Of a stretch of DNA of 64,000 bases, positions 1-64,000 are shown in pieces. This DNA is from Akkermansiaceae bacterium (GTDB lineage: Bacteria; Verrucomicrobiota; Verrucomicrobiia; Verrucomicrobiales; Akkermansiaceae), in NCBI GenBank assembly GCA_017798145.1, contig CP059069.1:3953226-4017225 (forward strand). The letters run 5' to 3'. Each line of letters starts with the position of its first letter. Position 1 is the stretch's first letter. The translations under genes were made by a program, and so were the position numbers. Below the pieces are notes generated by a model. That model searched no databases. It was given only the letters and a program-made list of their open reading frames with translations, and was not told the origin of the DNA.

Positions 1-455
1 TTCATATCCCCGTCGCTGAGGAAAACCACCAGCCCGCCCATCGCAACCACCAGCCAGCAGGAGGTCACGACCCTGACCTTTTCCTTCAGCCAGAATGCCG
101 CGACCACCGTCGCGAACATCGGGTAGGTCAGGTTGATCACGATCGCGCGCCCCGCCCCAAGCTCCGGGATGGTGATGTAGAAGCAGATGATTCCCAGTCC
201 GCCGATCAGCCCGCGCAATACCACGAGCCGGTTGGAAAACATCCGCCGCCATTCGAAGCCGCGCCCCCCCGTGTAGAAAACCACAAGGATCAGCACCCCT
301 ACCAAGCCGCGGAACAGCGCGGCCATCCAGCCATCGGCTCCCGAAGTCACCAGAGAGGCGGCGCGTATCATGAGCGTGTTCCCGGCAAACAGCACCACGG
401 AGGCAAGCATCCACATCACCCCTTTCAGATCCAGCTGCTCGTCTCCGCTCTCCAT
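1..455 (-). CDS. EamA/DMT-family transporter, N-terminal part (cut by window edge)
   Basis: Translating the minus strand from the ATG at 455 gives an uninterrupted hydrophobic protein starting MESGDEQLDLKGVMWMLASV, which runs off the left edge after about 151 residues. It has alternating membrane helices and short basic loops (for example RGFEWRRMFSNRL), followed by a segment with PELGAGRAIVINLTYPMFAT and FWLKEKV. This matches the first EamA repeat of drug/metabolite transporters, in which a Pro-rich helix and a conserved KE follow the fourth helix. Such proteins are inner-membrane exporters of metabolites. The substrate cannot be read from the sequence. The gene is divergent from the helicase at 590. 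The family call is fairly safe and the C-terminal half is unseen. Confidence 0.8.
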   Translation of the reverse strand, partial: MESGDEQLDLKGVMWMLASVVLFAGNTLMIRAASLVTSGADGWMAALFRGLVGVLILVVFYTGGRGFEWRRMFSNRLVVLRGLIGGLGIICFYITIPELGAGRAIVINLTYPMFATVVAAFWLKEKVRVVTSCWLVVAMGGLVVFLSDGDM

Positions 456-589
456 GCGCCCGCCCGCTTCTCGCCCGGCGAGGCTCTGAAAGCAAGCATC
501 GCCGCGACATGCTGTCATTGATCGCCCGGTTTCCCCGCATGCGATCCATCCTTGACCCGCCGCAAAAGCCCGCCTAAACCCGGCGCCTC

Positions 590-1786
<1,197 letters not shown>

Positions 1787-1926
1787 GCAAGGGTCCCTGG
1801 ACTCGGGAGAATGAGGGTGTGTTCGCCGCGGAGATCGCGGGCTTTCACGGACAAGGGAGCCTGGTTCCCGGTCTTGCCCCCGGAAAAATGCTTTCCAATC
1901 GGCGCGGGGCCTTTGATTTTCAGGCC

Positions 1927-2808
1927 ATGGATCTGGATGGGTATCTCAAAGGGGCGGCGGCGGATGTGGATGCGGCGATGGACGGTTTCCTGCCAAGTGC
2001 CGACGAGCGTCCGGGAAGCATTCACGAGGCGATGCGCTATTGCATTTTTGCAGGCGGCAAGCGGCTCAGGCCGGTGCTTTGCATTGCGGCGGCCGAGGCT
2101 TGCGGCGGCAAGAGGGAGCATGCGCTTGCCGCTGCCTGTGCCGTGGAGCTGATGCACACATATTCCCTGGTGCACGACGACCTGCCCTGCATGGACGACG
2201 ATGAACTGCGGCGCGGCCGCGCGACCTGCCACAAGGTCTATGGCGAGGGGATGGCGGTGCTTTGCGGCGATGCGCTGCTCACGGAGGCCTTCGCGGTGCT
2301 CGCGAAATCGGCTCCCGCCGGGCTTCATACAGTCGGTGACATGGTCGCGGAGCTGGCTCTCGCAGGCGGCAGCCGTAAGCTGATCGGCGGGCAGGTGCTG
2401 GATCTGGAAGGGGAGGGGAAAACGCTCCCCCTGGAGGAACTGGTCCGTATCCACGAGGCGAAGACCGCCGCGCTGCTGGCCGCCTCCGTCCGTCTCGGGG
2501 CGATGGCTGCCGGTGGCGGCCAGCGTGAGTTGGCGGCTCTGACCACCTTCGGACACGCCCTGGGGCTTGCCTTCCAGATCATCGACGACATCCTCGATGT
2601 CACCCAGACAACGGAAAACCTCGGCAAGACGGCGGGCAAGGACGAGGCGGTGCAAAAATCGACCTATCCGGCCGTGATCGGCCTGGAGGCATCGCGTGAA
2701 GAGGCCGGGCGGCTTACAGCCGAGGCTCTCGGCGCACTGGCTGTCTTCGGCGATGAGGCCGCGAGGCTCAGGCAGATTGCCGGGCGGATGCTGGTGCGGG
2801 AGTTCTGA
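1927..2808 (+). CDS. ispA: Polyprenyl (farnesyl/geranylgeranyl) diphosphate synthase
   Basis: The product is 293 residues and condenses isopentenyl diphosphate with allylic diphosphates in the isoprenoid pathway. The first aspartate-rich motif DDLPCMDDD lies at residues 84-92 and the second, DDILD, near residue 218. GGKRLRPVL and the lysine-rich stretch after DVTQTTENLGKTAGKDE are typical of IspA. The insertion in the first motif (DDxxxxD) is the bacterial short-chain type, so a C15 or C20 product is most likely. The open frame extends far upstream, antisense-like through the helicase, but similarity starts only near the ATG at 1927; an in-frame ATG at 1888 is the alternative start. Confidence 0.9.
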   Translation: MDLDGYLKGAAADVDAAMDGFLPSADERPGSIHEAMRYCIFAGGKRLRPVLCIAAAEACGGKREHALAAACAVELMHTYSLVHDDLPCMDDDELRRGRATCHKVYGEGMAVLCGDALLTEAFAVLAKSAPAGLHTVGDMVAELALAGGSRKLIGGQVLDLEGEGKTLPLEELVRIHEAKTAALLAASVRLGAMAAGGGQRELAALTTFGHALGLAFQIIDDILDVTQTTENLGKTAGKDEAVQKSTYPAVIGLEASREEAGRLTAEALGALAVFGDEAARLRQIAGRMLVREF

Positions 2809-3038
2809 GGCTCGATGTCCGAAGCCCGAGCTTCCGGGGGAGGCTCCTTGTCGCTGTCTCCGGCTGCTTGCGCTGTACCGGATTTTTTCGGTCAAGGTGT
2901 TCCGGGAGGATACGGAAAAGCTGGCATCGTTTTGTCTGCTGTGCGGGGTTGGGTTTTCATTGGTTAGCGGCGTTCCTCTCGGAGTTTCGCCCGGTATTGG
3001 GTTGCGTGTGTGGCGGATCTGCGGAGAGTGTGCGGCGT

Positions 3039-4067
3039 ATGACGAATGTTGAGCAGATCAAGGAGGCGCTGAGGGCGGTGAAATACCCCGGTTTTTCGAG
3101 GGACATCGTTTCCTTCGGGCTGGTCAGGGGCGTGGATCTGGATGGTGACTCCGTGCGCGTGCGGATCGAGGTCGCCACCAAGGATGCGAAGGTGCCGCAG
3201 CAGATTTTCCAGGATGTGCATGCGGTGCTGGACGGCATCGAGGGGATCGCCTCCGTGAAGGTGGACATCGAGGTCAAGGACGCACCGGAGGCCGCGGGCG
3301 GAGCTGTGGGGAAAAGTTCCATCCCGGGCGTGAGGCGCATCATCGCCGTCGCTTCGGGTAAGGGCGGGGTGGGGAAATCAACCGTCGCCGCGAACATCGC
3401 CGTCGCCCTCGCGGCACGCGGGCTCAAGGTCGGTCTCTGCGATTGCGATCTCTACGGTCCGTCGGTCGCCCAGATGTTCGGCACGACCGAGCGGCCAGAT
3501 GCGAACGAGCACGACGAGATCATCCCGATCGAGGCACACGGCATCAAGCTCATGTCGATGGGCTTTCTGCTCGAAGACAAATCACCGGTCATCGTCCGCG
3601 GGCCGATGGCGACGCGCTATACCCAGCAGTTCCTCCGCCAGGTGGCGTGGGGGGAGCTCGATGTGCTGGTGCTCGACCTTCCGCCCGGCACGGGAGACAT
3701 CCAGCTCACCATCGTCCAGACCGTTGCGGTGGATGGCGCGGTCATCGTCACGACCCCGCAGGAGGTGGCGCTCATCGATGCGCGGAAGGCCGTGGCGATG
3801 TTCGCAAAGGTGAACGTGCCCATCCTCGGACTGATCGAGAACATGGCTTGGTTCGAGTGCGATGCGGGGAAGCGCTACTACTTGTTTGGCGAGGAGGGCG
3901 GGGTGCGCGAGGCGGAAGACATGGATGTCCCGCTGTTGGCACAGATCCCCATCGACATCCCGACCGGGAGGGGCGGGGAAAAGGGTGTCCCCGTCGCCCT
4001 GACGGATCCGAAGGACAGCAAGGTCTCGGCCGCCTTCCATGCGATGGTGGCCGGCCTGGAGATATGA
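3039..4067 (+). CDS. apbC: Mrp/ApbC-type iron-sulfur cluster carrier ATPase
   Basis: The 342-residue protein has an N-terminal MIP18/FeS-assembly domain (about residues 4-80) followed by a deviant-Walker P-loop domain with GKGGVGKST at 107-115 and a Walker A' CDCDLYGPS. The family binds a 4Fe-4S cluster at a C-terminal CxxC and passes it to apo-proteins in the cytosol. Here only the first cysteine is present (FECDAG, Cys274); the position of the second is Gly277. The ATG at 3039 starts the MIP18 domain. The frame is open for another 57 codons upstream (2868) without recognisable protein. Identity as Mrp is secure; cluster-carrier activity is uncertain because of the lost Cys. Confidence 0.9.
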   Translation: MTNVEQIKEALRAVKYPGFSRDIVSFGLVRGVDLDGDSVRVRIEVATKDAKVPQQIFQDVHAVLDGIEGIASVKVDIEVKDAPEAAGGAVGKSSIPGVRRIIAVASGKGGVGKSTVAANIAVALAARGLKVGLCDCDLYGPSVAQMFGTTERPDANEHDEIIPIEAHGIKLMSMGFLLEDKSPVIVRGPMATRYTQQFLRQVAWGELDVLVLDLPPGTGDIQLTIVQTVAVDGAVIVTTPQEVALIDARKAVAMFAKVNVPILGLIENMAWFECDAGKRYYLFGEEGGVREAEDMDVPLLAQIPIDIPTGRGGEKGVPVALTDPKDSKVSAAFHAMVAGLEI

Positions 4068-4080
4068 TCGCCGCCGCTTT

Positions 4081-4833
4081 TCAGGGCGCGGCGGGCGCTG
4101 TGTCGTCTCCGTAGAAGCTCTTGATGTAGCCGTATTCCACCAGCGTGTCCTGCCATGGCGCGATGATGTTCGGATCGCGGAAAATGCGGTTCGCGCGGGC
4201 CAGCCACTCCTCGGCCTCTAGCAGTTTCTCCTCATCGTAGGCGAGCGCCGCCTTGGCGTAGTAATAGTAGGGGGAATCGTCCTGGAAGTCGTATTTTTCC
4301 GCCATGATGAGGACTTCCTCGTCTTGGCCCAGCTTTTTCTTGCAGAGCAGGATCTTGAACTCGACGAGGCGGGACAGCGACATGTTGTTCTCGGGGATTT
4401 CGCGGAGGATTTCCTGGAAAAGGTCGTGGGCTTCCTTCCACTGCTTGGTGACAAAGAGCACTTCCGCGATGTTGAAGCGGATGCTCGTGTTTTTCGGGGA
4501 GATTTTGACCGCTTCCTCGAAGGCGGCGGAAGCCTTGTCGAAGGCGCGCATCTCCACGTAGCAGGAGCCGCGGAGGTTGAGAAGTTCCGCGCTTTTCGAG
4601 AAAATCTTCTCCGCTTCCCTGAGTGCTTCCAGGCACTCGAAGATGCGCTTCTGTTGGAAAAAGCGGGAGGCCTCCCCGAAGTTTTTCGCGAACTCCTTGC
4701 GCTCCTCTTCGGGCAGGTTGAGGAATTCCTTCTGCTCGGGGAGGAGTTCCTTGGCGGCTTCCTCGGGAGCCGCCGCATCCTGCGCATGAAGCGGGCAGAG
4801 CAGAAGGAGGAATAGAAATGGAAAATGTTTCAT
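4081..4833 (-). CDS. Exported TPR-repeat protein
   Basis: The product is about 250 residues. It starts with a hydrophobic signal peptide (MKHFPFLFLLLLCPLHAQ, probable cleavage after HAQ), then an acidic helical region and at least three tetratricopeptide-like repeats (ECLEALREAEKIFSKS, AFDKASAAFEEAVKIS, QWKEAHDLFQEILREI). Such proteins act as periplasmic or envelope scaffolds; the partner is unknown. The start is placed at the ATG at 4833 because it gives a standard signal peptide. An in-frame ATG two codons upstream (4839) is equally possible. The gene converges on apbC with only 13 bases between the stops. Confidence 0.8.
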   Translation of the reverse strand: MKHFPFLFLLLLCPLHAQDAAAPEEAAKELLPEQKEFLNLPEEERKEFAKNFGEASRFFQQKRIFECLEALREAEKIFSKSAELLNLRGSCYVEMRAFDKASAAFEEAVKISPKNTSIRFNIAEVLFVTKQWKEAHDLFQEILREIPENNMSLSRLVEFKILLCKKKLGQDEEVLIMAEKYDFQDDSPYYYYAKAALAYDEEKLLEAEEWLARANRIFRDPNIIAPWQDTLVEYGYIKSFYGDDTAPAAP

Positions 4834-4909
4834 GGTCATCGGGGTTGGCCTAGCTTTAGACAGGGAAAGCGGAGGGGGCAAGAGGGAAGATGTGGCGGTT
4901 TTTCCGGCT

Positions 4910-5476
4910 CTAGCCTTGCTTGCAGGACAGCAGGATGAAGGGTGCGGGTTTTCCCTTGGCGATCAGGCCATAGCGGGCGGTGCGCAGCTCGGGTGCTGTG
5001 GAAATGGATTGCTCCACGGCATGCGCCTCCGCGTCCCCGCCGGGATGGGCGGGATAGCATGTCACCGCAAGGATGCCGCCGGGGGCGAGGATTCCGATGG
5101 CAGAGCGTAGCGCAGCGAGGGTTTCCTCCGTGCGGGTGATCACCGAGCTGTCGCCTCCCGGAAGGTAGCCGAGGTTGAAAACGATCACCGATGGCACCCC
5201 GCCCGCCGCGAACTCCGCCAGGTCCACATGGGTTCCGTGATGCAGGGCCACCCGCCCGCTGAGCCCTGCCGCGTCAAGTCGCACTCGCGTGGCCGAGATC
5301 GCCGGTTCCTGGATGTCGATGGCGATGACCCTGCCCGTTTCCCCGACGCATTCCGCAAGGAAAATCGTATCGAAGCCGTTGCCCGCGGTGGCGTCGATGG
5401 CCAGATCCCCCGGCGCAATGTGATAACGCAGCAGGGCGTGGAGGAGTTCTGTGGGCAGCGGCGGGAACGGGGTCAT
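4910..5476 (-). CDS. mnmM: YtqB/MnmM-like SAM-dependent tRNA methyltransferase
   Basis: This 188-residue class I methyltransferase has a SAM-binding loop DATAGNGFDTIFLA (about residues 24-37), the family signature FNLGYLPGGD (about 99-108), a TRTEETLAAL helix and CYPAHPGGDAEA. These match PF06962 (YtqB), whose Bacillus member MnmM methylates nm5(s2)U34 to mnm5(s2)U in tRNA. Its ATG overlaps the stop of the upstream oxidase gene by four bases, so the two are translationally coupled. Because that oxidase resembles the other half of MnmC, the assignment is stronger than similarity alone would allow. Substrate specificity is still inference. Confidence 0.8.
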   Translation of the reverse strand: MTPFPPLPTELLHALLRYHIAPGDLAIDATAGNGFDTIFLAECVGETGRVIAIDIQEPAISATRVRLDAAGLSGRVALHHGTHVDLAEFAAGGVPSVIVFNLGYLPGGDSSVITRTEETLAALRSAIGILAPGGILAVTCYPAHPGGDAEAHAVEQSISTAPELRTARYGLIAKGKPAPFILLSCKQG

Positions 5477-6450
5477 GGGGCTTCTGGCAGGATGAAATCG
5501 GGGTGCGGGGTCTTTCCGTCAAGCATCCAGTCGGCCAGCATAGCCGCAATGCCGGGCGCGTAGAGCGTGCCCTTGGAGCCGAGGCCGTTGAATGTCCAGT
5601 TCCCGCCACCATCCCTCCCGATGAGCGGCTGGCTCCTCCGCAGGATGGGCCGAACGCCGGCCACATGATCCCTCACCCCGAACTCCGCCCCGCCCAGCTT
5701 CGCTGCGATTTCCGATATCCTATTCAAACCCGCCGGGGTGGGGGACTCGTCGAGCTGATCCCACTCATAGGTTGATCCGACCCGGAAAAGTCCGCTGCCT
5801 ATGGGCACCAGCCAGCCGCCCGCGCCGATGCGGATATGGCTCTCCGGCCAGGCGGCGCTCACCGTGAGGATCTCGCCTTTCGCACAGCGGTGGGGGCCAA
5901 GCTGCCCTTCCGTCAAGCCCGCCGCACCGGTGCAGAGGATCTGCCCGGGTGAGGATACGCAGTCGCCCTCGTCATACAGCCCGAGGCTTTCGAAATAGCG
6001 GCGGCTCAGGGAAATCAAGCCCGCCGCATCCAGCCAGCCACCGCCCCTGACCGCATAGGCGGCGAGGAAACCCGCAGGCACCTCCGCCGTTTCCCCATCC
6101 ACCCATGCCGCCACCTCCGCAAGGCCGAGCTTCGAGGAAATCTTCCCCCGCTCCTTTTCCGATCCCGCAAGCCGCAGGATAGGCATCGGGTGCCATAAGG
6201 TGATGCCAAGTTCTTCCTCCACCCGCCGGTAGAAGGCGATGGCTGCCGGGTGAAACTCCGAGATCCGCCAGCTTGGCTCGAAGTTTTTCCCCGTCACCGG
6301 ATTCACCATCCCCGCCGCAACCCGGGTGCTGCCACCGGCACCCCGGTCCGCGATCCGGAACGGCACCCCGCGCCACAGGAATTCCCACGCAAGGCAGCTC
6401 CCGGCCAAGCCTTGTCCGATGATCGTTTGCCCTTGGAAGTTCGTGCCCAT
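5473..6450 (-). CDS. FAD-dependent oxidoreductase resembling the MnmC oxidase domain
   Basis: About 325 residues of DAO fold. The dinucleotide-binding motif GQGLAGSCLA lies at the N-terminus, followed by VAAGMVNPVTGKNF, PILRL and a C-terminal FNGLGSKG that closes the FAD site. Stand-alone proteins of this kind correspond to MnmC(o), which removes the carboxymethyl group from cmnm5(s2)U to give nm5(s2)U in the tRNA wobble position. The gene directly downstream, overlapping by four bases, is an MnmM-like methylase that would finish the reaction. The ATG at 6450 is preferred because it puts the FAD motif near residue 13; the longer frame starts at a TTG at 6480. Confidence 0.8.
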   Translation of the reverse strand: MGTNFQGQTIIGQGLAGSCLAWEFLWRGVPFRIADRGAGGSTRVAAGMVNPVTGKNFEPSWRISEFHPAAIAFYRRVEEELGITLWHPMPILRLAGSEKERGKISSKLGLAEVAAWVDGETAEVPAGFLAAYAVRGGGWLDAAGLISLSRRYFESLGLYDEGDCVSSPGQILCTGAAGLTEGQLGPHRCAKGEILTVSAAWPESHIRIGAGGWLVPIGSGLFRVGSTYEWDQLDESPTPAGLNRISEIAAKLGGAEFGVRDHVAGVRPILRRSQPLIGRDGGGNWTFNGLGSKGTLYAPGIAAMLADWMLDGKTPHPDFILPEAP

Positions 6451-6486
6451 GCCGCATGGCGAGGATTCCCCATGCTCCAACCCCCG

Positions 6487-6687
6487 TCACGTGAAATTCC
6501 AGACCGCACCCACCTTCCCGCCCTCTGCGAACTCCGCTTTCGTGAATGCCTGCCGCTTGTCCTCCTTGCCCCGGCTGATGTTGTCCGCCCAGCGCTGGAC
6601 GCGGCGCATCACCGGCAGCCTTTCCCAGCGGATGTGGGAAACGGATGGAGTGAACCATGCGAAGCGCCTGTCCCCGTCCGTGCACAT
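6487..6687 (-). CDS. Small conserved-looking hypothetical protein
   Basis: This 66-residue reading frame begins at the ATG at 6687 (a GTG at 6729 would add 14 residues) and ends 37 bases before the start of the oxidase gene, on the same strand. The product (DGDRRFAWFTPSVSHIRWE ... RWADNISRGKEDKRQAFTKA ... EGGKVGAVW) is rich in charged and aromatic residues, has balanced composition, and shows no signal peptide or membrane segment. It looks like real protein rather than a shadow. No family is recognised. It may be the first gene of the tRNA-modification operon. Confidence 0.5.
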   Translation of the reverse strand: MCTDGDRRFAWFTPSVSHIRWERLPVMRRVQRWADNISRGKEDKRQAFTKAEFAEGGKVGAVWNFT

Positions 6688-6810
6688 CAGCGCGACATCC
6701 TGACGGGACAGCTGCCATCGGATTCGCACCGCTGTGCCTTTCCCTGCAGTGGGGGCACCTGTTCACCCCTGGCCTTTGATCTTTCAACCAGGTGGGTTAT
6801 CCGGCTATCC

Positions 6811-7791
6811 ATGCGCATGCGGATGGAACAGTTGCGCTGGGGGATTCTGGGCTGCGGGAACGTGACGGAGGCCAAGAGCGGTCCGGCCTTCGGGAAGGTG
6901 CCGGGCAGTTCGCTTGTCGCAGTGATGCGGCGGGACGGTGCGAAGGCGGCGGACTACGCGGAGCGCCACGGGGTGGGGCGCTGGCATGATACGGCGGGAA
7001 CCCTGATCAACGATCCCGGGGTGAATGCGGTCTACATTGCGACGCCGCCGGGATCGCACTGCGAGCTCGCGCTGGAAGTGGCTGCTGCGGGAAAGCCATG
7101 CTATGTCGAGAAGCCGATGGCGCGGAACGCCGCCGAGTGCCAGAAGATGGTCGATGCCTTCGCAGCGGCGGGGCTCCCGCTTTTCGTCGCCTACTACCGT
7201 CGCGGCCTGCCCCATTTCACGCAAGTGAAGGCGATGATTGATGATGGCCGCCATGGCCCCTTGCTCGGCGTTCGCTACCAATTTTACAGCGGCCACCAGG
7301 CGAATGGAACGCCGGAAGGCTGGCGTTACCAGCCGGAGATATCGGGCGGAGGCTTGTTCTGGGATCTGGGGAGCCATGCGCTGGATCTTTTCGATTGGTG
7401 GCTCGGCCCGCTCGGATTCGTCCAAGGACAGGCATCGAAACAATCAGAAGCCTCGCCCGTGGAGGAAGCCGTCGCCATGACAGCCGTTTCAGGAAGCGGG
7501 GTTTCCTTCGTCGGGGACTGGAGCTTCATCAGCCGCGAGGACGTGGACAGGTTCGAGCTGGAGTTCGCACATGCCCGTGTCAGCGGATCCGTTTTCGGCC
7601 CGATGGAGTTGCGCATCGAGACGGAGATCGGGGAGACCCAGACCCTCGTCTACCCTCAGCCAGAACACATCCAGTCCGGATTGATCGCGAACATTGTCTC
7701 TAGCCTCCGCACCGGAGCCCCGGCACTGAGCACAGGTGTCACGGCTGCGCGAACCAATGCGGTCATCGACAAGGTTGCGGCCACTGCGTGA
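6811..7791 (+). CDS. Gfo/Idh/MocA-family NAD(P)-dependent oxidoreductase
   Basis: The 326-residue product opens with a Rossmann segment LRWGILGCGNVTEAKSGPAF (GxGxxT variant), followed by VYIATPPGSHCELALEVAAAGKPCYVEKPMA. The EKP motif near residue 103 provides the catalytic lysine-type signature of the family. The C-terminal dimerisation/substrate domain contains GGGLFWDLGSHALDLFDWW. Members oxidise or reduce sugars and cyclitols using NAD(P); substrate cannot be assigned. Three in-frame ATGs (6811, 6817, 6823) are possible starts; 6823 gives MEQLRWGILG. The open frame upstream to 6250 is antisense to the oxidase and is not used. Confidence 0.88.
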   Translation: MRMRMEQLRWGILGCGNVTEAKSGPAFGKVPGSSLVAVMRRDGAKAADYAERHGVGRWHDTAGTLINDPGVNAVYIATPPGSHCELALEVAAAGKPCYVEKPMARNAAECQKMVDAFAAAGLPLFVAYYRRGLPHFTQVKAMIDDGRHGPLLGVRYQFYSGHQANGTPEGWRYQPEISGGGLFWDLGSHALDLFDWWLGPLGFVQGQASKQSEASPVEEAVAMTAVSGSGVSFVGDWSFISREDVDRFELEFAHARVSGSVFGPMELRIETEIGETQTLVYPQPEHIQSGLIANIVSSLRTGAPALSTGVTAARTNAVIDKVAATA

Positions 7792-7876
7792 CCTCCGGCT
7801 CATCGCTTTTCCGGCCCTAGCCCCGCAACTAGGAAAGACAAAACAAGCCCCGCAGCGGCGCTATCCCTACACGGCC

Positions 7877-8692
7877 ATGAAAACCCAATCAGTCCTCTCA
7901 TTCCTCGGCGCGATCATCGCTGCCTTCACTCTCCTCCCTGCAGTGGCTCAGGAGAAATCCAAACCCGAAATCCGGGTGATCGAATTTGCCGAAAGCGATG
8001 GGCTGAGGGTGGAAGACATGCGGAAGCGGATCGAAGAGCGCCTCAAGCAGGCAGACATCGACATGAGCCCGGAAATGCGCCGCGAGCTGATGAAATCGTT
8101 GCGTCGCCCTGCGGGCGATGTTCCCGGGGATGCCAAACCAAGGGGCGAGGCGCCCACGAAAGCCCCGAATGAACAACCATGGATGATCGGCCTGATGGTT
8201 GAGCCGGTGGACGATTTGCTCCGCACCCATCTTGATCTGCCCAAGGACGTTGGGGTGATGGTTACCCGGACGGTTCCCGGCAAGCCCGCCGCCGCAGCGG
8301 GTATCGTGCCCAACGACATCCTTCTCTCCGCAGGCGACCGCAAGATTGCGGGCATCGGAGACCTCAGGGATGCGGTGCAAGCCGCAGGGAAGTCCGGGAA
8401 ACCGCTCAAGCTTGCCATCATCCATGAAGGAAAGCGGCGCGAGGTCAGCATCGATCCCGATGGCCCGAAACCGGAGCAGGAGAAAAAGGACGACAAACCA
8501 TCCGGCGGCGTGGAGCGCGGACAAATGCTCCGCCCGGGTGTGGACGCCATGCAGCGCCATAACCGCCAGATGGAGGAAATGGGCAACCAGATGCGCCGCA
8601 TGAACCAGCAAATCGAAAGGCAGCAGAAGCAGATCGAGATGCTTGAAAAACGCCTCGCCGAGAGCAACCGGAACCGGCCCGAGCCGGATTGA
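7877..8692 (+). CDS. Exported PDZ-domain protein with C-terminal coiled coil
   Basis: The 271-residue protein starts at the ATG at 7877 with a signal peptide ending LLPAVAQ. A charged helical region follows, then a single PDZ domain (about residues 100-190; IGLMVEPVDDLLRTHLDLPK, VTRTVPGKPAAAAGIVPNDI, a typical ligand-groove and turn pattern), a Pro/Lys-rich linker, and a C-terminal Met/Gln-rich coiled coil (QRHNRQMEEMGNQMRRMNQQ). There is no protease domain, so it is probably a periplasmic scaffold or protease adaptor. It follows the Gfo/Idh gene by 85 bases and may be co-transcribed. Confidence 0.82.
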   Translation: MKTQSVLSFLGAIIAAFTLLPAVAQEKSKPEIRVIEFAESDGLRVEDMRKRIEERLKQADIDMSPEMRRELMKSLRRPAGDVPGDAKPRGEAPTKAPNEQPWMIGLMVEPVDDLLRTHLDLPKDVGVMVTRTVPGKPAAAAGIVPNDILLSAGDRKIAGIGDLRDAVQAAGKSGKPLKLAIIHEGKRREVSIDPDGPKPEQEKKDDKPSGGVERGQMLRPGVDAMQRHNRQMEEMGNQMRRMNQQIERQQKQIEMLEKRLAESNRNRPEPD

Positions 8693-8835
8693 TCGGCCGA
8701 CATCGGAAGCGGGGCGCGAATTTCCCTCTCCTCCGCCCGGGCCCCGTCCCGCCGCATCTCACAAGCCGGACCGGACTTCTGGATTTCCATGGACGGTTGT
8801 GTGGTGAGAGGGCCAGCCCTTCCGCCTCCCTATCC

Positions 8836-8870
8836 CTTCAGGTTTGAATTTTGGGGTTTGGAGCTTAGGG
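8836..8870 (+). repeat. TTTGAA-type leader repeat upstream of the M20 peptidase
   Basis: This T/G-rich stretch (core GGTTTGAATTTTGGGGTTTG) ends eight bases before the ATG of the peptidase. In the sense orientation it resembles the stretches before pyrC, rsmE, trpG, trpE and the DUF4062-like gene in this window. It could be a promoter or leader element or a low-complexity repeat. Confidence 0.45.
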
Positions 8871-8877
8871 TCACCCC

Positions 8878-9999
8878 ATGTTTCTCCAGCAGCTCATCCG
8901 CATCCCTTCCGTCAACCCCGACCACGCCACCCCGACCAGGCCCGGCCTGAGCGGAGAAAAGGCGATGGCCGACTTCCTTGCAAGCCACCTCACCGAAGCA
9001 GGTGCCGAGGTCACCCTTGAGGAAATCCAGCCGAGCCGCCCGAACCTCATCGCCCGCTTCGCCCCGCTCGATGGCCGCCCCCGCATCCTCCTCGGCCCAC
9101 ACCTCGATACCGTCAGCGTCACGGGCATGATCATAGACCCCTTCTCCGGCGAGATCCGCGACGGAAAAATCTGGGGACGCGGCGCATCCGATACGAAAGG
9201 CCCCATGGCTGCGATGGTCGAAGCCCTGCTGGAAAACAAGCGCATTCTGGCCGATCTCCCCGTCGCAGTCGATTTCGTCGCCTTCATGGGCGAGGAGGCC
9301 TCACAGCACGGCTCCAAACACTTCGCCCGGCACCATGCGAAGCACTACCGGTTCGCCATCGTCGGCGAGCCGACATCGATGGACATCGTTCACATCACCA
9401 AGGGTTCCCTTTGGGCCACCCTGACAGCCACCGGCGTCCCCGCCCATTCCTCCCAGCCGCATCTCGGCGACAACGCCATCCTCAAGCTCTCCCGCTCCCT
9501 CCTCGATCTCCAGGAATATCTCTCCCCGGCGCTAGCCGCATACGCCAATCCCATCCTCGGCCCCTCGACCATCAATATCGGCACAGTCAACGGCGGCACC
9601 GCCCCGAACATCGTCCCGGACTGCGCGACGGCACAAATCGACATCCGCCTGACACCCGAGCTTCACTCTTCCGGCGGAGCCCTCCAGCTTCTCCGCGAAG
9701 CCATCGCCCAGCTCCGCCTGCCTCTGGAAATTTCCTACGCCCATGAAAACCCGCCCATGGAGACCGATCCGCAAGATCCGTACATCAGGAAACTCCTCTC
9801 CACCCATGTCGGCACCCGGCTTGTCGGAGCGCCGTGGTTCTCGGATGCCGCCCACCTCTCCGCCGCCGGCCTGCCCGCGATCTGCATCGGCCCCGGATCC
9901 ATCGCCCAGGCACACACCAAGGATGAGTATATCGAGATCGCCGCCTACGAGGAAGGCCGGGCGTTCTTCTCCACATTCATCCGCTCCCTCGCCGACTGA
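8878..9999 (+). CDS. M20-family metallopeptidase / amide hydrolase (ArgE/DapE/ACY1 type)
   Basis: The product has 373 residues. Dinuclear zinc ligands and catalytic residues are visible in order: GPHLDTV (His then Asp), GRGASDTKG (bridging Asp), MGEEASQHGS (Glu-Glu general base and ligand), VGEPTS, and a late His in AQAHTKDEYIE. The inserted dimerisation domain includes GVPAHSSQPHLGDNAI. Members deacylate N-acetyl amino acids, N-succinyl-diaminopimelate or small peptides; GEPTSMDIV is nearest to ArgE/DapE-like deacylases but the substrate is not certain. Its stop is five bases before the helicase start, so the two are probably one operon. Confidence 0.87.
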   Translation: MFLQQLIRIPSVNPDHATPTRPGLSGEKAMADFLASHLTEAGAEVTLEEIQPSRPNLIARFAPLDGRPRILLGPHLDTVSVTGMIIDPFSGEIRDGKIWGRGASDTKGPMAAMVEALLENKRILADLPVAVDFVAFMGEEASQHGSKHFARHHAKHYRFAIVGEPTSMDIVHITKGSLWATLTATGVPAHSSQPHLGDNAILKLSRSLLDLQEYLSPALAAYANPILGPSTINIGTVNGGTAPNIVPDCATAQIDIRLTPELHSSGGALQLLREAIAQLRLPLEISYAHENPPMETDPQDPYIRKLLSTHVGTRLVGAPWFSDAAHLSAAGLPAICIGPGSIAQAHTKDEYIEIAAYEEGRAFFSTFIRSLAD

Positions 10000-10004
10000 G
10001 CGCA

Positions 10005-12497
10005 ATGCCCACCCCCGCCGCCTTCCTGGAATCCAAGGGTTTCAAGCCCTTCCCGTTCCAGAAACAAGCCTGGGCCGCCTACCGCAAGGGTGAATCCGGC
10101 CTGCTCCATGCCCCCACCGGGCAGGGGAAAACCATGGCTGTCTATCTCGCCCCGCTCGCTGATTCCCTTGATGCGGAGTCTTGCGCCATCCTCTGGGTCA
10201 CACCGCTCCGCGCCCTCGCCGCAGACACCCTCCGCGCCCTCCGTGAGGCCCAGCAATTCTATCATCCCGGACTCACCGCCGAAGCCCGCACCGGCGATAC
10301 CCCCCCCGCCCTCCGCGCCCGCCTCCGCAAGAAGCTTCCCCACACCCTCGTCACCACCCCGGAGTCGCTCTCTCTCATGCTCACCCACCCGGAGACGCGG
10401 GAGAAATTCCGGAACCTGCGCTGTGTCATCATCGATGAATGGCACGAGCTCCTCGGCACGAAACGCGGTGTCCAGACCGAGCTCTGCCTAGCCCGCCTCC
10501 GCACATGGCTTCCCGCCCTCCGCGTCTGGTCACTCTCCGCCACCATCGGCAACCTCGAAGAAGCAGCCTCCACGATTGGTCCAAGTCTTCCACTGAGCAC
10601 CGATCACTCGGCGCCCGGCACCCCGACCATCATCTCCGCCTCCCTCAGGAAGGAGATCGTCATCGAAACCCTCATCCCAAGGGAGATCGACAACTTCCCT
10701 TGGTCCGGCCACATCGGCACCTCCCTGGCCCCGCAGGTCATCCGCCGCATCGAGACCGCGAAATCCACCCTGCTCTTCACCAACACCCGCTCCCAGACGG
10801 AAATCTGGTTCCAGGAAATCCTGCAACTCCGCCCTGCGTGGAAAAACCTCATCGCCATGCACCACGGCTCGCTCGACCGCGCCGAGCGCGACATCGCGGA
10901 GCGCGGCCTGCGCGATGGCTCCCTGAAATGTGTCGTGGCCACCTCATCCCTGGATCTCGGGGTGGACTTCTCACCCGTTGACCAGGTCATCCAGATCGGC
11001 TCCCCGAAAGGTGTCGCGCGCCTGCTCCAGCGCGCAGGCCGCTCCGGCCACCAACCGGGAGCGCCCTCGAAAATCCTCGGTGTCCCCACCAACGCGCTGG
11101 AACTCATCGAATTCGCCGCAGCCCGCAAGGCCGCACAGGACAAGGCCATCGAGTCGCGCCAACCGCTGCCCAAGCCATTGGACGTACTCGTCCAGCACCT
11201 CGTAACCTGCGCGATCGGCGAGCCTTTCCTCCCCTGTGAAATGCTCGCCGAAATCCGCTCCGCCCACGCCTACAGGGATCTGACGGAAGCCGAGTGGCAA
11301 TGGGCGCTCATCTACATCACCCGGGGCGGGAAAGCCCTTGCCGCCTACCCGCAATACCAGAAAGCCTGTATCGACCCGGAAGGCCGCTACGCCGTGACCG
11401 ACAAGCATCTGGTCACCCGCCACCGCCTCTCCATCGGCACCATCACCTCGGACTCGCACATCTCGCTGAAATTCGCCAACGGCCACAGCCTGGGGAGCGT
11501 CGAGGAAGGCTTCATCTCGAAGCTCAAGCCCGGCTCCACCTTCATCTTTTCCGGCCGCCATCTCAGCCTCGTCCGCATCCGGCAGAAAACCGCCACCGTG
11601 AAGCCCGCCACGAAAACCGCCAAAGGCAAGGTCGCCATCTGGGGGGGCGCCAAGATGCCTCTCTCCACCGAGCTCGCCCATGCCTTTTCCGATCTCATCC
11701 ACAAGGAGGGGCGGAATCCCTCCGTCCGGGAATCCAAGTCTTCCGCTGATGACCGATCACTGGTCACCCGGCACGGCTCGCCAGAGCTGCAAGCCGTTTC
11801 ACCCATATTGTCCGTTCAGCGAAAGTGGTCCCGCCTGCCCTCGGATTCCTTCCTCCTCATTGAGCACACCCGCTCCCGCGAGGGCGAGCACCTCTTCCTC
11901 TATCCCTTTGCAGGCCGCCTCGCCCACGAAGGCCTCGCCGCCCTCCTGGCTTTCCGCATTTCCCGCAAAAACCCGGAGACCATCACCGCCACCCAGAACG
12001 ATTACGGTCTCTCGCTGACGGCAAGACGCGGTCTCCCTTTTTCCGAGGATAGCCTGCGCCAGCTCCTCGCCCCGGAAAACCTCCTTGCGGATCTGCTGGA
12101 GTGCATGAACACCGCCGAGCTCGCCCGCCGCCAGTTCCGCGAGATCGCGCGGGTCTCCGGCCTGATCCTCCAACCCATGCCCGGACGCCAGGCTGCCTCA
12201 CAGCGCGAGCTGCAATCCTCCGCCACGCTCCTCTACGAAGTCCTCCAGCGCTACGATCCGGAAAATCTCCTTCTCGCCCAGTCCGAGCGGGAGATCCTCG
12301 AAAAGCAGCTCGAGCTCACCCGCCTCAGGTCATGCCTGGACAAGATCCGCTCCCAAGCCCTCGATCTCCGCGAAACCGAAAAGCTCACCCCCTTTGCCTT
12401 CCCCCTCTGGGCCGAGCGCCTCCAGGCCACGCACATCGGCCCCGATGCGGCCACCCGCCTCGAGGCGATGCTCGAGGAGCTGAAGTCCGCACTGTGA
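10005..12497 (+). CDS. Lhr-like DEXH helicase of the ligase-associated DNA repair type
   Basis: This is an 830-residue superfamily 2 helicase. It carries FPFQKQAWAAYRKGESGLLH before Walker A APTGQGKT, then LWVTPLRALA, TTPESLSLML, DEWHELLG (motif II DEWH), SATIGN, and in the second RecA domain VATSSLDLGVDF and QRAGRSGH. The C-terminal region has the conserved FIFSGRHLSLVR and a glycine-rich KVAIWGGAKMPLS. Length and these motifs match the bacterial ligase-associated DEXH helicase family, normally encoded with an ATP-dependent DNA ligase, a nuclease and a phosphoesterase. None of those partners is within this window. Confidence 0.88.
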   Translation: MPTPAAFLESKGFKPFPFQKQAWAAYRKGESGLLHAPTGQGKTMAVYLAPLADSLDAESCAILWVTPLRALAADTLRALREAQQFYHPGLTAEARTGDTPPALRARLRKKLPHTLVTTPESLSLMLTHPETREKFRNLRCVIIDEWHELLGTKRGVQTELCLARLRTWLPALRVWSLSATIGNLEEAASTIGPSLPLSTDHSAPGTPTIISASLRKEIVIETLIPREIDNFPWSGHIGTSLAPQVIRRIETAKSTLLFTNTRSQTEIWFQEILQLRPAWKNLIAMHHGSLDRAERDIAERGLRDGSLKCVVATSSLDLGVDFSPVDQVIQIGSPKGVARLLQRAGRSGHQPGAPSKILGVPTNALELIEFAAARKAAQDKAIESRQPLPKPLDVLVQHLVTCAIGEPFLPCEMLAEIRSAHAYRDLTEAEWQWALIYITRGGKALAAYPQYQKACIDPEGRYAVTDKHLVTRHRLSIGTITSDSHISLKFANGHSLGSVEEGFISKLKPGSTFIFSGRHLSLVRIRQKTATVKPATKTAKGKVAIWGGAKMPLSTELAHAFSDLIHKEGRNPSVRESKSSADDRSLVTRHGSPELQAVSPILSVQRKWSRLPSDSFLLIEHTRSREGEHLFLYPFAGRLAHEGLAALLAFRISRKNPETITATQNDYGLSLTARRGLPFSEDSLRQLLAPENLLADLLECMNTAELARRQFREIARVSGLILQPMPGRQAASQRELQSSATLLYEVLQRYDPENLLLAQSEREILEKQLELTRLRSCLDKIRSQALDLRETEKLTPFAFPLWAERLQATHIGPDAATRLEAMLEELKSAL

Positions 12498-12546
12498 ACC
12501 GATGGATCGGGCGGCCTTGGATGTCCCCTCGGCCATTTCCGCGCAA

Positions 12547-13461
12547 TCAGCCACCGGTCATCTCCAGCCATGGCCTGAAATCCTCCGGGGGAGGGGCGGT
12601 GAAGTGGAGCTTCTTTCCGGAAACGGGATGCTCGAAGGAGAGCTGCCAGGCGTGGAGCATCAATCGCGGGGTGGGGAGCTCGTGCTTTTTCCCGTAGATG
12701 GTATCGCCGAGGATGGGGGTGCCGATGTGGTGGAGGTGGACGCGGATCTGGTGGGTGCGGCCGGTGTGGAGGTGGCAGAGCAATAGGGCTGTCTTCGTCG
12801 CAAGATCGGTGGCGAGGGTTTCGTAATCGGTGATCGCGGTCTTGCCGGCCGGCGGCGTGATGACGGCCATTTTCTGGCGGTTCACCGGGTGGCGGCCGAT
12901 GTGGGTGAAGATCGTGTCCTTGGCCTTCGCGGGGATGCCATGGGTGACGGCGAGGTAGAGCTTCTCCATCGTCGTGCGCTCGGAAAACTGGGTGGTGAGC
13001 GACTGGTGGGCGATGTCGGTCTTGGCGACGACGAGGCAGCCCGATGTGTCCTTGTCGAGGCGGTGGACGATGCCGGGACGCTCGACCCCGCCGATGCCGG
13101 AGAGCTTGCCCTTGCAATGGTGGAGCAGGGCGTTGACAAGCGTGCCGTCGGGGTTGCCCGGGGCGGGGTGGACGACGATGCCGTGAGCCTTGTGGAGCAC
13201 GATGATGTGCTCGTCCTCAAAAAGGATGTCGAGCGGGATGTCCTGCGGCGCTGCGATGTCCGGCGTGGCCTCGGGAATCACTATGGATATAGTATCTCCG
13301 TCCCTGACTGGGTCGCGCGGCTTGGCCGGCTTTCCGTTGGCGAGGATGTATTGCTCGCGGATCAGCGCCTGGATGCGGGAGCGGGAGAGCTCCGCGAGCC
13401 GGGCGGCTAGGTAGGCATCGAGGCGGTCGTGGTTGCCTTCGGCTGAAATTTCGAGGCTCAC
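12547..13461 (-). CDS. rluD: RluD/RluA-family 23S rRNA pseudouridine synthase
   Basis: The product has 304 residues: an N-terminal S4 RNA-binding domain (RLDAYLAARLAELSRSRIQ, ANGKPAKPRDPVRDGD) followed by the synthase domain, with catalytic motif HRLDKDTSG at 133-141 (Asp136), KLYLAVTHG, and a C-terminal GRTHQIRVHLHHIGTPILGD. RluD-type enzymes isomerise uridines in helix 69 of 23S rRNA. It begins at a GTG that overlaps the stop of the upstream small-domain gene by four bases, making it third in a coupled parA operon. The exact target position is not proven by sequence. Confidence 0.9.
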   Translation of the reverse strand: MSLEISAEGNHDRLDAYLAARLAELSRSRIQALIREQYILANGKPAKPRDPVRDGDTISIVIPEATPDIAAPQDIPLDILFEDEHIIVLHKAHGIVVHPAPGNPDGTLVNALLHHCKGKLSGIGGVERPGIVHRLDKDTSGCLVVAKTDIAHQSLTTQFSERTTMEKLYLAVTHGIPAKAKDTIFTHIGRHPVNRQKMAVITPPAGKTAITDYETLATDLATKTALLLCHLHTGRTHQIRVHLHHIGTPILGDTIYGKKHELPTPRLMLHAWQLSFEHPVSGKKLHFTAPPPEDFRPWLEMTGG

Positions 13462-14054
13462 GCGGGGGAGGCCGTTTGGATGAGGACTTCGGTGATGGTC
13501 TGGACGTGGTTGGCGGGGAGGGACTCCGGGACGATGGCTCCGAGCACGATGCGCCCGTAGGGGGTTTCACAGGGGACGACCTCAAGGATGGATGCGGGGC
13601 CGATCTTCACGTGGATGTTGCCGGAGCCGCGGGACGCGAGGGCAAGGTTCCGCGCCATGAAATGGAGCCGGCCGTGGCCGCTTTCGTCGAAGATGACCTT
13701 CCCTTCCCGGTCGAGGATGAAAATGTCGGTGGCACGGAAATGCTTCGCCAGCCAATCGCGGAAGATCTGGATTCGCTCCAGGAAGCGTGTGCGGGATGGG
13801 GCGGCGGGAGGCGGCTCTGGGGATTGCGCCGGAGCGGCGGTTGGCCCGACGATTTTCCCGACGAGGGGAGCTGGTGCCGGGGCTTCCGGTTGCGGTGGGG
13901 CGGCCGGCTGCGCATCGGATGTCATGAACCCGACGAAGGAGGAATCGAAGCCTGGATCCGCCGCCGATAGGCGAGCGGGTGCGACGGGCCGGAGCAACTG
14001 CTCGGCGAGGTGCCGCACCTCCGAGGGGTCAAGCCATGGGTTGACGGGATCCAT
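13458..14054 (-). CDS. Unidentified protein with Pro/Ala-rich linker and possible roadblock/LC7-like domain
   Basis: This 198-residue product has three parts: an N-terminal acidic helix region (PWLDPSEVRHLAEQLL), a low-complexity Pro/Ala linker (about residues 50-85), and a compact C-terminal domain (IFILDREGKVIFDESGHGRL, then SILEVVPCETPYGRIVLGAI) whose alternating strand/helix pattern resembles roadblock/LC7 or longin-like domains. It sits between parA and rluD, overlapping each by one and four bases. Roadblock proteins often regulate small GTPases; a role with the ParA ATPase is inferred from position only. The domain call needs a profile search. Confidence 0.6.
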   Translation of the reverse strand: MDPVNPWLDPSEVRHLAEQLLRPVAPARLSAADPGFDSSFVGFMTSDAQPAAPPQPEAPAPAPLVGKIVGPTAAPAQSPEPPPAAPSRTRFLERIQIFRDWLAKHFRATDIFILDREGKVIFDESGHGRLHFMARNLALASRGSGNIHVKIGPASILEVVPCETPYGRIVLGAIVPESLPANHVQTITEVLIQTASPA

Positions 14055-14848
14055 CAGTGGGGCTGGAAATTATGGTGGTGGCGGGATTTGGAGAGTTTCG
14101 CCTGCACTTCCGCGCGCAGGGAATCGAAGACCGTTTCCGCTCCCGCCCCATCCTCGAGGACACCGACGGGCAGGCCTTTTGCACTGGCGCGGATGTAGAT
14201 CTCGTCGCGAGGGATGGTGGTCTGGAAAAGCATTTCCTCGGGGAGAAGCTGGCGCAGGGCGGTGGCGGACTCGGTGCTCTCGGCCAGCCCCTGCTGGATC
14301 ATCGTGAGGCAGACGCCGAGGACGTTGAGGCGCGGGTTGATGATGCGGAGCCGGTTGAGCCCTTCCAGGAGCTTCGGCACGGAGCGGATGCCAAGCGGCT
14401 CCGCCTGCTGTGGGATGATGAGGGCGTCCGCCGATGCGATGATGTCGTTGGTCACGCCGAAGAGGCCGGCCGCGGTGTCGATCAGGCAAATGTCGTGGCG
14501 GCGGGCGGCGGCGTTCCTGAGAAAAGCCTTCACGCGGGCGAGGTGGGAGCCGGATGAGCCGTTGCCCGCCTCGTAATCGCTGGCCTGGCCGGCGGCAACG
14601 AGGGATAAGGTTTCGAGCCGCGTCGGGACGACGAGGCGCTCCATCGGGATGCCAGGATCCGCGAGGAAATCGTAGAATCCCGGGAGCAGCCGCGACTGCC
14701 TGGTGAGGGACAGGCCGACGGAACCCTGTGGATCCGCATCCACGAGCAGGGTGTTGAGCCCGGCGCGCGCAAAGGCGTGGGCGAGGTTGATGGAAAGTGT
14801 GGTTTTACCCACACCGCCCTTTTGGCTGGAGATGGCGATGCTGATCAC
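14054..14848 (-). CDS. parA: ParA/MinD-like partition ATPase
   Basis: The product has 264 residues from a GTG at 14848. The deviant Walker A SSQKGGVGKTT stands at the N-terminus, Walker A' DADPQGS follows near residue 40, and ICLIDTAAG is Walker B. The frame is open upstream to 15082, but protein similarity begins exactly at the GTG. ParA proteins dimerise on ATP and bind DNA nonspecifically to position DNA or protein cargo. No ParB gene follows; its downstream neighbours are the small-domain protein (one-base overlap) and rluD. It may be an orphan positioning ATPase rather than the chromosomal ParA. Confidence 0.85.
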   Translation of the reverse strand: MISIAISSQKGGVGKTTLSINLAHAFARAGLNTLLVDADPQGSVGLSLTRQSRLLPGFYDFLADPGIPMERLVVPTRLETLSLVAAGQASDYEAGNGSSGSHLARVKAFLRNAAARRHDICLIDTAAGLFGVTNDIIASADALIIPQQAEPLGIRSVPKLLEGLNRLRIINPRLNVLGVCLTMIQQGLAESTESATALRQLLPEEMLFQTTIPRDEIYIRASAKGLPVGVLEDGAGAETVFDSLRAEVQAKLSKSRHHHNFQPH

Positions 14849-14962
14849 GCGGGGAACGGAGAATCCTTGTGGGGAGAGGTTAGCGGCGGGCGGTCGCAGC
14901 GGAAGTCTTTTCTTCTTCTCTTGGCAAGTCCGCGGGTTTTGTGGATGCTCTGCGGAAGCAAC

Positions 14963-17164
14963 GTGAATCCGGCCAACCCAAAGCGACTCATCCCGGCAGG
15001 AATTGCTGCCGCAGGGTTCCTGTCGCTTGGCTCTTGCCGCGATAGGGCGGTGGAAGCGGAGATGCCTCCCGATCTCCCCCAATCACGCATCTCGTCGCTT
15101 GCAGGCAGGAACAATCTCGCGGGCCTGCCGGGCATGGTTTACCCTGCTGCGGAAAAATCCCCCATCCACTGGCAGCCGTGGACGGAGGACAGCAAGAAAA
15201 TGGCGCGCGATGCCGGGAGGCTCATGCTGGTTGTGATCGCGATCCCGCAGCAGCCTTCCTATGCCGGTGTGCTCGGCCAGCTGGGCTCGGATCCCGCTAC
15301 GGTGCAGGCGATCAACAGCACATACGTCCCCGTCCTGGTTGATGGCGATGCGGTGCGCGAACTGGGCATTCTCACCGCCGGGCTTTGCTCCGAGATCGGG
15401 AGCGGCCTGCAACTGCCGCTCATGGTCTGGATGACCCCGGAATCCAATCCCGTCGCATGGATACCGCTTCCTTCCGATGAGTCCGCCTCTGCGGTGGATC
15501 TATTCACCCAATCGCACGGCATGGTCGGCAACATGTGGATCGAGGATCCCCGGTACGTGGCGGATAACAGCCGGATGGATCAGAAAAACCGCTCGGAAAG
15601 GATGATGAAAAGGGTGGCGGAGCGGGAACTCAGCAAGCAGCCCGCACAAGATTCGCTCCGTGCCCTGCGGCAGCTCACCTCGCTCTATGATCCGGTCTCT
15701 CGAACCTTCGACGAGGCCGGCGGGCTTTTTCCCTGCGGTGCCATCGACCTGCTCGCCATGGGAGCGCGCATGGAGGCTGTGCCCGCCGACTTGCGGGAAA
15801 AAAGCAGGATGACGCTGTCTTGCCTCCTCGATGACCTGCTCTCCAGCGCGATGTTCGACCCTCTCGACGGCGGCGTTTTCAACGCCCGGCGCGGATCCAC
15901 ATGGTCGTTGCCCGGTTTCCACAGGGATTGCACAGCCCAGGCACGGGTCGTCATTTCTCTCCTCGACGGCTATGAGGTGACGGGCAATGATCTGGCGCTG
16001 GAACGTGCCCTTGGATGCCTCGCATTCATGGAAAAAACCTACCGCACGCGGGAGGGGCTTTTCCGCATCGGCGGGGGGGAAATAGGTGCGGCCGAGAATT
16101 GGCTCTGGCGCCTTGAGGATGTACAGGGCGCGCTCAGCGAATCGGAGCTTGCCGCTTGGATCATTGCCTCCGGCATGGAAGCGCCCGGGAACCTGCCCTC
16201 GGAGGTGGATCCCCTCAGGCAGTTTTTCAGGGCAAACAGCATTTCCGCCGCGAAAACAGATGCCGAGGTCGCGGCGGAACTCGGCGCCGATCCCGCAGCC
16301 ACGCGCGAAGCTCTCGCCCGTGCCCGTGAAAAGCTCCTCAAGGTTCGCAACAGCCGCCTGAGCCCATCCCCGGATAGCCAGGGGGCCAGCGCGTCGGCAA
16401 GCTTCCGCGCCGTCAGCGCATACGCCTCGGCATATCGCATCACCGGCAAGGTGGAGTTCCGTGATCTCGCCGTATCCACCCTTGCGAAGTCCAGGGTGGC
16501 CTTCGCGGACGGCCCGCGCCTGAAGTCCTACGAGAGCGATGCGCCGGAGAGCATCGTGGCCGCCCGCGCCTTCATCTATGGTCTTGCCATCCAGGCAGCT
16601 CTCGATGTTGCCGCCGTCTCCTTGGATGAGTCATGGAACATCTGGGCGGGCGATCTTTCCAGCACGGCTTCCGAGCTTTTCATGAAGGATGGCGCACCGG
16701 TCGAATGCCCTGCCTATGCGGATCTCTCGCGCCTGCCCATCGCGGATCTCGCCATGCTCTTCGACGAATCCAGCATCGGCCTTTTCGCGATGGCGGAAAG
16801 CCGCCTGGAAGCTCTCGGCATCCCTTTCGTACCAGCCTTCGCGGAGCTTGTCGCAGGCCTCCCCATGGACTCGCTCGACAGCCCCATCCTGCATACGGAT
16901 CTCATCCAGGCGGCCATCATGAAGCATCATGGCATCACCTGCATCCATTCAGCGGGCGCAACGGAGGAAATGAGGATTGCCATCGCAAGAAGCCCCCTCA
17001 AGGGCATGAACCGCCGCTCATCCGCCCGCGAAGGCGAGGTTCCGGATCCCAAGGGTGCTCTCATCCTCGGGCCGGGAAAGGAAGTCCGCCAAGCGGCCAA
17101 CGCCGCCGATATCCGTGCGATCTTTGCCATAAGCCCCAATGTATCCGTATCTAACAACAAGTAA
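14963..17164 (+). CDS. Lipoprotein distantly related to YyaL/DUF255 thioredoxin-like toroid proteins
   Basis: The 733-residue protein begins at a GTG at 14963 preceded by GGAAG. A short hydrophobic stretch ends in a lipobox LGSC (FLSLGSCRDRA), so it is probably an outer-membrane or periplasmic lipoprotein. The N-terminal part (SPIHWQPWTEDSKKMARDAG) corresponds to the opening of YyaL/SPATA20-like proteins, whose thioredoxin-like domain normally continues with a CxxC; here the matching place reads IPQQPSYAG and has no cysteine pair. The rest is helical and toroid-like (FNARRGSTWSLPGFHRDCTA). An in-frame ATG at 14945 is an alternative start. The function is unknown. Confidence 0.65.
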   Translation: MNPANPKRLIPAGIAAAGFLSLGSCRDRAVEAEMPPDLPQSRISSLAGRNNLAGLPGMVYPAAEKSPIHWQPWTEDSKKMARDAGRLMLVVIAIPQQPSYAGVLGQLGSDPATVQAINSTYVPVLVDGDAVRELGILTAGLCSEIGSGLQLPLMVWMTPESNPVAWIPLPSDESASAVDLFTQSHGMVGNMWIEDPRYVADNSRMDQKNRSERMMKRVAERELSKQPAQDSLRALRQLTSLYDPVSRTFDEAGGLFPCGAIDLLAMGARMEAVPADLREKSRMTLSCLLDDLLSSAMFDPLDGGVFNARRGSTWSLPGFHRDCTAQARVVISLLDGYEVTGNDLALERALGCLAFMEKTYRTREGLFRIGGGEIGAAENWLWRLEDVQGALSESELAAWIIASGMEAPGNLPSEVDPLRQFFRANSISAAKTDAEVAAELGADPAATREALARAREKLLKVRNSRLSPSPDSQGASASASFRAVSAYASAYRITGKVEFRDLAVSTLAKSRVAFADGPRLKSYESDAPESIVAARAFIYGLAIQAALDVAAVSLDESWNIWAGDLSSTASELFMKDGAPVECPAYADLSRLPIADLAMLFDESSIGLFAMAESRLEALGIPFVPAFAELVAGLPMDSLDSPILHTDLIQAAIMKHHGITCIHSAGATEEMRIAIARSPLKGMNRRSSAREGEVPDPKGALILGPGKEVRQAANAADIRAIFAISPNVSVSNNK

Positions 17165-17177
17165 ACAGACCCTTGCC

Positions 17178-18242
17178 ATGAACACCCGCAAACCCATGCT
17201 GGCAGCAGCCGCCTGCCTCTTCCTTTCCACCCAGCCATCCCCGGCGGACACCATCATCCTCAAAAACGGGGAGAGCGTCCGGGGAAATGTGATCCGCGAG
17301 GATGCCGAGAGCTACACCGTGGAGATCAAGGTGGGCACGATCCGCGATGAAAAGGTTTTCCCCAAGGCCGATGTCAGCCGCATCGAGAAGGAGAAGGCCG
17401 ACGACAAGGCTTTCCGGGAAATCGAGGGACTGTCACCAGCCCCGGAGCTTCTCGGCAAGGAGGGATACGAGGCTCGGATGAAAAAAATCGAGGGATTCAT
17501 AAAGGATTACCCGGATAGCGCGAAGGCCGCGGCCGCAGCGGAAATGCTCGAAGCCCTGGCCGCCGAGTACGCCATTGTCGCCGCAGGTGGCATCAAGTTC
17601 GGGGAGGAAATGGTGACCGTGGAAGCTTACGAGGCGAACGCATACGAATACGACGTGAAAATCGCGGAGAGACGGATCAAGGATGATGTCGCGCGCCGCG
17701 ACCTGCTCGGAGCGCTGCGCAAGTTCACCGAATTTGGCGAGAGATACGGGGAGCCGCCAAGCTACCAGGGCATAGCCACACTCATGCTCCAGGTTCTCCA
17801 GGCCTATCGCAACAGCCTGCAGGAAAACCTTGCGTCCCTGGAATCGCGCACCGAGAAGCGGCAGGCCGGCCTGGCCGTGATGGCCAACGAAGACCGTGCC
17901 AAGACAGAACGCGCACTCAAGGAGCAGATGGAGAAAGTACAGGCGAATTACCAGGAGGAGAAGTCTTCCGGTCAGAAATGGGTCACCCCCGATTCCTTCC
18001 ACAAGGAATCCATGGACGAGGCCCTGCGCCAGGTGGTTGCCGAGACGGCGAGGCTGGAAGGCCGGCCAGCAGCCGTGGCTCTGGAGATGCCGCACGCCCT
18101 GGCATACCGCACCGCATGGGCGGCGCTTGCCGATGCCTCGGATGAGGAGAAGAAAAAGATCCTAGACGATGCCAAGCAGAACCGCCTCTCGGAATACTAC
18201 CTCGAAAAGCTCCGGGTCCGCGCGGATCTCCCGCAAAACTGA
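17178..18242 (+). CDS. Exported protein of unknown function with coiled-coil segments
   Basis: The 354-residue product starts at the ATG at 17178, 13 bases after the upstream lipoprotein gene, and opens with a signal peptide (MNTRKPMLAAAACLFLS, cleaved about SPA|D). The mature N-terminus (DTIILKNGESVRGNVIREDA, ESYTVEIKVGTIRDEKVFPK) resembles a small beta-barrel found near the start of many Verrucomicrobial exported proteins. Helical and coiled-coil regions follow (AKTERALKEQMEKVQANYQE). No enzyme motif is seen. Spacing suggests co-transcription with the lipoprotein. Confidence 0.7.
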   Translation: MNTRKPMLAAAACLFLSTQPSPADTIILKNGESVRGNVIREDAESYTVEIKVGTIRDEKVFPKADVSRIEKEKADDKAFREIEGLSPAPELLGKEGYEARMKKIEGFIKDYPDSAKAAAAAEMLEALAAEYAIVAAGGIKFGEEMVTVEAYEANAYEYDVKIAERRIKDDVARRDLLGALRKFTEFGERYGEPPSYQGIATLMLQVLQAYRNSLQENLASLESRTEKRQAGLAVMANEDRAKTERALKEQMEKVQANYQEEKSSGQKWVTPDSFHKESMDEALRQVVAETARLEGRPAAVALEMPHALAYRTAWAALADASDEEKKKILDDAKQNRLSEYYLEKLRVRADLPQN

Positions 18243-18262
18243 TCCCAAGAACCGACAGCGAT

Positions 18263-18853
18263 ATGGAACCAAGGAATGCGAAGCGCAGCCGCCGGACGGC
18301 GGAGACGGATATAGAGCTTGAGATCCGCCTCGACGGCAGCGGCGTCTCGGAAGTCGATACGGGCATCCCGTTCTTCGACCACATGCTCACGCTATTCTCG
18401 AAGCACGGCCTCTTCGATCTAACGGCGCGCGTCCAGGGCGATATCGAGGTGGACCACCACCACACCATCGAGGACACCGGCATCGTCATCGGCGAGGCCA
18501 TGCGCGAGGCGCTCGGCACCAAAGAGGGGATACGCCGCTACGGCTCCGCCTATCTGCCCATGGACGAAACCCTTGTCCGCGTCGTCGTTGATCTCAGCAA
18601 CCGCCCCCACCTCGAGTTCCGGGCTCCGGCCGGCACGCCCTCCGCGCCGAACATGCCCTTCACGCTCGTCGAGGAATTCTGCCGCGCCCTTGCCTGCAAC
18701 CTCCGAGCCAACATCCACGTGGAACTGCTGTACGGGCGCGACGGCCACCACATCGCCGAGGCCGTCTTCAAGGGCTTGGCGCGGGCGCTCCGCGAGGCCT
18801 GCGAGAAGGATGCGCGAGTCAAAGGGATCCCTAGCACCAAGGAAGCGCTGTGA
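18263..18853 (+). CDS. hisB: Imidazoleglycerol-phosphate dehydratase
   Basis: The 196-residue protein is a stand-alone HisB dehydratase, without the phosphatase domain of the enterobacterial fusion. It carries the metal-binding repeats HH (DHHHTIEDTGIVIGEAMREA at about 65-84) and DGHHIAEAVFKGLARALREA (about 160-179), plus FFDHMLTLFSKHG. The enzyme converts imidazoleglycerol phosphate to imidazoleacetol phosphate in histidine synthesis. Its TGA overlaps the GTG of hisH by four bases. The remaining his genes are not in the window. Confidence 0.96.
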   Translation: MEPRNAKRSRRTAETDIELEIRLDGSGVSEVDTGIPFFDHMLTLFSKHGLFDLTARVQGDIEVDHHHTIEDTGIVIGEAMREALGTKEGIRRYGSAYLPMDETLVRVVVDLSNRPHLEFRAPAGTPSAPNMPFTLVEEFCRALACNLRANIHVELLYGRDGHHIAEAVFKGLARALREACEKDARVKGIPSTKEAL

Positions 18854-19467
18854 GGATAGGCCTGCTAGATTACGGCGGGGGGAATCTCCGCAGCGTCCAC
18901 AACGCCATCCTCGCGCTGGGTCACCAACCCGCCGTCCTCTCCTCCCCGGAGGGCCTGGATCGCATCACGCACCTCATACTCCCCGGCCAGGGCGAGTTTG
19001 GCGATGTGATGGCGCAGCTCGGCAGGCGCGACCTGATCTCACCCCTGCGGGAATGGATTTCCGCAGGCAAGCCCTACTTCGGCATCTGTGTCGGCTACCA
19101 GATCCTCTTCGAGGGCAGCGACGAGGCGCCAGGAATCGACGGCTTGGGTATCGTCAAGGGCCGCTGCATCCGCTTTTCAGATGCCCCCGGAAAAAAAATC
19201 CCGCAGATGGGCTGGAACTCCGCCATCCCGCAGGCAGGAGCCTCCCGATTCTGGAAAGGCCTTGGCGGCGAGCCCTATTTTTACTTCGTCCACTCCTACT
19301 TCCCGGTGCCGGAAGATTCTTCGTGGTCGCCCTCCGTCTGCGATTACGCCGGGGAAAGATTTGCCGCCAGCGTGGAAAAGGGGGATGTCCTTGCCTGCCA
19401 GTTCCACCCGGAGAAAAGCCAGGATGCCGGCCTTGCCCTTATCCGGAATTTCCTAACCGCAGGATAG
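18850..19467 (+). CDS. hisH: Imidazole glycerol phosphate synthase, glutamine amidotransferase subunit
   Basis: The 205-residue class I amidotransferase starts at a GTG coupled to the hisB stop. Catalytic residues are Cys80 in YFGICVGYQ and the His-Glu pair in CQFHPEKSQ near residue 187; LPGQGEFGDVM matches the oxyanion-strand region. HisH supplies ammonia to HisF. The nucleophile elbow reads GICVGYQ rather than the common GICLGMQ. The gene ends only eight bases from the convergent cupin gene. Confidence 0.95.
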   Translation: MRIGLLDYGGGNLRSVHNAILALGHQPAVLSSPEGLDRITHLILPGQGEFGDVMAQLGRRDLISPLREWISAGKPYFGICVGYQILFEGSDEAPGIDGLGIVKGRCIRFSDAPGKKIPQMGWNSAIPQAGASRFWKGLGGEPYFYFVHSYFPVPEDSSWSPSVCDYAGERFAASVEKGDVLACQFHPEKSQDAGLALIRNFLTAG

Positions 19468-19475
19468 CGCAAGCC

Positions 19476-20210
19476 TCAGCTGGGTTTCGCCTCGTAGAGA
19501 TCCGCGTGACCGGTGATCGCTTCCGGGGAGATATCGAACCAGTTGCTCCGCTCGATGCGCTCCTTGTCGTAGGGCGGGGTGAAGATATCCACGAGCTGGG
19601 TGACCTTCCGCGCTTGCAGGGTGTGGATGTTGCGGGCTTTGGCGGTGAGCGTGGAAATATCATTCTTGCGCAGGACTCCCTGACCGACACGTCTCAGGAG
19701 CTGGTGACCTTCGGAAATCTCAATGCCCCCCGGCTCGGCGGGATCATAGTTCGTGGTCTCGATCTCGCCGGCCGCGCACAGGATCATGCCTGTCATCCCG
19801 GGATGATCGTGGGGACGAATGATTTCCCCCTCGTCGAACTGAACGAGACAGAGCGAGAAATCAACCCGCTCCTCCAGGTATTTGAAATCCACTTTGCCGT
19901 GCTTCAGCCGCAGCGAGATCTGTTCCATCGCCATGGTGAGCGCCGGATCTTCCAAATGCAGCCGAGAGGCTAGGCTGGCGATGGATTTCACATAGCCGTC
20001 CTGATCCCATGAATCGAGGTGCTGCTTGTCGGCCTCCTTGCTGACAGCCTCCAGAAATGCCTCCCAATGCATCGCCCCATCCTCCGGCAAGCGCCCCCCG
20101 GCGGCATTCGCTCGGGTGGCGAGGGCGCACAGCGAGGGCAGGGCGGTGAGCACACCGAGGAAGCCTGGCAAGCTGAGGCTGAGGAACTCACGGCGGTCAT
20201 ATTCATCCAT
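19476..20210 (-). CDS. Tat-signal cupin resembling plant cysteine oxidase / ADO thiol dioxygenases
   Basis: The product has 244 residues. The N-terminus MDEYDRREFLSLSLPGFLGV is a twin-arginine signal (RREFLS followed by a hydrophobic stretch ending NAA). The mature part carries the cupin iron site PHDHPGMTGMILCAAGEIET, which is the PCO/ADO signature (HxH, then a later His near IHTLQA). Family members add O2 to the thiol of N-terminal cysteine or cysteamine in the cytosol; export through Tat would be unusual and suggests a folded, metal-loaded periplasmic enzyme. Motifs make the fold likely; the substrate is open. Confidence 0.8.
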   Translation of the reverse strand: MDEYDRREFLSLSLPGFLGVLTALPSLCALATRANAAGGRLPEDGAMHWEAFLEAVSKEADKQHLDSWDQDGYVKSIASLASRLHLEDPALTMAMEQISLRLKHGKVDFKYLEERVDFSLCLVQFDEGEIIRPHDHPGMTGMILCAAGEIETTNYDPAEPGGIEISEGHQLLRRVGQGVLRKNDISTLTAKARNIHTLQARKVTQLVDIFTPPYDKERIERSNWFDISPEAITGHADLYEAKPS

Positions 20211-20263
20211 GGCGCAGCGACCTTGGCATATCTGCGGAGGCTCATCCAGTCCGGACTTTCGGC

Positions 20264-20292
20264 TTGCAAGGACATTTTTTCCGGGGTATCAC
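20264..20292 (+). promoter_or_regulatory. Candidate sigma-70-type promoter for nusA-infB-rbfA
   Basis: TTGCAA at 20264-20269 and TATCAC at 20287-20292 are separated by 17 bases in the gap between the divergent cupin gene and nusA. Each box matches four of six consensus positions. Transcription would start about 20299, giving a leader of about 135 bases that contains the hairpin at 20323. Confidence 0.4.
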
Positions 20293-20322
20293 CGCCCCAA
20301 CGAACATACTCTATCAAACGGA

Positions 20323-20346
20323 GAGTGGGTCACAACCCACTCTTTT
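20323..20346 (+). terminator. Terminator-like hairpin in the nusA leader
   Basis: GAGTGGGT (20323-20330), loop CACA, ACCCACTC (20335-20342), then TTTT (20343-20346). The eight-base stem is perfect and can extend by one A-T pair. It stands about 90 bases before the nusA ATG, with no plus-strand gene upstream to terminate, so it may be an attenuator for the nusA operon. Confidence 0.55.
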
Positions 20347-20435
20347 GCGTCTCAAGAACACTCATCCATCCGGAAAAACCCGCGAAACCGGTCAGAACCA
20401 CCGCCAGCCCATTCCCGGAACACAGCCCGCCAACC

Positions 20436-21779
20436 ATGACCAACGACATCGTCGCACTCATCGAATACTACGAGAAAGAAAAAGGCATTGATCGCGATAA
20501 GATCATTGCCGCGCTCGAATTTTCCTTCGTTTCCGCCTATCGGAAAATGGTTCCCGGCGCCGATGCGATCGAGACCCTGCGTGCGGATGTGGATACCAAG
20601 AAAGGCACCACCAAGATCTTCGCATCGCTCACGGTGGTGGCGGATGACGACCACCAGGACAAGTTTAACGAGGTGCCCGTGAGCCTCGCACAGAAAAAGG
20701 ATCCGGCGGCGGAAATCGGCGGCACGCTTGAGTTCAACGTGACCCCGAAGGACTTCGGGCGCATCGCCGTGCAGACCGCGAAGCAGACGATGATGCAGCG
20801 CCTCCGCCAGGCGGAGAAAGAAATGATCTATGAGGAGTTCAAGGACAGGGCGGGGGATGTGGTCTCCGGCACCGTCCGCCGCTTCGAGCGCAACGATGTG
20901 ATGATCGACCTCGGGAAATTCGAGGGCATCATGCCCAACAAGGAGCGCGTCCAGGGCGAGGACTACAACATCGGCGACCGCATCCGCTGCTACGTGCTGG
21001 CCGTGGAGAACGAGGGTCGTGGCCCGGAAATCATCCTTTCGCGCAGCCACCCGAACTTCGTCCGCCGCCTCTTCGAGGCGGAGGTGAACGAGATTTCGGA
21101 CCACACCGTCGATATCCGCGCCATCGCCCGCGAGGCCGGCTTCCGCACCAAGGTCGCCGTCTGGAGCAACGATCCGAAGGTCGATCCCGTCGGAGCCTGC
21201 GTCGGCATGCGCGGCGCACGGGTCAAAAACATCGTCCGCGAGCTCAACAACGAGAAAGTCGATATCATCCGCTGGAGCGAGGATCCGGCCGAACTGGTGC
21301 GCGAGGCGCTCAAGCCCGCCGAGCTCATCACCATCACGGTCAACAAGGAAGAGAAGGTCGTACTCGTCACCGTCAGCGAGGATGACCTTTCCAAGGCCAT
21401 CGGACGCAAGGGGCAGAACGCCCGCCTTTCCTCACGCCTCATGGGCTGGGATGTGCAGGTCCGCCGCGATGAGACCAAGGAGGAGCAGTTCCGCGACAAG
21501 ATCGGCGGCGTCGCCCACTCCCTCGGCGAGCAGCTCGGCATCAGCGACGAGCTTGCGGAAAAACTCACCCTCATCGGCGGCGTCAGCGCCGAGATGATCG
21601 TCGATATGCCTGCGGAATTCCTGACCGATGCACTTGAGATCGACGAGGCCCAGGCCGAGTCCATCCTCAGCTGCGCCCGCGCCATCGCCGGCGGCGAAAC
21701 GGAAGCAACGGCAAGCGCCGAGCCCGGGGAAACCGCCGGAGAAGAGGCGACCCAGGAAGCCGCCGCAACACAGGACTGA
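20436..21779 (+). CDS. nusA: Transcription termination/antitermination factor NusA
   Basis: The product has 447 residues. The N-terminal RNA-polymerase-binding domain starts MTNDIVALIEYYEKEKGIDR; the S1 domain follows (DVVSGTVRRFERNDVMIDLG, about residues 135-200), then KH1 (DPVGACVGMRGARVKNIVRE) and KH2 (DDLSKAIGRKGQNARLSSRL). A short C-terminal helix-hairpin-helix segment (DELAEKLTLIGGVSAEMIVD) and an Ala/Glu-rich tail complete it. NusA binds RNA polymerase and controls pausing and Rho-independent termination. The open frame extends upstream to 20019 but the recognisable protein begins at 20436. infB follows after 59 bases. No rimP precedes it. Confidence 0.96.
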   Translation: MTNDIVALIEYYEKEKGIDRDKIIAALEFSFVSAYRKMVPGADAIETLRADVDTKKGTTKIFASLTVVADDDHQDKFNEVPVSLAQKKDPAAEIGGTLEFNVTPKDFGRIAVQTAKQTMMQRLRQAEKEMIYEEFKDRAGDVVSGTVRRFERNDVMIDLGKFEGIMPNKERVQGEDYNIGDRIRCYVLAVENEGRGPEIILSRSHPNFVRRLFEAEVNEISDHTVDIRAIAREAGFRTKVAVWSNDPKVDPVGACVGMRGARVKNIVRELNNEKVDIIRWSEDPAELVREALKPAELITITVNKEEKVVLVTVSEDDLSKAIGRKGQNARLSSRLMGWDVQVRRDETKEEQFRDKIGGVAHSLGEQLGISDELAEKLTLIGGVSAEMIVDMPAEFLTDALEIDEAQAESILSCARAIAGGETEATASAEPGETAGEEATQEAAATQD

Positions 21780-21838
21780 AGACCAACACCAACGATTGAC
21801 ACCCCAGATTGACTTTTACAAACACCTCACCTAGCCGG

Positions 21839-23965
21839 ATGCCCAAGAAAAACGAAACATCATCGCAAGAACCTGAAGAGGTTCTCGATCTGCTTGATAA
21901 GAAGAAGCCGTCCCGGAGGCAGCGCCAGAAAATCGAGGCGGAGGCCGCAGCCGCACCCAGCAAACTGGAGAAGGCGAAGGCGAACGCGCTCGACCTCTTC
22001 GCGGAGGATGAGAAGCCGAAGGTTAGGAAAAAGGCTCCGGCGGGGAAAAATGTCATCGGCAGCATTTCCAAGGTGCTTGATAAGGAGAACATCGATCCGA
22101 ACCTCGTTGTGGCAAAGGAAGTGGCTGCGGCACCAGCGGCGCCGGCAGCCAGTGAGGATACCGCTGCGGAGCAATCCGAAGATCCCAAGCTCATCATCAT
22201 CAAGCCGCCCATCCTGGTGCCGGACCTCGCCGCACGCCTCGGGCTGAAGCCCTTCAACGTGATGGCTGACCTGATCAAGCTCGGGGTTTTCCCCGCGCCG
22301 AACCAACCGCTTGAGCCGGAGATCGCAGCGCAGGTCTGCGAAATCCACGGATTCACCTTCGAGCGCGAGAAGCGCGACAAGGACAAGGGATTCCACAAGG
22401 AGGAGGTGGTCATCACCGAGCCGGAGGCTCCGGAAGAGGAGCCGGAAGACCAGCTCAAGCCCCGCCCGCCCATCGTCACAATCATGGGCCACGTCGATCA
22501 CGGCAAGACCTCCATCCTCGATTTCTACCGCAAGAGCAAGGTCGTCACCGGAGAGGCCGGTGGCATCACCCAGCACATCGGCGCCTATCAGGTGAACCAC
22601 AACGGCACCGAGATCACCTTCCTGGACACCCCGGGTCACGCGATTTTCTCCGACATGCGGCAGCGCGGCGCGGCCATCACCGACATCGCCATCATCGTTG
22701 TCGCCGCAAACGACGGCATCATGCCGCAGACCCTTGAAGCCATCAAGCACGCCCAAAAAGCCGGCAAAACGATCATCGTCGCCATCAACAAGTGCGATCT
22801 TCAGGCGGCCAACGTGGAGCGGGTGAAAACCCAGCTTGCAGAAAACGGTCTCCAGACAACGGACTACGGCGGCGACACGGAATTCGCCTGCATCTCCGCC
22901 CTCAAGGGCCAGGGCATGGATGATCTCCTGGAACTCATCGTCCTCCAGGCCGAGGTTCTGGAACTCAAGGCCAACCCCAAGGCCACCACCCGTGCCGGTG
23001 TCATCGAGGCTCGCGTCGTCCCCGGTCGTGGCACCACCGCCACGGTGATCGTGGAATCCGGCACGCTCAAGGTCGGCACGCCCTTCATCTGCGGCCCGTT
23101 TTCGGGGAAAGTCCGCTCGCTCATCAACGACCTCGGCGAGAGCGTGAAATTCGCTCTCCCCGGGATGCCAGTGGAGGTCATCGGCTTCGAGGAGCTGCCC
23201 AACGTCGGCGACCACCTCACCGAGATGAAGACCGAGCGCGAGGCGAAGTCCCTGGCCAACGAGCGCCAGGAAGAACTCCGCCTCAAGCGCCTCGCCCCGC
23301 AGCACCGCTCCCGCATGGAAGACCTTTTCACGATGGTCAACGAAGGCGGCGGCAAGACCCAGCTCAAGATCATACTCAAGTGCGATGTGCAGGGCTCCGT
23401 CGAGGCCATCAGGAAAGCGATCCTCGCGATTGAGTCCGAGAAGGTCGATTGCCAGTTCATCACGGCAGCCGCAGGGCCGATCACCGAATCGGACATCGCC
23501 TTTGCAGGCTCCTCGGAGGCCATCATCATGGGCTTCAATGTCAAGGTGGAGGCGAAGGCTGTGAAAGCCGCCAAGGCGGCCGGGGTCGAGATCAAGCTCT
23601 ACTCCATTGTCTATGAGCTCATCGACCAGGTGCGCGAGGCGATGCTCGGGCTGCTTGAGCCGCTCACCCGCGAGACGGTTATCGGCCATGCCGAATGCCG
23701 CCAGGTTTTCAAGGTCAACAAGGGCAAGGCAGCTGGATCTTTTGTCACCGATGGCAAGGTTCACCGCAAGGCCCACGCCCGCGTCATCCGCGGCGGCATC
23801 CCTGTTTTCGACGGCAAGATGTCCACGCTCCGCCGTTTCCATGAGGAGGTCGAGGAAGTCCGCACCAACTTCGAGTGCGGCATCCGCCTCGGCGATTTCA
23901 ACGAATACCAGGAAGGCGACATCATCGAGTGCTACAAGCTCGAAAAAGTCGCGCAGGAACTCTAG
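21839..23965 (+). CDS. infB: Translation initiation factor IF-2
   Basis: The 708-residue product has a rather short basic/Ala-rich N-terminus, the IF2N-like segment ([20 protein letters not shown], 131-150), and a GTPase domain with G1 GHVDHGKT (217-224), G3 DTPGH and G4 NKCD. Domains II, C1 and C2 follow, with [10 protein letters not shown] and the C2 end [16 protein letters not shown]. It delivers initiator tRNA to the 30S subunit and promotes subunit joining. The N-terminal extension is shorter than in E. coli IF2-alpha (890 residues). It lies in the usual nusA-infB-rbfA order. Confidence 0.97.
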
Positions 23966-24058
23966 GGGGGAAAGCTGAAATTCTGAAACGCTGGAAAGCG
24001 GAAATCAGAACACCCCTTACAGTTTCCGGATTATTGTTTTTCAGCAAATACCAAAAAA

Positions 24059-24421
24059 GTGAACCGACGTATCGACAGGGTCAACGAACTGCTCCGCCGG
24101 GAGATCTCCACGGTCATCCAGCATGATTACGAATGGCATGGGAAAATGGTCACCGTGAGCGCCGTGGAGGTGACGCAGGATCTCAAGGAGGGCAGGGTAT
24201 GGGTCGGTGTGATCGGCGGATCGGCCGAACCGGTCATCGAAAAGCTCAACAAGGCCCACGGTGCGATCCAGAAGGCGGTGATGAAGCGGGTGGTGCTGAA
24301 ATCGACACCGGTGCTGCGTTTCAAACTCGATGATTCCGCCGTGCGCGGCGTCGAGATCGTGAACCTGCTCGAGGAGGTGGACAAGCTGCCCAAGGCTCCG
24401 GAGCTTGTGGATGAGGAGTGA
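24059..24421 (+). CDS. rbfA: Ribosome-binding factor A
   Basis: The 120-residue KH-fold protein starts at a GTG at 24059. It has the RbfA pattern NRRIDRVNELLRREISTVIQ at the N-terminus, VTVSAVEVTQDLKEGRVWVG in the middle, and LKSTPVLRFKLDDSAVRGVE near the C-terminus. RbfA matures the 5' end of 16S rRNA and acts in cold adaptation. It follows infB by 93 bases; the gap holds a GCTGAAA-type degenerate repeat (23972-24005) but no terminator-like hairpin. Confidence 0.93.
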   Translation: MNRRIDRVNELLRREISTVIQHDYEWHGKMVTVSAVEVTQDLKEGRVWVGVIGGSAEPVIEKLNKAHGAIQKAVMKRVVLKSTPVLRFKLDDSAVRGVEIVNLLEEVDKLPKAPELVDEE

Positions 24422-24573
24422 TTCTCGCGTGAAGGGGCAAACGCAAGCCTGCCTTGAGGGGTGTTAGCGGAGGCCGGAAGGACGGATTTCGGAGAAGATT
24501 TCCGTCAGGCAATCCTCAGCCCTGCGGTCGGTATGGGGCAGGCCTGCGGTCGGCCATCGTGTGATCGTTCCCT

Positions 24574-25305
24574 TTATTGATCGCCCCTCCAGAAGGGATG
24601 CTTGTCCCCGCCGTTCTTATCAATGAGATCCATGTCCTGTTTGGAAATTGCCTCGACATGCCCGTCGTAGAACGCGACCAGTGCCTTGCCATCGTGGCGG
24701 TAGGCGATCTTGCCCTGCCCGTTGCTCGTTTCGGCGCCGGTGTAATTTTTCCGTCCACCGTATTTGACGCGCCAATCGAGGGCGGTGGCAAATGAGGCCG
24801 TCCTTCCGGGGTTCGTTAGCTGAGCCAGGCTGAATGATGATTCCCATGCGACATTGCTTCCCCAGGTTGAGTTGGAGGGGTCTTTTTCAAAGGCCCCGAA
24901 ATTCCCTTGGATTTTATCCCAATTCACCGAGCGGAGCCTTTTTGCCCTCCGATCCAGCCTATCCTTGGGGAAACTGTCAGCTGCGACACTCTGATCGCTG
25001 GAATTGATATCGCCGGTGAGGTTGTCCAGGAAGTCTCGGTTGCGGTGCCATTGCTGGGTCAGCTTGCCTCCCTCGTCCTTTCCGGATGCGGCGACGAATT
25101 TCCCGTTGTGATCCGCCGCATAGCTAGCGCTCGCGAGCTGCAGCTGGTGTAAAGTCCCCATGGTGACTGCTTTGTCCGCAGCCGACTGGGCTTTCTTGTA
25201 GCCTATGAGCGCGAAGGCGCAGAGAACCGCGACGATGCTTATGACGATCAGAAGCTCGACAAGGGTGAAGCCTGCGTTTCTTGTTTTAGTTTTTTTGGGT
25301 TTCAT
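24574..25305 (-). CDS. Type II pseudopilin-like protein with H-X9-DG motif
   Basis: The product has 243 residues. The prepilin peptidase site follows a basic leader: NAGFTLVELLIVISIVAVLC (cleavage after Gly, Phe +1, Glu +5) with a long hydrophobic N-terminal helix. Near the C-terminus RHDGKALVAFYDGHVE contains His, nine residues, then Asp-Gly, the H-X9-DG motif characteristic of the large DUF1559-like pseudopilin paralogue families of Planctomycetes and Verrucomicrobia. It is probably inserted in the inner membrane and part of a type II secretion or pilus-like fibre. No other pilus gene is nearby. Confidence 0.88.
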   Translation of the reverse strand: MKPKKTKTRNAGFTLVELLIVISIVAVLCAFALIGYKKAQSAADKAVTMGTLHQLQLASASYAADHNGKFVAASGKDEGGKLTQQWHRNRDFLDNLTGDINSSDQSVAADSFPKDRLDRRAKRLRSVNWDKIQGNFGAFEKDPSNSTWGSNVAWESSFSLAQLTNPGRTASFATALDWRVKYGGRKNYTGAETSNGQGKIAYRHDGKALVAFYDGHVEAISKQDMDLIDKNGGDKHPFWRGDQ

Positions 25306-25674
25306 ATCAATATGCCAGGCGTCTTTTTCGCCATCTATTTGTATGCAAACCTTTGAATGATCGAGTCCGCTCAGTCAAGAGCATTTTCGGGGGAAATGAT
25401 TTCCCATGGATGGAACCAGGCTTTTCCGGCGTGATTCCTGATGTTAGGCGTTTGCCAAGAGTCCTTGCCGGGACGGGTGGGGTTTGGGCTTGGGATTCTT
25501 ACCGCTGTGCGGGAAGGCGACCGGCGGTTCCTGCCCGTGAAGGCCAATCCCTGCCCGTCCAGCCCCTTTCCGCTGCGGCCTGGGGCTCTTCGGTTACGGA
25601 TAATAGGCGCTCCCCACGAACGGAGTGCACGGTCTGAGCGGCTTGCCTTCCTTTTTTGGATTGTGCATGCCCGC
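25306..25674. other. Intergenic region, no gene recognised
   Basis: This 369-base gap lies between the divergent start of the pseudopilin gene (left) and the 3' end of the PVC fusion gene (right). I find no convincing reading frame, tRNA or strong hairpin. It presumably contains the pseudopilin promoter. Confidence 0.5.
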
Positions 25675-28600
25675 TCACTTCTCCAGCGGATGCTCCTTGA
25701 GAAGCTCTTCCATCTGGTAGAAACCCGTGACTCCCTTCGATGACTCGCGCACCTTGGCGACCTGTTCCGGCGTGATCGCGGAGGCCTTGTTGCCGAAGTG
25801 GTTGCGCGTGAATGTCAGGACATCGGCGATCTCCTTGTCGTTGAGCATTCCCCCGAAAGGTGTCATCGGCACCAGGCCGTCGTATTTCTTCCCGTTCAGC
25901 TCGAAGGGACCCATCACGCCATGAAGGGTGATCTTGATGAGTCGCTCCGGATCGCCGTGGACGAAAATGCTCTCGTGGAGTGGCGGGAAAGCGGGGTCGA
26001 GGCCTTTGCCGTCCTTCTGGTGGCAGGTGGCGCAGTGCGCATCGCGAAAATAGATTTCGTGGCCGGCGGCGAAGCTTTTCTTCTCGGCATCCGCAAGGTG
26101 GGCAGGGATGGGCGGCAAGGGGTTTTCCTCCACTTCCACCTCGGCCTTGCCTTTGAGCCTGGTGGCAGCGGCCTCGAGGGCAGACTTGGTCCAGCTGTCC
26201 GTGCCCTTCGCGGTGGCGGTTTCCACAACCTCCAGGGCTTCCGGTTTGTCATACCATGTGGCGGCTATGGCGGCCTCCAGCCTTACGCGGCCGTGCTCGT
26301 CTGCGGCGGCCTGCTTGAGCAGATCGAGCGCATCGGGGAAGCGGTCGAAATTATAGCGCAAGGTGCGAACGGCGGCGGAGCGGACACGGTGGTCGGGGGA
26401 TTTCATGAGCTCCCTTGCCAGATCCGTATCAAGCGCGTTCATGCCCCATGTGACCCAGAGCGCTTCGAGGGTTTGGTGGACGGAGCGCGGGTCGGATTTT
26501 TCCAAGCCCGCCACCCATGCCTTGACCGCAGGGATCACCTCGGCCACGGGGTGCTCGCGCAGCTCGCGGCGGCTCCTGTAGCGGCTGCGGTATTCCGGAA
26601 GCTTGAGGTTTTCCAAAAGGGTGGCGATGGGTGCGCCATCCACTTCCGCAGGTTTCACGAGATCCCGCGAGGGATAGGTGATGCGGTAGATGCGGCCGTG
26701 CACGTGGTCGCGGAGGGGATCGCGGGCGTTGTGCTGCATGTGGCCGATGAGGACGTTGTGCCAATCGATGACATAAAGCGAGCCATCCGGAGCGAACTCG
26801 AAATCGCAGGGGCGGAAATTTCCGTCGGAGGATTGCAGCAGATCGTGGCGGAAGCCCGTCTTGTAGCCGGTGCCGTCGTCCGCGATGGAATGTTGCTTGA
26901 TGCCGAGGAAACCGATGCAGTTCCCGATGAGTGCATCGCCCTGCACCTCATCGGGGAAATGGCGGGAAGAGACGAATTCAAGCCCGGAGGTCGGGCGGAC
27001 TGCCTGGCCTTGCGGGACGAGGTTTGCGGTGCCGGGCGCTTTGGCTCCGTACGGAGGCTTTAGCGAAACCGGAAGCGCCCAGTTCCACGGCGGGCCGGAG
27101 GTGTGGATGAGGAAATCCTGTCCCCATTCGTCGAAGGCGAAGCCCCATGGGTTGGGGATGCTCATCTGGATGGTGCGCTCCAGCTTGGTTTTCTGCGGGC
27201 AGAAGCGGTAAAATCCTCCGTCCACCCCGCGCACCGGGCCGTAGGGGGTCTCGACGTTCGAGTGCAGGAAAACGCCCTCGCACATCATGAACGCGCCGGA
27301 GGGATCCGCCGCGTAGGCACCGATGGCATGGTGCGTGTCATGCGAATCGAAGCCGGTGAGGACGACCTCGCGGGAGTCCGCCTTGTCATCGCCGTCCGCA
27401 TCCGCGAGGAAAACGAGGTGGGGCTCCTCGGAGACATAGACGCCGCCCGGTGCGAACTCGAAGCCGATGGGCAGGTGCAGGCCGTCGGCGAAAACGGTTT
27501 CCTTGTCGGCCTTGCCGTCGCCGTCGGTGTCCTCGTAGATGAGGAGCTTGTCGTTTGGCTTGGGATCGCCGGGGCGGTAGTGCGGGTAGGTCGGCATCAC
27601 GGCAGCCCAGAGCCGCCCCTTGTTGTCGAAGGAGATCTGCATCGGGTTGGCGAGGTTGGGGAATTCCTTTTCTGAGGCGAAAAGCTCGACCTTGTAGCCC
27701 TCGGGGGTGGTCAGCGCTTTCTCCGCCTCGGCACCGTACTTGTATTCCGTGGTGCCGTTCTTGTTGCTTGGCTTGTAGTTCGTCTCCACCGGCGGCAGCT
27801 GATGGGTATTGGCATCGGCGGCGGCCACGTCGAGCTTGCCGCCGTTCACGACCGCCCAGATGTTCTGGTCCCGGATGACGGTCATCTGGCGGATTTTCTT
27901 GATCTCATCCGGGTAGTTGGCGGGGCCGAAGGGATTGTAGCGGCGGCCATCGACATGGACGCCGTTGAGCATGCGGTAGTCGTTGAACCAATACCAGTTC
28001 TTGTCTGCGATCGCCGCCATCACCTCGGCGGCGGCCGACTTGGATTTTGCGGGGGATGTTCCGAAAATCGAATCCACGAGCATGCCCGAGAGGATCTTGT
28101 AGCCTTCGTCGGTAGGTAGGAACCCGTTTCGCGTGAAAGGTTTTTCCGAGCTCGGGTAGAGGTCGTGGGTGGGCTTGTATACATCGACGAACTCCGTGCC
28201 TGTTGAGGCAGCCACTTCCGCCATCGCCTGGGTGTAGAGCGCGAGGTTTGCGTTTTCGGCTCGGCCGTCGGGGAGATCGCGCTTCGCGGAAAGGTTTTCG
28301 TAGGAGATGGGCGAGACGAGCACGAGGCGCGGAGCAGCCTTGCCATTGTATTTCTGAGCCGCCGTGTGCTTGATGAAGGCCTCCAGCTCTCCTTTGAAAT
28401 TGGCTATTCCCGAGGGGCCGTCGAAGGACTCGTTGTATCCGAAGAAAGCGATGAGCGTGTCCGCCTTGAGCTCGGTGAGCCATTCGTCGGGGGTCGGGTG
28501 ATGGCCCTGCCCTGCATGGATCTGGTGCTGGGGGTGGAACTTTTCCGCGCCGGGGAAGGCCCATTGGGATTTGCGCGAGGGGTGGGGGCGGAAGCCCGGG

Positions 28601-28809
28601 GTGTCGCCGGGGCGGCAGATGTTCCTGATGGTGAGGTTTTCCGCGGGATAAGCCATCTGGAGCCGCGCTTCAAGATAGGGGTGATCGACCATCCGCTCCC
28701 CGAGGCCATTGCCGAGAAGAACGATCGTTTCGCCCTTTGCCGGGGCTTTCGGTGCCGCCGATGCGGCGGAGAGGGTGAGCAGGGCGCAAAGGGGAAGTAG
28801 TCGTTTCAT
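25675..28809 (-). CDS. PVC-type exported fusion: SGNH-like, beta-propeller, HEAT repeats, cytochrome c
   Basis: The product has 1044 residues behind a signal peptide (MKRLLPLCALLTLSAASAA). Order of domains: an SGNH-hydrolase-like domain (about 25-255; LLGNGLGERM, FFGYNES, PTDEGYK) in which the usual catalytic Ser of GDSL is absent; a membrane-bound-dehydrogenase-type beta-propeller (about 370-740; EDTDGDGKADKETVFADGLH, DSHDTHHAIGAY); HEAT repeats (about 770-900); and a C-terminal cytochrome c with one CxxCH (HCATCHQKDGKGLDPAFPPL) and a distal Met (VPMTPFGGM). Such PVC-type haem proteins are periplasmic and thought to oxidise carbohydrates. The architecture is clear; the substrate is not. Confidence 0.88.
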   Translation of the reverse strand: MKRLLPLCALLTLSAASAAPKAPAKGETIVLLGNGLGERMVDHPYLEARLQMAYPAENLTIRNICRPGDTPGFRPHPSRKSQWAFPGAEKFHPQHQIHAGQGHHPTPDEWLTELKADTLIAFFGYNESFDGPSGIANFKGELEAFIKHTAAQKYNGKAAPRLVLVSPISYENLSAKRDLPDGRAENANLALYTQAMAEVAASTGTEFVDVYKPTHDLYPSSEKPFTRNGFLPTDEGYKILSGMLVDSIFGTSPAKSKSAAAEVMAAIADKNWYWFNDYRMLNGVHVDGRRYNPFGPANYPDEIKKIRQMTVIRDQNIWAVVNGGKLDVAAADANTHQLPPVETNYKPSNKNGTTEYKYGAEAEKALTTPEGYKVELFASEKEFPNLANPMQISFDNKGRLWAAVMPTYPHYRPGDPKPNDKLLIYEDTDGDGKADKETVFADGLHLPIGFEFAPGGVYVSEEPHLVFLADADGDDKADSREVVLTGFDSHDTHHAIGAYAADPSGAFMMCEGVFLHSNVETPYGPVRGVDGGFYRFCPQKTKLERTIQMSIPNPWGFAFDEWGQDFLIHTSGPPWNWALPVSLKPPYGAKAPGTANLVPQGQAVRPTSGLEFVSSRHFPDEVQGDALIGNCIGFLGIKQHSIADDGTGYKTGFRHDLLQSSDGNFRPCDFEFAPDGSLYVIDWHNVLIGHMQHNARDPLRDHVHGRIYRITYPSRDLVKPAEVDGAPIATLLENLKLPEYRSRYRSRRELREHPVAEVIPAVKAWVAGLEKSDPRSVHQTLEALWVTWGMNALDTDLARELMKSPDHRVRSAAVRTLRYNFDRFPDALDLLKQAAADEHGRVRLEAAIAATWYDKPEALEVVETATAKGTDSWTKSALEAAATRLKGKAEVEVEENPLPPIPAHLADAEKKSFAAGHEIYFRDAHCATCHQKDGKGLDPAFPPLHESIFVHGDPERLIKITLHGVMGPFELNGKKYDGLVPMTPFGGMLNDKEIADVLTFTRNHFGNKASAITPEQVAKVRESSKGVTGFYQMEELLKEHPLEK

Positions 28810-29169
28810 AAGTGATATTGCGGGAATCTAGATGGGGTTTCGGATGTGCATATCGGTTACGCATCCAGTCTGCTGCGTCGATCATAAAATCATGGCAAGC
28901 ATTCCGAGGCCGGGGTGGCTGCAAGCCTGAAAATGGGGCAGTCGTCCTTCGCTGTCATCGTGGTATGGCGTCCTTTCTCTCGCCGCGCATCGCTTTCGGA
29001 TCCGCCGCCTGGGTGACCGCTTTTTACAGGGCTGCGCAAGTCCATGCCACCGGATCCATGCTTCATGCCGAGGAATCGGGCGGCTGAGGGAAGAGGGGCT
29101 ACCGTATTCCTGGCGGAAATCTTCAGAGAACGCGGCAAGCACTCCCGAAAATTCAAGCCCCTGGCGTAT
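28810..29169. other. Intergenic region, no gene recognised
   Basis: This 360-base gap lies upstream of the PVC fusion gene and downstream of the SNF2 gene, both on the minus strand. The short frames here have the skewed composition of shadows. It probably holds the promoter of the fusion gene at its left end. I see no repeat or RNA gene. Confidence 0.5.
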
Positions 29170-32109
29170 TCAATCCATGAGCAGGCGCTCCAGTTCTGCG
29201 GCAGACCATGCGGGGGCATCGCCAGCGGTGGTTCCTGATTCGTCGAGAGAATCGGCGAGGGCTTTCTTGGTGGATTGGAGTTGGATGACCTTTTCCTCCA
29301 CTGTTCCGCGGGTGAGGAGCCGGAAAACCGTGACCGGCTTGGTCTGGCCGATGCGGTGGGCGCGGTCTGTGGCCTGCGCCTCGGCGGCGGGGTTCCACCA
29401 CGGGTCGAAGTGGATGACGACATCGGCGGCGGTAAGGTTCAACCCGTAGCCGCCCGCCTTCAGGGAGATCAGGAAAACCGGCGGTCCTGAATCTGACTGG
29501 AAGCGATCGACGAGTTCCTGACGGCTGCGGGTTTTCCCATCGAGGCGCAGGGAGGTGATGCCGGTTGTGGTGAGGGCGGATTCGATTTCCAGGAGCTGTT
29601 TCTGGAATTGGGAGAAAACGAGGAGCTTGCTGCCGGATGCGATGGATTGCTCCGCGATTTCCAACAGCCGTTCCAATTTCGCGGAGCGGCGGGGGATGGG
29701 GAGCAAGCGTAGTTTTTCAGGGTCGAGCAGGGCGAGATCGCAGCAGGTCTGGCGGAGGCGCAGCAGGGTGGTGAGAGTCTGCATTCGGGCGGCTCCTTCC
29801 TGGCCGGAATCGCGGATTTCCTCGATGCGCTTGCGGCCTGCTGCGAGGAGATCCCGGTAGGTGGCGGTCTGATCCTTGGAAAGTGTGCAGAATTCGTCGA
29901 TGGCGATCTTGGAAGGAAGCTCCGGGGCAACCTCGGACTTCGTCCGGCGTAGGACGAAGGGCGAGGTTTTCAGCCGCAGCAGGGCGGCGGCGCGCGGGGC
30001 GGTCTCCGGTGTGGTGAGCGGTGACTCGTAGCGCTCCTTGAAATGGCTGCGGGTGCCGAGCCAGCCCGGCTGGATGAAGCGGAAGATGGCCCAAAGGTCG
30101 CGTGCGGTGTTCTCGACCGGGGTGCCGGTGAGGGCGATGCGGCGGGTGGCGTTCAGTTTGGCGACGGCCTTGGAGTGGTCGGTATCCGGGTTGCGGATCA
30201 GGGAGGCCTCGTCGATGACCGCGACGGAATACTCCTGTTTCAGGTGCCAGGCGAGATCGCGGGCGAGGGTGCCGTAGGTGGTGAGGATGACATCGTCCGG
30301 GCGGATTTTTTCACGCAGTCTGTCGCGGCCTGTTCCGTGGAGTGTGACCACATTCCGGGCGGGTGCGAAGCGACGGAACTCCGCCTGCCAGTTCCCGAGC
30401 AAGGATGTTGTTACGACGACGAGGGCGGGTGAGGGCTGTGAACAAGCTGTGAACAAGTGCTCGATGCAGGCAATGGTTTGAAGCGTTTTCCCGAGGCCCA
30501 TGTCATCCGCGAGCAAGGCTCCATGATAACGGTTCAAACGGTCGATCAACCAACTGAATCCATCCGCTTGGTAAGGGCGGAGGGCGGCGGTAATTGCCTT
30601 CGGGATCTGAGCATGTTGATAAGCTCCTAAGCTACTAGGAATAATATCTTTCTGCAAATTATTACGGATATTCCGTATGATTTCGGCTGAGGCGTTTCTG
30701 GCTATGTAGCGGGCGTTTTCCTGGTGGATCTCGAGGTCTTCGAAGATCGGGTCGATGAGATTTTCGATATCATCGGAAAGAATGACTTGCCTGGCTGAGG
30801 AGGTTCCCTTGGAGCGCAGCAGGCGACGGATTTCGGCTGCCGGGATAACTTTCCCATCATTCGTTTCATACGAAAGATTAAAATCCAGCCAATCGTCGCC
30901 GGACGAGATGATGACGATTTTCGGGGAGACGAAGAGATAGGATGACGCGAGGTTCCGGATGTTGGGAGCGAGTTCGGTTTTCCAGGATAGGGGGAAGTTC
31001 CTGAGGCTTGCGGTTAGGAAATCGCGGATGGAATCGGGGTCTGAGGCATCGAATATGCCGTCGGCGAGTGGGGGTGTGGATTTTGCGGATGCCTCCGCCT
31101 TTGGGTTGCGGGTGATGACGGTGTTGCCTTCGAGGCGCGGCAGTGGGGCGCTGCCGTAGGAGAAGGTGAGTGCGGCGGTGATCTTGGAGGAAGAGCCGGT
31201 GACGGTGAGTAGGAAGTCCGGGATTGCAGGGATGAAAAGGAGTGATTCGAACCAGCTGGATGCGGTGAAGTCGATGTGGGATTGGAGAACTGGTAGATCT
31301 CCGAGGAACCGGTCCAGTGGGATCTCGGCGGGTGTCCCTTCGGCGAGGGAGGCCAGCAGCGGATGGGGCTGGGGGCAATTGATTCTTGAAACGCCTGTTG
31401 GGGAGATCTTCCAGAGGGATTTCCCGATACGGACAATCTCCTGGATGGCGGGTGTGAGGCTTACGGTTTCGCCTTCCAGCGCGCAGTCATGCAGGATTAT
31501 CTGCGCACCTGATTCGATGGAGATTTCGCCGGAATCGGCGCTTGCGGCAGGGTGATCCTCGATGCAGTCCAGGAAACCGGGCAGGGTTGCGGCTGAAAGG
31601 GCAAGCTGGATGGGGGGACGTGATACCACCTTTTGGGTTAGCAGCCAGGCGGTAAGACGGTCATCGGCCTCTGTCGGCGGGTTGTCCGAATGGGATAGCG
31701 ATGCGGAAAGCCTGCCAGCCCGGACATGCTCCCGCCACGGCCCGTTAAGGCGGATCCGCCATGAGATGGCGGGCATAGGGTTTGCTGCGGTGGTTTTTTC
31801 CTGTTTTGGAGGGGGGCTGGCCTGCTGTGCGGGAGCATTGAGCAGGTGCAGGCCTGCGGCGATGGCATGAGGGCAGAATTTTCCCTCGCGCTGGCTTGCA
31901 GGGCAGGGGCATTTTGCATCGAGCCAGGTGGGGGTGCGGGCGGCGACGCTTGTGCGGTAGATCCGGGCGCCGACCTTGACCTCGCCGCGCCAGCCATCCC
32001 CGGTTTTCTCAGAGGAGACAACGGCACCGGCGCTGAGCAGCGATTGGGCCTCCTTGAAATCCTGCCACGCTGCGGCTTTGCGGAGAGAGGCTTCGTCGAA
32101 GGATGGCAT
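29170..32109 (-). CDS. SNF2-family (RapA/HepA-like) helicase with SWIM zinc finger
   Basis: The product has 979 residues. The N-terminal SWIM-type zinc finger (CPCPASQREGKFCPHAIA, about residues 69-86, CxC...CxH) is followed by about 350 residues of beta-rich SNF2-associated region. The ATPase contains DDMGLGKTLQTIA (Walker A), VVTTSLLGNWQAEFRRFAPA, VIDEASLIRN (motif II DEAS), LTGTPVEN, and in the second lobe LKAGGYGLNLTAADVVIHFD and DRAHRIGQ. These are ATP-driven DNA translocases; bacterial members are linked to transcription recycling or mobile-DNA defence. No methylase or nuclease partner lies nearby, so a role in defence is not supported. Confidence 0.9.
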   Translation of the reverse strand: MPSFDEASLRKAAAWQDFKEAQSLLSAGAVVSSEKTGDGWRGEVKVGARIYRTSVAARTPTWLDAKCPCPASQREGKFCPHAIAAGLHLLNAPAQQASPPPKQEKTTAANPMPAISWRIRLNGPWREHVRAGRLSASLSHSDNPPTEADDRLTAWLLTQKVVSRPPIQLALSAATLPGFLDCIEDHPAASADSGEISIESGAQIILHDCALEGETVSLTPAIQEIVRIGKSLWKISPTGVSRINCPQPHPLLASLAEGTPAEIPLDRFLGDLPVLQSHIDFTASSWFESLLFIPAIPDFLLTVTGSSSKITAALTFSYGSAPLPRLEGNTVITRNPKAEASAKSTPPLADGIFDASDPDSIRDFLTASLRNFPLSWKTELAPNIRNLASSYLFVSPKIVIISSGDDWLDFNLSYETNDGKVIPAAEIRRLLRSKGTSSARQVILSDDIENLIDPIFEDLEIHQENARYIARNASAEIIRNIRNNLQKDIIPSSLGAYQHAQIPKAITAALRPYQADGFSWLIDRLNRYHGALLADDMGLGKTLQTIACIEHLFTACSQPSPALVVVTTSLLGNWQAEFRRFAPARNVVTLHGTGRDRLREKIRPDDVILTTYGTLARDLAWHLKQEYSVAVIDEASLIRNPDTDHSKAVAKLNATRRIALTGTPVENTARDLWAIFRFIQPGWLGTRSHFKERYESPLTTPETAPRAAALLRLKTSPFVLRRTKSEVAPELPSKIAIDEFCTLSKDQTATYRDLLAAGRKRIEEIRDSGQEGAARMQTLTTLLRLRQTCCDLALLDPEKLRLLPIPRRSAKLERLLEIAEQSIASGSKLLVFSQFQKQLLEIESALTTTGITSLRLDGKTRSRQELVDRFQSDSGPPVFLISLKAGGYGLNLTAADVVIHFDPWWNPAAEAQATDRAHRIGQTKPVTVFRLLTRGTVEEKVIQLQSTKKALADSLDESGTTAGDAPAWSAAELERLLMD

Positions 32110-32253
32110 GGGCGGAGAATGGGCGAGACCTGTGATTTTTCAATCGAAACGGCAGGAAGGGGAAACCGCATCCTCTCGAGTTTTTTCAGGATGCGGCGAA
32201 GCTGTCGTTAGTCGTTGCTTGCGTTTCGTGCTGCATGCGGGAAGGATTTGCCT

Positions 32254-33093
32254 GTGGAAAGGGAAAAAAAGCCGTGGTGGCTGTATCTGAATTTGCTGGG
32301 CATGGACGCACCGCTCATCGCGGTCATGTGGCTGTTCCTTTTCGCCCGGACGTGGCGGGTGAATTACCATCCATGGGAGGCGTATGTTGCGCTTGGGCTG
32401 GTGGTGTGGACGATCAGGATCGCAGCGAAACTCCTCTCTGCGGCGATGCAATCGGAAGCATCCTCTTTTTCCATGATGCACCGCGTCCCGCTGCGGAGGA
32501 TGGCCGTATTGGCCGGTGTCTGTGCCCTGGTGCTGACGGTCATGAATTTCCCATTGTCCGTCTACAACTACCTGTTGGTCGGTGCGGTCTTCGTCTTGGG
32601 ATACTTCGCCGTCTCTTTCTTTTCCTCCCGGGATGAAAATGAGATCTCGTATGCGCGCCATGCCCTGGGCGGGGTGGCCTTTGCCTATGGCACGGCGCTT
32701 GCGGCGCACGCCTACCTCCCCGGGCTGGGCATCCGGGAGCTGCTCTTTTCCCGCGAGTTCATCTGCTTTTCCGTGCTATGCCTGCTTGCCTCTTCGGCGA
32801 TGGAGCTGTGGGAACGCTCCGCCAGGACAGGTGATGCTGAGCCGAACTCTGCGGACGAGCTGGCGCTCACCTTGCCGCTGACCTTGCTGGGTGCCGCAGC
32901 CCTTGTGTTCGCGGTGCAGGATGATTCGATGATGGCGCGTCCGTTTTTCTACGGGATACTCACCGGTGCGGCCCTGCTCCAGGTGCTCAACAGGACAAGG
33001 TCGCGCTTCGGGCGGGTTGAGCTCAAGGTGATGGCCGCGCTTTGCCTGCTTGCACCCGGAATGATTTTCCAAACCTACCCGGTGGCGAGATGA
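32254..33093 (+). CDS. Integral membrane protein of unknown function
   Basis: The product is 279 residues from a GTG at 32254, chosen because GAAGGA stands seven bases upstream; the frame is open from a TTG at 32215. About eight to nine hydrophobic helices are visible (for example NLLGMDAPLIAVMWLFLFAR, MAVLAGVCALVLTVMNFPLS, LALTLPLTLLGAAALVFAV), with few charged residues between them and no transporter signature. Topology resembles UbiA-like or other polytopic enzymes, but the DxxxD motifs of prenyltransferases are not present. It is divergent from the SNF2 gene. Confidence 0.7.
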   Translation: MEREKKPWWLYLNLLGMDAPLIAVMWLFLFARTWRVNYHPWEAYVALGLVVWTIRIAAKLLSAAMQSEASSFSMMHRVPLRRMAVLAGVCALVLTVMNFPLSVYNYLLVGAVFVLGYFAVSFFSSRDENEISYARHALGGVAFAYGTALAAHAYLPGLGIRELLFSREFICFSVLCLLASSAMELWERSARTGDAEPNSADELALTLPLTLLGAAALVFAVQDDSMMARPFFYGILTGAALLQVLNRTRSRFGRVELKVMAALCLLAPGMIFQTYPVAR

Positions 33094-33103
33094 GTGTCCG
33101 GAA

Positions 33104-34000
33104 TCAGTTCCCGGGCTTCTGGACGGTGGGTGTGAGAGTGGAGGTCAGGCGTTTTTCGCCGCGCATGACCTCTATGACGGTGGCCTCTCCGGGGACTGCG
33201 TAGAACAGGGCGTTCACCGCATCCGGGTATCGCTCCGTCGGGTAGGAGCCGGCCCTGACAAGGATGTCGTTTTCGCGGAGATTCGCCTTGGCGGCGGGGG
33301 AGTCCGGCCAGATGCGGGTGATGCGTGGGATGGCGGAACCGGTGCTAAGGGAAATCCCCATCCAGCCGCGCACGAGTTTCCGGTGTTTCACGATATCGTG
33401 CTGCACGCGGTGTACGGCTTGTGCGGGGATGGCGTAGGCTGAGCGCCCGGACGAGGGTTGAAGGATCAGGCCGATGATCTCACCCTTGCCATCCACAAGC
33501 GGCGTCCCGGAGGGCGGCATACTGCCTTGGAATGAGATATCCAGCAGACCCAGGGGGAGCACCTTGTCTCCCACCTGTGTGACCCATTTCTCAAAACGGC
33601 AGTCCAACGCACCCGAGGGAGTGATGGCACGCAGCGCTTCTGAGCCGCCTTTCCCGTAGGACTTGGCCCAGGTGTCCGCCTTGCCGGCAACGGGATTGGC
33701 AAAGAAGCAGAGCCGTGTGACCCTGTCCTGCCCGGCAATCCCTGCGGTGCCGGACTGGCCTCCCGATTTCCACTCGGCTGCTGAGATTTCACCCGTCCCG
33801 GTATGGACGGATACGATGAGGCGGCCTCCGGGAGCGGCGACTGCGATGCCCTCCAAGGCGGAGGGTAGGAATTTCATGCGGTAGCAATGAGGCTCAGCAG
33901 CGCTTTCCGAGATGCCAGATAGGAAAACCAGGGATGCGAGCCCGAGCAAGGGCAACGAGCGAGAGGTGACCGGCCGGGAGGGGCGGTTGTGGGGGGGCAT
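33104..34000 (-). CDS. Exported HtrA-like protein: degenerate trypsin-like domain plus PDZ
   Basis: The 298-residue product has a signal peptide (SLPLLGLASLVFLSGISESA). The central region ends in SMPPSGTPLVDGKGEIIGLI, which parallels the GNSGGPL...GEVIGI segment around the catalytic serine of HtrA proteases, with the oxyanion glycines altered; a catalytic His cannot be located with confidence. A C-terminal PDZ domain follows (GWMGISLSTGSAIPRITRIW, DSPAAKANLRENDILVRAGS). It may be a periplasmic sensor or pseudo-protease. It lies 18 bases downstream of the putative anti-sigma gene on the same strand. Confidence 0.7.
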   Translation of the reverse strand: MPPHNRPSRPVTSRSLPLLGLASLVFLSGISESAAEPHCYRMKFLPSALEGIAVAAPGGRLIVSVHTGTGEISAAEWKSGGQSGTAGIAGQDRVTRLCFFANPVAGKADTWAKSYGKGGSEALRAITPSGALDCRFEKWVTQVGDKVLPLGLLDISFQGSMPPSGTPLVDGKGEIIGLILQPSSGRSAYAIPAQAVHRVQHDIVKHRKLVRGWMGISLSTGSAIPRITRIWPDSPAAKANLRENDILVRAGSYPTERYPDAVNALFYAVPGEATVIEVMRGEKRLTSTLTPTVQKPGN

Positions 34001-34018
34001 GATGGGATCCGGAGAGGA

Positions 34019-34405
34019 TTAGAACACCTGTTCGCCGGCATTTCCCGCAGAAGTGGGGCCGAAATCCAACTGTTCCAACTGCTCCAGCGAGGGAGCGGGG
34101 ACAATCTGGTGTTTCACCGGAGCGCTTGGCACCGTGTTCATCTCGGCACCACGTGGGACGAGGAAGAATGCGATGGCAGCCGTGGCGTAGGCGAGGCCTG
34201 CACCGTAAGCCCATCTTGAGGGGCTTACCTCGGAGAACCATGAGCGGACGCGCTCCACAAATGCGGAAGGGGCGGACATCGCCGCTGCTTCCATGCGCTG
34301 GTTATGGTGGAATTCCCTGAGGAAATCCTGCCAGTAACCTTCCTCAGGACGCAGATCGCTGCGCTGCGAGAGGAGATTGCTGATTTGTTCGACCGAAGGC
34401 TTCAT
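34019..34405 (-). CDS. Single-pass membrane protein, putative anti-sigma factor
   Basis: The 128-residue protein has a cytoplasmic N-terminal helical region (MKPSVEQISNLLSQRSDLRP, YWQDFLREFHHNQRMEAAA), one membrane helix (WAYGAGLAYATAAIAFFLVP, about 65-84) and a short periplasmic tail. It lies 53 bases downstream of an ECF sigma factor gene and ahead of the PDZ protease-like gene. The layout sigma / membrane regulator / PDZ protease resembles rpoE-rseA-type envelope-stress modules. The zinc-binding HxxxCxxC of ZAS anti-sigma factors is absent, so the role rests on topology and position. Confidence 0.6.
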   Translation of the reverse strand: MKPSVEQISNLLSQRSDLRPEEGYWQDFLREFHHNQRMEAAAMSAPSAFVERVRSWFSEVSPSRWAYGAGLAYATAAIAFFLVPRGAEMNTVPSAPVKHQIVPAPSLEQLEQLDFGPTSAGNAGEQVF

Positions 34406-34458
34406 GGCGGTTGATGGTTAAGATTTACAAAATATCAGCGCCGCTTGCAAGGACTTTT

Positions 34459-35058
34459 TTAAAATCTTTCCTCCCAGGTTTCCTGGAGGGCGGATTGAAG
34501 TTGCAGGTGCGCATAGTGGAGTCTGGAGCGAATAGTCCCTTCCGAAGTGTCCAACACCGCAGCGATTTCCTTGTGGGACATGCCTTGGATGTCGAACAGC
34601 GTCACGACCATTCTGTGGGATTCAGACAGCGTCATCATCGCTTCGTTCAATTTTTTCTGGAGTTCGTTGATGCTGGACTGCCGCTCGGGATTGGCATCGT
34701 TGGTGGAATCTATCAGCGCGGGATCTTGGTGGATGGCGGATTCCATCTCGTTGATGCTGCTGGTGGCGCGGTTCTTGCGCTTCTTGAGGAAGTTCAGTGT
34801 GCGGTTCGTGGCGATCTGATAGATCCAGGTGTAGAAGGTGGAGTTGCCCTTGAACTTGGGGAGTGACTGGTAGGCCTTCGCGAAAATTTCCTGGAGGAGA
34901 TCGTGGGTGTCTTCCTTGTGGGAAGTCATGGAATAGACCAAGCCGAACAGCTTGTCGCCATACTTTAGGATCAAGGCATCGAAAGCCCGCGTATCGCCAT
35001 CCTTGGCACGGGAAACGAGGTCTTGGTCAGGGTCGGGGGGACGGGACTGACGGAACAT
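34459..35058 (-). CDS. ECF-type RNA polymerase sigma factor (RpoE-like)
   Basis: The product has 199 residues. Region 2 is clear (FDALILKYGDKLFGLVYSMT, DLLQEIFAKAYQSLPKFKGN, FYTWIYQIATNRTLNFLKKR), followed by a linker and region 4 with a helix-turn-helix (MSHKEIAAVLDTSEGTIRSR LHYAH). Regions 1 and 3 are absent, as in group 4 (ECF) sigma factors. It directs RNA polymerase to a small regulon, typically envelope stress. The next genes on this strand are a putative membrane anti-sigma factor and an HtrA-like PDZ protein. I did not find an unambiguous autoregulatory promoter upstream. Confidence 0.92.
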   Translation of the reverse strand: MFRQSRPPDPDQDLVSRAKDGDTRAFDALILKYGDKLFGLVYSMTSHKEDTHDLLQEIFAKAYQSLPKFKGNSTFYTWIYQIATNRTLNFLKKRKNRATSSINEMESAIHQDPALIDSTNDANPERQSSINELQKKLNEAMMTLSESHRMVVTLFDIQGMSHKEIAAVLDTSEGTIRSRLHYAHLQLQSALQETWEERF

Positions 35059-35174
35059 GTGGGGTGATGCGGGTGAGCAGTTGAGCCAGTTTGCACAATG
35101 AAAGGGATGTGGAAACCCTAATATCCGCAGGTATCGCGGAAATTCCAGGAGGTGAGATGCCGATGGCGGGATAT

Positions 35175-35516
35175 TCAGCGGAGGCCGATGCGCACTGGGT
35201 TTCCCAAAGAGTCCAGCACTTGCGAGGAAAGGCGACAGGTCGCTGTTTCCGCAGGCCCAGCAGGGCTGGTGAAGCGCACGCTGGCGGTGACGTTCAGAGT
35301 GTCCCGCGTGGTGCCCGGGCTGATGCTGTTCGGATCTGAATCAATCAGGTAATGCGGTGTGGATGCCGTGCCGGACGGTGCGCTGGTAAAGGAATCAATG
35401 GTCGCCGTGATCTGCGCGGATGTTGTTAGCGCGATGCATAAGCATATGATCAAACATCTCACCACGGGGTTGTGTGTATGGCATGATGCTGATTTTCCAC
35501 AAATCAAGTTCAACAT
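35175..35516 (-). CDS. Small putative exported protein
   Basis: The 113-residue frame starts at the ATG at 35516. A hydrophobic segment (RCLIICLCIALTTSAQ, about residues 20-35) ends in a plausible signal-peptidase site, followed by a Ser/Thr-rich beta-like mature part (ITATIDSFTSAPSGTASTP, NVTASVRFTSPAGPAETATC). The composition is that of an exported protein, unlike a shadow frame. It stands alone between pheT and the sigma factor gene. No family is recognised. It might be the remnant of a longer surface protein. Confidence 0.5.
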   Translation of the reverse strand: MLNLICGKSASCHTHNPVVRCLIICLCIALTTSAQITATIDSFTSAPSGTASTPHYLIDSDPNSISPGTTRDTLNVTASVRFTSPAGPAETATCRLSSQVLDSLGNPVRIGLR

Positions 35517-35567
35517 ATCCCAAGCTAGAAAGCCGTGGAAATGGGTGTCAATCCGGATTTTCTTTCG

Positions 35568-37934
35568 CTATCGGAACTTCAATCCTTCCAGTTTTCCAAT
35601 GGCATCCAGGATGGTCTTGTGTGCGGCATCGATTTCCGGGGTCTTCAGTGTGCGCTCAGGGGCACGGTAGTGGAAACGATAGGCGATGGATTTGCGGTCG
35701 GCGGCGATTTTTTCACCGGAGGGATCCGTGAAAATGGTGACGCATTCGTAGGAGGCCAGGAGGGGTTCTGCGGTTTTTTCCAAGATGGACTCGATGGATG
35801 CATTGGGGGTGGCGATGGGGAGTTCCAGGGCTGCATCGCGGGAGGAGCCGGGGAATTGCGGTAGATCGGAGACTTGGAAGCTGCGTGAGACGAGCTTGCG
35901 GAGCTTTCCGAGATCCAGCTCTGCGACGAAGACCGGGTGATCGAGGTCCAGCTCACGTTCGCGTGAGGGTAGGAGGCGGGCGAACACGCCGATGGTCTGG
36001 TCACCGGCCTTGATCTCCGCGGCGAGTGCGAAGTTTTCACGATCCTTGGGTTTGAGGGAAATGGGGTGGCCGGGAAGGAGGGCTGAGAGGATGGCCTTGG
36101 CATCGTAGGAATCCGCCGCTTGTTCTTTTTTTGCCCACGAGGGCGGAGTGGTGGGGCCGGAAATGAGGATGGCGAGCGTGTCGCTTTCCTGATCTTTGGC
36201 CTTGCCGCCGCCTGCGTTCCGGAATGCGCGGCCCATCTCGAAGAGGCGGAGGGACTTGGCCTGCTGGCGGGCGTTGCGGGCGGCAGATGCGACCAAACCG
36301 GGTACGAGGCTGGGGCGCATGATCGCGTGATCCTCGCTGAGGGGAGATTTCACGCGGATGAGATCGCCGTCCTGGAGGGGGCGGAGGGGGAGGATGTCGG
36401 TGAGCTGGTTTTCGGAAATGAGCTTGATGGTCTGGCACTCGTAGAGGCCGAGCGCGGCCATGCGGCGGCGCAGTATCATGTCTGCATCGTAGGCGGCATC
36501 CGTCTCGCTGATCGGCACGAAGGTTCCGAGGAGGCGGGAGGGAACGTTTGCGAGGCCGTGAACCCGGGTGATTTCCTCCGCGAGATCGATGTGGCGGGAG
36601 AGATCCTGGCGGAAGGATGGGATGGCCCATTTTCCTTCGGGGAGTTTTGTTAGGCCTAGGCGGGTTAGGATTTCCTCGGCGGCTTCGGTGGTGGTGGAGT
36701 TGCCGAGGAGGTGATGGAGGCGGGGAAGATCGAGAGAGACGGGAGAGGGGAGAGGGGGGAGATTTCCTGCGGTTTGGATTTCGGCTGCGTTCGCGGCGAT
36801 GAGTTTGATCGCGAAAGCCGCTGCGGGCAACACGCCTGCCGGATCGATTCCGCGCTCGTAGCGGTAGGATGAGTCGGAGGAAAGGGCGGTGCGGCGTGAG
36901 GTGCGGCGTATGCCGGATGGAGTGAAGTACGCCGACTCTAGTAGGATAGTGGTTGTGCTTTCCGTGACTCCGCTGTCGAGGCCGCCCATGACGCCGGCGA
37001 GGGCGAGGGCTGCGCCTGATTGGTCGGAGATGAGAAGATCTTCCGGTGTGAGGGTGTGTACGGATTCATCGAGGGCGGTGAATTGCTCGCCATCGTTAGC
37101 CTGACGGATGACGAGTGGGAGGCAGACCTTTGCGGCATCGAAGGCGTGGAGCGGTTGGCCGGTCTCGTGGAGGATGAAGTTGGTGATATCGACGATGTTG
37201 TTGATGGGGCGCAGGCCGATGGAGGTGAGGCGTTCCTTGAGCCAGGCGGGGGATTCTCCGACGCTTATCCCATCGATGCGGGTGGCGGTGTAGAACGGGC
37301 AGGAATCCGGGGCTTCGAGTTTTATGAAATCTTCCTTCGCCGGGGCGCTGTTTGCCTCTGCTGATTTTGCTGAGATAAGAGGTGTTTTGAGGAGTGTTGC
37401 CAACTCGCGAGCCATGCCTGCATGGGAGAGCAGGTCTGGGCGGTTCGGGGTGACCTCGAGTTCTAACAGGACGTCGGAATCGAAGAGGGTTTTCACCGGG
37501 ACACCGATGGGGGAGTCATCGGGGAGGATGAGGAGGCCGTCCTCGCCTTTGGGGAGGCCGATTTCCTCCGCTGCGGCGAGCATACCTTTGGACTCGACGC
37601 CGCGCATCTTGGTTTCGCCGATGACAAAACCGCCGAGGTCGGCTCCGGGGAGGCAGCAGGGAACCTTGTCGCCGACCTTGTAGTTTTTCGCGCCGCAGAC
37701 GATCTGGCGGAGTTGGCCTTCGCCGGCATCGACCTGGGTGACCTTGAGTTTATCTGCATCCGGGTGCTGGACGGCCTCCATGATCTGGGCTACGACAATT
37801 TTCTCCGAGGATATGCCCTTGGTGACGATGCCCTCCACCTCGACGCCGGCGAAGGTGAAGAGGTCGGAGATTTCGGCGATGGATTTGCCGGAAAGGTCGA
37901 GGTGGGTGGAGAGCCAGTTTAGGGAGATATTCAT
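35568..37934 (-). CDS. pheT: Phenylalanine-tRNA ligase beta subunit
   Basis: The product has 788 residues, the usual length. It starts MNISLNWLSTHLDLSGKSIA at the ATG at 37934. Visible domains are the tRNA-binding/EMAP-like domain (VAQIMEAVQHPDADKLKVTQ, about 40-150), B3/B4 editing domain (about 200-390; TATRIDGISVGESPAWLKER, NNIVDITNFILHETGQPLHA), B5 (about 400-470), the catalytic-like core and the C-terminal ferredoxin-fold anticodon-binding domain (SFQVSDLPQFPGSSRDAALE). With PheS it charges tRNA-Phe. In most bacteria pheT follows pheS closely; here a 476-base GxxExxY unit sits between them. Confidence 0.97.
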   Translation of the reverse strand: MNISLNWLSTHLDLSGKSIAEISDLFTFAGVEVEGIVTKGISSEKIVVAQIMEAVQHPDADKLKVTQVDAGEGQLRQIVCGAKNYKVGDKVPCCLPGADLGGFVIGETKMRGVESKGMLAAAEEIGLPKGEDGLLILPDDSPIGVPVKTLFDSDVLLELEVTPNRPDLLSHAGMARELATLLKTPLISAKSAEANSAPAKEDFIKLEAPDSCPFYTATRIDGISVGESPAWLKERLTSIGLRPINNIVDITNFILHETGQPLHAFDAAKVCLPLVIRQANDGEQFTALDESVHTLTPEDLLISDQSGAALALAGVMGGLDSGVTESTTTILLESAYFTPSGIRRTSRRTALSSDSSYRYERGIDPAGVLPAAAFAIKLIAANAAEIQTAGNLPPLPSPVSLDLPRLHHLLGNSTTTEAAEEILTRLGLTKLPEGKWAIPSFRQDLSRHIDLAEEITRVHGLANVPSRLLGTFVPISETDAAYDADMILRRRMAALGLYECQTIKLISENQLTDILPLRPLQDGDLIRVKSPLSEDHAIMRPSLVPGLVASAARNARQQAKSLRLFEMGRAFRNAGGGKAKDQESDTLAILISGPTTPPSWAKKEQAADSYDAKAILSALLPGHPISLKPKDRENFALAAEIKAGDQTIGVFARLLPSRERELDLDHPVFVAELDLGKLRKLVSRSFQVSDLPQFPGSSRDAALELPIATPNASIESILEKTAEPLLASYECVTIFTDPSGEKIAADRKSIAYRFHYRAPERTLKTPEIDAAHKTILDAIGKLEGLKFR

Positions 37935-37950
37935 GGTGATGGAGAGATTT

Positions 37951-37978
37951 GAACCGCCAAGACGCCAAGTGCGCCAAG
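37951..37978 (+). repeat. Left inverted repeat of the pheS/pheT insert
   Basis: The 28-base repeat starts GAACCGCCAAGACGCCAAGT and contains the heptamer CGCCAAG three times. It matches the reverse complement of 38399-38426 at 27 of 28 positions. It ends 16 bases upstream of the pheT start. Confidence 0.85.
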
Positions 37979-37997
37979 GAAGAAAAGGGTTTTGCAA

Positions 37998-38387
37998 CTA
38001 GGATTCCTTGAAGTTGTTGGCGATGCGCTTGATGCCGTTTTTGATTAGGACGGTGTTGAAGTTGATGAGAAAACCGAGGGTTTTTTCTGATAGCCTCAGG
38101 TAGGTCATCAGTTGGGCGTGGTGGATGGGTAGAATCTGCTCCACTGCTTTAAGTTCGATAATGATGGAGTCATTTACGAGGAGATCGAGGCGGTATCCTA
38201 TGTCGATGAAAGTGTCGTCGTAGTGAACGGGTTGAGGAATCTGGCGATCCACTTTGAGTCCGCGTTTTTTCAGCTCATGAGCTAGGCAAGCTTCATAGGC
38301 ACTCTCAAGTAATCCGGGTCCTAGTTTGGTGTGAACCTTGAAAGCACAGTCAACGATCACGGATGCAATCTCATCAATCGTATTCAT
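37998..38387 (-). CDS. GxxExxY-family protein, PD-(D/E)XK nuclease-like
   Basis: The 129-residue protein carries the family signature in KLGPGLLESAYEACLAHELK (Gly-x-x-Glu-x-x-Tyr, about residues 24-30), followed by YRLDLLVNDSIIIELKAVE, where Asp and Glu-x-Lys are spaced as in PD-(D/E)XK nucleases, and HHAQLMTYLRLSEKTLGFLI. The biochemical role of GxxExxY proteins is not established. The gene fills an inverted-repeat-bounded insert between pheS and pheT, on the same strand as both. Its AT content is visibly higher than that of the flanking genes, consistent with acquisition. Confidence 0.88.
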   Translation of the reverse strand: MNTIDEIASVIVDCAFKVHTKLGPGLLESAYEACLAHELKKRGLKVDRQIPQPVHYDDTFIDIGYRLDLLVNDSIIIELKAVEQILPIHHAQLMTYLRLSEKTLGFLINFNTVLIKNGIKRIANNFKES

Positions 38388-38398
38388 AGGATTAGAAA

Positions 38399-38426
38399 CT
38401 TGGCGAACTTGGCGTCTTGGCGGTTC
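38399..38426 (-). repeat. Right inverted repeat of the pheS/pheT insert
   Basis: On the minus strand this reads GAACCGCCAAGACGCCAAGT then TCGCCAAG, differing from the left copy only at the base after the first 20. It starts eight bases beyond the pheS stop and 12 bases upstream of the GxxExxY ATG. Confidence 0.85.
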
Positions 38427-38434
38427 GAAATTCT

Positions 38435-39451
38435 TCAGGCGAACTGCGAGAGGAAGCGGATGTCGTTTTCTATCAGGAGGCGGATGTCCTTGATGCCCCA
38501 GCGGATCATGGCGAGGCGGTCCAGACCCATGCCGAAGGCGTAGCCGGTTAGGGTTGCGGGGTTGAGGGCTTTGTCCTTGCGGGTGGCGTTGATGGCTTCG
38601 AAGACGGCGGGATCGACCATGCCGCAGCCGGCGACCTCGATCCAGCGGGCGGGCTGGCCTTTGACCTGGAGTTTCACGTCGATCTCGAAGGACGGCTCGG
38701 TGAAGGGGAAGAAGTGGGGGCGGAAGCGGACTTCGGTGGTGGTGCCGAACATTTCCCGGAAGAAATATTCGAGGGTGCCTTTGAGGTCGGGGAGAGTGAC
38801 ATCGGTATCGACGTAGAGGCCTTCGAGCTGGTTGAAAACGGAGAGGTGTGTCGCATCGATTTCATCGCGGCGGTAGGCGGAGCCGGGGGCGATGATGCGG
38901 ATGGGCGGGGTGGCGGTCTCCATGGTGCGCACCTGGACGCTGGAGGTGTGGGTGCGGAGTAGTTTTCCGGAATCGAAATAGAAGGTGTCCTTTTCGTTGC
39001 GAGCCGGGTGGTCGGCGGGGGTGTTGAGCGCGTCGAAGCAATGGAACTCGTCCTCGATCTCCGGGCCATCGGCGAGGGCGAAGCCCATGCGCCGGAGGAT
39101 CTGGATCGCCTCGTCGCGGATCTGTGTGAGGGGATGGAGGGCACCGGTGGGGAGGGCGCGGGCGGGGAGGGTGATGTCGGTGCCGGACAGGGCGGCGCTG
39201 TCTGCGATGGACTGCAGGACGGATTGCTTGTCGTCGAGGGCGGTGGTGATGGCGGTGCGCGCGGCGTTGAGGGACTGGCCGAAGGCGGCTTTTTCCTCGT
39301 TGGGGATGTCCTTGATGAGGGTGCCGGCCAGGGAGAGTGAGCCTTTTTTTCCGAGGACGGCAACGCGGGCGTCCTCAAGGCTGCGCGGATCGCTTGCGGC
39401 GGCGATGAGTTCTAGGGCTTGTGTCTGGATGGAGGCGATCTGCTCGTTCAT
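38435..39451 (-). CDS. pheS: Phenylalanine-tRNA ligase alpha subunit
   Basis: The 338-residue product has an N-terminal coiled-coil tRNA-binding region (about 1-85) and the class II catalytic core. Motif 2 lies in SAYRRDEIDATHLSVFNQLE; RFRPHFFPFTEPSFEIDVKL and the final GYAFGMGLDRLAMIRWGIKD (motif 3) are diagnostic. Start is the ATG at 39451 (MNEQIASIQTQALELIAAAS); the open frame extends upstream to 39604 without similarity. It forms the alpha2-beta2 enzyme with PheT. Confidence 0.97.
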   Translation of the reverse strand: MNEQIASIQTQALELIAAASDPRSLEDARVAVLGKKGSLSLAGTLIKDIPNEEKAAFGQSLNAARTAITTALDDKQSVLQSIADSAALSGTDITLPARALPTGALHPLTQIRDEAIQILRRMGFALADGPEIEDEFHCFDALNTPADHPARNEKDTFYFDSGKLLRTHTSSVQVRTMETATPPIRIIAPGSAYRRDEIDATHLSVFNQLEGLYVDTDVTLPDLKGTLEYFFREMFGTTTEVRFRPHFFPFTEPSFEIDVKLQVKGQPARWIEVAGCGMVDPAVFEAINATRKDKALNPATLTGYAFGMGLDRLAMIRWGIKDIRLLIENDIRFLSQFA

Positions 39452-39600
39452 GGGAGGCGCACTGGATAGCGGAGCAGGCGGCGCGGGGCAAGGGTTTGAT
39501 TCGGGCTGGGGGATGTGGCCGTTCCATCGGTTCCCTGGCAGCGCATTTCGCTGAGGCGGGTTCTTGTGGGGAGAACCGCGCCGTGCTGGAAACGATAGTA

Positions 39601-41991
39601 TCAATCCTTGATGCTGCGCATTTCCACAGTGGCAGTTTCCTTTTCGAGCTTGGCGATGATTTTACCGATCCGGTCGATATGGGCTTGCATGCCTTTGGCC
39701 TCGCCGTGCGAAGCGAGATCTTTCTCGAGTTGTTTCAGGCGCGGGATGAGCGGTTTTGCGGCGGCACCGTAGGCTTCGATGCTGTTCAGGCAGCCCTTGA
39801 TCCTGTCCTGCTTGCCCCAGTTTTGGATATCCATGACGTCGATGCAGAGCGGGAGCCCCTCCCGGATGCGGTGCTTGGCGAGGATGGCGACGCCTGCGAG
39901 GCGGACTTGACCGGCGAACATGATGCCGCTTGGTGCGGGCTTGACGATGGCTTCATAAATGGCGGGGAGGAGGGGTTTGATTTCCTCGTAGCTGAGTTTT
40001 CCGTAGATGCCAGAAACGGTGCCACGGGCGCGACCGTCCTCGTTGCGGAGGCCTGCGGCGACGGCCTGACGGAGGAGATCCTTGTCCACGGATGCGATGT
40101 CTGCGCGCCTGAGCATTTCCCCGAAGACGGTGAAGCTGAGGTAGCGCTGTTCCATGGCGCGCGGATCTTCCTTGGTGGGACCCTTGGCGATCATGGTGAG
40201 CAGTTCCGGGAGGGCGACCATGGCTGGCTCGCCGATCTTGGCCAGCGCTTCCGCCGCCTTGATGCGTAACCATAGGTCTTCGTCCTTAAGGCACTCGCGC
40301 AGCGCGGGGACGGCGGGTGCTGATGCGCCGCCGAGCTTGGCAAGCGCATCGCAGGCGCCGTAGCGGGTTTCGGTTTGCTTGGCATTGAGCATTTTCACGA
40401 GGGCATCGACGGGCGGCGGGTTGCCCTTGCGGCGGGCGAGCGCCATGGCGGCGCGGTCGCGGACTACGGGAGACCAGCTGGAGAGGCTTTCGAAAAGCTG
40501 GTCGCCGCTGAGGGAGTCGTAGGCTTCGTTGCGGTTTTTGTTAGACCAGCCGCGTCCGTCCAGGACGATGGCCTGTGCCTCTGCGGCATTGAGCTGTGGG
40601 GCTACGCCGGTTTTTTTCCCGGTGAGCATGATTTTCTTGAGAGGCATGGCGTAGGCGAGCAGGTAGGAACCGGTGGCGTCCCAGTTCCGGGTGCTGTCTG
40701 GTTTCATCTGCGGCGGGCCCTGGTGGGTGAAGGTGCCGTCCCAGCGGCGGGCGAAATCGAAAGACCATGCGCCGAACTCCTTCATCCATGCGCCGGTGGC
40801 GTGGGGGCCGGACTGGACGACGCCGGGGACGGCCCAGGTCATGTTCCAGAAATTTCCGGTGTGGCCGGTGTCGCGCTCGTTGCCGTGGGTGGCGAGGGAC
40901 ATGCGGGAGAAATACTCCGCACCTTCCTTGTCGCCGAGGAGGTTGAAAAGGACGGCGGCCATGCCGTTCTTGCCGTTGTCATCGTGAGTCTGGATCCATG
41001 GGGAGTGGTCGCCGTAGGGGATGGATCCCTTGCCTATGTAGAAATGTAGCAGCCTGATGCTGCGCTCGATGGCCATCGAGATCTCCGGGTCTTTTACTCC
41101 GGCCTCGCGGGAGAGGACAAGCGATGTGGTGAGCGGGACGCCAGGTGCGTTCATCATGCCGTAACCGACGAGGCGACCGTCATCGCCTGCGAATTTGTGG
41201 CCCCATGAGCCGACGATGCTTTGGCCGTTTGCGGCGGAAAGTGCGAGCCTGCGGAGGCCGGGCATGACGGAATCGTCACCGGTGGCCATGTGGTATTCCG
41301 CGAGGAGTGCGATGACGTATCCGTAATACCATGTGGCCATGCTATCGGCGGAGTAGCCGGAAGCCCACTGTGCTTCCCTTTTCACGAGGGGGAGATATGC
41401 GGGATCGCCGCTGGCGAGGAGGGCGAGGGCGTTAAGTGAGCGGGTGATGGGGCTTTGCTTTTCGTATCCGGGTTGTGCGGCGCGCTTCGCGAGTGCGGCA
41501 CAGCCTTGTTTCAGGATGAGGGCGGATTTCGGGCAATCGAAGGGTGCGGTGGCGGAGTATGCGCCGAGGACGGGGAGCTTGAGGGAGATGTTTTGCTCCT
41601 TGCCCGCCTTCCAGATGATGAGGGACAGCTCTCCGGTTTTTTCCTCGGCGGCGGTGAGTGCCTTTCCGAACTCTGTGCGTGGATCGTAGGAAAACTTTTT
41701 CCCGGCAACCCCGAGGATGACATCGCCGACGGCGAGGACGCCGTCCGCCGGGGAGCCCTTGTCCACCGTGGTGATGTAGATTTGGCGGGCATCGGAGGTT
41801 TCGAGTTTGTCGCTGTAGATCCAGCCGCGCATGCCGGTGGCTCCAAGGGTCCAGTCGTGGTTGGCTCCCTCTGGGATGGGGTCGCCCTTGGTGAAGTCCG
41901 GTTTTGACATCGTGCCCTTGGGCGCTGCGTGGCAGGGCAGGACGGACGCTAGGCTGAGTATGGCGATCGGTATCCGGAAAATGTGTTTCAT
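39601..41991 (-). CDS. Exported PDZ / alpha-toroid / HEAT-repeat protein (DUF6288-like), copy 2
   Basis: The product has 796 residues with a signal peptide (MKHIFRIPIAILSLASVLPC). After GDPIPEGANHDWTLGATGMR follows a PDZ-like domain (about 50-135; VDKGSPADGVLAVGDVILGV), then a large helical toroid with conserved His/Asp/Trp clusters (GSWGHKFAGDDGRLVGYGMM, YGDHSPWIQTHDDNGKNGMA, HGNERDTGHTGNFWNMTWAV), and C-terminal HEAT repeats (about 520-780). It is a close paralogue of the gene upstream at 42015-44417. The DUF6288 assignment is from memory of family features. Probably periplasmic; catalytic activity unknown. Confidence 0.75.
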   Translation of the reverse strand: MKHIFRIPIAILSLASVLPCHAAPKGTMSKPDFTKGDPIPEGANHDWTLGATGMRGWIYSDKLETSDARQIYITTVDKGSPADGVLAVGDVILGVAGKKFSYDPRTEFGKALTAAEEKTGELSLIIWKAGKEQNISLKLPVLGAYSATAPFDCPKSALILKQGCAALAKRAAQPGYEKQSPITRSLNALALLASGDPAYLPLVKREAQWASGYSADSMATWYYGYVIALLAEYHMATGDDSVMPGLRRLALSAANGQSIVGSWGHKFAGDDGRLVGYGMMNAPGVPLTTSLVLSREAGVKDPEISMAIERSIRLLHFYIGKGSIPYGDHSPWIQTHDDNGKNGMAAVLFNLLGDKEGAEYFSRMSLATHGNERDTGHTGNFWNMTWAVPGVVQSGPHATGAWMKEFGAWSFDFARRWDGTFTHQGPPQMKPDSTRNWDATGSYLLAYAMPLKKIMLTGKKTGVAPQLNAAEAQAIVLDGRGWSNKNRNEAYDSLSGDQLFESLSSWSPVVRDRAAMALARRKGNPPPVDALVKMLNAKQTETRYGACDALAKLGGASAPAVPALRECLKDEDLWLRIKAAEALAKIGEPAMVALPELLTMIAKGPTKEDPRAMEQRYLSFTVFGEMLRRADIASVDKDLLRQAVAAGLRNEDGRARGTVSGIYGKLSYEEIKPLLPAIYEAIVKPAPSGIMFAGQVRLAGVAILAKHRIREGLPLCIDVMDIQNWGKQDRIKGCLNSIEAYGAAAKPLIPRLKQLEKDLASHGEAKGMQAHIDRIGKIIAKLEKETATVEMRSIKD

Positions 41992-42014
41992 GGGTTCTGG
42001 GAAAATGGTGTGGG

Positions 42015-44417
42015 TCAATTTGTGGCCTGGATACGTGTGAGTTTCGGGAGGTCGGTGGATGCGTTGATGGTCTTGATTGCATCACGGAGGTTCTCCGCTT
42101 TCTGCAAGCTGAGGTGTTTTGGGAAACCCCTTTCGCCCGCTGCGAATGTGGCGGCGGTCTTTTCAAGATCGGGAACCACCTTTTTCGCATGCGCCCCGTA
42201 GCTGAGGAGAATTTTCAGGATTTCCGGGGTGCGCTTTTCGCTGGCCCAAGGGTTCTGGAGGCTGATGTAATCGGCGCAGGCCCGGATGCCTTCCTCGGCG
42301 CGGTGGGCGCTGAGGATCTGGAGTCCTTCCATGCGGATCTGGTCTGCGAACATGATCCCGCTGGGGGCGGGGTGGACGACGGCATTGAGGACGGCGGGGA
42401 GCAGGGGTTCGATTTCCGAATGGCTGAGTTTCCTGTACACCGAGCCGATGCTGCCGCGCGCGCGTCCATCCTCGTTTTTCAATCCTGCGGTGACCGCCCG
42501 GAAGAGGAGATCCTTGTCGACCCCCTCGAGCGAAGCCTGCCGGAGCATTGTCCCGAAAACGGCGAAGCTGAGGTAGCGCTGCTCCATGCCGCGCGGATCC
42601 TCCTTGGTGGGGCCAACGGCGAGCATGGTGAGGAGATCCGGCAGGGTTGCCATGGCCGGTTGGCCGATGGCCGCCAAGGCTTCCGCGGCCTCGACGCGCA
42701 GCCACATGTCCTTTTCCTTGAGGAGGTTGCGCAGTGCGGGAAGGGCGGGAGCGGCATCGCCGCCAAGTTTGGTGAGAGCCTCGCAGGCACCGTAGCGTGT
42801 TTCCAGCGAGGTGGAGCCGAGCAATGCGATGAGTGCGGGGACCGTGGCTTTCCTGTCCTTGCGGCGGGCGATGGCCATGGCGGCGCGGTTGCGGACGACG
42901 GGAGACCAGCTGCCGAGGCACTCGAGGAGTTCATCGCCCGCGAGTGCATCGTAAGCAGCGAAGCGGTTCTTGTTGGACCAGCCCTTGCCATCGTTGATGA
43001 TGGAGGCGGCTTCCTTGGGATCGAGCTGGGGCACTATGGACGGGCGTTTTCCGGTCAGGACGGTTTTTTTCAGGGGCATGGCGTAGGCCAGGAGGTAGGC
43101 ACCGGTGGCATCCCAGCCGCGGGTGCTATCGCCGTCCTTTTCCGGCGGACCCTGGTGAGGGAATGCTCCATCCCAGCGGCGTGCGAGATCGAAGGACCAG
43201 GCGCCGAATTCCTTCATCCATGCGCCGGTGGCGTGTGGGCCGGACTGGACGATGCCGGGGACGGCCCAGGTCATGTTCCAGAAGTTCCCGGTGTGGCCGG
43301 TATCGCGCTCGTTGCCATGGCAGGCGAGGGACATCCTGGAGAAATACTCGGCTCCGGCGGTTTCATCGAGGATGTTGAAAAGGACGGCGGCCATGCCGTT
43401 CTTGCCGTTGTCATCGTGGTTTTCCATCCATGGGGCGTGGTCGCCGTAGGGGATGGAGCCCTTGCCGACGTAGAAGCGCAGGAGTTTCATGCTGCGCTCG
43501 ATGGCCATGGAGATTTCCGGGTCATTTACTCCGGCCTTGCGGGCGAGGACAAGGGAGGTGGTGAGGGGGACGCCGGGTGCGTTCATCATTCCGTAGCCGA
43601 CGAGGCGGCCGTCCCCACCGGCGAACTTGTGGCCCCATGAGCCGACGATGCTCTGGCCGGTTGCGGCCTCCATGGCGAGGCGGCGGAGGCCGGGTTTTAC
43701 GGAATCGTCTCCGGTGGCCATGTGGTATTCCGCGAGGAGGGTTATGACATACCCGTAGTACCAGGTGGCCATGCCTTCATCGGAAAACCCGGCGGCCCAT
43801 TCCGCTTCCCTTTTTACGAGGGGGAGGTGCTGCGGGTTTCCGCCGGCGAGGAGTGCGAGGGCGTTGAGGGAGCGGGTGATGGGGCTTTGGCGCTCGTAGC
43901 CCGGCTCACCCATGCGTTCTGCGAGCGCGGTGCAGCCTTGTTTCAGGATGAGGGCGGACTTGGGGCAATCGAAAGGCGCGGTGGCGGAGTATGCGCCGAG
44001 GACGGGGAGCTTGAGGCTGACGGTTTGCTCCTTGCCCGCCTTCCAGGCGATGAGGGAGAGCTCACCGCTTTTCTCCTCGGCTGCGGTGAGCGCCTTGCCG
44101 AACTCCGTGCGCGGATCGTAGGAAAACTTTTTCCCGGCGACACCGAGGATCACATCGCCGACTGCGAGGATGCCGTCCGCCGGGGAGCCCTTGTCCACGA
44201 TGGTGATGGAGATTTGGCGCGCGTCCGAGGTTTCGAGTTTATCGCTGAACATCCAGCCGCGCATGCCGGTGGCGCCGAGCGTCCAATCATGGCGCGCGCC
44301 TTCCGGGATGGGATCGCCTTTCGTGAAATCCGGGTTCGGCATTGCGCCCCTTGGGCCTGCCGCGTGGCAGGGGATGATGAGGAGGGCGGAGAGAAAGGCG
44401 GGCAGAATGCGGATCAT
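42015..44417 (-). CDS. Exported PDZ / alpha-toroid / HEAT-repeat protein (DUF6288-like), copy 1
   Basis: The product has 800 residues from the ATG at 44417 with signal peptide MIRILPAFLSALLIIPCHAA. The N-terminal half is almost residue-for-residue the same as the downstream paralogue (for example GDVILGVAGKKFSYDPRTEF and YSATAPFDCPKSALILKQGC in both), with greater divergence in the last 150 residues. The toroid motifs HGNERDTGHTGNFWNMTWAV and GDHAPWMENHDDNGKNGMAA are retained. The downstream copy starts 23 bases after this stop, so the pair is a tandem duplication in one operon. Confidence 0.75.
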   Translation of the reverse strand: MIRILPAFLSALLIIPCHAAGPRGAMPNPDFTKGDPIPEGARHDWTLGATGMRGWMFSDKLETSDARQISITIVDKGSPADGILAVGDVILGVAGKKFSYDPRTEFGKALTAAEEKSGELSLIAWKAGKEQTVSLKLPVLGAYSATAPFDCPKSALILKQGCTALAERMGEPGYERQSPITRSLNALALLAGGNPQHLPLVKREAEWAAGFSDEGMATWYYGYVITLLAEYHMATGDDSVKPGLRRLAMEAATGQSIVGSWGHKFAGGDGRLVGYGMMNAPGVPLTTSLVLARKAGVNDPEISMAIERSMKLLRFYVGKGSIPYGDHAPWMENHDDNGKNGMAAVLFNILDETAGAEYFSRMSLACHGNERDTGHTGNFWNMTWAVPGIVQSGPHATGAWMKEFGAWSFDLARRWDGAFPHQGPPEKDGDSTRGWDATGAYLLAYAMPLKKTVLTGKRPSIVPQLDPKEAASIINDGKGWSNKNRFAAYDALAGDELLECLGSWSPVVRNRAAMAIARRKDRKATVPALIALLGSTSLETRYGACEALTKLGGDAAPALPALRNLLKEKDMWLRVEAAEALAAIGQPAMATLPDLLTMLAVGPTKEDPRGMEQRYLSFAVFGTMLRQASLEGVDKDLLFRAVTAGLKNEDGRARGSIGSVYRKLSHSEIEPLLPAVLNAVVHPAPSGIMFADQIRMEGLQILSAHRAEEGIRACADYISLQNPWASEKRTPEILKILLSYGAHAKKVVPDLEKTAATFAAGERGFPKHLSLQKAENLRDAIKTINASTDLPKLTRIQATN

Positions 44418-44465
44418 GTCGGTAACTGTTCGTGGAATTTCATGGGTATCTTACAAACTGCGAGA

Positions 44466-45953
44466 TCACTGCGGTATTTCGTTCACCGTGTAGAATGCGA
44501 AGTTGTGGAGGAGAGGCTCGCCGTCGAGATCGCGGAGGGGATCGAGGTGGAACTCGTGGACGTGGCCTTTTGTGACGCCATCGACGCGGAGGGTGGCGCT
44601 GAGACCGTCTTCCGAGAGTTCGACCGCAGTGACCTCGGGAACGGTCTGCTCGATCTCCGGGCCGCCGTATCCGGCATGGTAGCGGTGGGTGAAGGTGGCC
44701 ATGCGATATGACTGATGAAGGGAGCCTGTCTTCGGGTCGACGGGCTTGGTGAAGTTCAGGCAAAAGCCATCCGGGGTGATCTTGATTTCCTTGATCTCGA
44801 AGGGCATTTTACCGGTCCATTCGAGGCGTTCCAGGGCGTAGGGCTTGAGGCCGCGCACCGGCCAGCCGCGGTTCGTGCCGCCGCAGACGAGGTTTCCCTC
44901 CGGGGTGAAATGGACGTTGAGCAGGCCGGTGGAAAGCTCTTCGCGGAAAGGGTAGCAGGCACCCTGCCAGACGCCGTTGACCTGCTCCGTGGTGGCCCGC
45001 ATGACGAGGGAGAGGGTGTAGTCACCGAGGAAAATCTGATCCTCGAACGGGCCGAATTTTCCCTTCGTCCGGTTGATCTCAAAGCCGCTGATCGAGCGGC
45101 CCATGCGGATGTAGGGGAAGATCACGGCATAGGGGACGAGTTCCTTGACCCGCTCCTTTTCAGTGACGATGCGGGAGCCGGATTCCGGCTGGACGGGGGC
45201 GGGCCCCATGTTGGGGGCGAAGTCGTACCAGTTGAAGCTGATGGGATGGCCCATGAAGCCGCCTTGCTTGAGGAACTTGAGGCTGCATGCGCTGTTCCAC
45301 GGCCCCTGGCTCTCGATGTAGAAGAGCGCGCCGTGCTCGTTGAAACCGATCCCGCCCGGGCTGCGCAGGCCGCTGGCGATGGGTGTGGTCTTTCCATCGG
45401 GGGAAATTTTCAGCGCCCATCCCCGGAAAAGTTCCTGGGAGTGGTAGGAGCTGGAGAGTCCGAGGGCGACGTAGAGGTTCCCGGCGGGATCGAACTTGGA
45501 GCCGAAGGCGTATTCGTGGTAGGTGCCGTAGCCCCATGCGTCGGAGACGGTGTCGTAGCGGTCCGCCTTGCCATCGCCGTCGGTGTCGGTGACTTTCGTC
45601 AGCTCGGCGCTGTGGGTGACGAAAAGCGAGCCGTCCTTCCAGGCGAGGCCGAAGATTTCATCGAGGCCGGTGGCGAAGAGCATGTATTCGGGGCGGGGGT
45701 TGGGCGCGTCGATGCCGGAGACGAAGAACACATCGCCATGGCGGGTGCCGATGGCGGTGCGGCCATCCGGGAGGGCGGCGAATGCTCCGGCCTCGATGAC
45801 GAGATTTTCCGGGATGGGGAGATTGGTAAGGCGGTAGTATTCCCGCTCGCGCTCGGCGGTGCCCCAGCGCTCGCCGACTTCCTCGGCGATTGAGAGGCAT
45901 GGGAGCAGGCAAATGGCGGCGGCGAGTGCAGAGCGTTTAGCGGAGAGGTGCAT
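44466..45953 (-). CDS. Exported sugar/sorbosone-dehydrogenase-like beta-propeller protein
   Basis: The 495-residue product starts at the ATG at 45953, which overlaps the cytochrome gene by 17 bases; the codon two upstream in frame is TTG. A signal peptide (SALAAAICLLPCLSIAEE) precedes a propeller with TKVTDTDGDGKADRYDTVSD, GLRSPGGIGFNEHGALFYIE, VMRATTEQVNGVWQGACYPF and GNLVCGGTNRGWPVRGLKPY. This resembles PQQ-type glucose/sorbosone dehydrogenases common in PVC bacteria. With the multi-haem protein encoded just upstream it could pass electrons from a sugar to haem. The cofactor is inferred. Confidence 0.82.
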   Translation of the reverse strand: MHLSAKRSALAAAICLLPCLSIAEEVGERWGTAEREREYYRLTNLPIPENLVIEAGAFAALPDGRTAIGTRHGDVFFVSGIDAPNPRPEYMLFATGLDEIFGLAWKDGSLFVTHSAELTKVTDTDGDGKADRYDTVSDAWGYGTYHEYAFGSKFDPAGNLYVALGLSSSYHSQELFRGWALKISPDGKTTPIASGLRSPGGIGFNEHGALFYIESQGPWNSACSLKFLKQGGFMGHPISFNWYDFAPNMGPAPVQPESGSRIVTEKERVKELVPYAVIFPYIRMGRSISGFEINRTKGKFGPFEDQIFLGDYTLSLVMRATTEQVNGVWQGACYPFREELSTGLLNVHFTPEGNLVCGGTNRGWPVRGLKPYALERLEWTGKMPFEIKEIKITPDGFCLNFTKPVDPKTGSLHQSYRMATFTHRYHAGYGGPEIEQTVPEVTAVELSEDGLSATLRVDGVTKGHVHEFHLDPLRDLDGEPLLHNFAFYTVNEIPQ

Positions 45954-48264
45954 AATCAAGGGTGAGTTTGGAAGTCCCGGCGGGGAGGGCGATGGTCACG
46001 ATAGCTTCGCCAGCTGATGATTTGCTTTCAGCGATCGACGCACCTTCCTTGCTTTGTAAGAAAGTCAGGGAGATGTCCTCGTTTTTGAAGATGTTGCCGG
46101 CTCTCGTCTCAATGTTTCCTGTCAGGGCTCGGAAATGGATCGAAGTGGCCTTCTTTGTTGTGAATGTCAGGTTCCGGCGAAGGACGGTTTTTGAGTCAAT
46201 GCTGAGCGTGTGGGAGGCATCCTCGATGGATACTTCCCCGGATTTGTAGCGGAAAGTCGGGATGCCGTTCTCGCCGATCGAATAGCCCTTGAAAGCGTAG
46301 CCGTGCTGGCGTGGGTAGAGCGGATCCGGGTTGACGGGATTTTCCTTGGATCTGATCGGGGCGAGCGGCCAGGGATCCTTCGGCTCGGTGAGGAACGCGA
46401 CATCCTGCGGGAGCTGGATCGCCTTTTCCAGGGGTGTGAAATTTCCGGAACCCTGGCCGTTCCAGCCGACCCTGACAAATTTCCCCGTCCAGATTGCGGA
46501 GAGTGCGCCGGTCTGGGCGTTGAAGGCGTAGTTCAGTCCGCCGGGAAAGCCCACGGCGATGCCGCGGTATCCGGCGACCTGGCTTCGTCCGCGGTAGGTT
46601 ACCGCCGTGTCGCCGACGGTGATTTCAGGCTCCTCGACGCGCAGCCCGGAGGGGTCGCGGGCGGAGCGGCCGAGCGAGAAATTGTGCCACAGTGCGGCGA
46701 TCTGGGCCTCGGTGTCACCGCCGAGAATGTCCGCGCGCAGCGCTTTCCCGTCCGGCCAGAAGGAGGGCATGATGATGCCGGGGCGAAACTTCGCGGGGTT
46801 GAGCATGAACTCGTTGTACCAACCCGGCTGGAGGCGCTGGTAGGAGGTCATGATATCAAGCCCCTTCATGCCGGGGGATTCCTTGCCGTTGTAGTTGTGG
46901 CAGGCGATGCAGTTGAGCCCCTTGTCTCCTAGCAGTTCCGTGGCGGCGTCGCGAACGTTCCTGTCCTCGGCCTGCGGGATGGGAGGGAAATCGAACGGCT
47001 CCCGTTGGTCAACATCGTGGAGTTGGCCGGGCAGGCCATCGAGCGCCTCGGTGCCGTACTGGGGCATCCTTGTTTTCATGTAGGGGCGCACGCGCTCGGC
47101 CTCGTAGAGCACCTTGTTCATCCAATCCGGGCGCAGTTTCCAACCGACATCGGTGAGGGTGGGGGGGATGCGGGATTCGTTGCCGAGCGCTTCCTCGGTG
47201 GAGTGGAAATAGGAATCGAGATCCGGCGAGACCCCGCCGTAATCGTCGCGCTGGTGGCAGGAAATGCAGTTGAGCGCGGTCAGCCGCATTTTGACCGCAT
47301 CGGCGGTTTTCGGGGCGCTGGGTTTTGTGGCGAGGGCTTTGCGGATGGCAGTGCGCTGTATGGCGCTGAGCTGGTAATCGGGGGCGCTGCCGGGCTTTTC
47401 CGAAAGGCATCCGGCATTCAGATCCATGGCGGCAAACGGCTTGGATGAGGCGAGGGCTGGCTTGTTGCCCTCCACCGCATGGCAGGAATCGCAGCGCAGT
47501 TCGGTGAAGGCCTTCTTACCTGCGGCGATGCGATCCTCCCCGCCTTCCGGGGCGGCGGGTTTTTGAGCTTCGTTCCCGATGAGGAACGCGGCGAGAAGCT
47601 CCGCCTCCTGGCGGCTGAGCTTCATGTCCGGCATCCGCCCGTCCGGCCTGACCTTGAGCGGATCCTGAAGGAAATCGGCCAAGCCGCCGGGACGGTATTT
47701 CGCGCCGACGTGGCCGAGTCCAACCGCGCCCTTGAGTGGCTCCGCGCCAGCCTTTTCGAGCGGGGAATGGCAGGCGACGCAGCCAGCCTCATGATAAAGC
47801 TCCGAGCCGCTGCCATCCTGCGGCGCAGGCCCGGGATCGGGGGTGGGTTCGGATTTCCCGAGTGAAAGCAGGTAGGCGGTGACCGATGCGGCGATTTCCT
47901 TCCGCTCCGGTTCCGGAAGGCCGCCGAGAAGATCCGGCATGGCCGTTGCGGGATCGTTTGAATGGGGGTTCTCGATGAATTTCCTGATGAAATCCGGGTT
48001 CAGGCGCGAGCCGACCTCGGAGAGATCCGGAGCGGAAAGGGGAGCGGACGGTGAGCTGCCCTCGTGGCAGGCGGCGCAGCGCAGTTCCGTGATGAGGACG
48101 GCTCCTTGTTGTGCCTCATCGAGAGGATGCTTCGCATGGAAGCCGGGGATGACGGGGGAGGCGCCAAGAGCCGTGATTCCCGCATACAGGGCAAGCACAA
48201 TGGGATAGGTTTGCCTGAATGGACTGGGAGGGAAAAGGTCGGTCACAGGCAGGACATTATGCAT
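45937..48264 (-). CDS. Multihaem c-type cytochrome, five CxxCH motifs
   Basis: The product has about 775 residues from the ATG at 48264; an ATG at 48291 adds nine residues. A hydrophobic segment (TYPIVLALYAGITALGA) targets it to the periplasm. Five haem-binding motifs are visible in order: CAACH, CVACH, CDSCH, CISCH and CIACH. The C-terminal third is beta-rich without haem sites (TALSAIWTGKFVRVG-like strands). It leads the operon with the propeller dehydrogenase gene, overlapping it by 17 bases. Likely a periplasmic electron carrier for carbohydrate oxidation; the natural electron acceptor is not seen. Confidence 0.85.
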   Translation of the reverse strand: MHNVLPVTDLFPPSPFRQTYPIVLALYAGITALGASPVIPGFHAKHPLDEAQQGAVLITELRCAACHEGSSPSAPLSAPDLSEVGSRLNPDFIRKFIENPHSNDPATAMPDLLGGLPEPERKEIAASVTAYLLSLGKSEPTPDPGPAPQDGSGSELYHEAGCVACHSPLEKAGAEPLKGAVGLGHVGAKYRPGGLADFLQDPLKVRPDGRMPDMKLSRQEAELLAAFLIGNEAQKPAAPEGGEDRIAAGKKAFTELRCDSCHAVEGNKPALASSKPFAAMDLNAGCLSEKPGSAPDYQLSAIQRTAIRKALATKPSAPKTADAVKMRLTALNCISCHQRDDYGGVSPDLDSYFHSTEEALGNESRIPPTLTDVGWKLRPDWMNKVLYEAERVRPYMKTRMPQYGTEALDGLPGQLHDVDQREPFDFPPIPQAEDRNVRDAATELLGDKGLNCIACHNYNGKESPGMKGLDIMTSYQRLQPGWYNEFMLNPAKFRPGIIMPSFWPDGKALRADILGGDTEAQIAALWHNFSLGRSARDPSGLRVEEPEITVGDTAVTYRGRSQVAGYRGIAVGFPGGLNYAFNAQTGALSAIWTGKFVRVGWNGQGSGNFTPLEKAIQLPQDVAFLTEPKDPWPLAPIRSKENPVNPDPLYPRQHGYAFKGYSIGENGIPTFRYKSGEVSIEDASHTLSIDSKTVLRRNLTFTTKKATSIHFRALTGNIETRAGNIFKNEDISLTFLQSKEGASIAESKSSAGEAIVTIALPAGTSKLTLDYAPLR

Positions 48265-48442
48265 TTTCCGTGTCGTTTCCAGAACGAACATGAATGACAG
48301 GAGAAACCGGGAGTCATGGGTGGCTGGCTGCAGAGCGTGGGGGGAGGGCGCGCGCCATGGCTGCCGAACGGGCGGTAACAGGGGTTGGTTCCGATGAGTG
48401 TGCCGGAATCCAAGCACTGAGGAGGATGTTGCCCCGTGATGC

Positions 48443-48955
48443 TCAGCGGCTTATCCGGAGGTGGGAGGCGCTGGCTTCCTCGCCGATGAGATTGTTGCCC
48501 TGATAGACCCGGACGGCCCAGCCGGAGTATTTTTCGCCGGAGGCGGGGATGGTCTTGTAGCGGACGGGAGGCCTTTTCTTGGTGCCCGGCTTTTTCTTGG
48601 TCTCGATCCTGACCTCGTATTCGCGGGTGTGGGTGAATTTCTCGGTGGCAGATGCAAGGGATGCCGTGTGGTTGGGGCCGATGGTGACGGTGCGTGTGGA
48701 ATTGCGTTCGATGGTATCGTTTCCGGGGAGTTTTTTCGCGAAAAACACGGTTACGACCTTTAGTTCGCCTACGACCGATGTTGCGGCGCGGAGGTCGATG
48801 GCGAGCTTGTAGCCGACCGTCTCGGTGCGCTCGCGTTTCGCGTCGTTGCGGATTGTCTCAAGCGTGGGGCTGACGGAAACCAGGCGTGCATTGCTTTCCG
48901 CAGAAAGCGCGGGCCATGCGGGAAGAAGGAGCAGGGCGGCGAGTAGGATTTTCAT
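48443..48955 (-). CDS. Exported protein of unknown function
   Basis: The 170-residue product starts at the ATG at 48955 with a clear signal peptide (MKILLAALLLLPAWPALSA). The mature protein is beta-rich and basic (ETVGYKLAIDLRAATSVVGE, EYEVRIETKKKPGTKKRPPV, SGWAVRVYQGNNLIGEEAS). It lies 25 bases downstream of another exported-protein gene, so the two are probably co-transcribed, and upstream of the cytochrome gene. No family is recognised. Confidence 0.68.
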   Translation of the reverse strand: MKILLAALLLLPAWPALSAESNARLVSVSPTLETIRNDAKRERTETVGYKLAIDLRAATSVVGELKVVTVFFAKKLPGNDTIERNSTRTVTIGPNHTASLASATEKFTHTREYEVRIETKKKPGTKKRPPVRYKTIPASGEKYSGWAVRVYQGNNLIGEEASASHLRISR

Positions 48956-48980
48956 TCGAAGAGGGGTGCAGGCCACTGAT

Positions 48981-49796
48981 CTATTTGTATTCGATGGTGA
49001 ATTTCTCGGCGGCGGGGTCTGCGCCCTCGTTGACAGACCAGGAGATGGAAAAGCCGTTCCAGACCGGACGATCGCCTTTGTCCTCGAAGTGGAGCTTCGA
49101 CTTGGGGGAGGCGGTGAGGTTCCAGCGCAGTCCGCCGTATCCCTCGGTGCGGATCTCGGCGGAGACGAAGCCGTCCTTGGTCTTTTCGTGGAGGTTCATG
49201 GTGTCGAGGAAATCGAATTTGAGCTTTTCGCGGTTGGCGAGTTCGATGCGGATCTCGTCGCGCTTGGCTTTTTTCTCGAATGATTTCTGCTGCGAATCCT
49301 TGTCCCCTTGGTTGCTGTATTTGTAGGGGAGGAGATCGATGGAGATGGCGAGCCTGAGCGGATTGGTGAGGGTTCCTTTGTCTGTGATGCGGCCGGTCAG
49401 GGAGATGGCGCCCCGGTCTTCGCTGGCGGTGATCTCGAAGGTGGCGTCGCCGGTGGCCTTGCCGCGTATGGTCACCGGCTTGTCCGGGTCGATGGAGGCT
49501 GGGCTGTCGCTGGTGAAGGCGTCGTCAGCGATCATCTTGCGGACGGTGCTGCCATCAGGGAGGGTTTCGAAGATATCGAATTTCACCTTGACCGGATTGG
49601 TGACGGCGATGGGTGTGCCGTCGCGCTTGAGCGGTTCGATGAGGGCGTTACCCTTGGAGCTTATGCCGAAGCGGGCGGACTTGCTATCGTAGCCGAGGAA
49701 GGTTCCGAGCCACGGTTTTTCCTGGATCATGGGGAGATCAGCGTGGGAGGGAATGGCTGCGGCGAGGGAGATGATGGCGAGCAGTGGCGTTTTCAT
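48981..49796 (-). CDS. Exported protein of unknown function
   Basis: The 271-residue product starts at the ATG at 49796; a signal peptide MKTPLLAIISLAAAIPSHAD is followed by a beta-rich mature region (GTFLGYDSKSARFGISSKGN, DDAFTSDSPASIDPDKPVTI, FSISWSVNEGADPAAEKFTI). It is not a known enzyme family. It heads a small two-gene unit with the exported protein at 48443. Verrucomicrobia commonly encode such lineage-specific secreted proteins. Confidence 0.68.
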   Translation of the reverse strand: MKTPLLAIISLAAAIPSHADLPMIQEKPWLGTFLGYDSKSARFGISSKGNALIEPLKRDGTPIAVTNPVKVKFDIFETLPDGSTVRKMIADDAFTSDSPASIDPDKPVTIRGKATGDATFEITASEDRGAISLTGRITDKGTLTNPLRLAISIDLLPYKYSNQGDKDSQQKSFEKKAKRDEIRIELANREKLKFDFLDTMNLHEKTKDGFVSAEIRTEGYGGLRWNLTASPKSKLHFEDKGDRPVWNGFSISWSVNEGADPAAEKFTIEYK

Positions 49797-49870
49797 AATG
49801 TTACTCAAGGGTATCCGGGATGCTTCCGCAAGGAGGAAGCATCGATGGGCCAGCCATTGATGTCATCGCG

Positions 49871-50179
49871 CTACGATCTTTGATTCCGGTATGCTGCAAT
49901 GAACATGAAGAGGCTGATACCAAAGAAAACGACGCCAACGCCGATGGTTTGGTTGCCAGTATAGACAGTGGTCACCGGGCTTGATCCATACCGTCCTATC
50001 CCTCCGGTGCTGGTGAGAGGTGTGGGTGAAAACACCGCGAGAATCCCTCCGAGGAAAAACATGAATCCCAGGGCCAGGAGACTTGGGATCCCGTCCTTGA
50101 TCTTGCAGCGGCGAAAAAGCTTTGTTCTTCGTTTCCGCTCTGCAGGTAGCACTGGCCGCCTATGTAATTTTTTTGCCAT
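49871..50179 (-). CDS. Small two-helix membrane protein
   Basis: The 102-residue product has a very basic N-terminus (MAKKLHRRPVLPAERKRRTK), two membrane helices (SLLALGFMFFLGGILAVFS, about 33-51; IGVGVVFFGISLFMFIAAY, about 78-96) and a Gly/Ser/Thr loop. It ends close to the outer border of the pyrC-tail array, 12 bases from the stop of pyrC tail A, and may be native chromosome or the oldest insert. The function is unknown. Confidence 0.6.
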   Translation of the reverse strand: MAKKLHRRPVLPAERKRRTKLFRRCKIKDGIPSLLALGFMFFLGGILAVFSPTPLTSTGGIGRYGSSPVTTVYTGNQTIGVGVVFFGISLFMFIAAYRNQRS

Positions 50180-50191
50180 GGGTTCTGCGGC

Positions 50192-50318
50192 TCATCGCTC
50201 CAATAGCACTTGATCCCCCAGCACCACCAGATCCACGCACCCGCTGAGCGTCCTTTCAAGAAACGGTGTGTTCTGGGATTTCGATTTCATGAAGTCCTTG
50301 GTGAAGGTGCTGGTGGCC
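50192..50318 (-). pseudogene. pyrC 3'-end fragment, tail A
   Basis: Read on the minus strand it encodes TSTFTKDFMKSKSQNTPFLE then a diverged version of the dihydroorotase C-terminus, ending LLER and TGA (stop at 50194-50192). It is the shortest and most diverged of three orphan copies: only the core 50268-50318 is identical to pyrC (51 bases). It begins 13 bases beyond the stop of the PIN toxin gene. Without start codon or upstream domains it cannot be functional as an enzyme. Confidence 0.88.
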
Positions 50319-50331
50319 ATGCTTTTTTGGC

Positions 50332-50781
50332 TCAGGTGCTTGCGATGGAAATGAGCTCCAAGGAGTTTTTCCCCGATTTGATCGCAGCGGGATTGATGCG
50401 GCGGTCAAATGTGGCCAAGCTCGCATTGTTTGCGACAGCTACGGCGAGCAAATACAGATCGGCAACACTTGAGGGCGTGAGGTGCTTGGGCTCCAACAGG
50501 ATGCTGTCATCGAGCAGGCTGGCATCATTCCCGCAGCGCCCCATCTCCATCTCAGCCACGAATTGTATCATGGCTACACGGGTTGCCCCAGTCGTTCCGA
50601 AACAGTTGGGATAATGGGGCTGGCTGGCGATGCGAATCACGCCATTCTCCACATGCGGACAAATCAGGAATCCAGCGGACGATTGTTTCTCAAGCCAACG
50701 ATGTGCGTCCTGGTGATGGACGTGCCTCTGGTCGAGCAGGGCAAGAATGGTGTTGATGTCCGGAAGGAAAATCTTTTTCAC
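50332..50781 (-). CDS. VapC-like PIN-domain toxin
   Basis: The 149-residue protein begins at a GTG (50781) that overlaps the antitoxin stop by four bases. PIN-domain acidic residues are visible in FLPDINTILALLDQRHVHHQ (Asp8), ICPHVENGVIRIAS (Glu), and SSVADLYLLAVAVANNASLA TFD (Asp pair). VapC toxins are Mg-dependent RNases acting on tRNA or rRNA and are neutralised by VapB. The stop is 13 bases from pyrC tail A, so the pair fills the whole first module. Confidence 0.85.
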   Translation of the reverse strand: MKKIFLPDINTILALLDQRHVHHQDAHRWLEKQSSAGFLICPHVENGVIRIASQPHYPNCFGTTGATRVAMIQFVAEMEMGRCGNDASLLDDSILLEPKHLTPSSVADLYLLAVAVANNASLATFDRRINPAAIKSGKNSLELISIAST

Positions 50782-51008
50782 GGCTCGTCGTAGAGAAGCT
50801 GTTCGATGATTTCCGGAGTCACTTCTCCAGATCCTTCCCTAACTGGAAAAAGGGTGATGCCGTTGCGACTGGGACGGGGCGGATCCGATGGTGCAAGACC
50901 TTTGCGGAAAATGGCGGAAACTACCTCACCGACAGGCTTTTTCTGCCGAACTGCAAGGGATTTGGCGATCGCCAGGACGTCGTCGTCGAGATTCAGGGTG
51001 GTTCTCAT
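50778..51008 (-). CDS. Ribbon-helix-helix antitoxin (VapB-like)
   Basis: The 76-residue protein starts at the ATG at 51008 with a ribbon-helix-helix (MRTTLNLDDDVLAIAKSLAV, RQKKPVGEVVSAIFRKGL) followed by a Pro/Ser-rich linker and an acidic tail (VTPEIIEQLLYDEP) that would fit the toxin. The stop overlaps the toxin start (GTGA). The 68 bases between its start and pyrC tail B must hold the promoter. Confidence 0.82.
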   Translation of the reverse strand: MRTTLNLDDDVLAIAKSLAVRQKKPVGEVVSAIFRKGLAPSDPPRPSRNGITLFPVREGSGEVTPEIIEQLLYDEP

Positions 51009-51076
51009 GGACGGAAGCATCACGCATCACGCATCAGATGTCAATGCGCAGGGATCTGATGTGCAGGCCCTACTTG

Positions 51077-51248
51077 CTACCTTTCCAGCAAGATCTCATC
51101 CCCCAGTATCACCAGATCCACGCGCCCGCTGAGCGTCTTTTCGAGGAAGGGGGTGTTCTGGGATTTCGATTTCATGAAGTCCTTGGTGAAGGTGCTGGTG
51201 GCCTCGGTGTTGAAGAGGGTGAGGTTGGCGGGTTGGCCTTCGGCGATA
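51077..51248 (-). pseudogene. pyrC 3'-end fragment, tail B
   Basis: On the minus strand this encodes ETIAEGQPANLTLFNTEATS and the rest of the dihydroorotase C-terminus to LLER and TAG (51079-51077). Positions 51110-51226 are identical to 53330-53446 of intact pyrC (117 bases without a mismatch). Just beyond this, B and tail C share two bases that differ from intact pyrC. Similarity ends at 51248, upstream of which the sequence is unrelated. Confidence 0.9.
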
Positions 51249-51296
51249 GTTTCCATACGATCGAGGAAGATTCCGCGTTTATTGAGAAATCTTGAC

Positions 51297-51334
51297 GCAA
51301 AAGCGCCCCGAATCCTGAAATGATGCGAGGCGCT
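51297..51334 (-). terminator. Possible terminator of the array PEP-CTERM gene
   Basis: On the minus strand AGCGCC and GGCGCT form a six-base stem with a long loop, followed by TTTT. It lies between the stop of the PEP-CTERM gene (51361) and pyrC tail B. The long loop makes it a weak call. Confidence 0.35.
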
Positions 51335-51360
51335 CGGCGATTCGTCGGTTGATTCCCATG

Positions 51361-52245
51361 CTAATTGCGCCGGCGGCGCAGGAGTCCCAGAACACCAAGC
51401 GCGGCAAGAAGTGCAACAGAAGGTTCGGGAACTGCGGTGACAACGATCGTGCCGCCAAAGTCCTGGTAGTTGGCTCCAAGGGCGGCTAAGCTGGTGCCCG
51501 TATATGTGCCTTCGGCTACGGCTCCGTTGACAAAATCGACCAATTTCCCTTGCGTGAAAGTCAGGGTTTGGCCGTTTTGCACCTTCAGGCTGGAAGCCGC
51601 TGTGGTCAGGTCGAGTCCACCGGTGAAAGTGTAATCGATTCCAAAAGCAATCCCCATGTCCTGGGTGACTCTGATATCGCCGGTGTAGGACAAGAGATTG
51701 GTGAATGTGACGACCCGTGTCCCGCCGTTGCCGAAAATGAGAATATCGCCAACTCCTGTCAAAGTACCCTGCAGCGTGAGATTTCGTCCGGAAAACCCGG
51801 ATTGGAATGACGCTCCGTTGGAGTTGATGATGAACTGGGTGGCGATCATACTCGCGCTGGTCGCGGCGTTGGGGCCAAGGTTCAACGTGCCGCCGTCAAA
51901 GGTGATCGGTCCGTTGACTTGGGAAAAGTTAGGAGGAGGGGTGGTAGCGGTCTCCTGCGTCTTCATGAGCAAAGTTGTACCCGTAGGGATTTTGAGCGAG
52001 CCGCCAAGGAATATCGAGTTGCCCGTTCCTGACCCACCCCGAATCAACCCGGCAGTTCCTCCGGATCCGACAGCTGGGTTTAACTCATAATCATTTCCTG
52101 ATGTAGGAGCGGTTCCTCCCCATGAAGCTGCGGCGTTCCAATCACCGTTAGCAGCGGATTGGACTATCGTTACCGCATTCGCGGAGGATAGGCCAACGCC
52201 GAGCAAGGCGCTTGCGAAGATACTCATTCGATTAGTTCTTTTCAT
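51361..52245 (-). CDS. PEP-CTERM exported protein, autotransporter-like beta repeats
   Basis: The 294-residue protein has a signal peptide (MSIFASALLGVGLSSANA) and a Gly/Thr/Asn-rich beta-solenoid-like body (GDWNAAASWGGTAPTSGNDY, GGTLNLGPNAATSASMIATQ, LTFTQGKLVDFVNGAVAEGT). The C-terminal sorting signal is VPEPSVALLAALGVLGLLRR: the PEP motif, a membrane helix, then an Arg cluster. Such proteins are sorted by exosortase to the surface or into extracellular polymer. It is the only cargo of the middle module between pyrC tails B and C. The 145 bases upstream of its start are AT-rich and presumably contain the promoter. Confidence 0.88.
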   Translation of the reverse strand: MKRTNRMSIFASALLGVGLSSANAVTIVQSAANGDWNAAASWGGTAPTSGNDYELNPAVGSGGTAGLIRGGSGTGNSIFLGGSLKIPTGTTLLMKTQETATTPPPNFSQVNGPITFDGGTLNLGPNAATSASMIATQFIINSNGASFQSGFSGRNLTLQGTLTGVGDILIFGNGGTRVVTFTNLLSYTGDIRVTQDMGIAFGIDYTFTGGLDLTTAASSLKVQNGQTLTFTQGKLVDFVNGAVAEGTYTGTSLAALGANYQDFGGTIVVTAVPEPSVALLAALGVLGLLRRRRN

Positions 52246-52390
52246 TGTTAGTTGTTTGATTGATTTTTTTTATCAAAGGCGGGAACAATATTTTTCCAAC
52301 GTTTGTCAAAATAACAAATCATTTTCCGTGCCATCGCAAGGAGTTTTTTGGGAATCGATATTCCTATTTTTGAGAGGTTCTGCTCGGTTG

Positions 52391-52580
52391 CTAGCGCTCC
52401 AAGATTAACTCATCCTCCAGCACCACCAGATCTACGCGCCCGCTGAGGGTCTTTTCGAGGAAGGGGGTGTTCTGGGATTTCGATTTCATGAAGTCCTTGG
52501 TGAAGGTGCTGGTGGCCTCGGTGTTGAAGAGGGTGAGGTTGGCGGGTTGGTCATCTTCGGCGGTCGGCATCTCCAAGCTT
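52391..52580 (-). pseudogene. pyrC 3'-end fragment, tail C
   Basis: On the minus strand it encodes SLEMPTAEDDQPANLTLFNT and the conserved C-terminus, ending LILER and TAG (52393-52391). It extends further into pyrC than A or B (SLE corresponds to SLEVPT in the intact protein). Bases 52449-52540 are identical to intact pyrC (92 bases) and 52449-52550 identical to tail B (102 bases). A TAA-free frame runs to 52603, but this is only a fragment. Confidence 0.9.
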
Positions 52581-52663
52581 ATGTGGTTGCTAGCAAATAT
52601 CACAATACCACGCTACGTCTTTCGCATCGTTGACAATCCCGCCTTATGTGGGATTATCCCACC

Positions 52664-52897
52664 ATGAAAGTGCTCACGGTTGATTCAAAACGCCGCCTCG
52701 TGCTCCCCGGAGCCACTCCCGGCGAATGTTACGCTGTCCGTCAATCCGGCTCCGGGCACTACGAGCTGGCCAAAGTCATCCCGGCACCGAAAAAGCGGAG
52801 AGCAAAACCTGCGGAGATCGATGCCTTGCTCGCTTCCTTCGCGCTCACCCCCAGCATGGGCTCACAACAACTCCGCACCCTCACCCGCGAGCCTTGA
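52664..52897 (+). CDS. AbrB/SpoVT-like antitoxin
   Basis: The 77-residue protein begins MKVLTVDSKRRLVLPGATPG, a swapped-hairpin AbrB-like N-terminus (D-x-K-x-R-x-x-LP), followed by a basic and helical tail that would bind the toxin. The start at 52664 follows GGGATTATCCCACC, with no canonical ribosome binding site. Its TGA overlaps the TTG start of the PIN gene by four bases. It is read in the opposite direction to pyrC. Confidence 0.75.
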   Translation: MKVLTVDSKRRLVLPGATPGECYAVRQSGSGHYELAKVIPAPKKRRAKPAEIDALLASFALTPSMGSQQLRTLTREP

Positions 52898-53352
52898 TCC
52901 TGCTGGATACCAACGTGCTGATTGATGGGTTCGATCACTCAGCGCCACTGAACGGGTGGGCTTCCGGCCTGATCCGCAGCGGTCTGCTCGGTGATGGCGT
53001 CGCGGTGAATCCTGTGATTCTCGCCGAGCTTTGTGTCGGCGATCTGGTTCCTGAAACCGTCTCAGAACGACTCGAAGCCCTCGGGATCGTCATTTTGGAT
53101 CTCCCGGCCGTCGCGAGTCTCCGCTGCTCCCACGCTTATGCGGCCTACCTGCGGAACCGCCGCAAACAGGATACGCCCGAAGCTCCGAAGATCCCGCTCC
53201 CGGATTTTTTCATCGGGGCGCACGCGTCCATATTGGATCTTCCGCTGGCCACCTCGGATGTCAGCCGATACCAGACTTACTTTCCGGAAATCAAACTTCT
53301 CTCTCCAGCAGGATCTCATCCCCCAGAACCACCAGATCCACGCGCCCGCTGA
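52894..53352 (+). CDS. FitB/VapC-type PIN toxin, C-terminus extended into pyrC tail D
   Basis: The 152-residue protein starts at a TTG coupled to the antitoxin stop: ILLDTNVLIDGF (catalytic Asp), VNPVILAELCVGD (Glu), IPLPDFFIGAHASILDLPLA (Asp), TSDVSRYQTYFPEIKLLSP. FitB-type toxins usually end about here. In this gene the frame continues for about 14 residues (AGSHPPEPPDPRAR), which are antisense to the last codons of pyrC. The toxin and pyrC therefore overlap tail to tail by 62 bases, evidence that the module was fused at the pyrC end. Confidence 0.82.
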   Translation: MILLDTNVLIDGFDHSAPLNGWASGLIRSGLLGDGVAVNPVILAELCVGDLVPETVSERLEALGIVILDLPAVASLRCSHAYAAYLRNRRKQDTPEAPKIPLPDFFIGAHASILDLPLATSDVSRYQTYFPEIKLLSPAGSHPPEPPDPRAR

Positions 53353-54577
53353 GCGTCTTTTCGAGGAAGGGGGTGTTCTGGGATTTCGATTTCATGAAGT
53401 CCTTGGTGAAGGTGCTGGTGGCCTCGGTGTTGAAGAGGGTGAGGTTCGCGGGCTGGCCTTCGGCGATGGTCGGCACTTCCAGCGACATGAGGCGGCGGGG
53501 CTCGGCGGAGTATTTTTTGACGAGGGTGTCCCAGCCAAATTTCCCGGGTTTGATGAAGTGGTGGTAGAGGGAGACGACCGCGGTATCGAGGCCGGTGATA
53601 CCGTTCGGCGCGGAGACGAAATCCTGGGCTTTCTCGAAGGGGGTGTGCGGTGCGTGGTCGGTGGCGATCAGATCAAACGTGCCGTCGAGCAATCCCTCTA
53701 ACAGGGCTTCGTTGTCCGCCTTCGTCCGCAGCGGCGGGTTCATCTTGTAGTGGGTGTCGAAGTCGCCGATGTGCTCGTCGGTGAAGAGGAGATGGTGGGG
53801 CGAGACCTCGGCGGTGACCTTTACATCGCCGCGTGATTTCCACCAGCGGATGGTTTCCATACCCATCTTCGAGGAAACATGCTGGATGTGGATGTGAGCG
53901 CCGGTGGCGTGGGCGAGGCGGATATCGCGGTCGATGATGATTTCCTCCGCGCAGGCAGGGGAGCCGCTGATGCCGAGCTTGTAGGAAACCGCACCATCAT
54001 TGAGTGCACGCGGGCCGGCGAGCTCCGGAACCTCACAGTGTGAGGCGAAGAACATGCCGAACTCGGAGGCGTATTGCATGGCGCGGTAGAGGATGGAGGA
54101 GTTGAGCGTGGTGTCGCCATCGTCGGTGAGCATTTTCACGCCTGCCTCGCGCATCCCGTCGATGGCGGCGAGCTCTTTGCCTTCGCGGCCTTTGGTGACA
54201 CAGCCGGAGGTGAAAATCGGGATGCGGGAATTGCGTTTCCCGGATTCAAGGATCGTCCTGACAGATGCGCCCGAGTCGAGGGCGGGGGAGGTGTTCGGCA
54301 TCATCACGATCCCGGTGATCCCGCCATTGATCGCCGCCTCGGAGCCGGAGGCGATGTTTTCCTTCTGCTCCTGGCCCGGCTCGCGGAAATGGACGTGTGC
54401 ATCGAAGAAGCCGGGGCAGAGGACGCCGCCCTTGCAGTCGATGGTGCGGCAGTCATTTGGTGCGGTGATGCCTTTTGTGATTTTCCGGATGATCCCATCC
54501 TGGATCAACACATCGGCGGAGAGGAGATCCGGGGATGATTCCGAGGCGATGCGGGCATTTTGCAGGAGCAGGCTCAT
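53291..54577 (-). CDS. pyrC: Dihydroorotase (intact; source of the repeated tails)
   Basis: The product is 428 residues from the ATG at 54577. Metal ligands and catalytic residues are present: DAHVHFREPGQEQKENIASG (His-x-His), SHCEVPELAG, HIHIQHVSS, PLRTKADNEAL and LIATDHAPHTPFEK (Asp). Type I dihydroorotases form dihydroorotate from carbamoyl aspartate in pyrimidine synthesis. The C-terminus reads LLGD-type ...GDEILLEREV: the three orphan tails end at LER, whereas this one has two further codons (Glu-Val) that derive from the neighbouring toxin module. Upstream lies a leader repeat and a strong hairpin. Confidence 0.95.
   Translation of the reverse strand: MSLLLQNARIASESSPDLLSADVLIQDGIIRKITKGITAPNDCRTIDCKGGVLCPGFFDAHVHFREPGQEQKENIASGSEAAINGGITGIVMMPNTSPALDSGASVRTILESGKRNSRIPIFTSGCVTKGREGKELAAIDGMREAGVKMLTDDGDTTLNSSILYRAMQYASEFGMFFASHCEVPELAGPRALNDGAVSYKLGISGSPACAEEIIIDRDIRLAHATGAHIHIQHVSSKMGMETIRWWKSRGDVKVTAEVSPHHLLFTDEHIGDFDTHYKMNPPLRTKADNEALLEGLLDGTFDLIATDHAPHTPFEKAQDFVSAPNGITGLDTAVVSLYHHFIKPGKFGWDTLVKKYSAEPRRLMSLEVPTIAEGQPANLTLFNTEATSTFTKDFMKSKSQNTPFLEKTLSGRVDLVVLGDEILLEREV
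53304..53468 (-). repeat. pyrC tail repeat, copy D (inside intact pyrC)
   Basis: The segment shared with the three orphan copies. The part common to all four without mismatch is 53373-53423 (51 bases), matching 50268-50318, 51153-51203 and 52467-52517. It contains the eight-base palindrome TTCATGAA at 53391-53398. Confidence 0.88.
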
Positions 54578-54589
54578 GCCGGCGATGCT

Positions 54590-54626
54590 AAGATTCCAAG
54601 CGGAAAGCTCAAACCCCAAAAATGAA
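54590..54626 (-). repeat. TTTGAA-type leader repeat upstream of pyrC
   Basis: In the sense (minus) orientation it reads TTTTTGGGGTTTGAGCTTTC then TTGGAATCTT, ending 12 bases before the pyrC ATG. It shares AAGATTCCAA with the copy before the DUF4062-like gene (59511). Confidence 0.4.
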
Positions 54627-54627
54627 A

Positions 54628-54659
54628 TCGGCAGACATCGAGGGGGGGATGTCTGCCGA
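54628..54659 (-). terminator. Perfect 12-bp hairpin upstream of pyrC
   Basis: TCGGCAGACATC (54628-54639) pairs with GATGTCTGCCGA (54648-54659) around an eight-base loop. On the minus strand it is followed by a T-rich run (ATTTTTGGGG). It could be a leader attenuator of pyrC or a terminator for unseen upstream transcription. GGGGGGATGTCTGC recurs at 54689-54702. Confidence 0.45.
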
Positions 54660-54836
54660 CTTGTATCCTTTGGGGGGAATTTGTTTTTGGGGGGATGTCT
54701 GCTTGAGGGAAGTGGGGGAAGTCCTCTCGCTGACAAGAAGAGATTGGCACGGAATCGTCTCATCTGGGATTACGTGATCACGCCGTTTTCGAAGATTTCC
54801 GGGAAAAATCCGTAACGACAACAGATGATCAAAGGA

Positions 54837-54867
54837 AAACCCCGGACAATGAACTTGTCCGGGGTTT
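54837..54867 (-). terminator. Rho-independent terminator of the PEP-CTERM gene
   Basis: AAACCCCGGACAA and TTGTCCGGGGTTT form a perfect 13-base stem with loop TGAAC. On the minus strand it lies 27 bases after the stop of the PEP-CTERM gene and ends in a T run. The remainder of the 54578-54894 gap holds the hairpin and leader listed separately. Confidence 0.8.
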
Positions 54868-54894
54868 CTGAGAAACGAAAGAGGAGCAGCCGAA

Positions 54895-55650
54895 TCAGGC
54901 CGCGCGTTTACGGCGCAGGGCAAGACCGAGGAATCCGAGTACGGAGATGGCGAGTGAGGTAGGCTCGGGCACGGGGGTGACGGTTCCGTTGATGGAGAGG
55001 TTGTCGATGCCAGCGTGGTTGCCAGTCTCGTCAGCGCCCCCGAGTTCACCAGCGTCGATTTGGAGGCGATAGGTTCCTGTCGCGCTGAGTGCCACCGCGG
55101 AAGCGAACGTAAGCGTTACGGGGGTCGAAACCCCGGGGGATGCGCCGTTGAACACATCTACTGCCGAGACTGTCCCTCCGGCGACGGGTGTGTTGGAGGG
55201 ATCAAAGAGCGTGATTGTAAAGTCAGACCTGCGGTTTACGTTTTGTACGCCACTACCGTTGATCGCCCAATGATCAAAGGTCACATCCGTCAAACTCACG
55301 ACGTTCCCGGCTGTCACGGTGAGATTGACAGAGGTTCTCCAAAAGGTGTTGCCGTTGCCGACATTCAGCGCGGGGGCGAACTGGTTCTGGTTGAAGGTGT
55401 TTGTGTTGAATAAGTTCTGGGTTGTGGCAGTGGCTGCTACAAAGGCGGACATCGAGCCAGGGTCATTGACACCATTAAGAGTCCAGCCCAGATTCGATGC
55501 GGTGTTGGTAACGATCGTCTGACCATTGAAATTTGTCGAGGCGATCACGGCTGCGCCTGCAGAACCGATAGAGAGAGCCTGCGACGTGGCGGCGATGATG
55601 AAAAACAATCTCACTGTCGTTATCATGGTGTCCACATTTGTCGCTTTCAT
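54895..55650 (-). CDS. PEP-CTERM exported protein
   Basis: The 251-residue product starts at the ATG at 55650 (an ATG at 55626 is an alternative). A signal peptide (LFFIIAATSQALSIGSAGAA) precedes a beta-sandwich-like body rich in Asn, Thr and Val (NFNGQTIVTNTASNLGWTLN, TFDHWAINGSGVQNVNRRSD, GTYRLQIDAGELGGADETGN). The sorting tail is VPEPTSLAISVLGFLGLALR followed by RKRAA. It is exported and presumably processed by an exosortase. It is not part of the pyrC-tail array, from which it is separated by pyrC itself, and has its own strong terminator. Confidence 0.87.
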   Translation of the reverse strand: MKATNVDTMITTVRLFFIIAATSQALSIGSAGAAVIASTNFNGQTIVTNTASNLGWTLNGVNDPGSMSAFVAATATTQNLFNTNTFNQNQFAPALNVGNGNTFWRTSVNLTVTAGNVVSLTDVTFDHWAINGSGVQNVNRRSDFTITLFDPSNTPVAGGTVSAVDVFNGASPGVSTPVTLTFASAVALSATGTYRLQIDAGELGGADETGNHAGIDNLSINGTVTPVPEPTSLAISVLGFLGLALRRKRAA

Positions 55651-55734
55651 GAGATGGCTCAATGAAAAAATCAATATTTTCGTGTAAGGATTATTCCGGG
55701 TTCAGCGTCTGACGAATCTGAACCGTAGAAAAAT

Positions 55735-56109
55735 CTAACGATCCCGAAGGATCTCGTTGTTGTCGCCCATGAGGAGGTTCTTGGGCTTGATCGGCTCATC
55801 GGTGTATCCGAAGGCCATGATGGCGACGCGCTCGCCCTTTTTGATCAGGTGGGCGGCGCCGCCGTTGATGAGGATTTTGCCGGTGTTGGGAGGTCCCTCA
55901 AGGACGTAGGTTTCCAGACGGGCACCGGTGGTGATGGAGGCGACCAGCACCTTTTCCCCGGGCCAGAGATCGGCTGCGTCCATGAGATCGCGGGGGATTT
56001 CTATGCTACCCTCATACTCCACATCCGCCTCTGTGATGACCGCGCGGTGGAGCTTTGATTTCAGAACCTCGCGGAGAGGAGGTTTTTCTGAGATGATCTT
56101 CTTGAACAT
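55735..56109 (-). CDS. panD: Aspartate 1-decarboxylase
   Basis: The 124-residue precursor makes beta-alanine for pantothenate. The self-cleavage site Gly-Ser is in EYEGSIEIPRDLMDAADLWP; KSKLHRAVITEAD (catalytic Lys and Thr/Tyr environment), TYVLEGPPNTGKILINGGAA and VAIMAFGYTDE match the double-psi barrel. Cleavage gives the pyruvoyl group on Ser. The ATG at 56109 is preferred; the longer frame starts at a TTG at 56148. Its N-terminus is about 12 residues longer than that of E. coli PanD. It follows rsmE on the same strand. Confidence 0.94.
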   Translation of the reverse strand: MFKKIISEKPPLREVLKSKLHRAVITEADVEYEGSIEIPRDLMDAADLWPGEKVLVASITTGARLETYVLEGPPNTGKILINGGAAHLIKKGERVAIMAFGYTDEPIKPKNLLMGDNNEILRDR

Positions 56110-56151
56110 TTCGCGGGGAACGAACACCCCGGAGGGCGTGGGAGTCAAGTT

Positions 56152-56865
56152 TTAGATGTATTGGAAACGCAGTGCGGAAAGGCAGAACAGGGTGGCGGTT
56201 TCCACGCGCAGGACGAGATCGCCGAGGGTGACGGGGACAAACCCGGCGGCGAGCGCGGCCTGCGTTTCCTCCGGTGAGAAATCGCCTTCCGGGCCGATGA
56301 GCATGGTGACGGAGCCAAGCTCCGGGTGGGCGGCGAGTGTTTCTCGGAAATTCAGGGTGTTATCGGCGAGGGAGGCGATGAGCCTCAGTGCGGAGGAATC
56401 GTGCTGCGCCAACCACTCACCGAAGGGCAGGGGGTCTTCGATGATGGGGATGGTGAACTGAGCGCATTGCTTGCAGGCTTCCAGCGCGGTGCGCCTCCAT
56501 TTCTCCGCTTTCTCATCCCCTGGCGAGACGATCGTGTGCCGGGTGACGATAGGCTGGATTCTTGAAACGCCGAGTTCGACGGCTTTCTGTACGATCCAAT
56601 CCATGTTTTTCCCTTTTGGGATCGCTTGGGCGAGGGTGATTTCCGGGAGAGGGGGCTCCTTGGCCTGCGCGAGATCGAGCATCAGGTCGACCCGCTGCTT
56701 GGAAACGGAAAGCACCTTCGCCTCCGCGAAATTCCCGAGTCCATCGAAGACGGTGATCCATTGGCCCGGCTGGATGCGGAGGACTTGCGTGAGGTGCTTG
56801 GCCTCATCGCCGGAGAGGTGGGGAGTTTCCGTCCATTCGGAAGGAGGGAGGTAGGAGCGAGGCAT
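56152..56865 (-). CDS. rsmE: 16S rRNA (uracil(1498)-N3)-methyltransferase
   Basis: The 237-residue SPOUT-class methyltransferase has an N-terminal PUA-like domain (HLSGDEAKHLTQVLRIQPGQ, VFDGLGNFAEAKVLS) and a C-terminal knot with the SAM-binding motifs MLIGPEGDFSPEETQAALAA and VTLGDLVLRVETATLFCLSA. KGKNMDWIVQKAVELGVSRI and ACKQCAQFTIP are typical of RsmE. It methylates U1498 of 16S rRNA using SAM. panD follows. Confidence 0.95.
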   Translation of the reverse strand: MPRSYLPPSEWTETPHLSGDEAKHLTQVLRIQPGQWITVFDGLGNFAEAKVLSVSKQRVDLMLDLAQAKEPPLPEITLAQAIPKGKNMDWIVQKAVELGVSRIQPIVTRHTIVSPGDEKAEKWRRTALEACKQCAQFTIPIIEDPLPFGEWLAQHDSSALRLIASLADNTLNFRETLAAHPELGSVTMLIGPEGDFSPEETQAALAAGFVPVTLGDLVLRVETATLFCLSALRFQYI

Positions 56866-56866
56866 G

Positions 56867-56902
56867 GACTCTCAAATTTCAATTTTCAACTCTCAAGGAA
56901 GA
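56867..56902 (-). repeat. TTTGAA-type leader repeat upstream of rsmE
   Basis: In the sense orientation it reads CCTTGAGAGTTGAAAATTGA then AATTTGAGAGTCC directly before the ATG at 56865. CCTTGA-type starts are shared with the trpG and trpE copies. Confidence 0.45.
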
Positions 56903-56923
56903 GGGGCGACCAAAGATCGCCCC
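56903..56923. repeat. Short inverted repeat between trpG and rsmE
   Basis: GGGGCGA, loop CCAAAGA, TCGCCCC: a seven-base perfect stem without a T run. It lies in the 63-base gap between trpG and rsmE and could act as a weak terminator or a REP-like element. Confidence 0.4.
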
Positions 56924-56928
56924 CACAT

Positions 56929-57492
56929 TCAGAGCCTGAGGAATGTTTCCAGCATCTGCTTTCCATGCTCGGTGAGGATGGACTCCGGGTGGAACTGGAC
57001 GCCGTGGACGGGGTGTTCCTTGTGGCGGAGGCCCATGATCTCGTTTTCGGCGGTCCATGCGGTGATTTCCAGGCAGTCTGGGAGGGTCTCGCGTTTCACG
57101 ATGAGGGAATGGTAGCGCGTGGCTTCGAAGGGATCGGGCAGGCCGGCGAAGACGCTGGTGCCGTTGTGGTGGATGGGCGAGGTCTTGCCGTGCATCAGCC
57201 TGTCGGCGCGGACGACATCGCCGCCATAGACCTGGCCGATGGACTGGTGGCCGAGGCAGACACCGAGTATGGGCGTTGTGGCTCCCATTTCCCGGATGAG
57301 ATCGAGGGAGATGCCCGCCTCGTTCGGCGTGCAGGGGCCGGGGGAAATGCAGATCCGCTGCGGGGCGAGGGCTTTCACCTCGTTGACGGTGAGTGCGTCG
57401 TTGCGGAAGATTTTCATCTCCACGCCCAGCTCGCCGAAGTACTGGACGAGGTTGTAGGTGAATGAATCGTAGTTATCGAGAATGAGTAGCAT
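56929..57492 (-). CDS. trpG: Anthranilate / aminodeoxychorismate synthase, glutamine amidotransferase subunit
   Basis: The 187-residue class I amidotransferase opens [20 protein letters not shown], with [14 protein letters not shown], nucleophile [15 protein letters not shown] (Cys79) and the His-Glu pair in [13 protein letters not shown]. It provides ammonia to TrpE or PabB; TrpG and PabA cannot be told apart from sequence and one protein often serves both. trpE lies about 2.2 kb upstream on the same strand, separated by the DUF4062-like/TPR gene. Confidence 0.92.
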
Positions 57493-57501
57493 CTGGGGGA
57501 A

Positions 57502-57534
57502 ACCCTAAATTTCAAAATTCAAAGCTCAAGGAAG
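57502..57534 (-). repeat. TTTGAA-type leader repeat upstream of trpG
   Basis: In the sense orientation it reads CTTCCTTGAGCTTTGAATTT then TGAAATTTAGGGT, ending ten bases before the ATG at 57492. It is one of six similar leaders in the window. Confidence 0.45.
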
Positions 57535-57564
57535 ATGTAAGCGCTGTTTGGGACAGGTTTGCGC

Positions 57565-59493
57565 CTAGTGGCGTTCGAGGATGGTGACCAGTTTCCGCGA
57601 TGCGGCGGAGTGCGGGGAGTCCTGACCGAGGGATTTCGTGAATCCGGCGAGAGCGCGCCTTGCGTATGCCAGGGCTTCGCCGGTATCGCCCTGATTGGCG
57701 AGGGCCAACGCCAGGTTGTGGCATGAGAGGGAGACATCATGGTGGTCGGAGCCTAGCAACCGTTCGCGTACGGTCAGTGCGGCGCGGATCTGCCGCACGG
57801 CCTCAGCGTTGTTGCCTTGGGAACGGAGTGCCTTGGCGAGGTTGTCGCGGCAGGAGAGGGTCTCTGGGTGCTCCGCGCCGAGGAGGCGCAGGCGGATGGC
57901 GAGGATGGCGCCGTATTGCTCGGCTGCCCCGGAAAAGTTGCGCTGTGCGCTGAGTGTTATCGCAAGGTTGTTGCGGCTGAAAAGCGTATCGGGATGTTCC
58001 TCTCCGAAGATGCGCTGGTTGATCGCGAGGACGGTGCGGTGTTGCTCTTCCGCATCGCTGTGATTGCCTTGGGAATTGAGTGTTGCGGCGAGGTTGTTGC
58101 GGCTTGTCAGGGTGCTCGGGTGCTCTTCGCCAAGGGTTCTCAGCCGGATGGCGAGGACGGCCCGGTGCATTTTCTCAGCCTCGGCGTGTTTTCCCTGGGA
58201 GTTGAGTGCGTTTGCGAGGTTGTTCGAGCTGCCGAGCGTGTCGGGATGCTCCGTTCCGAGATGTTTCTCGTAAACGGGGATGACCTGCGAGAGGGTTTGC
58301 TCCACGACGGGGTATTGCCCGTTGTATGTGAGGGCGTAGGCGAGCATGTGCTGGATGCGGGCCCATTCAAGGGGATCGCGCTCTAGGGAGGTGAGGGCGG
58401 CGGCTGCACGGTACAGCTCCACGGCGCGGGCGAACATGATTTGGGCGGTGGCGAATTGCGCGGCACCCTCGAGCGCCCGGATGCGGTAGGTGCGGAAATC
58501 GGAGGCGTCCCCGGCGGCGCCCTCCGTGTCCGTGCTGAGCCTGGACTCCTCCCTGAGGAAGAGTTCCTCGGCCTCGTCGAATTTGTTGAGAGCGTATGCG
58601 GCGGAAGCTCTCATGACGGGGCTGCTGCCCGTGCTGGTGTAGGTGTCGAGGGCGTAGCTCGGGAGGCTTTCTGCGAGCGTTCCGGGCGTTAGCCCGAGTT
58701 CGGCCTCAAGGAGAGAGTAGGCGCGGGCGCGGATCTCAGCGAGTGTGAGCCTCTCACCGGGTATGCGGGAACGGCTTTCGGCATCGGCAAGACCCAGCAA
58801 GACCTTCTCCATCCGGTTTGCAGGGGAGATGACACCGGCCGCACCATTGGCCAGGCCAGCCGGAGCGATCTCAGCTGTGGCATGTCGGGGCGCCGCGGTG
58901 TGGACGGGGTTACCGGATTTTCCCCGACTCAGGACACCCCATGCGGTGCCTGATATTGTTAAAACGGACAGGGCGGCGAGTGCTGCCGTCCGTCGCCGGT
59001 TTCGGCGCCTGAGACTGGAGAACTCCTCGCAGATCTTGCGGACGACGCTCTCCGTTGTTTGCGGGGAAGAGCTGGTTTGGAACAGGCCGCTGCGTTTCCC
59101 GATCCCGGCGCGGTAGCGTGCCTGCAGTTTTTGGAACTGCTCGGACTCGTAATGCCCGCCGTCCGTCGGGTGGGAAGCGTCGAGGATGATGTATCGCACC
59201 GGTTTTCCCTTGTTCTCTGCGTAAAGCGCTTCGTAGGCGGTGTAAGATATGGAGCCGAATTCCTCGTCATCTTCATCCGGGGCGGGGCCGTAGCTGTGCC
59301 CGATGATCTGGATGACCGAGTAACACCGATCAACCCGCTTGCGGATGGCCGCCTTCGCATCCCCCTCTGCCTCAGGCGGCTGATCCCGCCACTCGGGCTG
59401 GTAGCCGGATGCGCTTACGGTGTTGGCAGCGAGATATCTGGCGCATTGGAGCTCCCTGCCAACGGCGGAGATGAGGATGATTGGGCGGGGCAC
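57565..59493 (-). CDS. DUF4062-like / membrane / kinesin-light-chain-type TPR protein
   Basis: The 642-residue product begins at a GTG. The first about 150 residues (PIILISAVGRELQCARYLAA, VIQIIGHSYGPAPDEDDEEF, SYTAYEALYAENKGKPVRYI) resemble the TIR-like DUF4062 domain found in bacterial STAND and conflict proteins. A basic stretch and one membrane helix follow (RTAALAALSVLTISGTAWGV, about 167-186), then at least five kinesin-light-chain-type TPRs (HPDTLGSSNNLANALNSQGK, HPSTLTSRNNLAATLNSQGN, HPDTLFSRNNLAITLSAQRN). It may sense and signal at the membrane. It lies inside the trp gene pair, which suggests insertion. DUF4062 is a hedged call. Confidence 0.7.
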   Translation of the reverse strand: MPRPIILISAVGRELQCARYLAANTVSASGYQPEWRDQPPEAEGDAKAAIRKRVDRCYSVIQIIGHSYGPAPDEDDEEFGSISYTAYEALYAENKGKPVRYIILDASHPTDGGHYESEQFQKLQARYRAGIGKRSGLFQTSSSPQTTESVVRKICEEFSSLRRRNRRRTAALAALSVLTISGTAWGVLSRGKSGNPVHTAAPRHATAEIAPAGLANGAAGVISPANRMEKVLLGLADAESRSRIPGERLTLAEIRARAYSLLEAELGLTPGTLAESLPSYALDTYTSTGSSPVMRASAAYALNKFDEAEELFLREESRLSTDTEGAAGDASDFRTYRIRALEGAAQFATAQIMFARAVELYRAAAALTSLERDPLEWARIQHMLAYALTYNGQYPVVEQTLSQVIPVYEKHLGTEHPDTLGSSNNLANALNSQGKHAEAEKMHRAVLAIRLRTLGEEHPSTLTSRNNLAATLNSQGNHSDAEEQHRTVLAINQRIFGEEHPDTLFSRNNLAITLSAQRNFSGAAEQYGAILAIRLRLLGAEHPETLSCRDNLAKALRSQGNNAEAVRQIRAALTVRERLLGSDHHDVSLSCHNLALALANQGDTGEALAYARRALAGFTKSLGQDSPHSAASRKLVTILERH

Positions 59494-59521
59494 TTCAGGT
59501 TTTCGCTTTCAAGATTCCAAC
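59494..59521 (-). repeat. TTTGAA-type leader repeat upstream of the DUF4062-like gene
   Basis: In the sense orientation it reads TTGGAATCTTGAAAGCGAAA then ACCTGAA, directly abutting the GTG at 59493. It shares AAGATTCCAA with the pyrC leader. Confidence 0.4.
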
Positions 59522-59697
59522 ATGAGGGAATGCAACCATGCGCCGGTGGATTCGGTCCGGCTTCAGCTCATGGGCGTGAAAATTAACAGCGGACTGCGGC
59601 CATGGCTAGCGGGAAAGGCGGGTTGTGGCATCGAGTCATGGGCAGTCATGGAAATCGCTTGAATGTCCCACCCCAGGCGACGGGTCTGACATCGTCG

Positions 59698-61197
59698 CTA
59701 TCCCGTGATTGTCTTGGCCAAGGCGATGGCTCGGAGGAGGGCTTTGGATTTGTTGACGGTCTCGTTGTATTCGTAGGTGGGATCGGAATCGGCGACGACT
59801 CCGGCACCGGCCTGGACGTGGGCTTTGCCGTCTTTCAAAAGGCAGGTGCGGAGGGTGATGCAGGAGTCGTGGGAGCCATCGAAGCCGAAGTAGCCGACGG
59901 CGCCGGCGTAGGCGCAGCGCTTGTTCTTTTCGAGCGAGTTGATGATCTGCATGGCGCGGATCTTGGGGGCTCCGGAGACGGTGCCTGCGGGGAAGGTGGC
60001 GCGCAGGACGTCGTAGGCGGTGTGGGAAGGGTCGAGCTCGCCATGCACGTTGGAGACGATGTGCATGACGTGGCTGTAGCGCTCGATGATCATGAAATCG
60101 TCGACCGTGACCTTGCCGTGTTTGGCGATGCGGCCGACATCGTTGCGGGCCAAGTCCACGAGCATGAGGTGCTCGGCGCGTTCCTTGGGATCGGCCAGAA
60201 GATCGGCGGCGAGGGCGTCGTCCTCCTCCGGGGTTTTCCCCCTCCAGCGGGTTCCTGCGATGGGGCGGATGTCGATGCGTCCGGCGATGGAGCGGACGTG
60301 GACTTCCGGCGAGGAGCCGACGAGGGCGAAGCCGTCCATTTCAAGGACGAACATGTAGGGGGAGGGGTTGACGTGGCGGAGGGCGCGGTAGAGATCGACG
60401 GGGGATTGGTCGAAGTCCGCGGTGAAACGCTGGGAGGGGACGAACTGGAAGATGTCGCCGGCCTTGATGAACTCCTTGCCGTCGCGGACGATCTGTTCGT
60501 ATTCCGCTTGGGTTGTGTTGGAAACGGCGGGTTCCTCGGTGATTTTGGCGAGGCCGTTGAGGGCGGGGATGTGGAGCGGGCGGTTGAGGATTTCCACGAT
60601 GGCATGGATGCGTCCGGTGGCGGCGGCGTAGGCTTCCTCGGCGGTGGGGTGCTCCTCCAGAAACGCGTTGGCGATGATCTGGACGCGGCGCAGGCGGTGG
60701 TCGAAGACGACGAGCGTGTCGGCGAGCATGAAAAGCGCGTCGGGGATGCCGAGGGTGTCGGGCGGGGAGTCCGTCAGGGTCGGCTCGAACTGTCGGACGG
60801 CGTCATAGGAAAGGTATCCTACCATTCCGCCGGAGAAAGGCGGGAGGGCGGGGTTCGGGACGGGCTTGAAGGGCGCCATCTCGCGCTCGAGGGCGGCGAG
60901 GACGTCGTCGGGGGCGGTGAGGCTGCGGGTCTTGTTGCCTTCGGTGATGGTGATTTCTTTCCCGTTAGCGGAGAAAATGCGTTTCGGGCCGGAGCCGATG
61001 ATGGACCAGCGCCCGCCCTTGTCGGTGGCTTCGGCGGATTCGAGGAGGAAGGAATGCTTCGCGTCGCGGAGCTTGAGATAGGCGGAGAGCGGCGTCTCGA
61101 AATCTGCGGCGAGCTGTGTGAACACGGGCACGACGTTTCCCTGTTGGGAAAAGGCGGTGAAAGCTTCCAGGGATGGCTCGACGGGGATCAGGGACAC
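59698..61197 (-). CDS. trpE: Anthranilate synthase component I
   Basis: The 499-residue product starts at a GTG at 61197 (a TTG at 61215 is the longer alternative). SFLLESAE carries the LLES tryptophan-feedback motif. The chorismate-binding domain follows with FQFVPSQRFTADFDQSPVDL, YMFVLEMDGFALVGSSPEVH, PIAGTRWRGKTPEEDD, HLMLVDLARNDVGRIAKHGK and FPAGTVSGAPKIRAMQIINS. The LLES motif supports TrpE over PabB. It uses ammonia from TrpG. The mature order on the minus strand is trpE, DUF4062-like/TPR gene, trpG. No Trp-rich leader peptide or obvious attenuator was found upstream. Confidence 0.94.
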   Translation of the reverse strand: MSLIPVEPSLEAFTAFSQQGNVVPVFTQLAADFETPLSAYLKLRDAKHSFLLESAEATDKGGRWSIIGSGPKRIFSANGKEITITEGNKTRSLTAPDDVLAALEREMAPFKPVPNPALPPFSGGMVGYLSYDAVRQFEPTLTDSPPDTLGIPDALFMLADTLVVFDHRLRRVQIIANAFLEEHPTAEEAYAAATGRIHAIVEILNRPLHIPALNGLAKITEEPAVSNTTQAEYEQIVRDGKEFIKAGDIFQFVPSQRFTADFDQSPVDLYRALRHVNPSPYMFVLEMDGFALVGSSPEVHVRSIAGRIDIRPIAGTRWRGKTPEEDDALAADLLADPKERAEHLMLVDLARNDVGRIAKHGKVTVDDFMIIERYSHVMHIVSNVHGELDPSHTAYDVLRATFPAGTVSGAPKIRAMQIINSLEKNKRCAYAGAVGYFGFDGSHDSCITLRTCLLKDGKAHVQAGAGVVADSDPTYEYNETVNKSKALLRAIALAKTITG

Positions 61198-61213
61198 GGG
61201 GGGAGGATGGGGC

Positions 61214-61250
61214 AAAACTCCAAACTTTAAACTTCAAATTTCAAGGAAGC
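61214..61250 (-). repeat. TTTGAA-type leader repeat upstream of trpE
   Basis: In the sense orientation it reads GCTTCCTTGAAATTTGAAGT then TTAAAGTTTGGAGTTTT, 16 bases before the GTG at 61197. The divergent gene at 61336 starts on the other side, so the same stretch may serve both promoters. Confidence 0.45.
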
Positions 61251-61335
61251 CCGGGATTTGGCCGACTCTTTGCGGTCGTTAGGGAGCACGGCTTTCCGCA
61301 TTGCGTTTTTGCGGGGTGGGGGGAATGTAGGCGCC

Positions 61336-62619
61336 GTGGCGATTGGCTTGGAAGAATTGAAAAGGAAACTGCCGGAGGGCGGGTTGTTTGGAGGCGGGGC
61401 GTGGCAGTGGTCGCCGGAGCCGTTGAGGCTGAGTGCGGCGGAGGCGAAGGAGGTGGTGGCGATGGGGCACACGTTGGCGAAGTTCCAGCAAGCCTGCGAT
61501 CTGCTGTATCGGCGCTCGGCGGCGGGGAAAATTTTCCCATGGTTGGCGGAATTGCTCGATGAGGGTAAGCCGGATTGGCTGGCGGTCTTGCAGCGCGAGG
61601 CGGGGATGATGGATCAGTTTCCGAGGGTGATACGGCCTGACCTGATGTTTGCGAAGGGGCGCTTCGCGGTGACGGAGCTGGACGGTGTGCCGGGCGGCAT
61701 GGGGATTACGGCGTGGCTTTCCAAGGTCTATTCCGAAGCGGGATATGAGGTGCTCGGCGGTGCGGAGGGCATGGTCGAGGGGTTCCGATCCATCATGCCG
61801 GATGGTGGGGATATCCTGGTGTCCGAGGAGGCGGGGGACTATCGGGCGGAGATGGACTGGCTGGCGGGAAGGCTTGGGGAGGGGTGGAAGACGGAAAGTG
61901 CGGAAGAGTATGAGGAATGCGGGCGTGACATCTACCGCTTCTTCGAGCTGTTCGATTGGGAGTCCATGCCGAATTTCCGCAAGCTCGCGGAGCGGTCGGC
62001 GAAGGGAGGGGTTCGCGTCACCCCGCCTTTCAAGGCCCACCTTGAGGACAAGCTCTGGCTGGCCTTGTTCTGGTCGCCCGCGCTGAAGAAAACCTGGGAG
62101 CAATCGCTGCGCGGGAGTCAGTTGCGGCGGTTGCGGGAGCTGATTCCCTTCGGCTGGGTGCTCGATCCCGAGCCGCTGCCGCCGCACGCGGCCTTGCCAC
62201 GGATCAACGCCCATTCGTGGGATGAGGTGGCGGAATTTTCCCAGAAGGAGAGGCAGCTGGTGCTCAAGATCAGCGGATTCCACGAAACGGCTTGGGGCTC
62301 GCGGGGTGTGTTCATCGGGCATGATCTTTCGTCGGCGGAGTGGAAGGAGCGGCTGGGCGCGGCGCTGGCGCAATCGGCGGAGCAGCCATGGCTGATGCAG
62401 GAATTCCACGAGGGCAGGCGCTTCGAGCATCCGGTCTATCAGGAGGATGGCGGCGTGAGGATGACCGAGGTCAGGGCGCGGCTGTGCCCGTATTTTTTCA
62501 CGGACAGGAGCGGCGAGACGAAGTTCGGCGGCTGCCTTGCGACGCTGGTGCCCGCGGACAAGAAGAAGATCCACGGGATGAGCGATGGGGTGCTGGTGCC
62601 GTGTGTGGTGGGGGAGTGA
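61336..62619 (+). CDS. Unidentified protein, possibly ATP-grasp-like
   Basis: The product is about 427 residues from a GTG at 61336 (VAIGLEELKRKLPEGGLFGG). A TTG at 61258 gives 453. No signal peptide is seen. Segments LVLKISGFHETAWGSRGVFI and PWLMQEFHEGRRFEHPVYQE have the spacing of lysine and acidic residues of ATP-grasp enzymes such as glutathionylspermidine-synthase-like ligases, and FPRVIRPDLMFAKGRFAVTE LDGVPGG resembles the loop around substrate. The call is tentative. It is divergent from trpE, with 138 bases between starts. Confidence 0.6.
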   Translation: MAIGLEELKRKLPEGGLFGGGAWQWSPEPLRLSAAEAKEVVAMGHTLAKFQQACDLLYRRSAAGKIFPWLAELLDEGKPDWLAVLQREAGMMDQFPRVIRPDLMFAKGRFAVTELDGVPGGMGITAWLSKVYSEAGYEVLGGAEGMVEGFRSIMPDGGDILVSEEAGDYRAEMDWLAGRLGEGWKTESAEEYEECGRDIYRFFELFDWESMPNFRKLAERSAKGGVRVTPPFKAHLEDKLWLALFWSPALKKTWEQSLRGSQLRRLRELIPFGWVLDPEPLPPHAALPRINAHSWDEVAEFSQKERQLVLKISGFHETAWGSRGVFIGHDLSSAEWKERLGAALAQSAEQPWLMQEFHEGRRFEHPVYQEDGGVRMTEVRARLCPYFFTDRSGETKFGGCLATLVPADKKKIHGMSDGVLVPCVVGE

Positions 62620-62770
62620 TTTCCCTCAGGCCGCCTTCGGCTCGGCACTCACAAAGGAGAGTTTCGGCCAGCAGGATGCCAGCGCGAAACGCGTGCCGAC
62701 AATCGCTCCCCCGATGGAGCGGATTTTTGCGAGCTGTCTGCTAGCGGTTTGCGAGCCGGTTCATGGGAAC

Positions 62771-63304
62771 TCATGTTCTGTTGGAGCGGATGTGATCGCG
62801 GATTTCAGTGCTGAGATCCGCGATGCGCGAGCTGAGGGTGTGGGTGAGTTCCGTCAGTTCCGTGTTCTTGCGCATGAGGTCGAGGAGGATTTCGAGATTC
62901 GCGTTTGCCTGTGCCTGGGACAATTCCCCCATCCTCGCAAGTTCCTCACGGTGGAGCGCATCGCTTTCCACGTTTGCCTTGTCGCGATCCGCCTGGCGGG
63001 TCTGGGCGAGCAGGATGAGCGGTGCCGCGTAGGCCGCCTGCAAACTGAAGGCGAGGTTCAGCAGGATGAACGGGTAGAGGTCGAAGCGGACGACACCCGC
63101 CGCGTTGAGGATGATCCAGGCGCCGACGATAACCGTCTGGCTGATGATGAAGGTGGGCGTGCCGAAAAAGCGGGCGAAGGATTCCGCTTTTTTCCCGAAG
63201 CCATCAGAGCCGAAGGCCGATGTGAGATGGTGGCTGCCGATGTGGAAGCGCAGGTGGTGTTTTGCCTTGGGGGTGGTTGGAAGGGAGGGGGCTTCGTTGT
63301 TCAT
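62771..63304 (-). CDS. DUF1003 membrane protein
   Basis: The 177-residue protein matches the DUF1003 layout: an N-terminal region ending RFFGTPTFIISQTVIVGAWI (first helix), NAAGVVRFDLYPFILLNLAF SLQAAYAAPLILLA (second helix with conserved FDPYPF-like segment), then a long coiled coil (ESDALHREELARMGELSQAQ, LEILLDLMRKNTELTELTHT). These small inner-membrane proteins are widespread and of unknown function; some annotations link them to transport regulation. It ends 152 bases from the ATP-grasp-like gene. Confidence 0.88.
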   Translation of the reverse strand: MNNEAPSLPTTPKAKHHLRFHIGSHHLTSAFGSDGFGKKAESFARFFGTPTFIISQTVIVGAWIILNAAGVVRFDLYPFILLNLAFSLQAAYAAPLILLAQTRQADRDKANVESDALHREELARMGELSQAQANANLEILLDLMRKNTELTELTHTLSSRIADLSTEIRDHIRSNRT

Positions 63305-63408
63305 GGCTAGCTGTCAGTGTGAGCAGTCCGCGATGGATATCGAGGGGAATCGCCTTTGCCAGATGACGGCAGGCTGGTCGGATGGGGGCAGGCCGGGCGC
63401 CGGAGTGG

Positions 63409-64000
63409 TCAGACCCTGTCCGCATGCTCGATGGCATCGCAGACGGCGGGGAAGATCTGGCGTTTGCGCGAAACCACGCCTGGGGCGAGGTAGAGGTTCT
63501 CATCGATGCGGTTGAACGGAAGCGCGGCGATGACATTTTCCGGGCCGACGGCGAGCACCATGCTCTTGAGCAGCGCCACATCGGTGACGACGAGGACGGC
63601 AATGTCATACCCCTTGTCATACTGGAGCGTGCGCAGCGCGGTTTCCAACTCCTCGCGGCGTGCCTTGAAGCCGTGCAAGTCCCGTTCCTCGACCTGCGAG
63701 ATGCTGATGAACTTGCCCTGCTCGTTGAACTCCTTCCGATCCGTGTGGATGATCTCGTCGGTCGTGCCGTTGGCGATGAGTGAGCCGACGGCGAAAAATT
63801 CCTCGGCGAATTCCTTGGCATCCACGCGTGCGATTCCGCTCAGCCAAGTGAGCATTTTCTGGTCGAGCTTGGTGGTGGTCGGCGAGGTCAGGCAGAGGGT
63901 GTCGGAGACGATGCCGCCGCAGAGGCAGAGCGCGACTCCCGGCGCGGGGATCAGATCGCGGTGGAAAAATTTCCGTGCGACGAGTGTGCTGGTGGATCCG
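63409..64000 (-). CDS. ppaC: Family II (DHH/DHHA2) manganese-dependent inorganic pyrophosphatase, C-terminal part
   Basis: The reading frame enters from the right edge and ends at 63409, giving about 197 residues. It begins GSTSTLVARKFFHRDLIPAP, then VALCLCGGIVSDTLCLTSPT TTKLDQ, which is the end of the DHH domain (SDTL, SPTTT). The DHHA2 domain follows: FNEQGKFISISQVEERDLHG (SQVE), VLVVTDVALLKSMVLAVGPE and VVSRKRQIFPAV (SRK). The enzyme hydrolyses pyrophosphate to drive biosynthetic reactions. The N-terminal metal site, and any CBS domains, lie beyond the window. Convergent with DUF1003? No: both are on the minus strand, separated by 104 bases. Confidence 0.87.
   Translation of the reverse strand, partial: GSTSTLVARKFFHRDLIPAPGVALCLCGGIVSDTLCLTSPTTTKLDQKMLTWLSGIARVDAKEFAEEFFAVGSLIANGTTDEIIHTDRKEFNEQGKFISISQVEERDLHGFKARREELETALRTLQYDKGYDIAVLVVTDVALLKSMVLAVGPENVIAALPFNRIDENLYLAPGVVSRKRQIFPAVCDAIEHADRV

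Follow-up and report, generated by a model that had tools for sequence, protein, structure and literature searches.

In the 64,000-nt stretch of DNA from an Akkermansiaceae bacterium analysed here (contig CP059069.1; the window), pheS and pheT are separated by a gap of 503 nt. It is occupied by a 476-nt unit in which a single GxxExxY gene is enclosed by two inverted arms of 28 nt each, with one mismatch between them (27 of 28 identical; Table 1). Three copies of the heptamer CGCCAAG are found in each arm at spacings of 8 and 9, and the arms extend outward into a looser 39-nt pair. This architecture, as described in an earlier sequence-only reading, is confirmed. Nine inverted pairs (at least 22 nt, no more than 700 nt apart) occur in the 64-kb window, and none of the others is as long or as complementary as these arms; among 54 window genes tested, the GxxExxY gene is the only one with flanks reaching an inverted match score of at least 32.

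Table 1. Positions of the unit, its borders and related features (window coordinates unless given as C1, own genome).
Feature	Position	Strand	Remarks
Whole inverted-arm unit, 476 nt	37951..38426	-	orientation is that of pheS and pheT
Upstream arm (5' of gene)	38399..38426	-	GAACCGCCAAGACGCCAAGTTCGCCAAG on gene strand, 3x CGCCAAG
Downstream arm, inverted	37951..37978	+	GAACCGCCAAGACGCCAAGTGCGCCAAG on + strand
Outer, looser extension of downstream arm	37940..37950	.	part of 39-nt pair, 87% complementary
Outer, looser extension of upstream arm	38427..38437	.	overlaps pheS stop codon
GxxExxY gene, 129 aa	37998..38387	-	E28, D68, E78, K80, Q92xxxY96
pheT, host gene, downstream border of slot	35568..37934	-	PheT profile TIGR00472
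pheS coding region minus stop codon, upstream border of slot	38438..39451	-	PheS profile TIGR00468
Split metH of own genome	C1:1146159-1147742		L002/L111 (genus loci L364-L393)
In-frame solo arm, PurL-like linker	C1:236987		L007
In-frame solo arm, Mfd-like linker	C1:320168		L009

The window protein belongs to the GxxExxY family, as shown by its matches to PF13366 (4.5e-43, 146.8 bits, cut-off 22) and TIGR04256 (5.3e-44, 149.3 bits, cut-off 35). Its only Pfam match, PF13366, is a PD-(D/E)XK family and not a tyrosine (HUH) transposase. The GxxExxY and PD-(D/E)XK residues are G25, E28, Y31, D68, E78, K80, Q92, and Y96, of which E28, D68, E/D78, and K80 are jointly kept in 102 of 104 protein rows, six of 110 proteins outside 100-175 aa having been left out. 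The nuclease-like residues noticed in the sequence-only reading are borne out by the conserved centre and the predicted fold, which is PD-(D/E)XK-like with a mean pLDDT of 94.2. The top VIA structural match is 4ic1 SSO0001, which we take to be a Cas4 (Z 9.4, rmsd 4.4, 100 aligned; only moderately above the background of the tool), followed by 3ijm (Z 8.1), and by restriction-like, Hjc, Cas4, and RecB-type chains together with some unrelated chains at Z 5.5-7.4. Foldseek with the predicted fold returned no match below E 0.001. The protein resembles the Cas4 and RecB-type nucleases, for which QxxxY is a characteristic PD-(D/E)XK motif, in its conserved D, E/D-x-K, and QxxxY as well as in the match to 4ic1. 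It differs from Cas4 in that the PADLOC Cas4 profile gives only a weak match (E 0.045, 47 residues) and in that no sequence relative was found in the PDB. Because of the conserved centre and the predicted fold, we describe the GxxExxY protein as a predicted nuclease with a restriction/Cas4-like fold.

The closest named relatives of the window protein are Akkermansiaceae-type records. In open-access PMC text, we found neither a stated function for GxxExxY proteins nor a mention of PDDEXK_3. According to one report, a cas4 gene called beside an RT gene by CRISPRone is a GxxExxY domain in the authors' own pipeline (PMC8934634).

Recurrence, orientation and turnover at slots

Five GxxExxY places occur in the 4.39-Mb genome to which the window belongs, and all five are surrounded by inverted arms. 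Two of the genes are open (the window gene and L002), two contain one in-frame stop each, and one is split in two. The two stop-containing genes, L003 (C1:2926964) and L004 (C1:1649649), are related copies in which the stop lies inside QxxxY; by eye, TAG stands at Q in one and TAA at Y in the other, four codons apart, and the losses appear to be independent. All five pairs of arms share the same build, an AACC-like outer end followed by tandem 7-10-mers, with the motifs CGCCAAG, CGC(A/G)GAG-like, CACGGAT (twice), and CGCGAAT.

The same arrangement is widespread among relatives. PF13366 matches were found in 35 of 41 same-genus genomes, and inverted arms surround 86 of 105 genus loci with a median score of 47, compared to 18 for controls, at a threshold set by the 95th percentile of mismatched flank pairs (5% reach it). 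The 110 genus loci were drawn from 141 matches, of which about 30, mostly weak or partial and one full-length (G059), were left out, and five of the 110 were set aside for a short flank or partial gene. In the phylum, PF13366 matches are present in 69 of 145 genomes, and 24 of 28 usable loci, which are best matches and not a random draw, carry inverted arms (one of 29 left out). The 80 best-scoring GxxExxY loci of public genomes come from many bacterial phyla, including, by record titles, Verrucomicrobia, Planctomycetes, Bacteroidota, Cyanobacteria, Chloroflexi, Acidobacteria, Ignavibacteria, and others. Together with five viral loci, two of the 85 being left out, 62 of 83 usable loci pass the arm test, again among best-scoring loci and not a random draw, and several public loci under the threshold show the same heptamers by eye. 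The five loci on viral contigs were obtained with an alignment query, a single-protein query returning none, and four of them have inverted ends of another look: those of L331-L334 are A/T-rich and unlike heptamer arms, and L332 and L333 share their ends.

Throughout, the arms are mostly tandem 7-10-mers with a motif that varies among units, and both arms of one unit match. The sequence-only reading is supported in that like units lie at many other places, and does not hold as stated in that the motif is private to a unit type and is not one sequence. In open-access PMC literature, no PD-(D/E)XK protein inside matched private heptamer arms was found, and searches by arm strings and combined terms retrieved nothing on topic.

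The units show a strong bias in orientation. With one representative per slot, 29 of 30 callable upstream neighbours and 24 of 27 downstream ones share the strand of the unit, compared to 47 of 69 co-directional cases when the same rule was applied to window genes. Strands were called by a simple open-frame and GC3 rule, and uncallable sides (16 upstream and 19 downstream of 46) were set aside. The bias, strongest toward the gene in front, was also shown by the phylum set (17 of 18 upstream, 18 of 21 downstream) and by the public genome set (56 of 61 upstream and, as a slight excess, 48 of 64 downstream). Thus, the units seem to ride in the transcripts of their neighbours.

The pheS-pheT slot was examined in the 27 of 30 pheS loci that read through to pheT, three without a readable pheT being left out. 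A GxxExxY unit is present in eight (one with an internal stop, one without the downstream arm), a decayed GxxExxY gene with both arms in one, a gene-less hairpin in three, a four-helix-bundle gene with its own arms in three and a decayed one in two, other short repeat text in four, and a gap of at most 41 nt in six. Empty sites, which had been proposed as something to look for, do therefore exist in relatives, and the slot is not specific to the GxxExxY unit: in some relatives a four-helix-bundle gene, with different arms, is found there. Three close species, whose pheS DNA is 93.5-95.3% identical, show three different states, one holding the unit (499 nt), another a gap of 10 nt with nothing in it, and the third a CGCAGAT-arm hairpin (167 nt). 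The outer right flank is common to the unit-bearing and hairpin-bearing species while their arms are unlike; the slot content seems to have been replaced on the spot or, at the empty site, may alternatively have been lost. Neither a target duplication nor an exact insertion junction was recognised at the pheS-pheT junctions read. The gaps of L028, L032, L045, and L047 are short and contain other tandem words (e.g. CAAGACA, GATCAGACAGATC-like), which are perhaps further gene-less arm types.

Slots were defined by a stricter clustering of flanks, a lenient version having put 105 of 110 loci into one cluster. The largest common slot lies between the two halves of a split MetH, the homocysteine-methyltransferase part and the pterin-binding part. 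Among its 30 loci, 20 have a GxxExxY match in a gap of at least 424 nt, two have a shorter decayed one, and eight have none. MetH is split in all 30 genus loci by a stop after the first part, with or without a GxxExxY unit. In the genome G019, the protein in the metH slot falls inside the pheS-pheT clade (support 100/100; inner branch 97/91) and its unit has CGCCAAG arms, which are of the pheS-pheT type; therefore, gene and arm type moved together. An apparent second, decayed inter-slot case was seen by eye in G027. Other candidates for movement were not counted. L171 and L174 are in different flank clusters, yet their upstream flank appears common by eye. The DNA of L157, L159, L166, and L177 is 88-92% alike where compared, and L157 and L177 share one flank cluster; the remaining flanks seem dissimilar, but the junctions are obscured by nested hairpins and contig ends.

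Two explanations bear directly on these observations. A single gene in inverted ends, empty sites, and one inter-slot move would also be produced by an ordinary cut-and-paste transposon whose transposase is the GxxExxY protein and whose terminal repeats are the arms. This is very unlikely, as insertion blind to direction does not agree with the strong co-direction (29 of 30 and 24 of 27), the arms differ among unit types, no target duplication was recognised at the pheS-pheT junctions read, and high-identity paralogues are absent, the best pair within one genome reaching 74% nt identity. The other explanation, a static, vertically inherited gene between operon hairpins (terminators or mRNA stabilisers) that are unlinked to the protein, would account for the many units that are positional orthologues and for hairpins without a gene. 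It appears highly improbable because no window gene but this one, out of 54, has such flanks, the type of arm goes with the type of protein from slot to slot, and four-helix-bundle genes have arms of another style.

Retention, arm change and dispersed arms

In seven slots, synonymous sites are near saturation (mean pS 0.72-0.80), with pN/pS of 0.21-0.36 and, where measurable, slot-median dN/dS of 0.09-0.22. Since many units reside at common slots across species with saturated synonymous sites, movement is rare. The suggestion that the window unit is a small transposable or homing unit stands in part: gene and arms behave as one unit and a slot change occurred in G019, but many units are old residents of common slots.

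Arms of one unit tend to change jointly. Average arm likeness across species is 70-99% in the same slot, 60% between slots, and 54% after shuffling. In the metH slot, the two arms of a unit agree better with each other than with the opposite arms found in other species (312 of 342 comparisons, p 4e-6), and so they do in pheS-pheT (53 of 72, p 0.03), slot 2 (p 0.004), and slot 4 (p 0.03), whereas the advantage was not significant in slots 3, 5, and 6 of the seven slots tested. When the own partner arm was compared with the same-side arm of the closest species, the own arm was better in six of 18 metH and none of eight pheS-pheT elements. Across different slots, protein similarity correlates with arm similarity (rho 0.22, p 0.001). 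Template switching between inverted repeats could change both arms jointly without any nuclease.

Arms also occur outside the units. The window's own genome contains 61 matches to the AACC-heptamer pattern, compared to two in a backward control, of which nine fall, by position, in the four other units. Seven of 30 arm loci examined have an inverted partner no more than 300 nt away, with loops of 25-90 nt; two of the seven are at the L004 unit, and the remaining 23 are below the score line. The idea that arms are confined to the GxxExxY unit is contradicted by dispersed solo arms and gene-less hairpins, an outcome that the sequence-only reading had named as refuting its interpretation. Two solo CGCCAAG arms lie in frame in protein-coding genes, in a linker before the GATase_5 domain (PurL-like) and before the TRCF domain (Mfd-like), and a third in a PriA-like frame named by eye only. 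They recall the protein-coding palindromic elements of Rickettsia. The Mfd-like gene has two different arm types side by side.

Over 41 genomes, there are 1975 arm-pattern matches compared to 169 in controls. With kinship and genome completeness ignored, arm density correlates with the number of GxxExxY matches (Spearman 0.51, p 7e-4). The six genomes that lack the GxxExxY gene have a lower density (p 0.003, again uncorrected), and with four-helix-bundle matches there is no clear correlation (rho 0.28, p 0.08). An apparent excess of CGCCAAG arms where a CGCCAAG unit is present is not claimed here; its p value rose from 0.036 to 0.12 when two unit arms each were subtracted. This comparison involved 12 genomes with the unit, including the decayed G025, the CGCGAAG-armed G020, and the moved G019 unit, and 29 without it. 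In G017, 66 CGCCAAG double-heptamer matches, several of them clustered, were found and no intact CGCCAAG unit; they may represent an amplified array.

This distribution invites comparison with the REPIN-RAYT system, in which RAYT genes are flanked by inverted REPs. Its published descriptions report a low-copy, long-retained gene, dispersed repeat singlets and hairpin-forming inverted doublets, and repeats that are commoner where the gene is present (PMC3116915, PMC8049555). The singlets, doublets, and retained low-copy gene have their counterparts here. The differences are that REPIN-RAYT has a tyrosine (HUH) transposase where GxxExxY belongs to a PD-(D/E)XK family, and that GxxExxY arms consist of tandem heptamers, with several unit types per genome placed co-directionally between genes. 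In a domesticated system of this kind, the host would keep the nuclease mainly for some task that it performs on hairpin DNA, and gene-less hairpins would be copied slowly as a by-product. The long stay at common slots with low dN/dS, the dispersed inverted doublets and solo arms, and an arm density that rises with gene number, the six gene-less genomes having the lower density (kinship and completeness again ignored), are consistent with it. We consider it unlikely, as presence at each slot is patchy, copies decay, and the matched-motif excess did not survive correction.

DNA-level and RNA-level readings of the arms

The main rival is an RNA-level intervening sequence, in which base-pairing of the arms within the operon mRNA would form a stem, RNase III or a similar enzyme would cut it, and the unit would leave the message, the protein being a passenger or acting on the RNA stem. 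The window unit is strikingly close in build to the Coxiella 23S rRNA intervening sequence, which is 428 nt long, has a 28-bp stem with a bulge and one mismatch, carries tandem heptamers ahead of its ORF, and is excised by RNase III (PMC4990558). Both elements have about 430-480 nt, inverted ends of about 28 bp with one mismatch, heptamers, and one small ORF. In addition, genes of the 23S-IVP family with heptamer-like arms use the same pheS-pheT slot in three relatives, one protein of which (L038) was confirmed by profile. The two differ in that the window unit lies between the protein genes pheS and pheT and not in 23S rRNA, in that the intervening sequence carries an S23p (23S-IVP) ORF where the window ORF is a PD-(D/E)XK-type GxxExxY gene, and in that gene-less copies and solo arms of the present units are dispersed.

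Other evidence divides between RNA and DNA. As RNA, the window unit is more stable than 100 shuffles (z -6.3), which shows only that a stem is possible, and its co-direction with neighbours also agrees with an element acting in the transcript. If selection maintained the stem in sense RNA, G-U mismatches should exceed A-C mismatches; this found no support, as the counts on the sense strand in three sets of arms are 77 versus 108, 21 versus 27, and 54 versus 59 (pooled, 152 versus 194), the first set running the opposite way (p 0.03). Arms are also found alone and in frame inside the PurL-like and Mfd-like proteins, and the protein retains its PD-(D/E)XK nuclease centre. The lack of a G-U excess and the free-standing arms speak for a reading at the DNA level, and we regard the RNA-level element as doubtful.

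We tentatively favour, at slightly less than an even chance, a homing-like, operon-riding nature for the window unit, which would belong to a widespread class in which the nuclease targets its own arms. In such a unit, read-through from the gene in front would transcribe the nuclease gene, and the two inverted arms, with tandem heptamers private to the unit type, would be the DNA recognised by the nuclease, whether double-stranded or folded into a hairpin in single-stranded DNA. Arms or hairpins elsewhere, at a different slot or in a different cell, would then be cut by the nuclease, and repair from a unit-carrying copy would install or swap the unit between the arms. Gene-less hairpins and solo arms could be non-autonomous or decayed relatives of the unit.

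Support for this homing-like reading comes from the link between protein and arms, movement together with arms, private motifs, and turnover at fixed slots, which favour action on DNA. It comes also from the recurrence of arms in the genus, phylum, and public sets against one of 54 window genes, from the matching of own arms in four of seven slots with an arm type that follows the protein across slots, and from the dispersed arms, kept catalytic residues, low dN/dS, and co-directional neighbours. It is weakened because many units are shared between species at the same slots, no target duplication was recognised at the pheS-pheT junctions read, the matched-motif excess has a p value of 0.12, and G017 has 66 arm matches with no intact CGCCAAG unit found. 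The non-significant slots 3, 5, and 6, the same-side arms of the closest species, which are often as similar, and a co-direction that also fits an RNA-level element weaken it further. Homing endonuclease units are comparable in having a nuclease-type gene at a defined slot and empty alleles in close relatives. They differ in that the present unit does not lie in an intron or intein, an unrelated gene also uses its slot, and it has inverted arms of its own, which the predicted nuclease would cleave.

The PD-(D/E)XK gene in private arms has no counterpart in the open-access literature searched, while the build is known from intervening sequences and the logic from REPIN-RAYT. The same kind of box in many phyla, appearing and vanishing at the same spots, suggests an unrecognised operon-riding mobile unit, and the arms around most copies, which match, tend to change jointly, and can move with the gene, give each GxxExxY protein an obvious test substrate. 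It is possible, although we would not call it probable, that GxxExxY genes form an unrecognised phylum-spanning mobile class, whose Cas4/RecB-like nuclease targets for homing, within operons, the hairpins formed by its own private heptamer arms; gene-less hairpins would be its non-autonomous partners, and the 23S-IVP units a parallel branch with the same architecture. If so, what is known as the 23S rRNA intervening sequence would represent a single, special landing site within a general system, and one testable picture would connect orphan PD-(D/E)XK proteins and dispersed AACC-heptamer repeats with 23S intervening sequences.

The four-helix-bundle genes were followed in the same genus. PF05635 genes are present in 39 of 41 genomes, and 27 of 30 fetched loci have inverted arms of another style, by eye mostly words with a 7-nt period; their neighbours are on the same strand in every callable case (22 of 22 upstream, 18 of 18 downstream). 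In view of such arms and of same-strand neighbours throughout, elements that ride in operons may be a general kind to which the 23S intervening sequence belongs. None of the 30 fetched loci, which do not include the pheS-pheT ones, lies in a GxxExxY slot cluster, so that sharing of a slot by the two families was observed at pheS-pheT only. The four-helix-bundle (23S-IVP) genes of L027, L038, L044, and L081-L110 are mostly enclosed in period-7 inverted arms.
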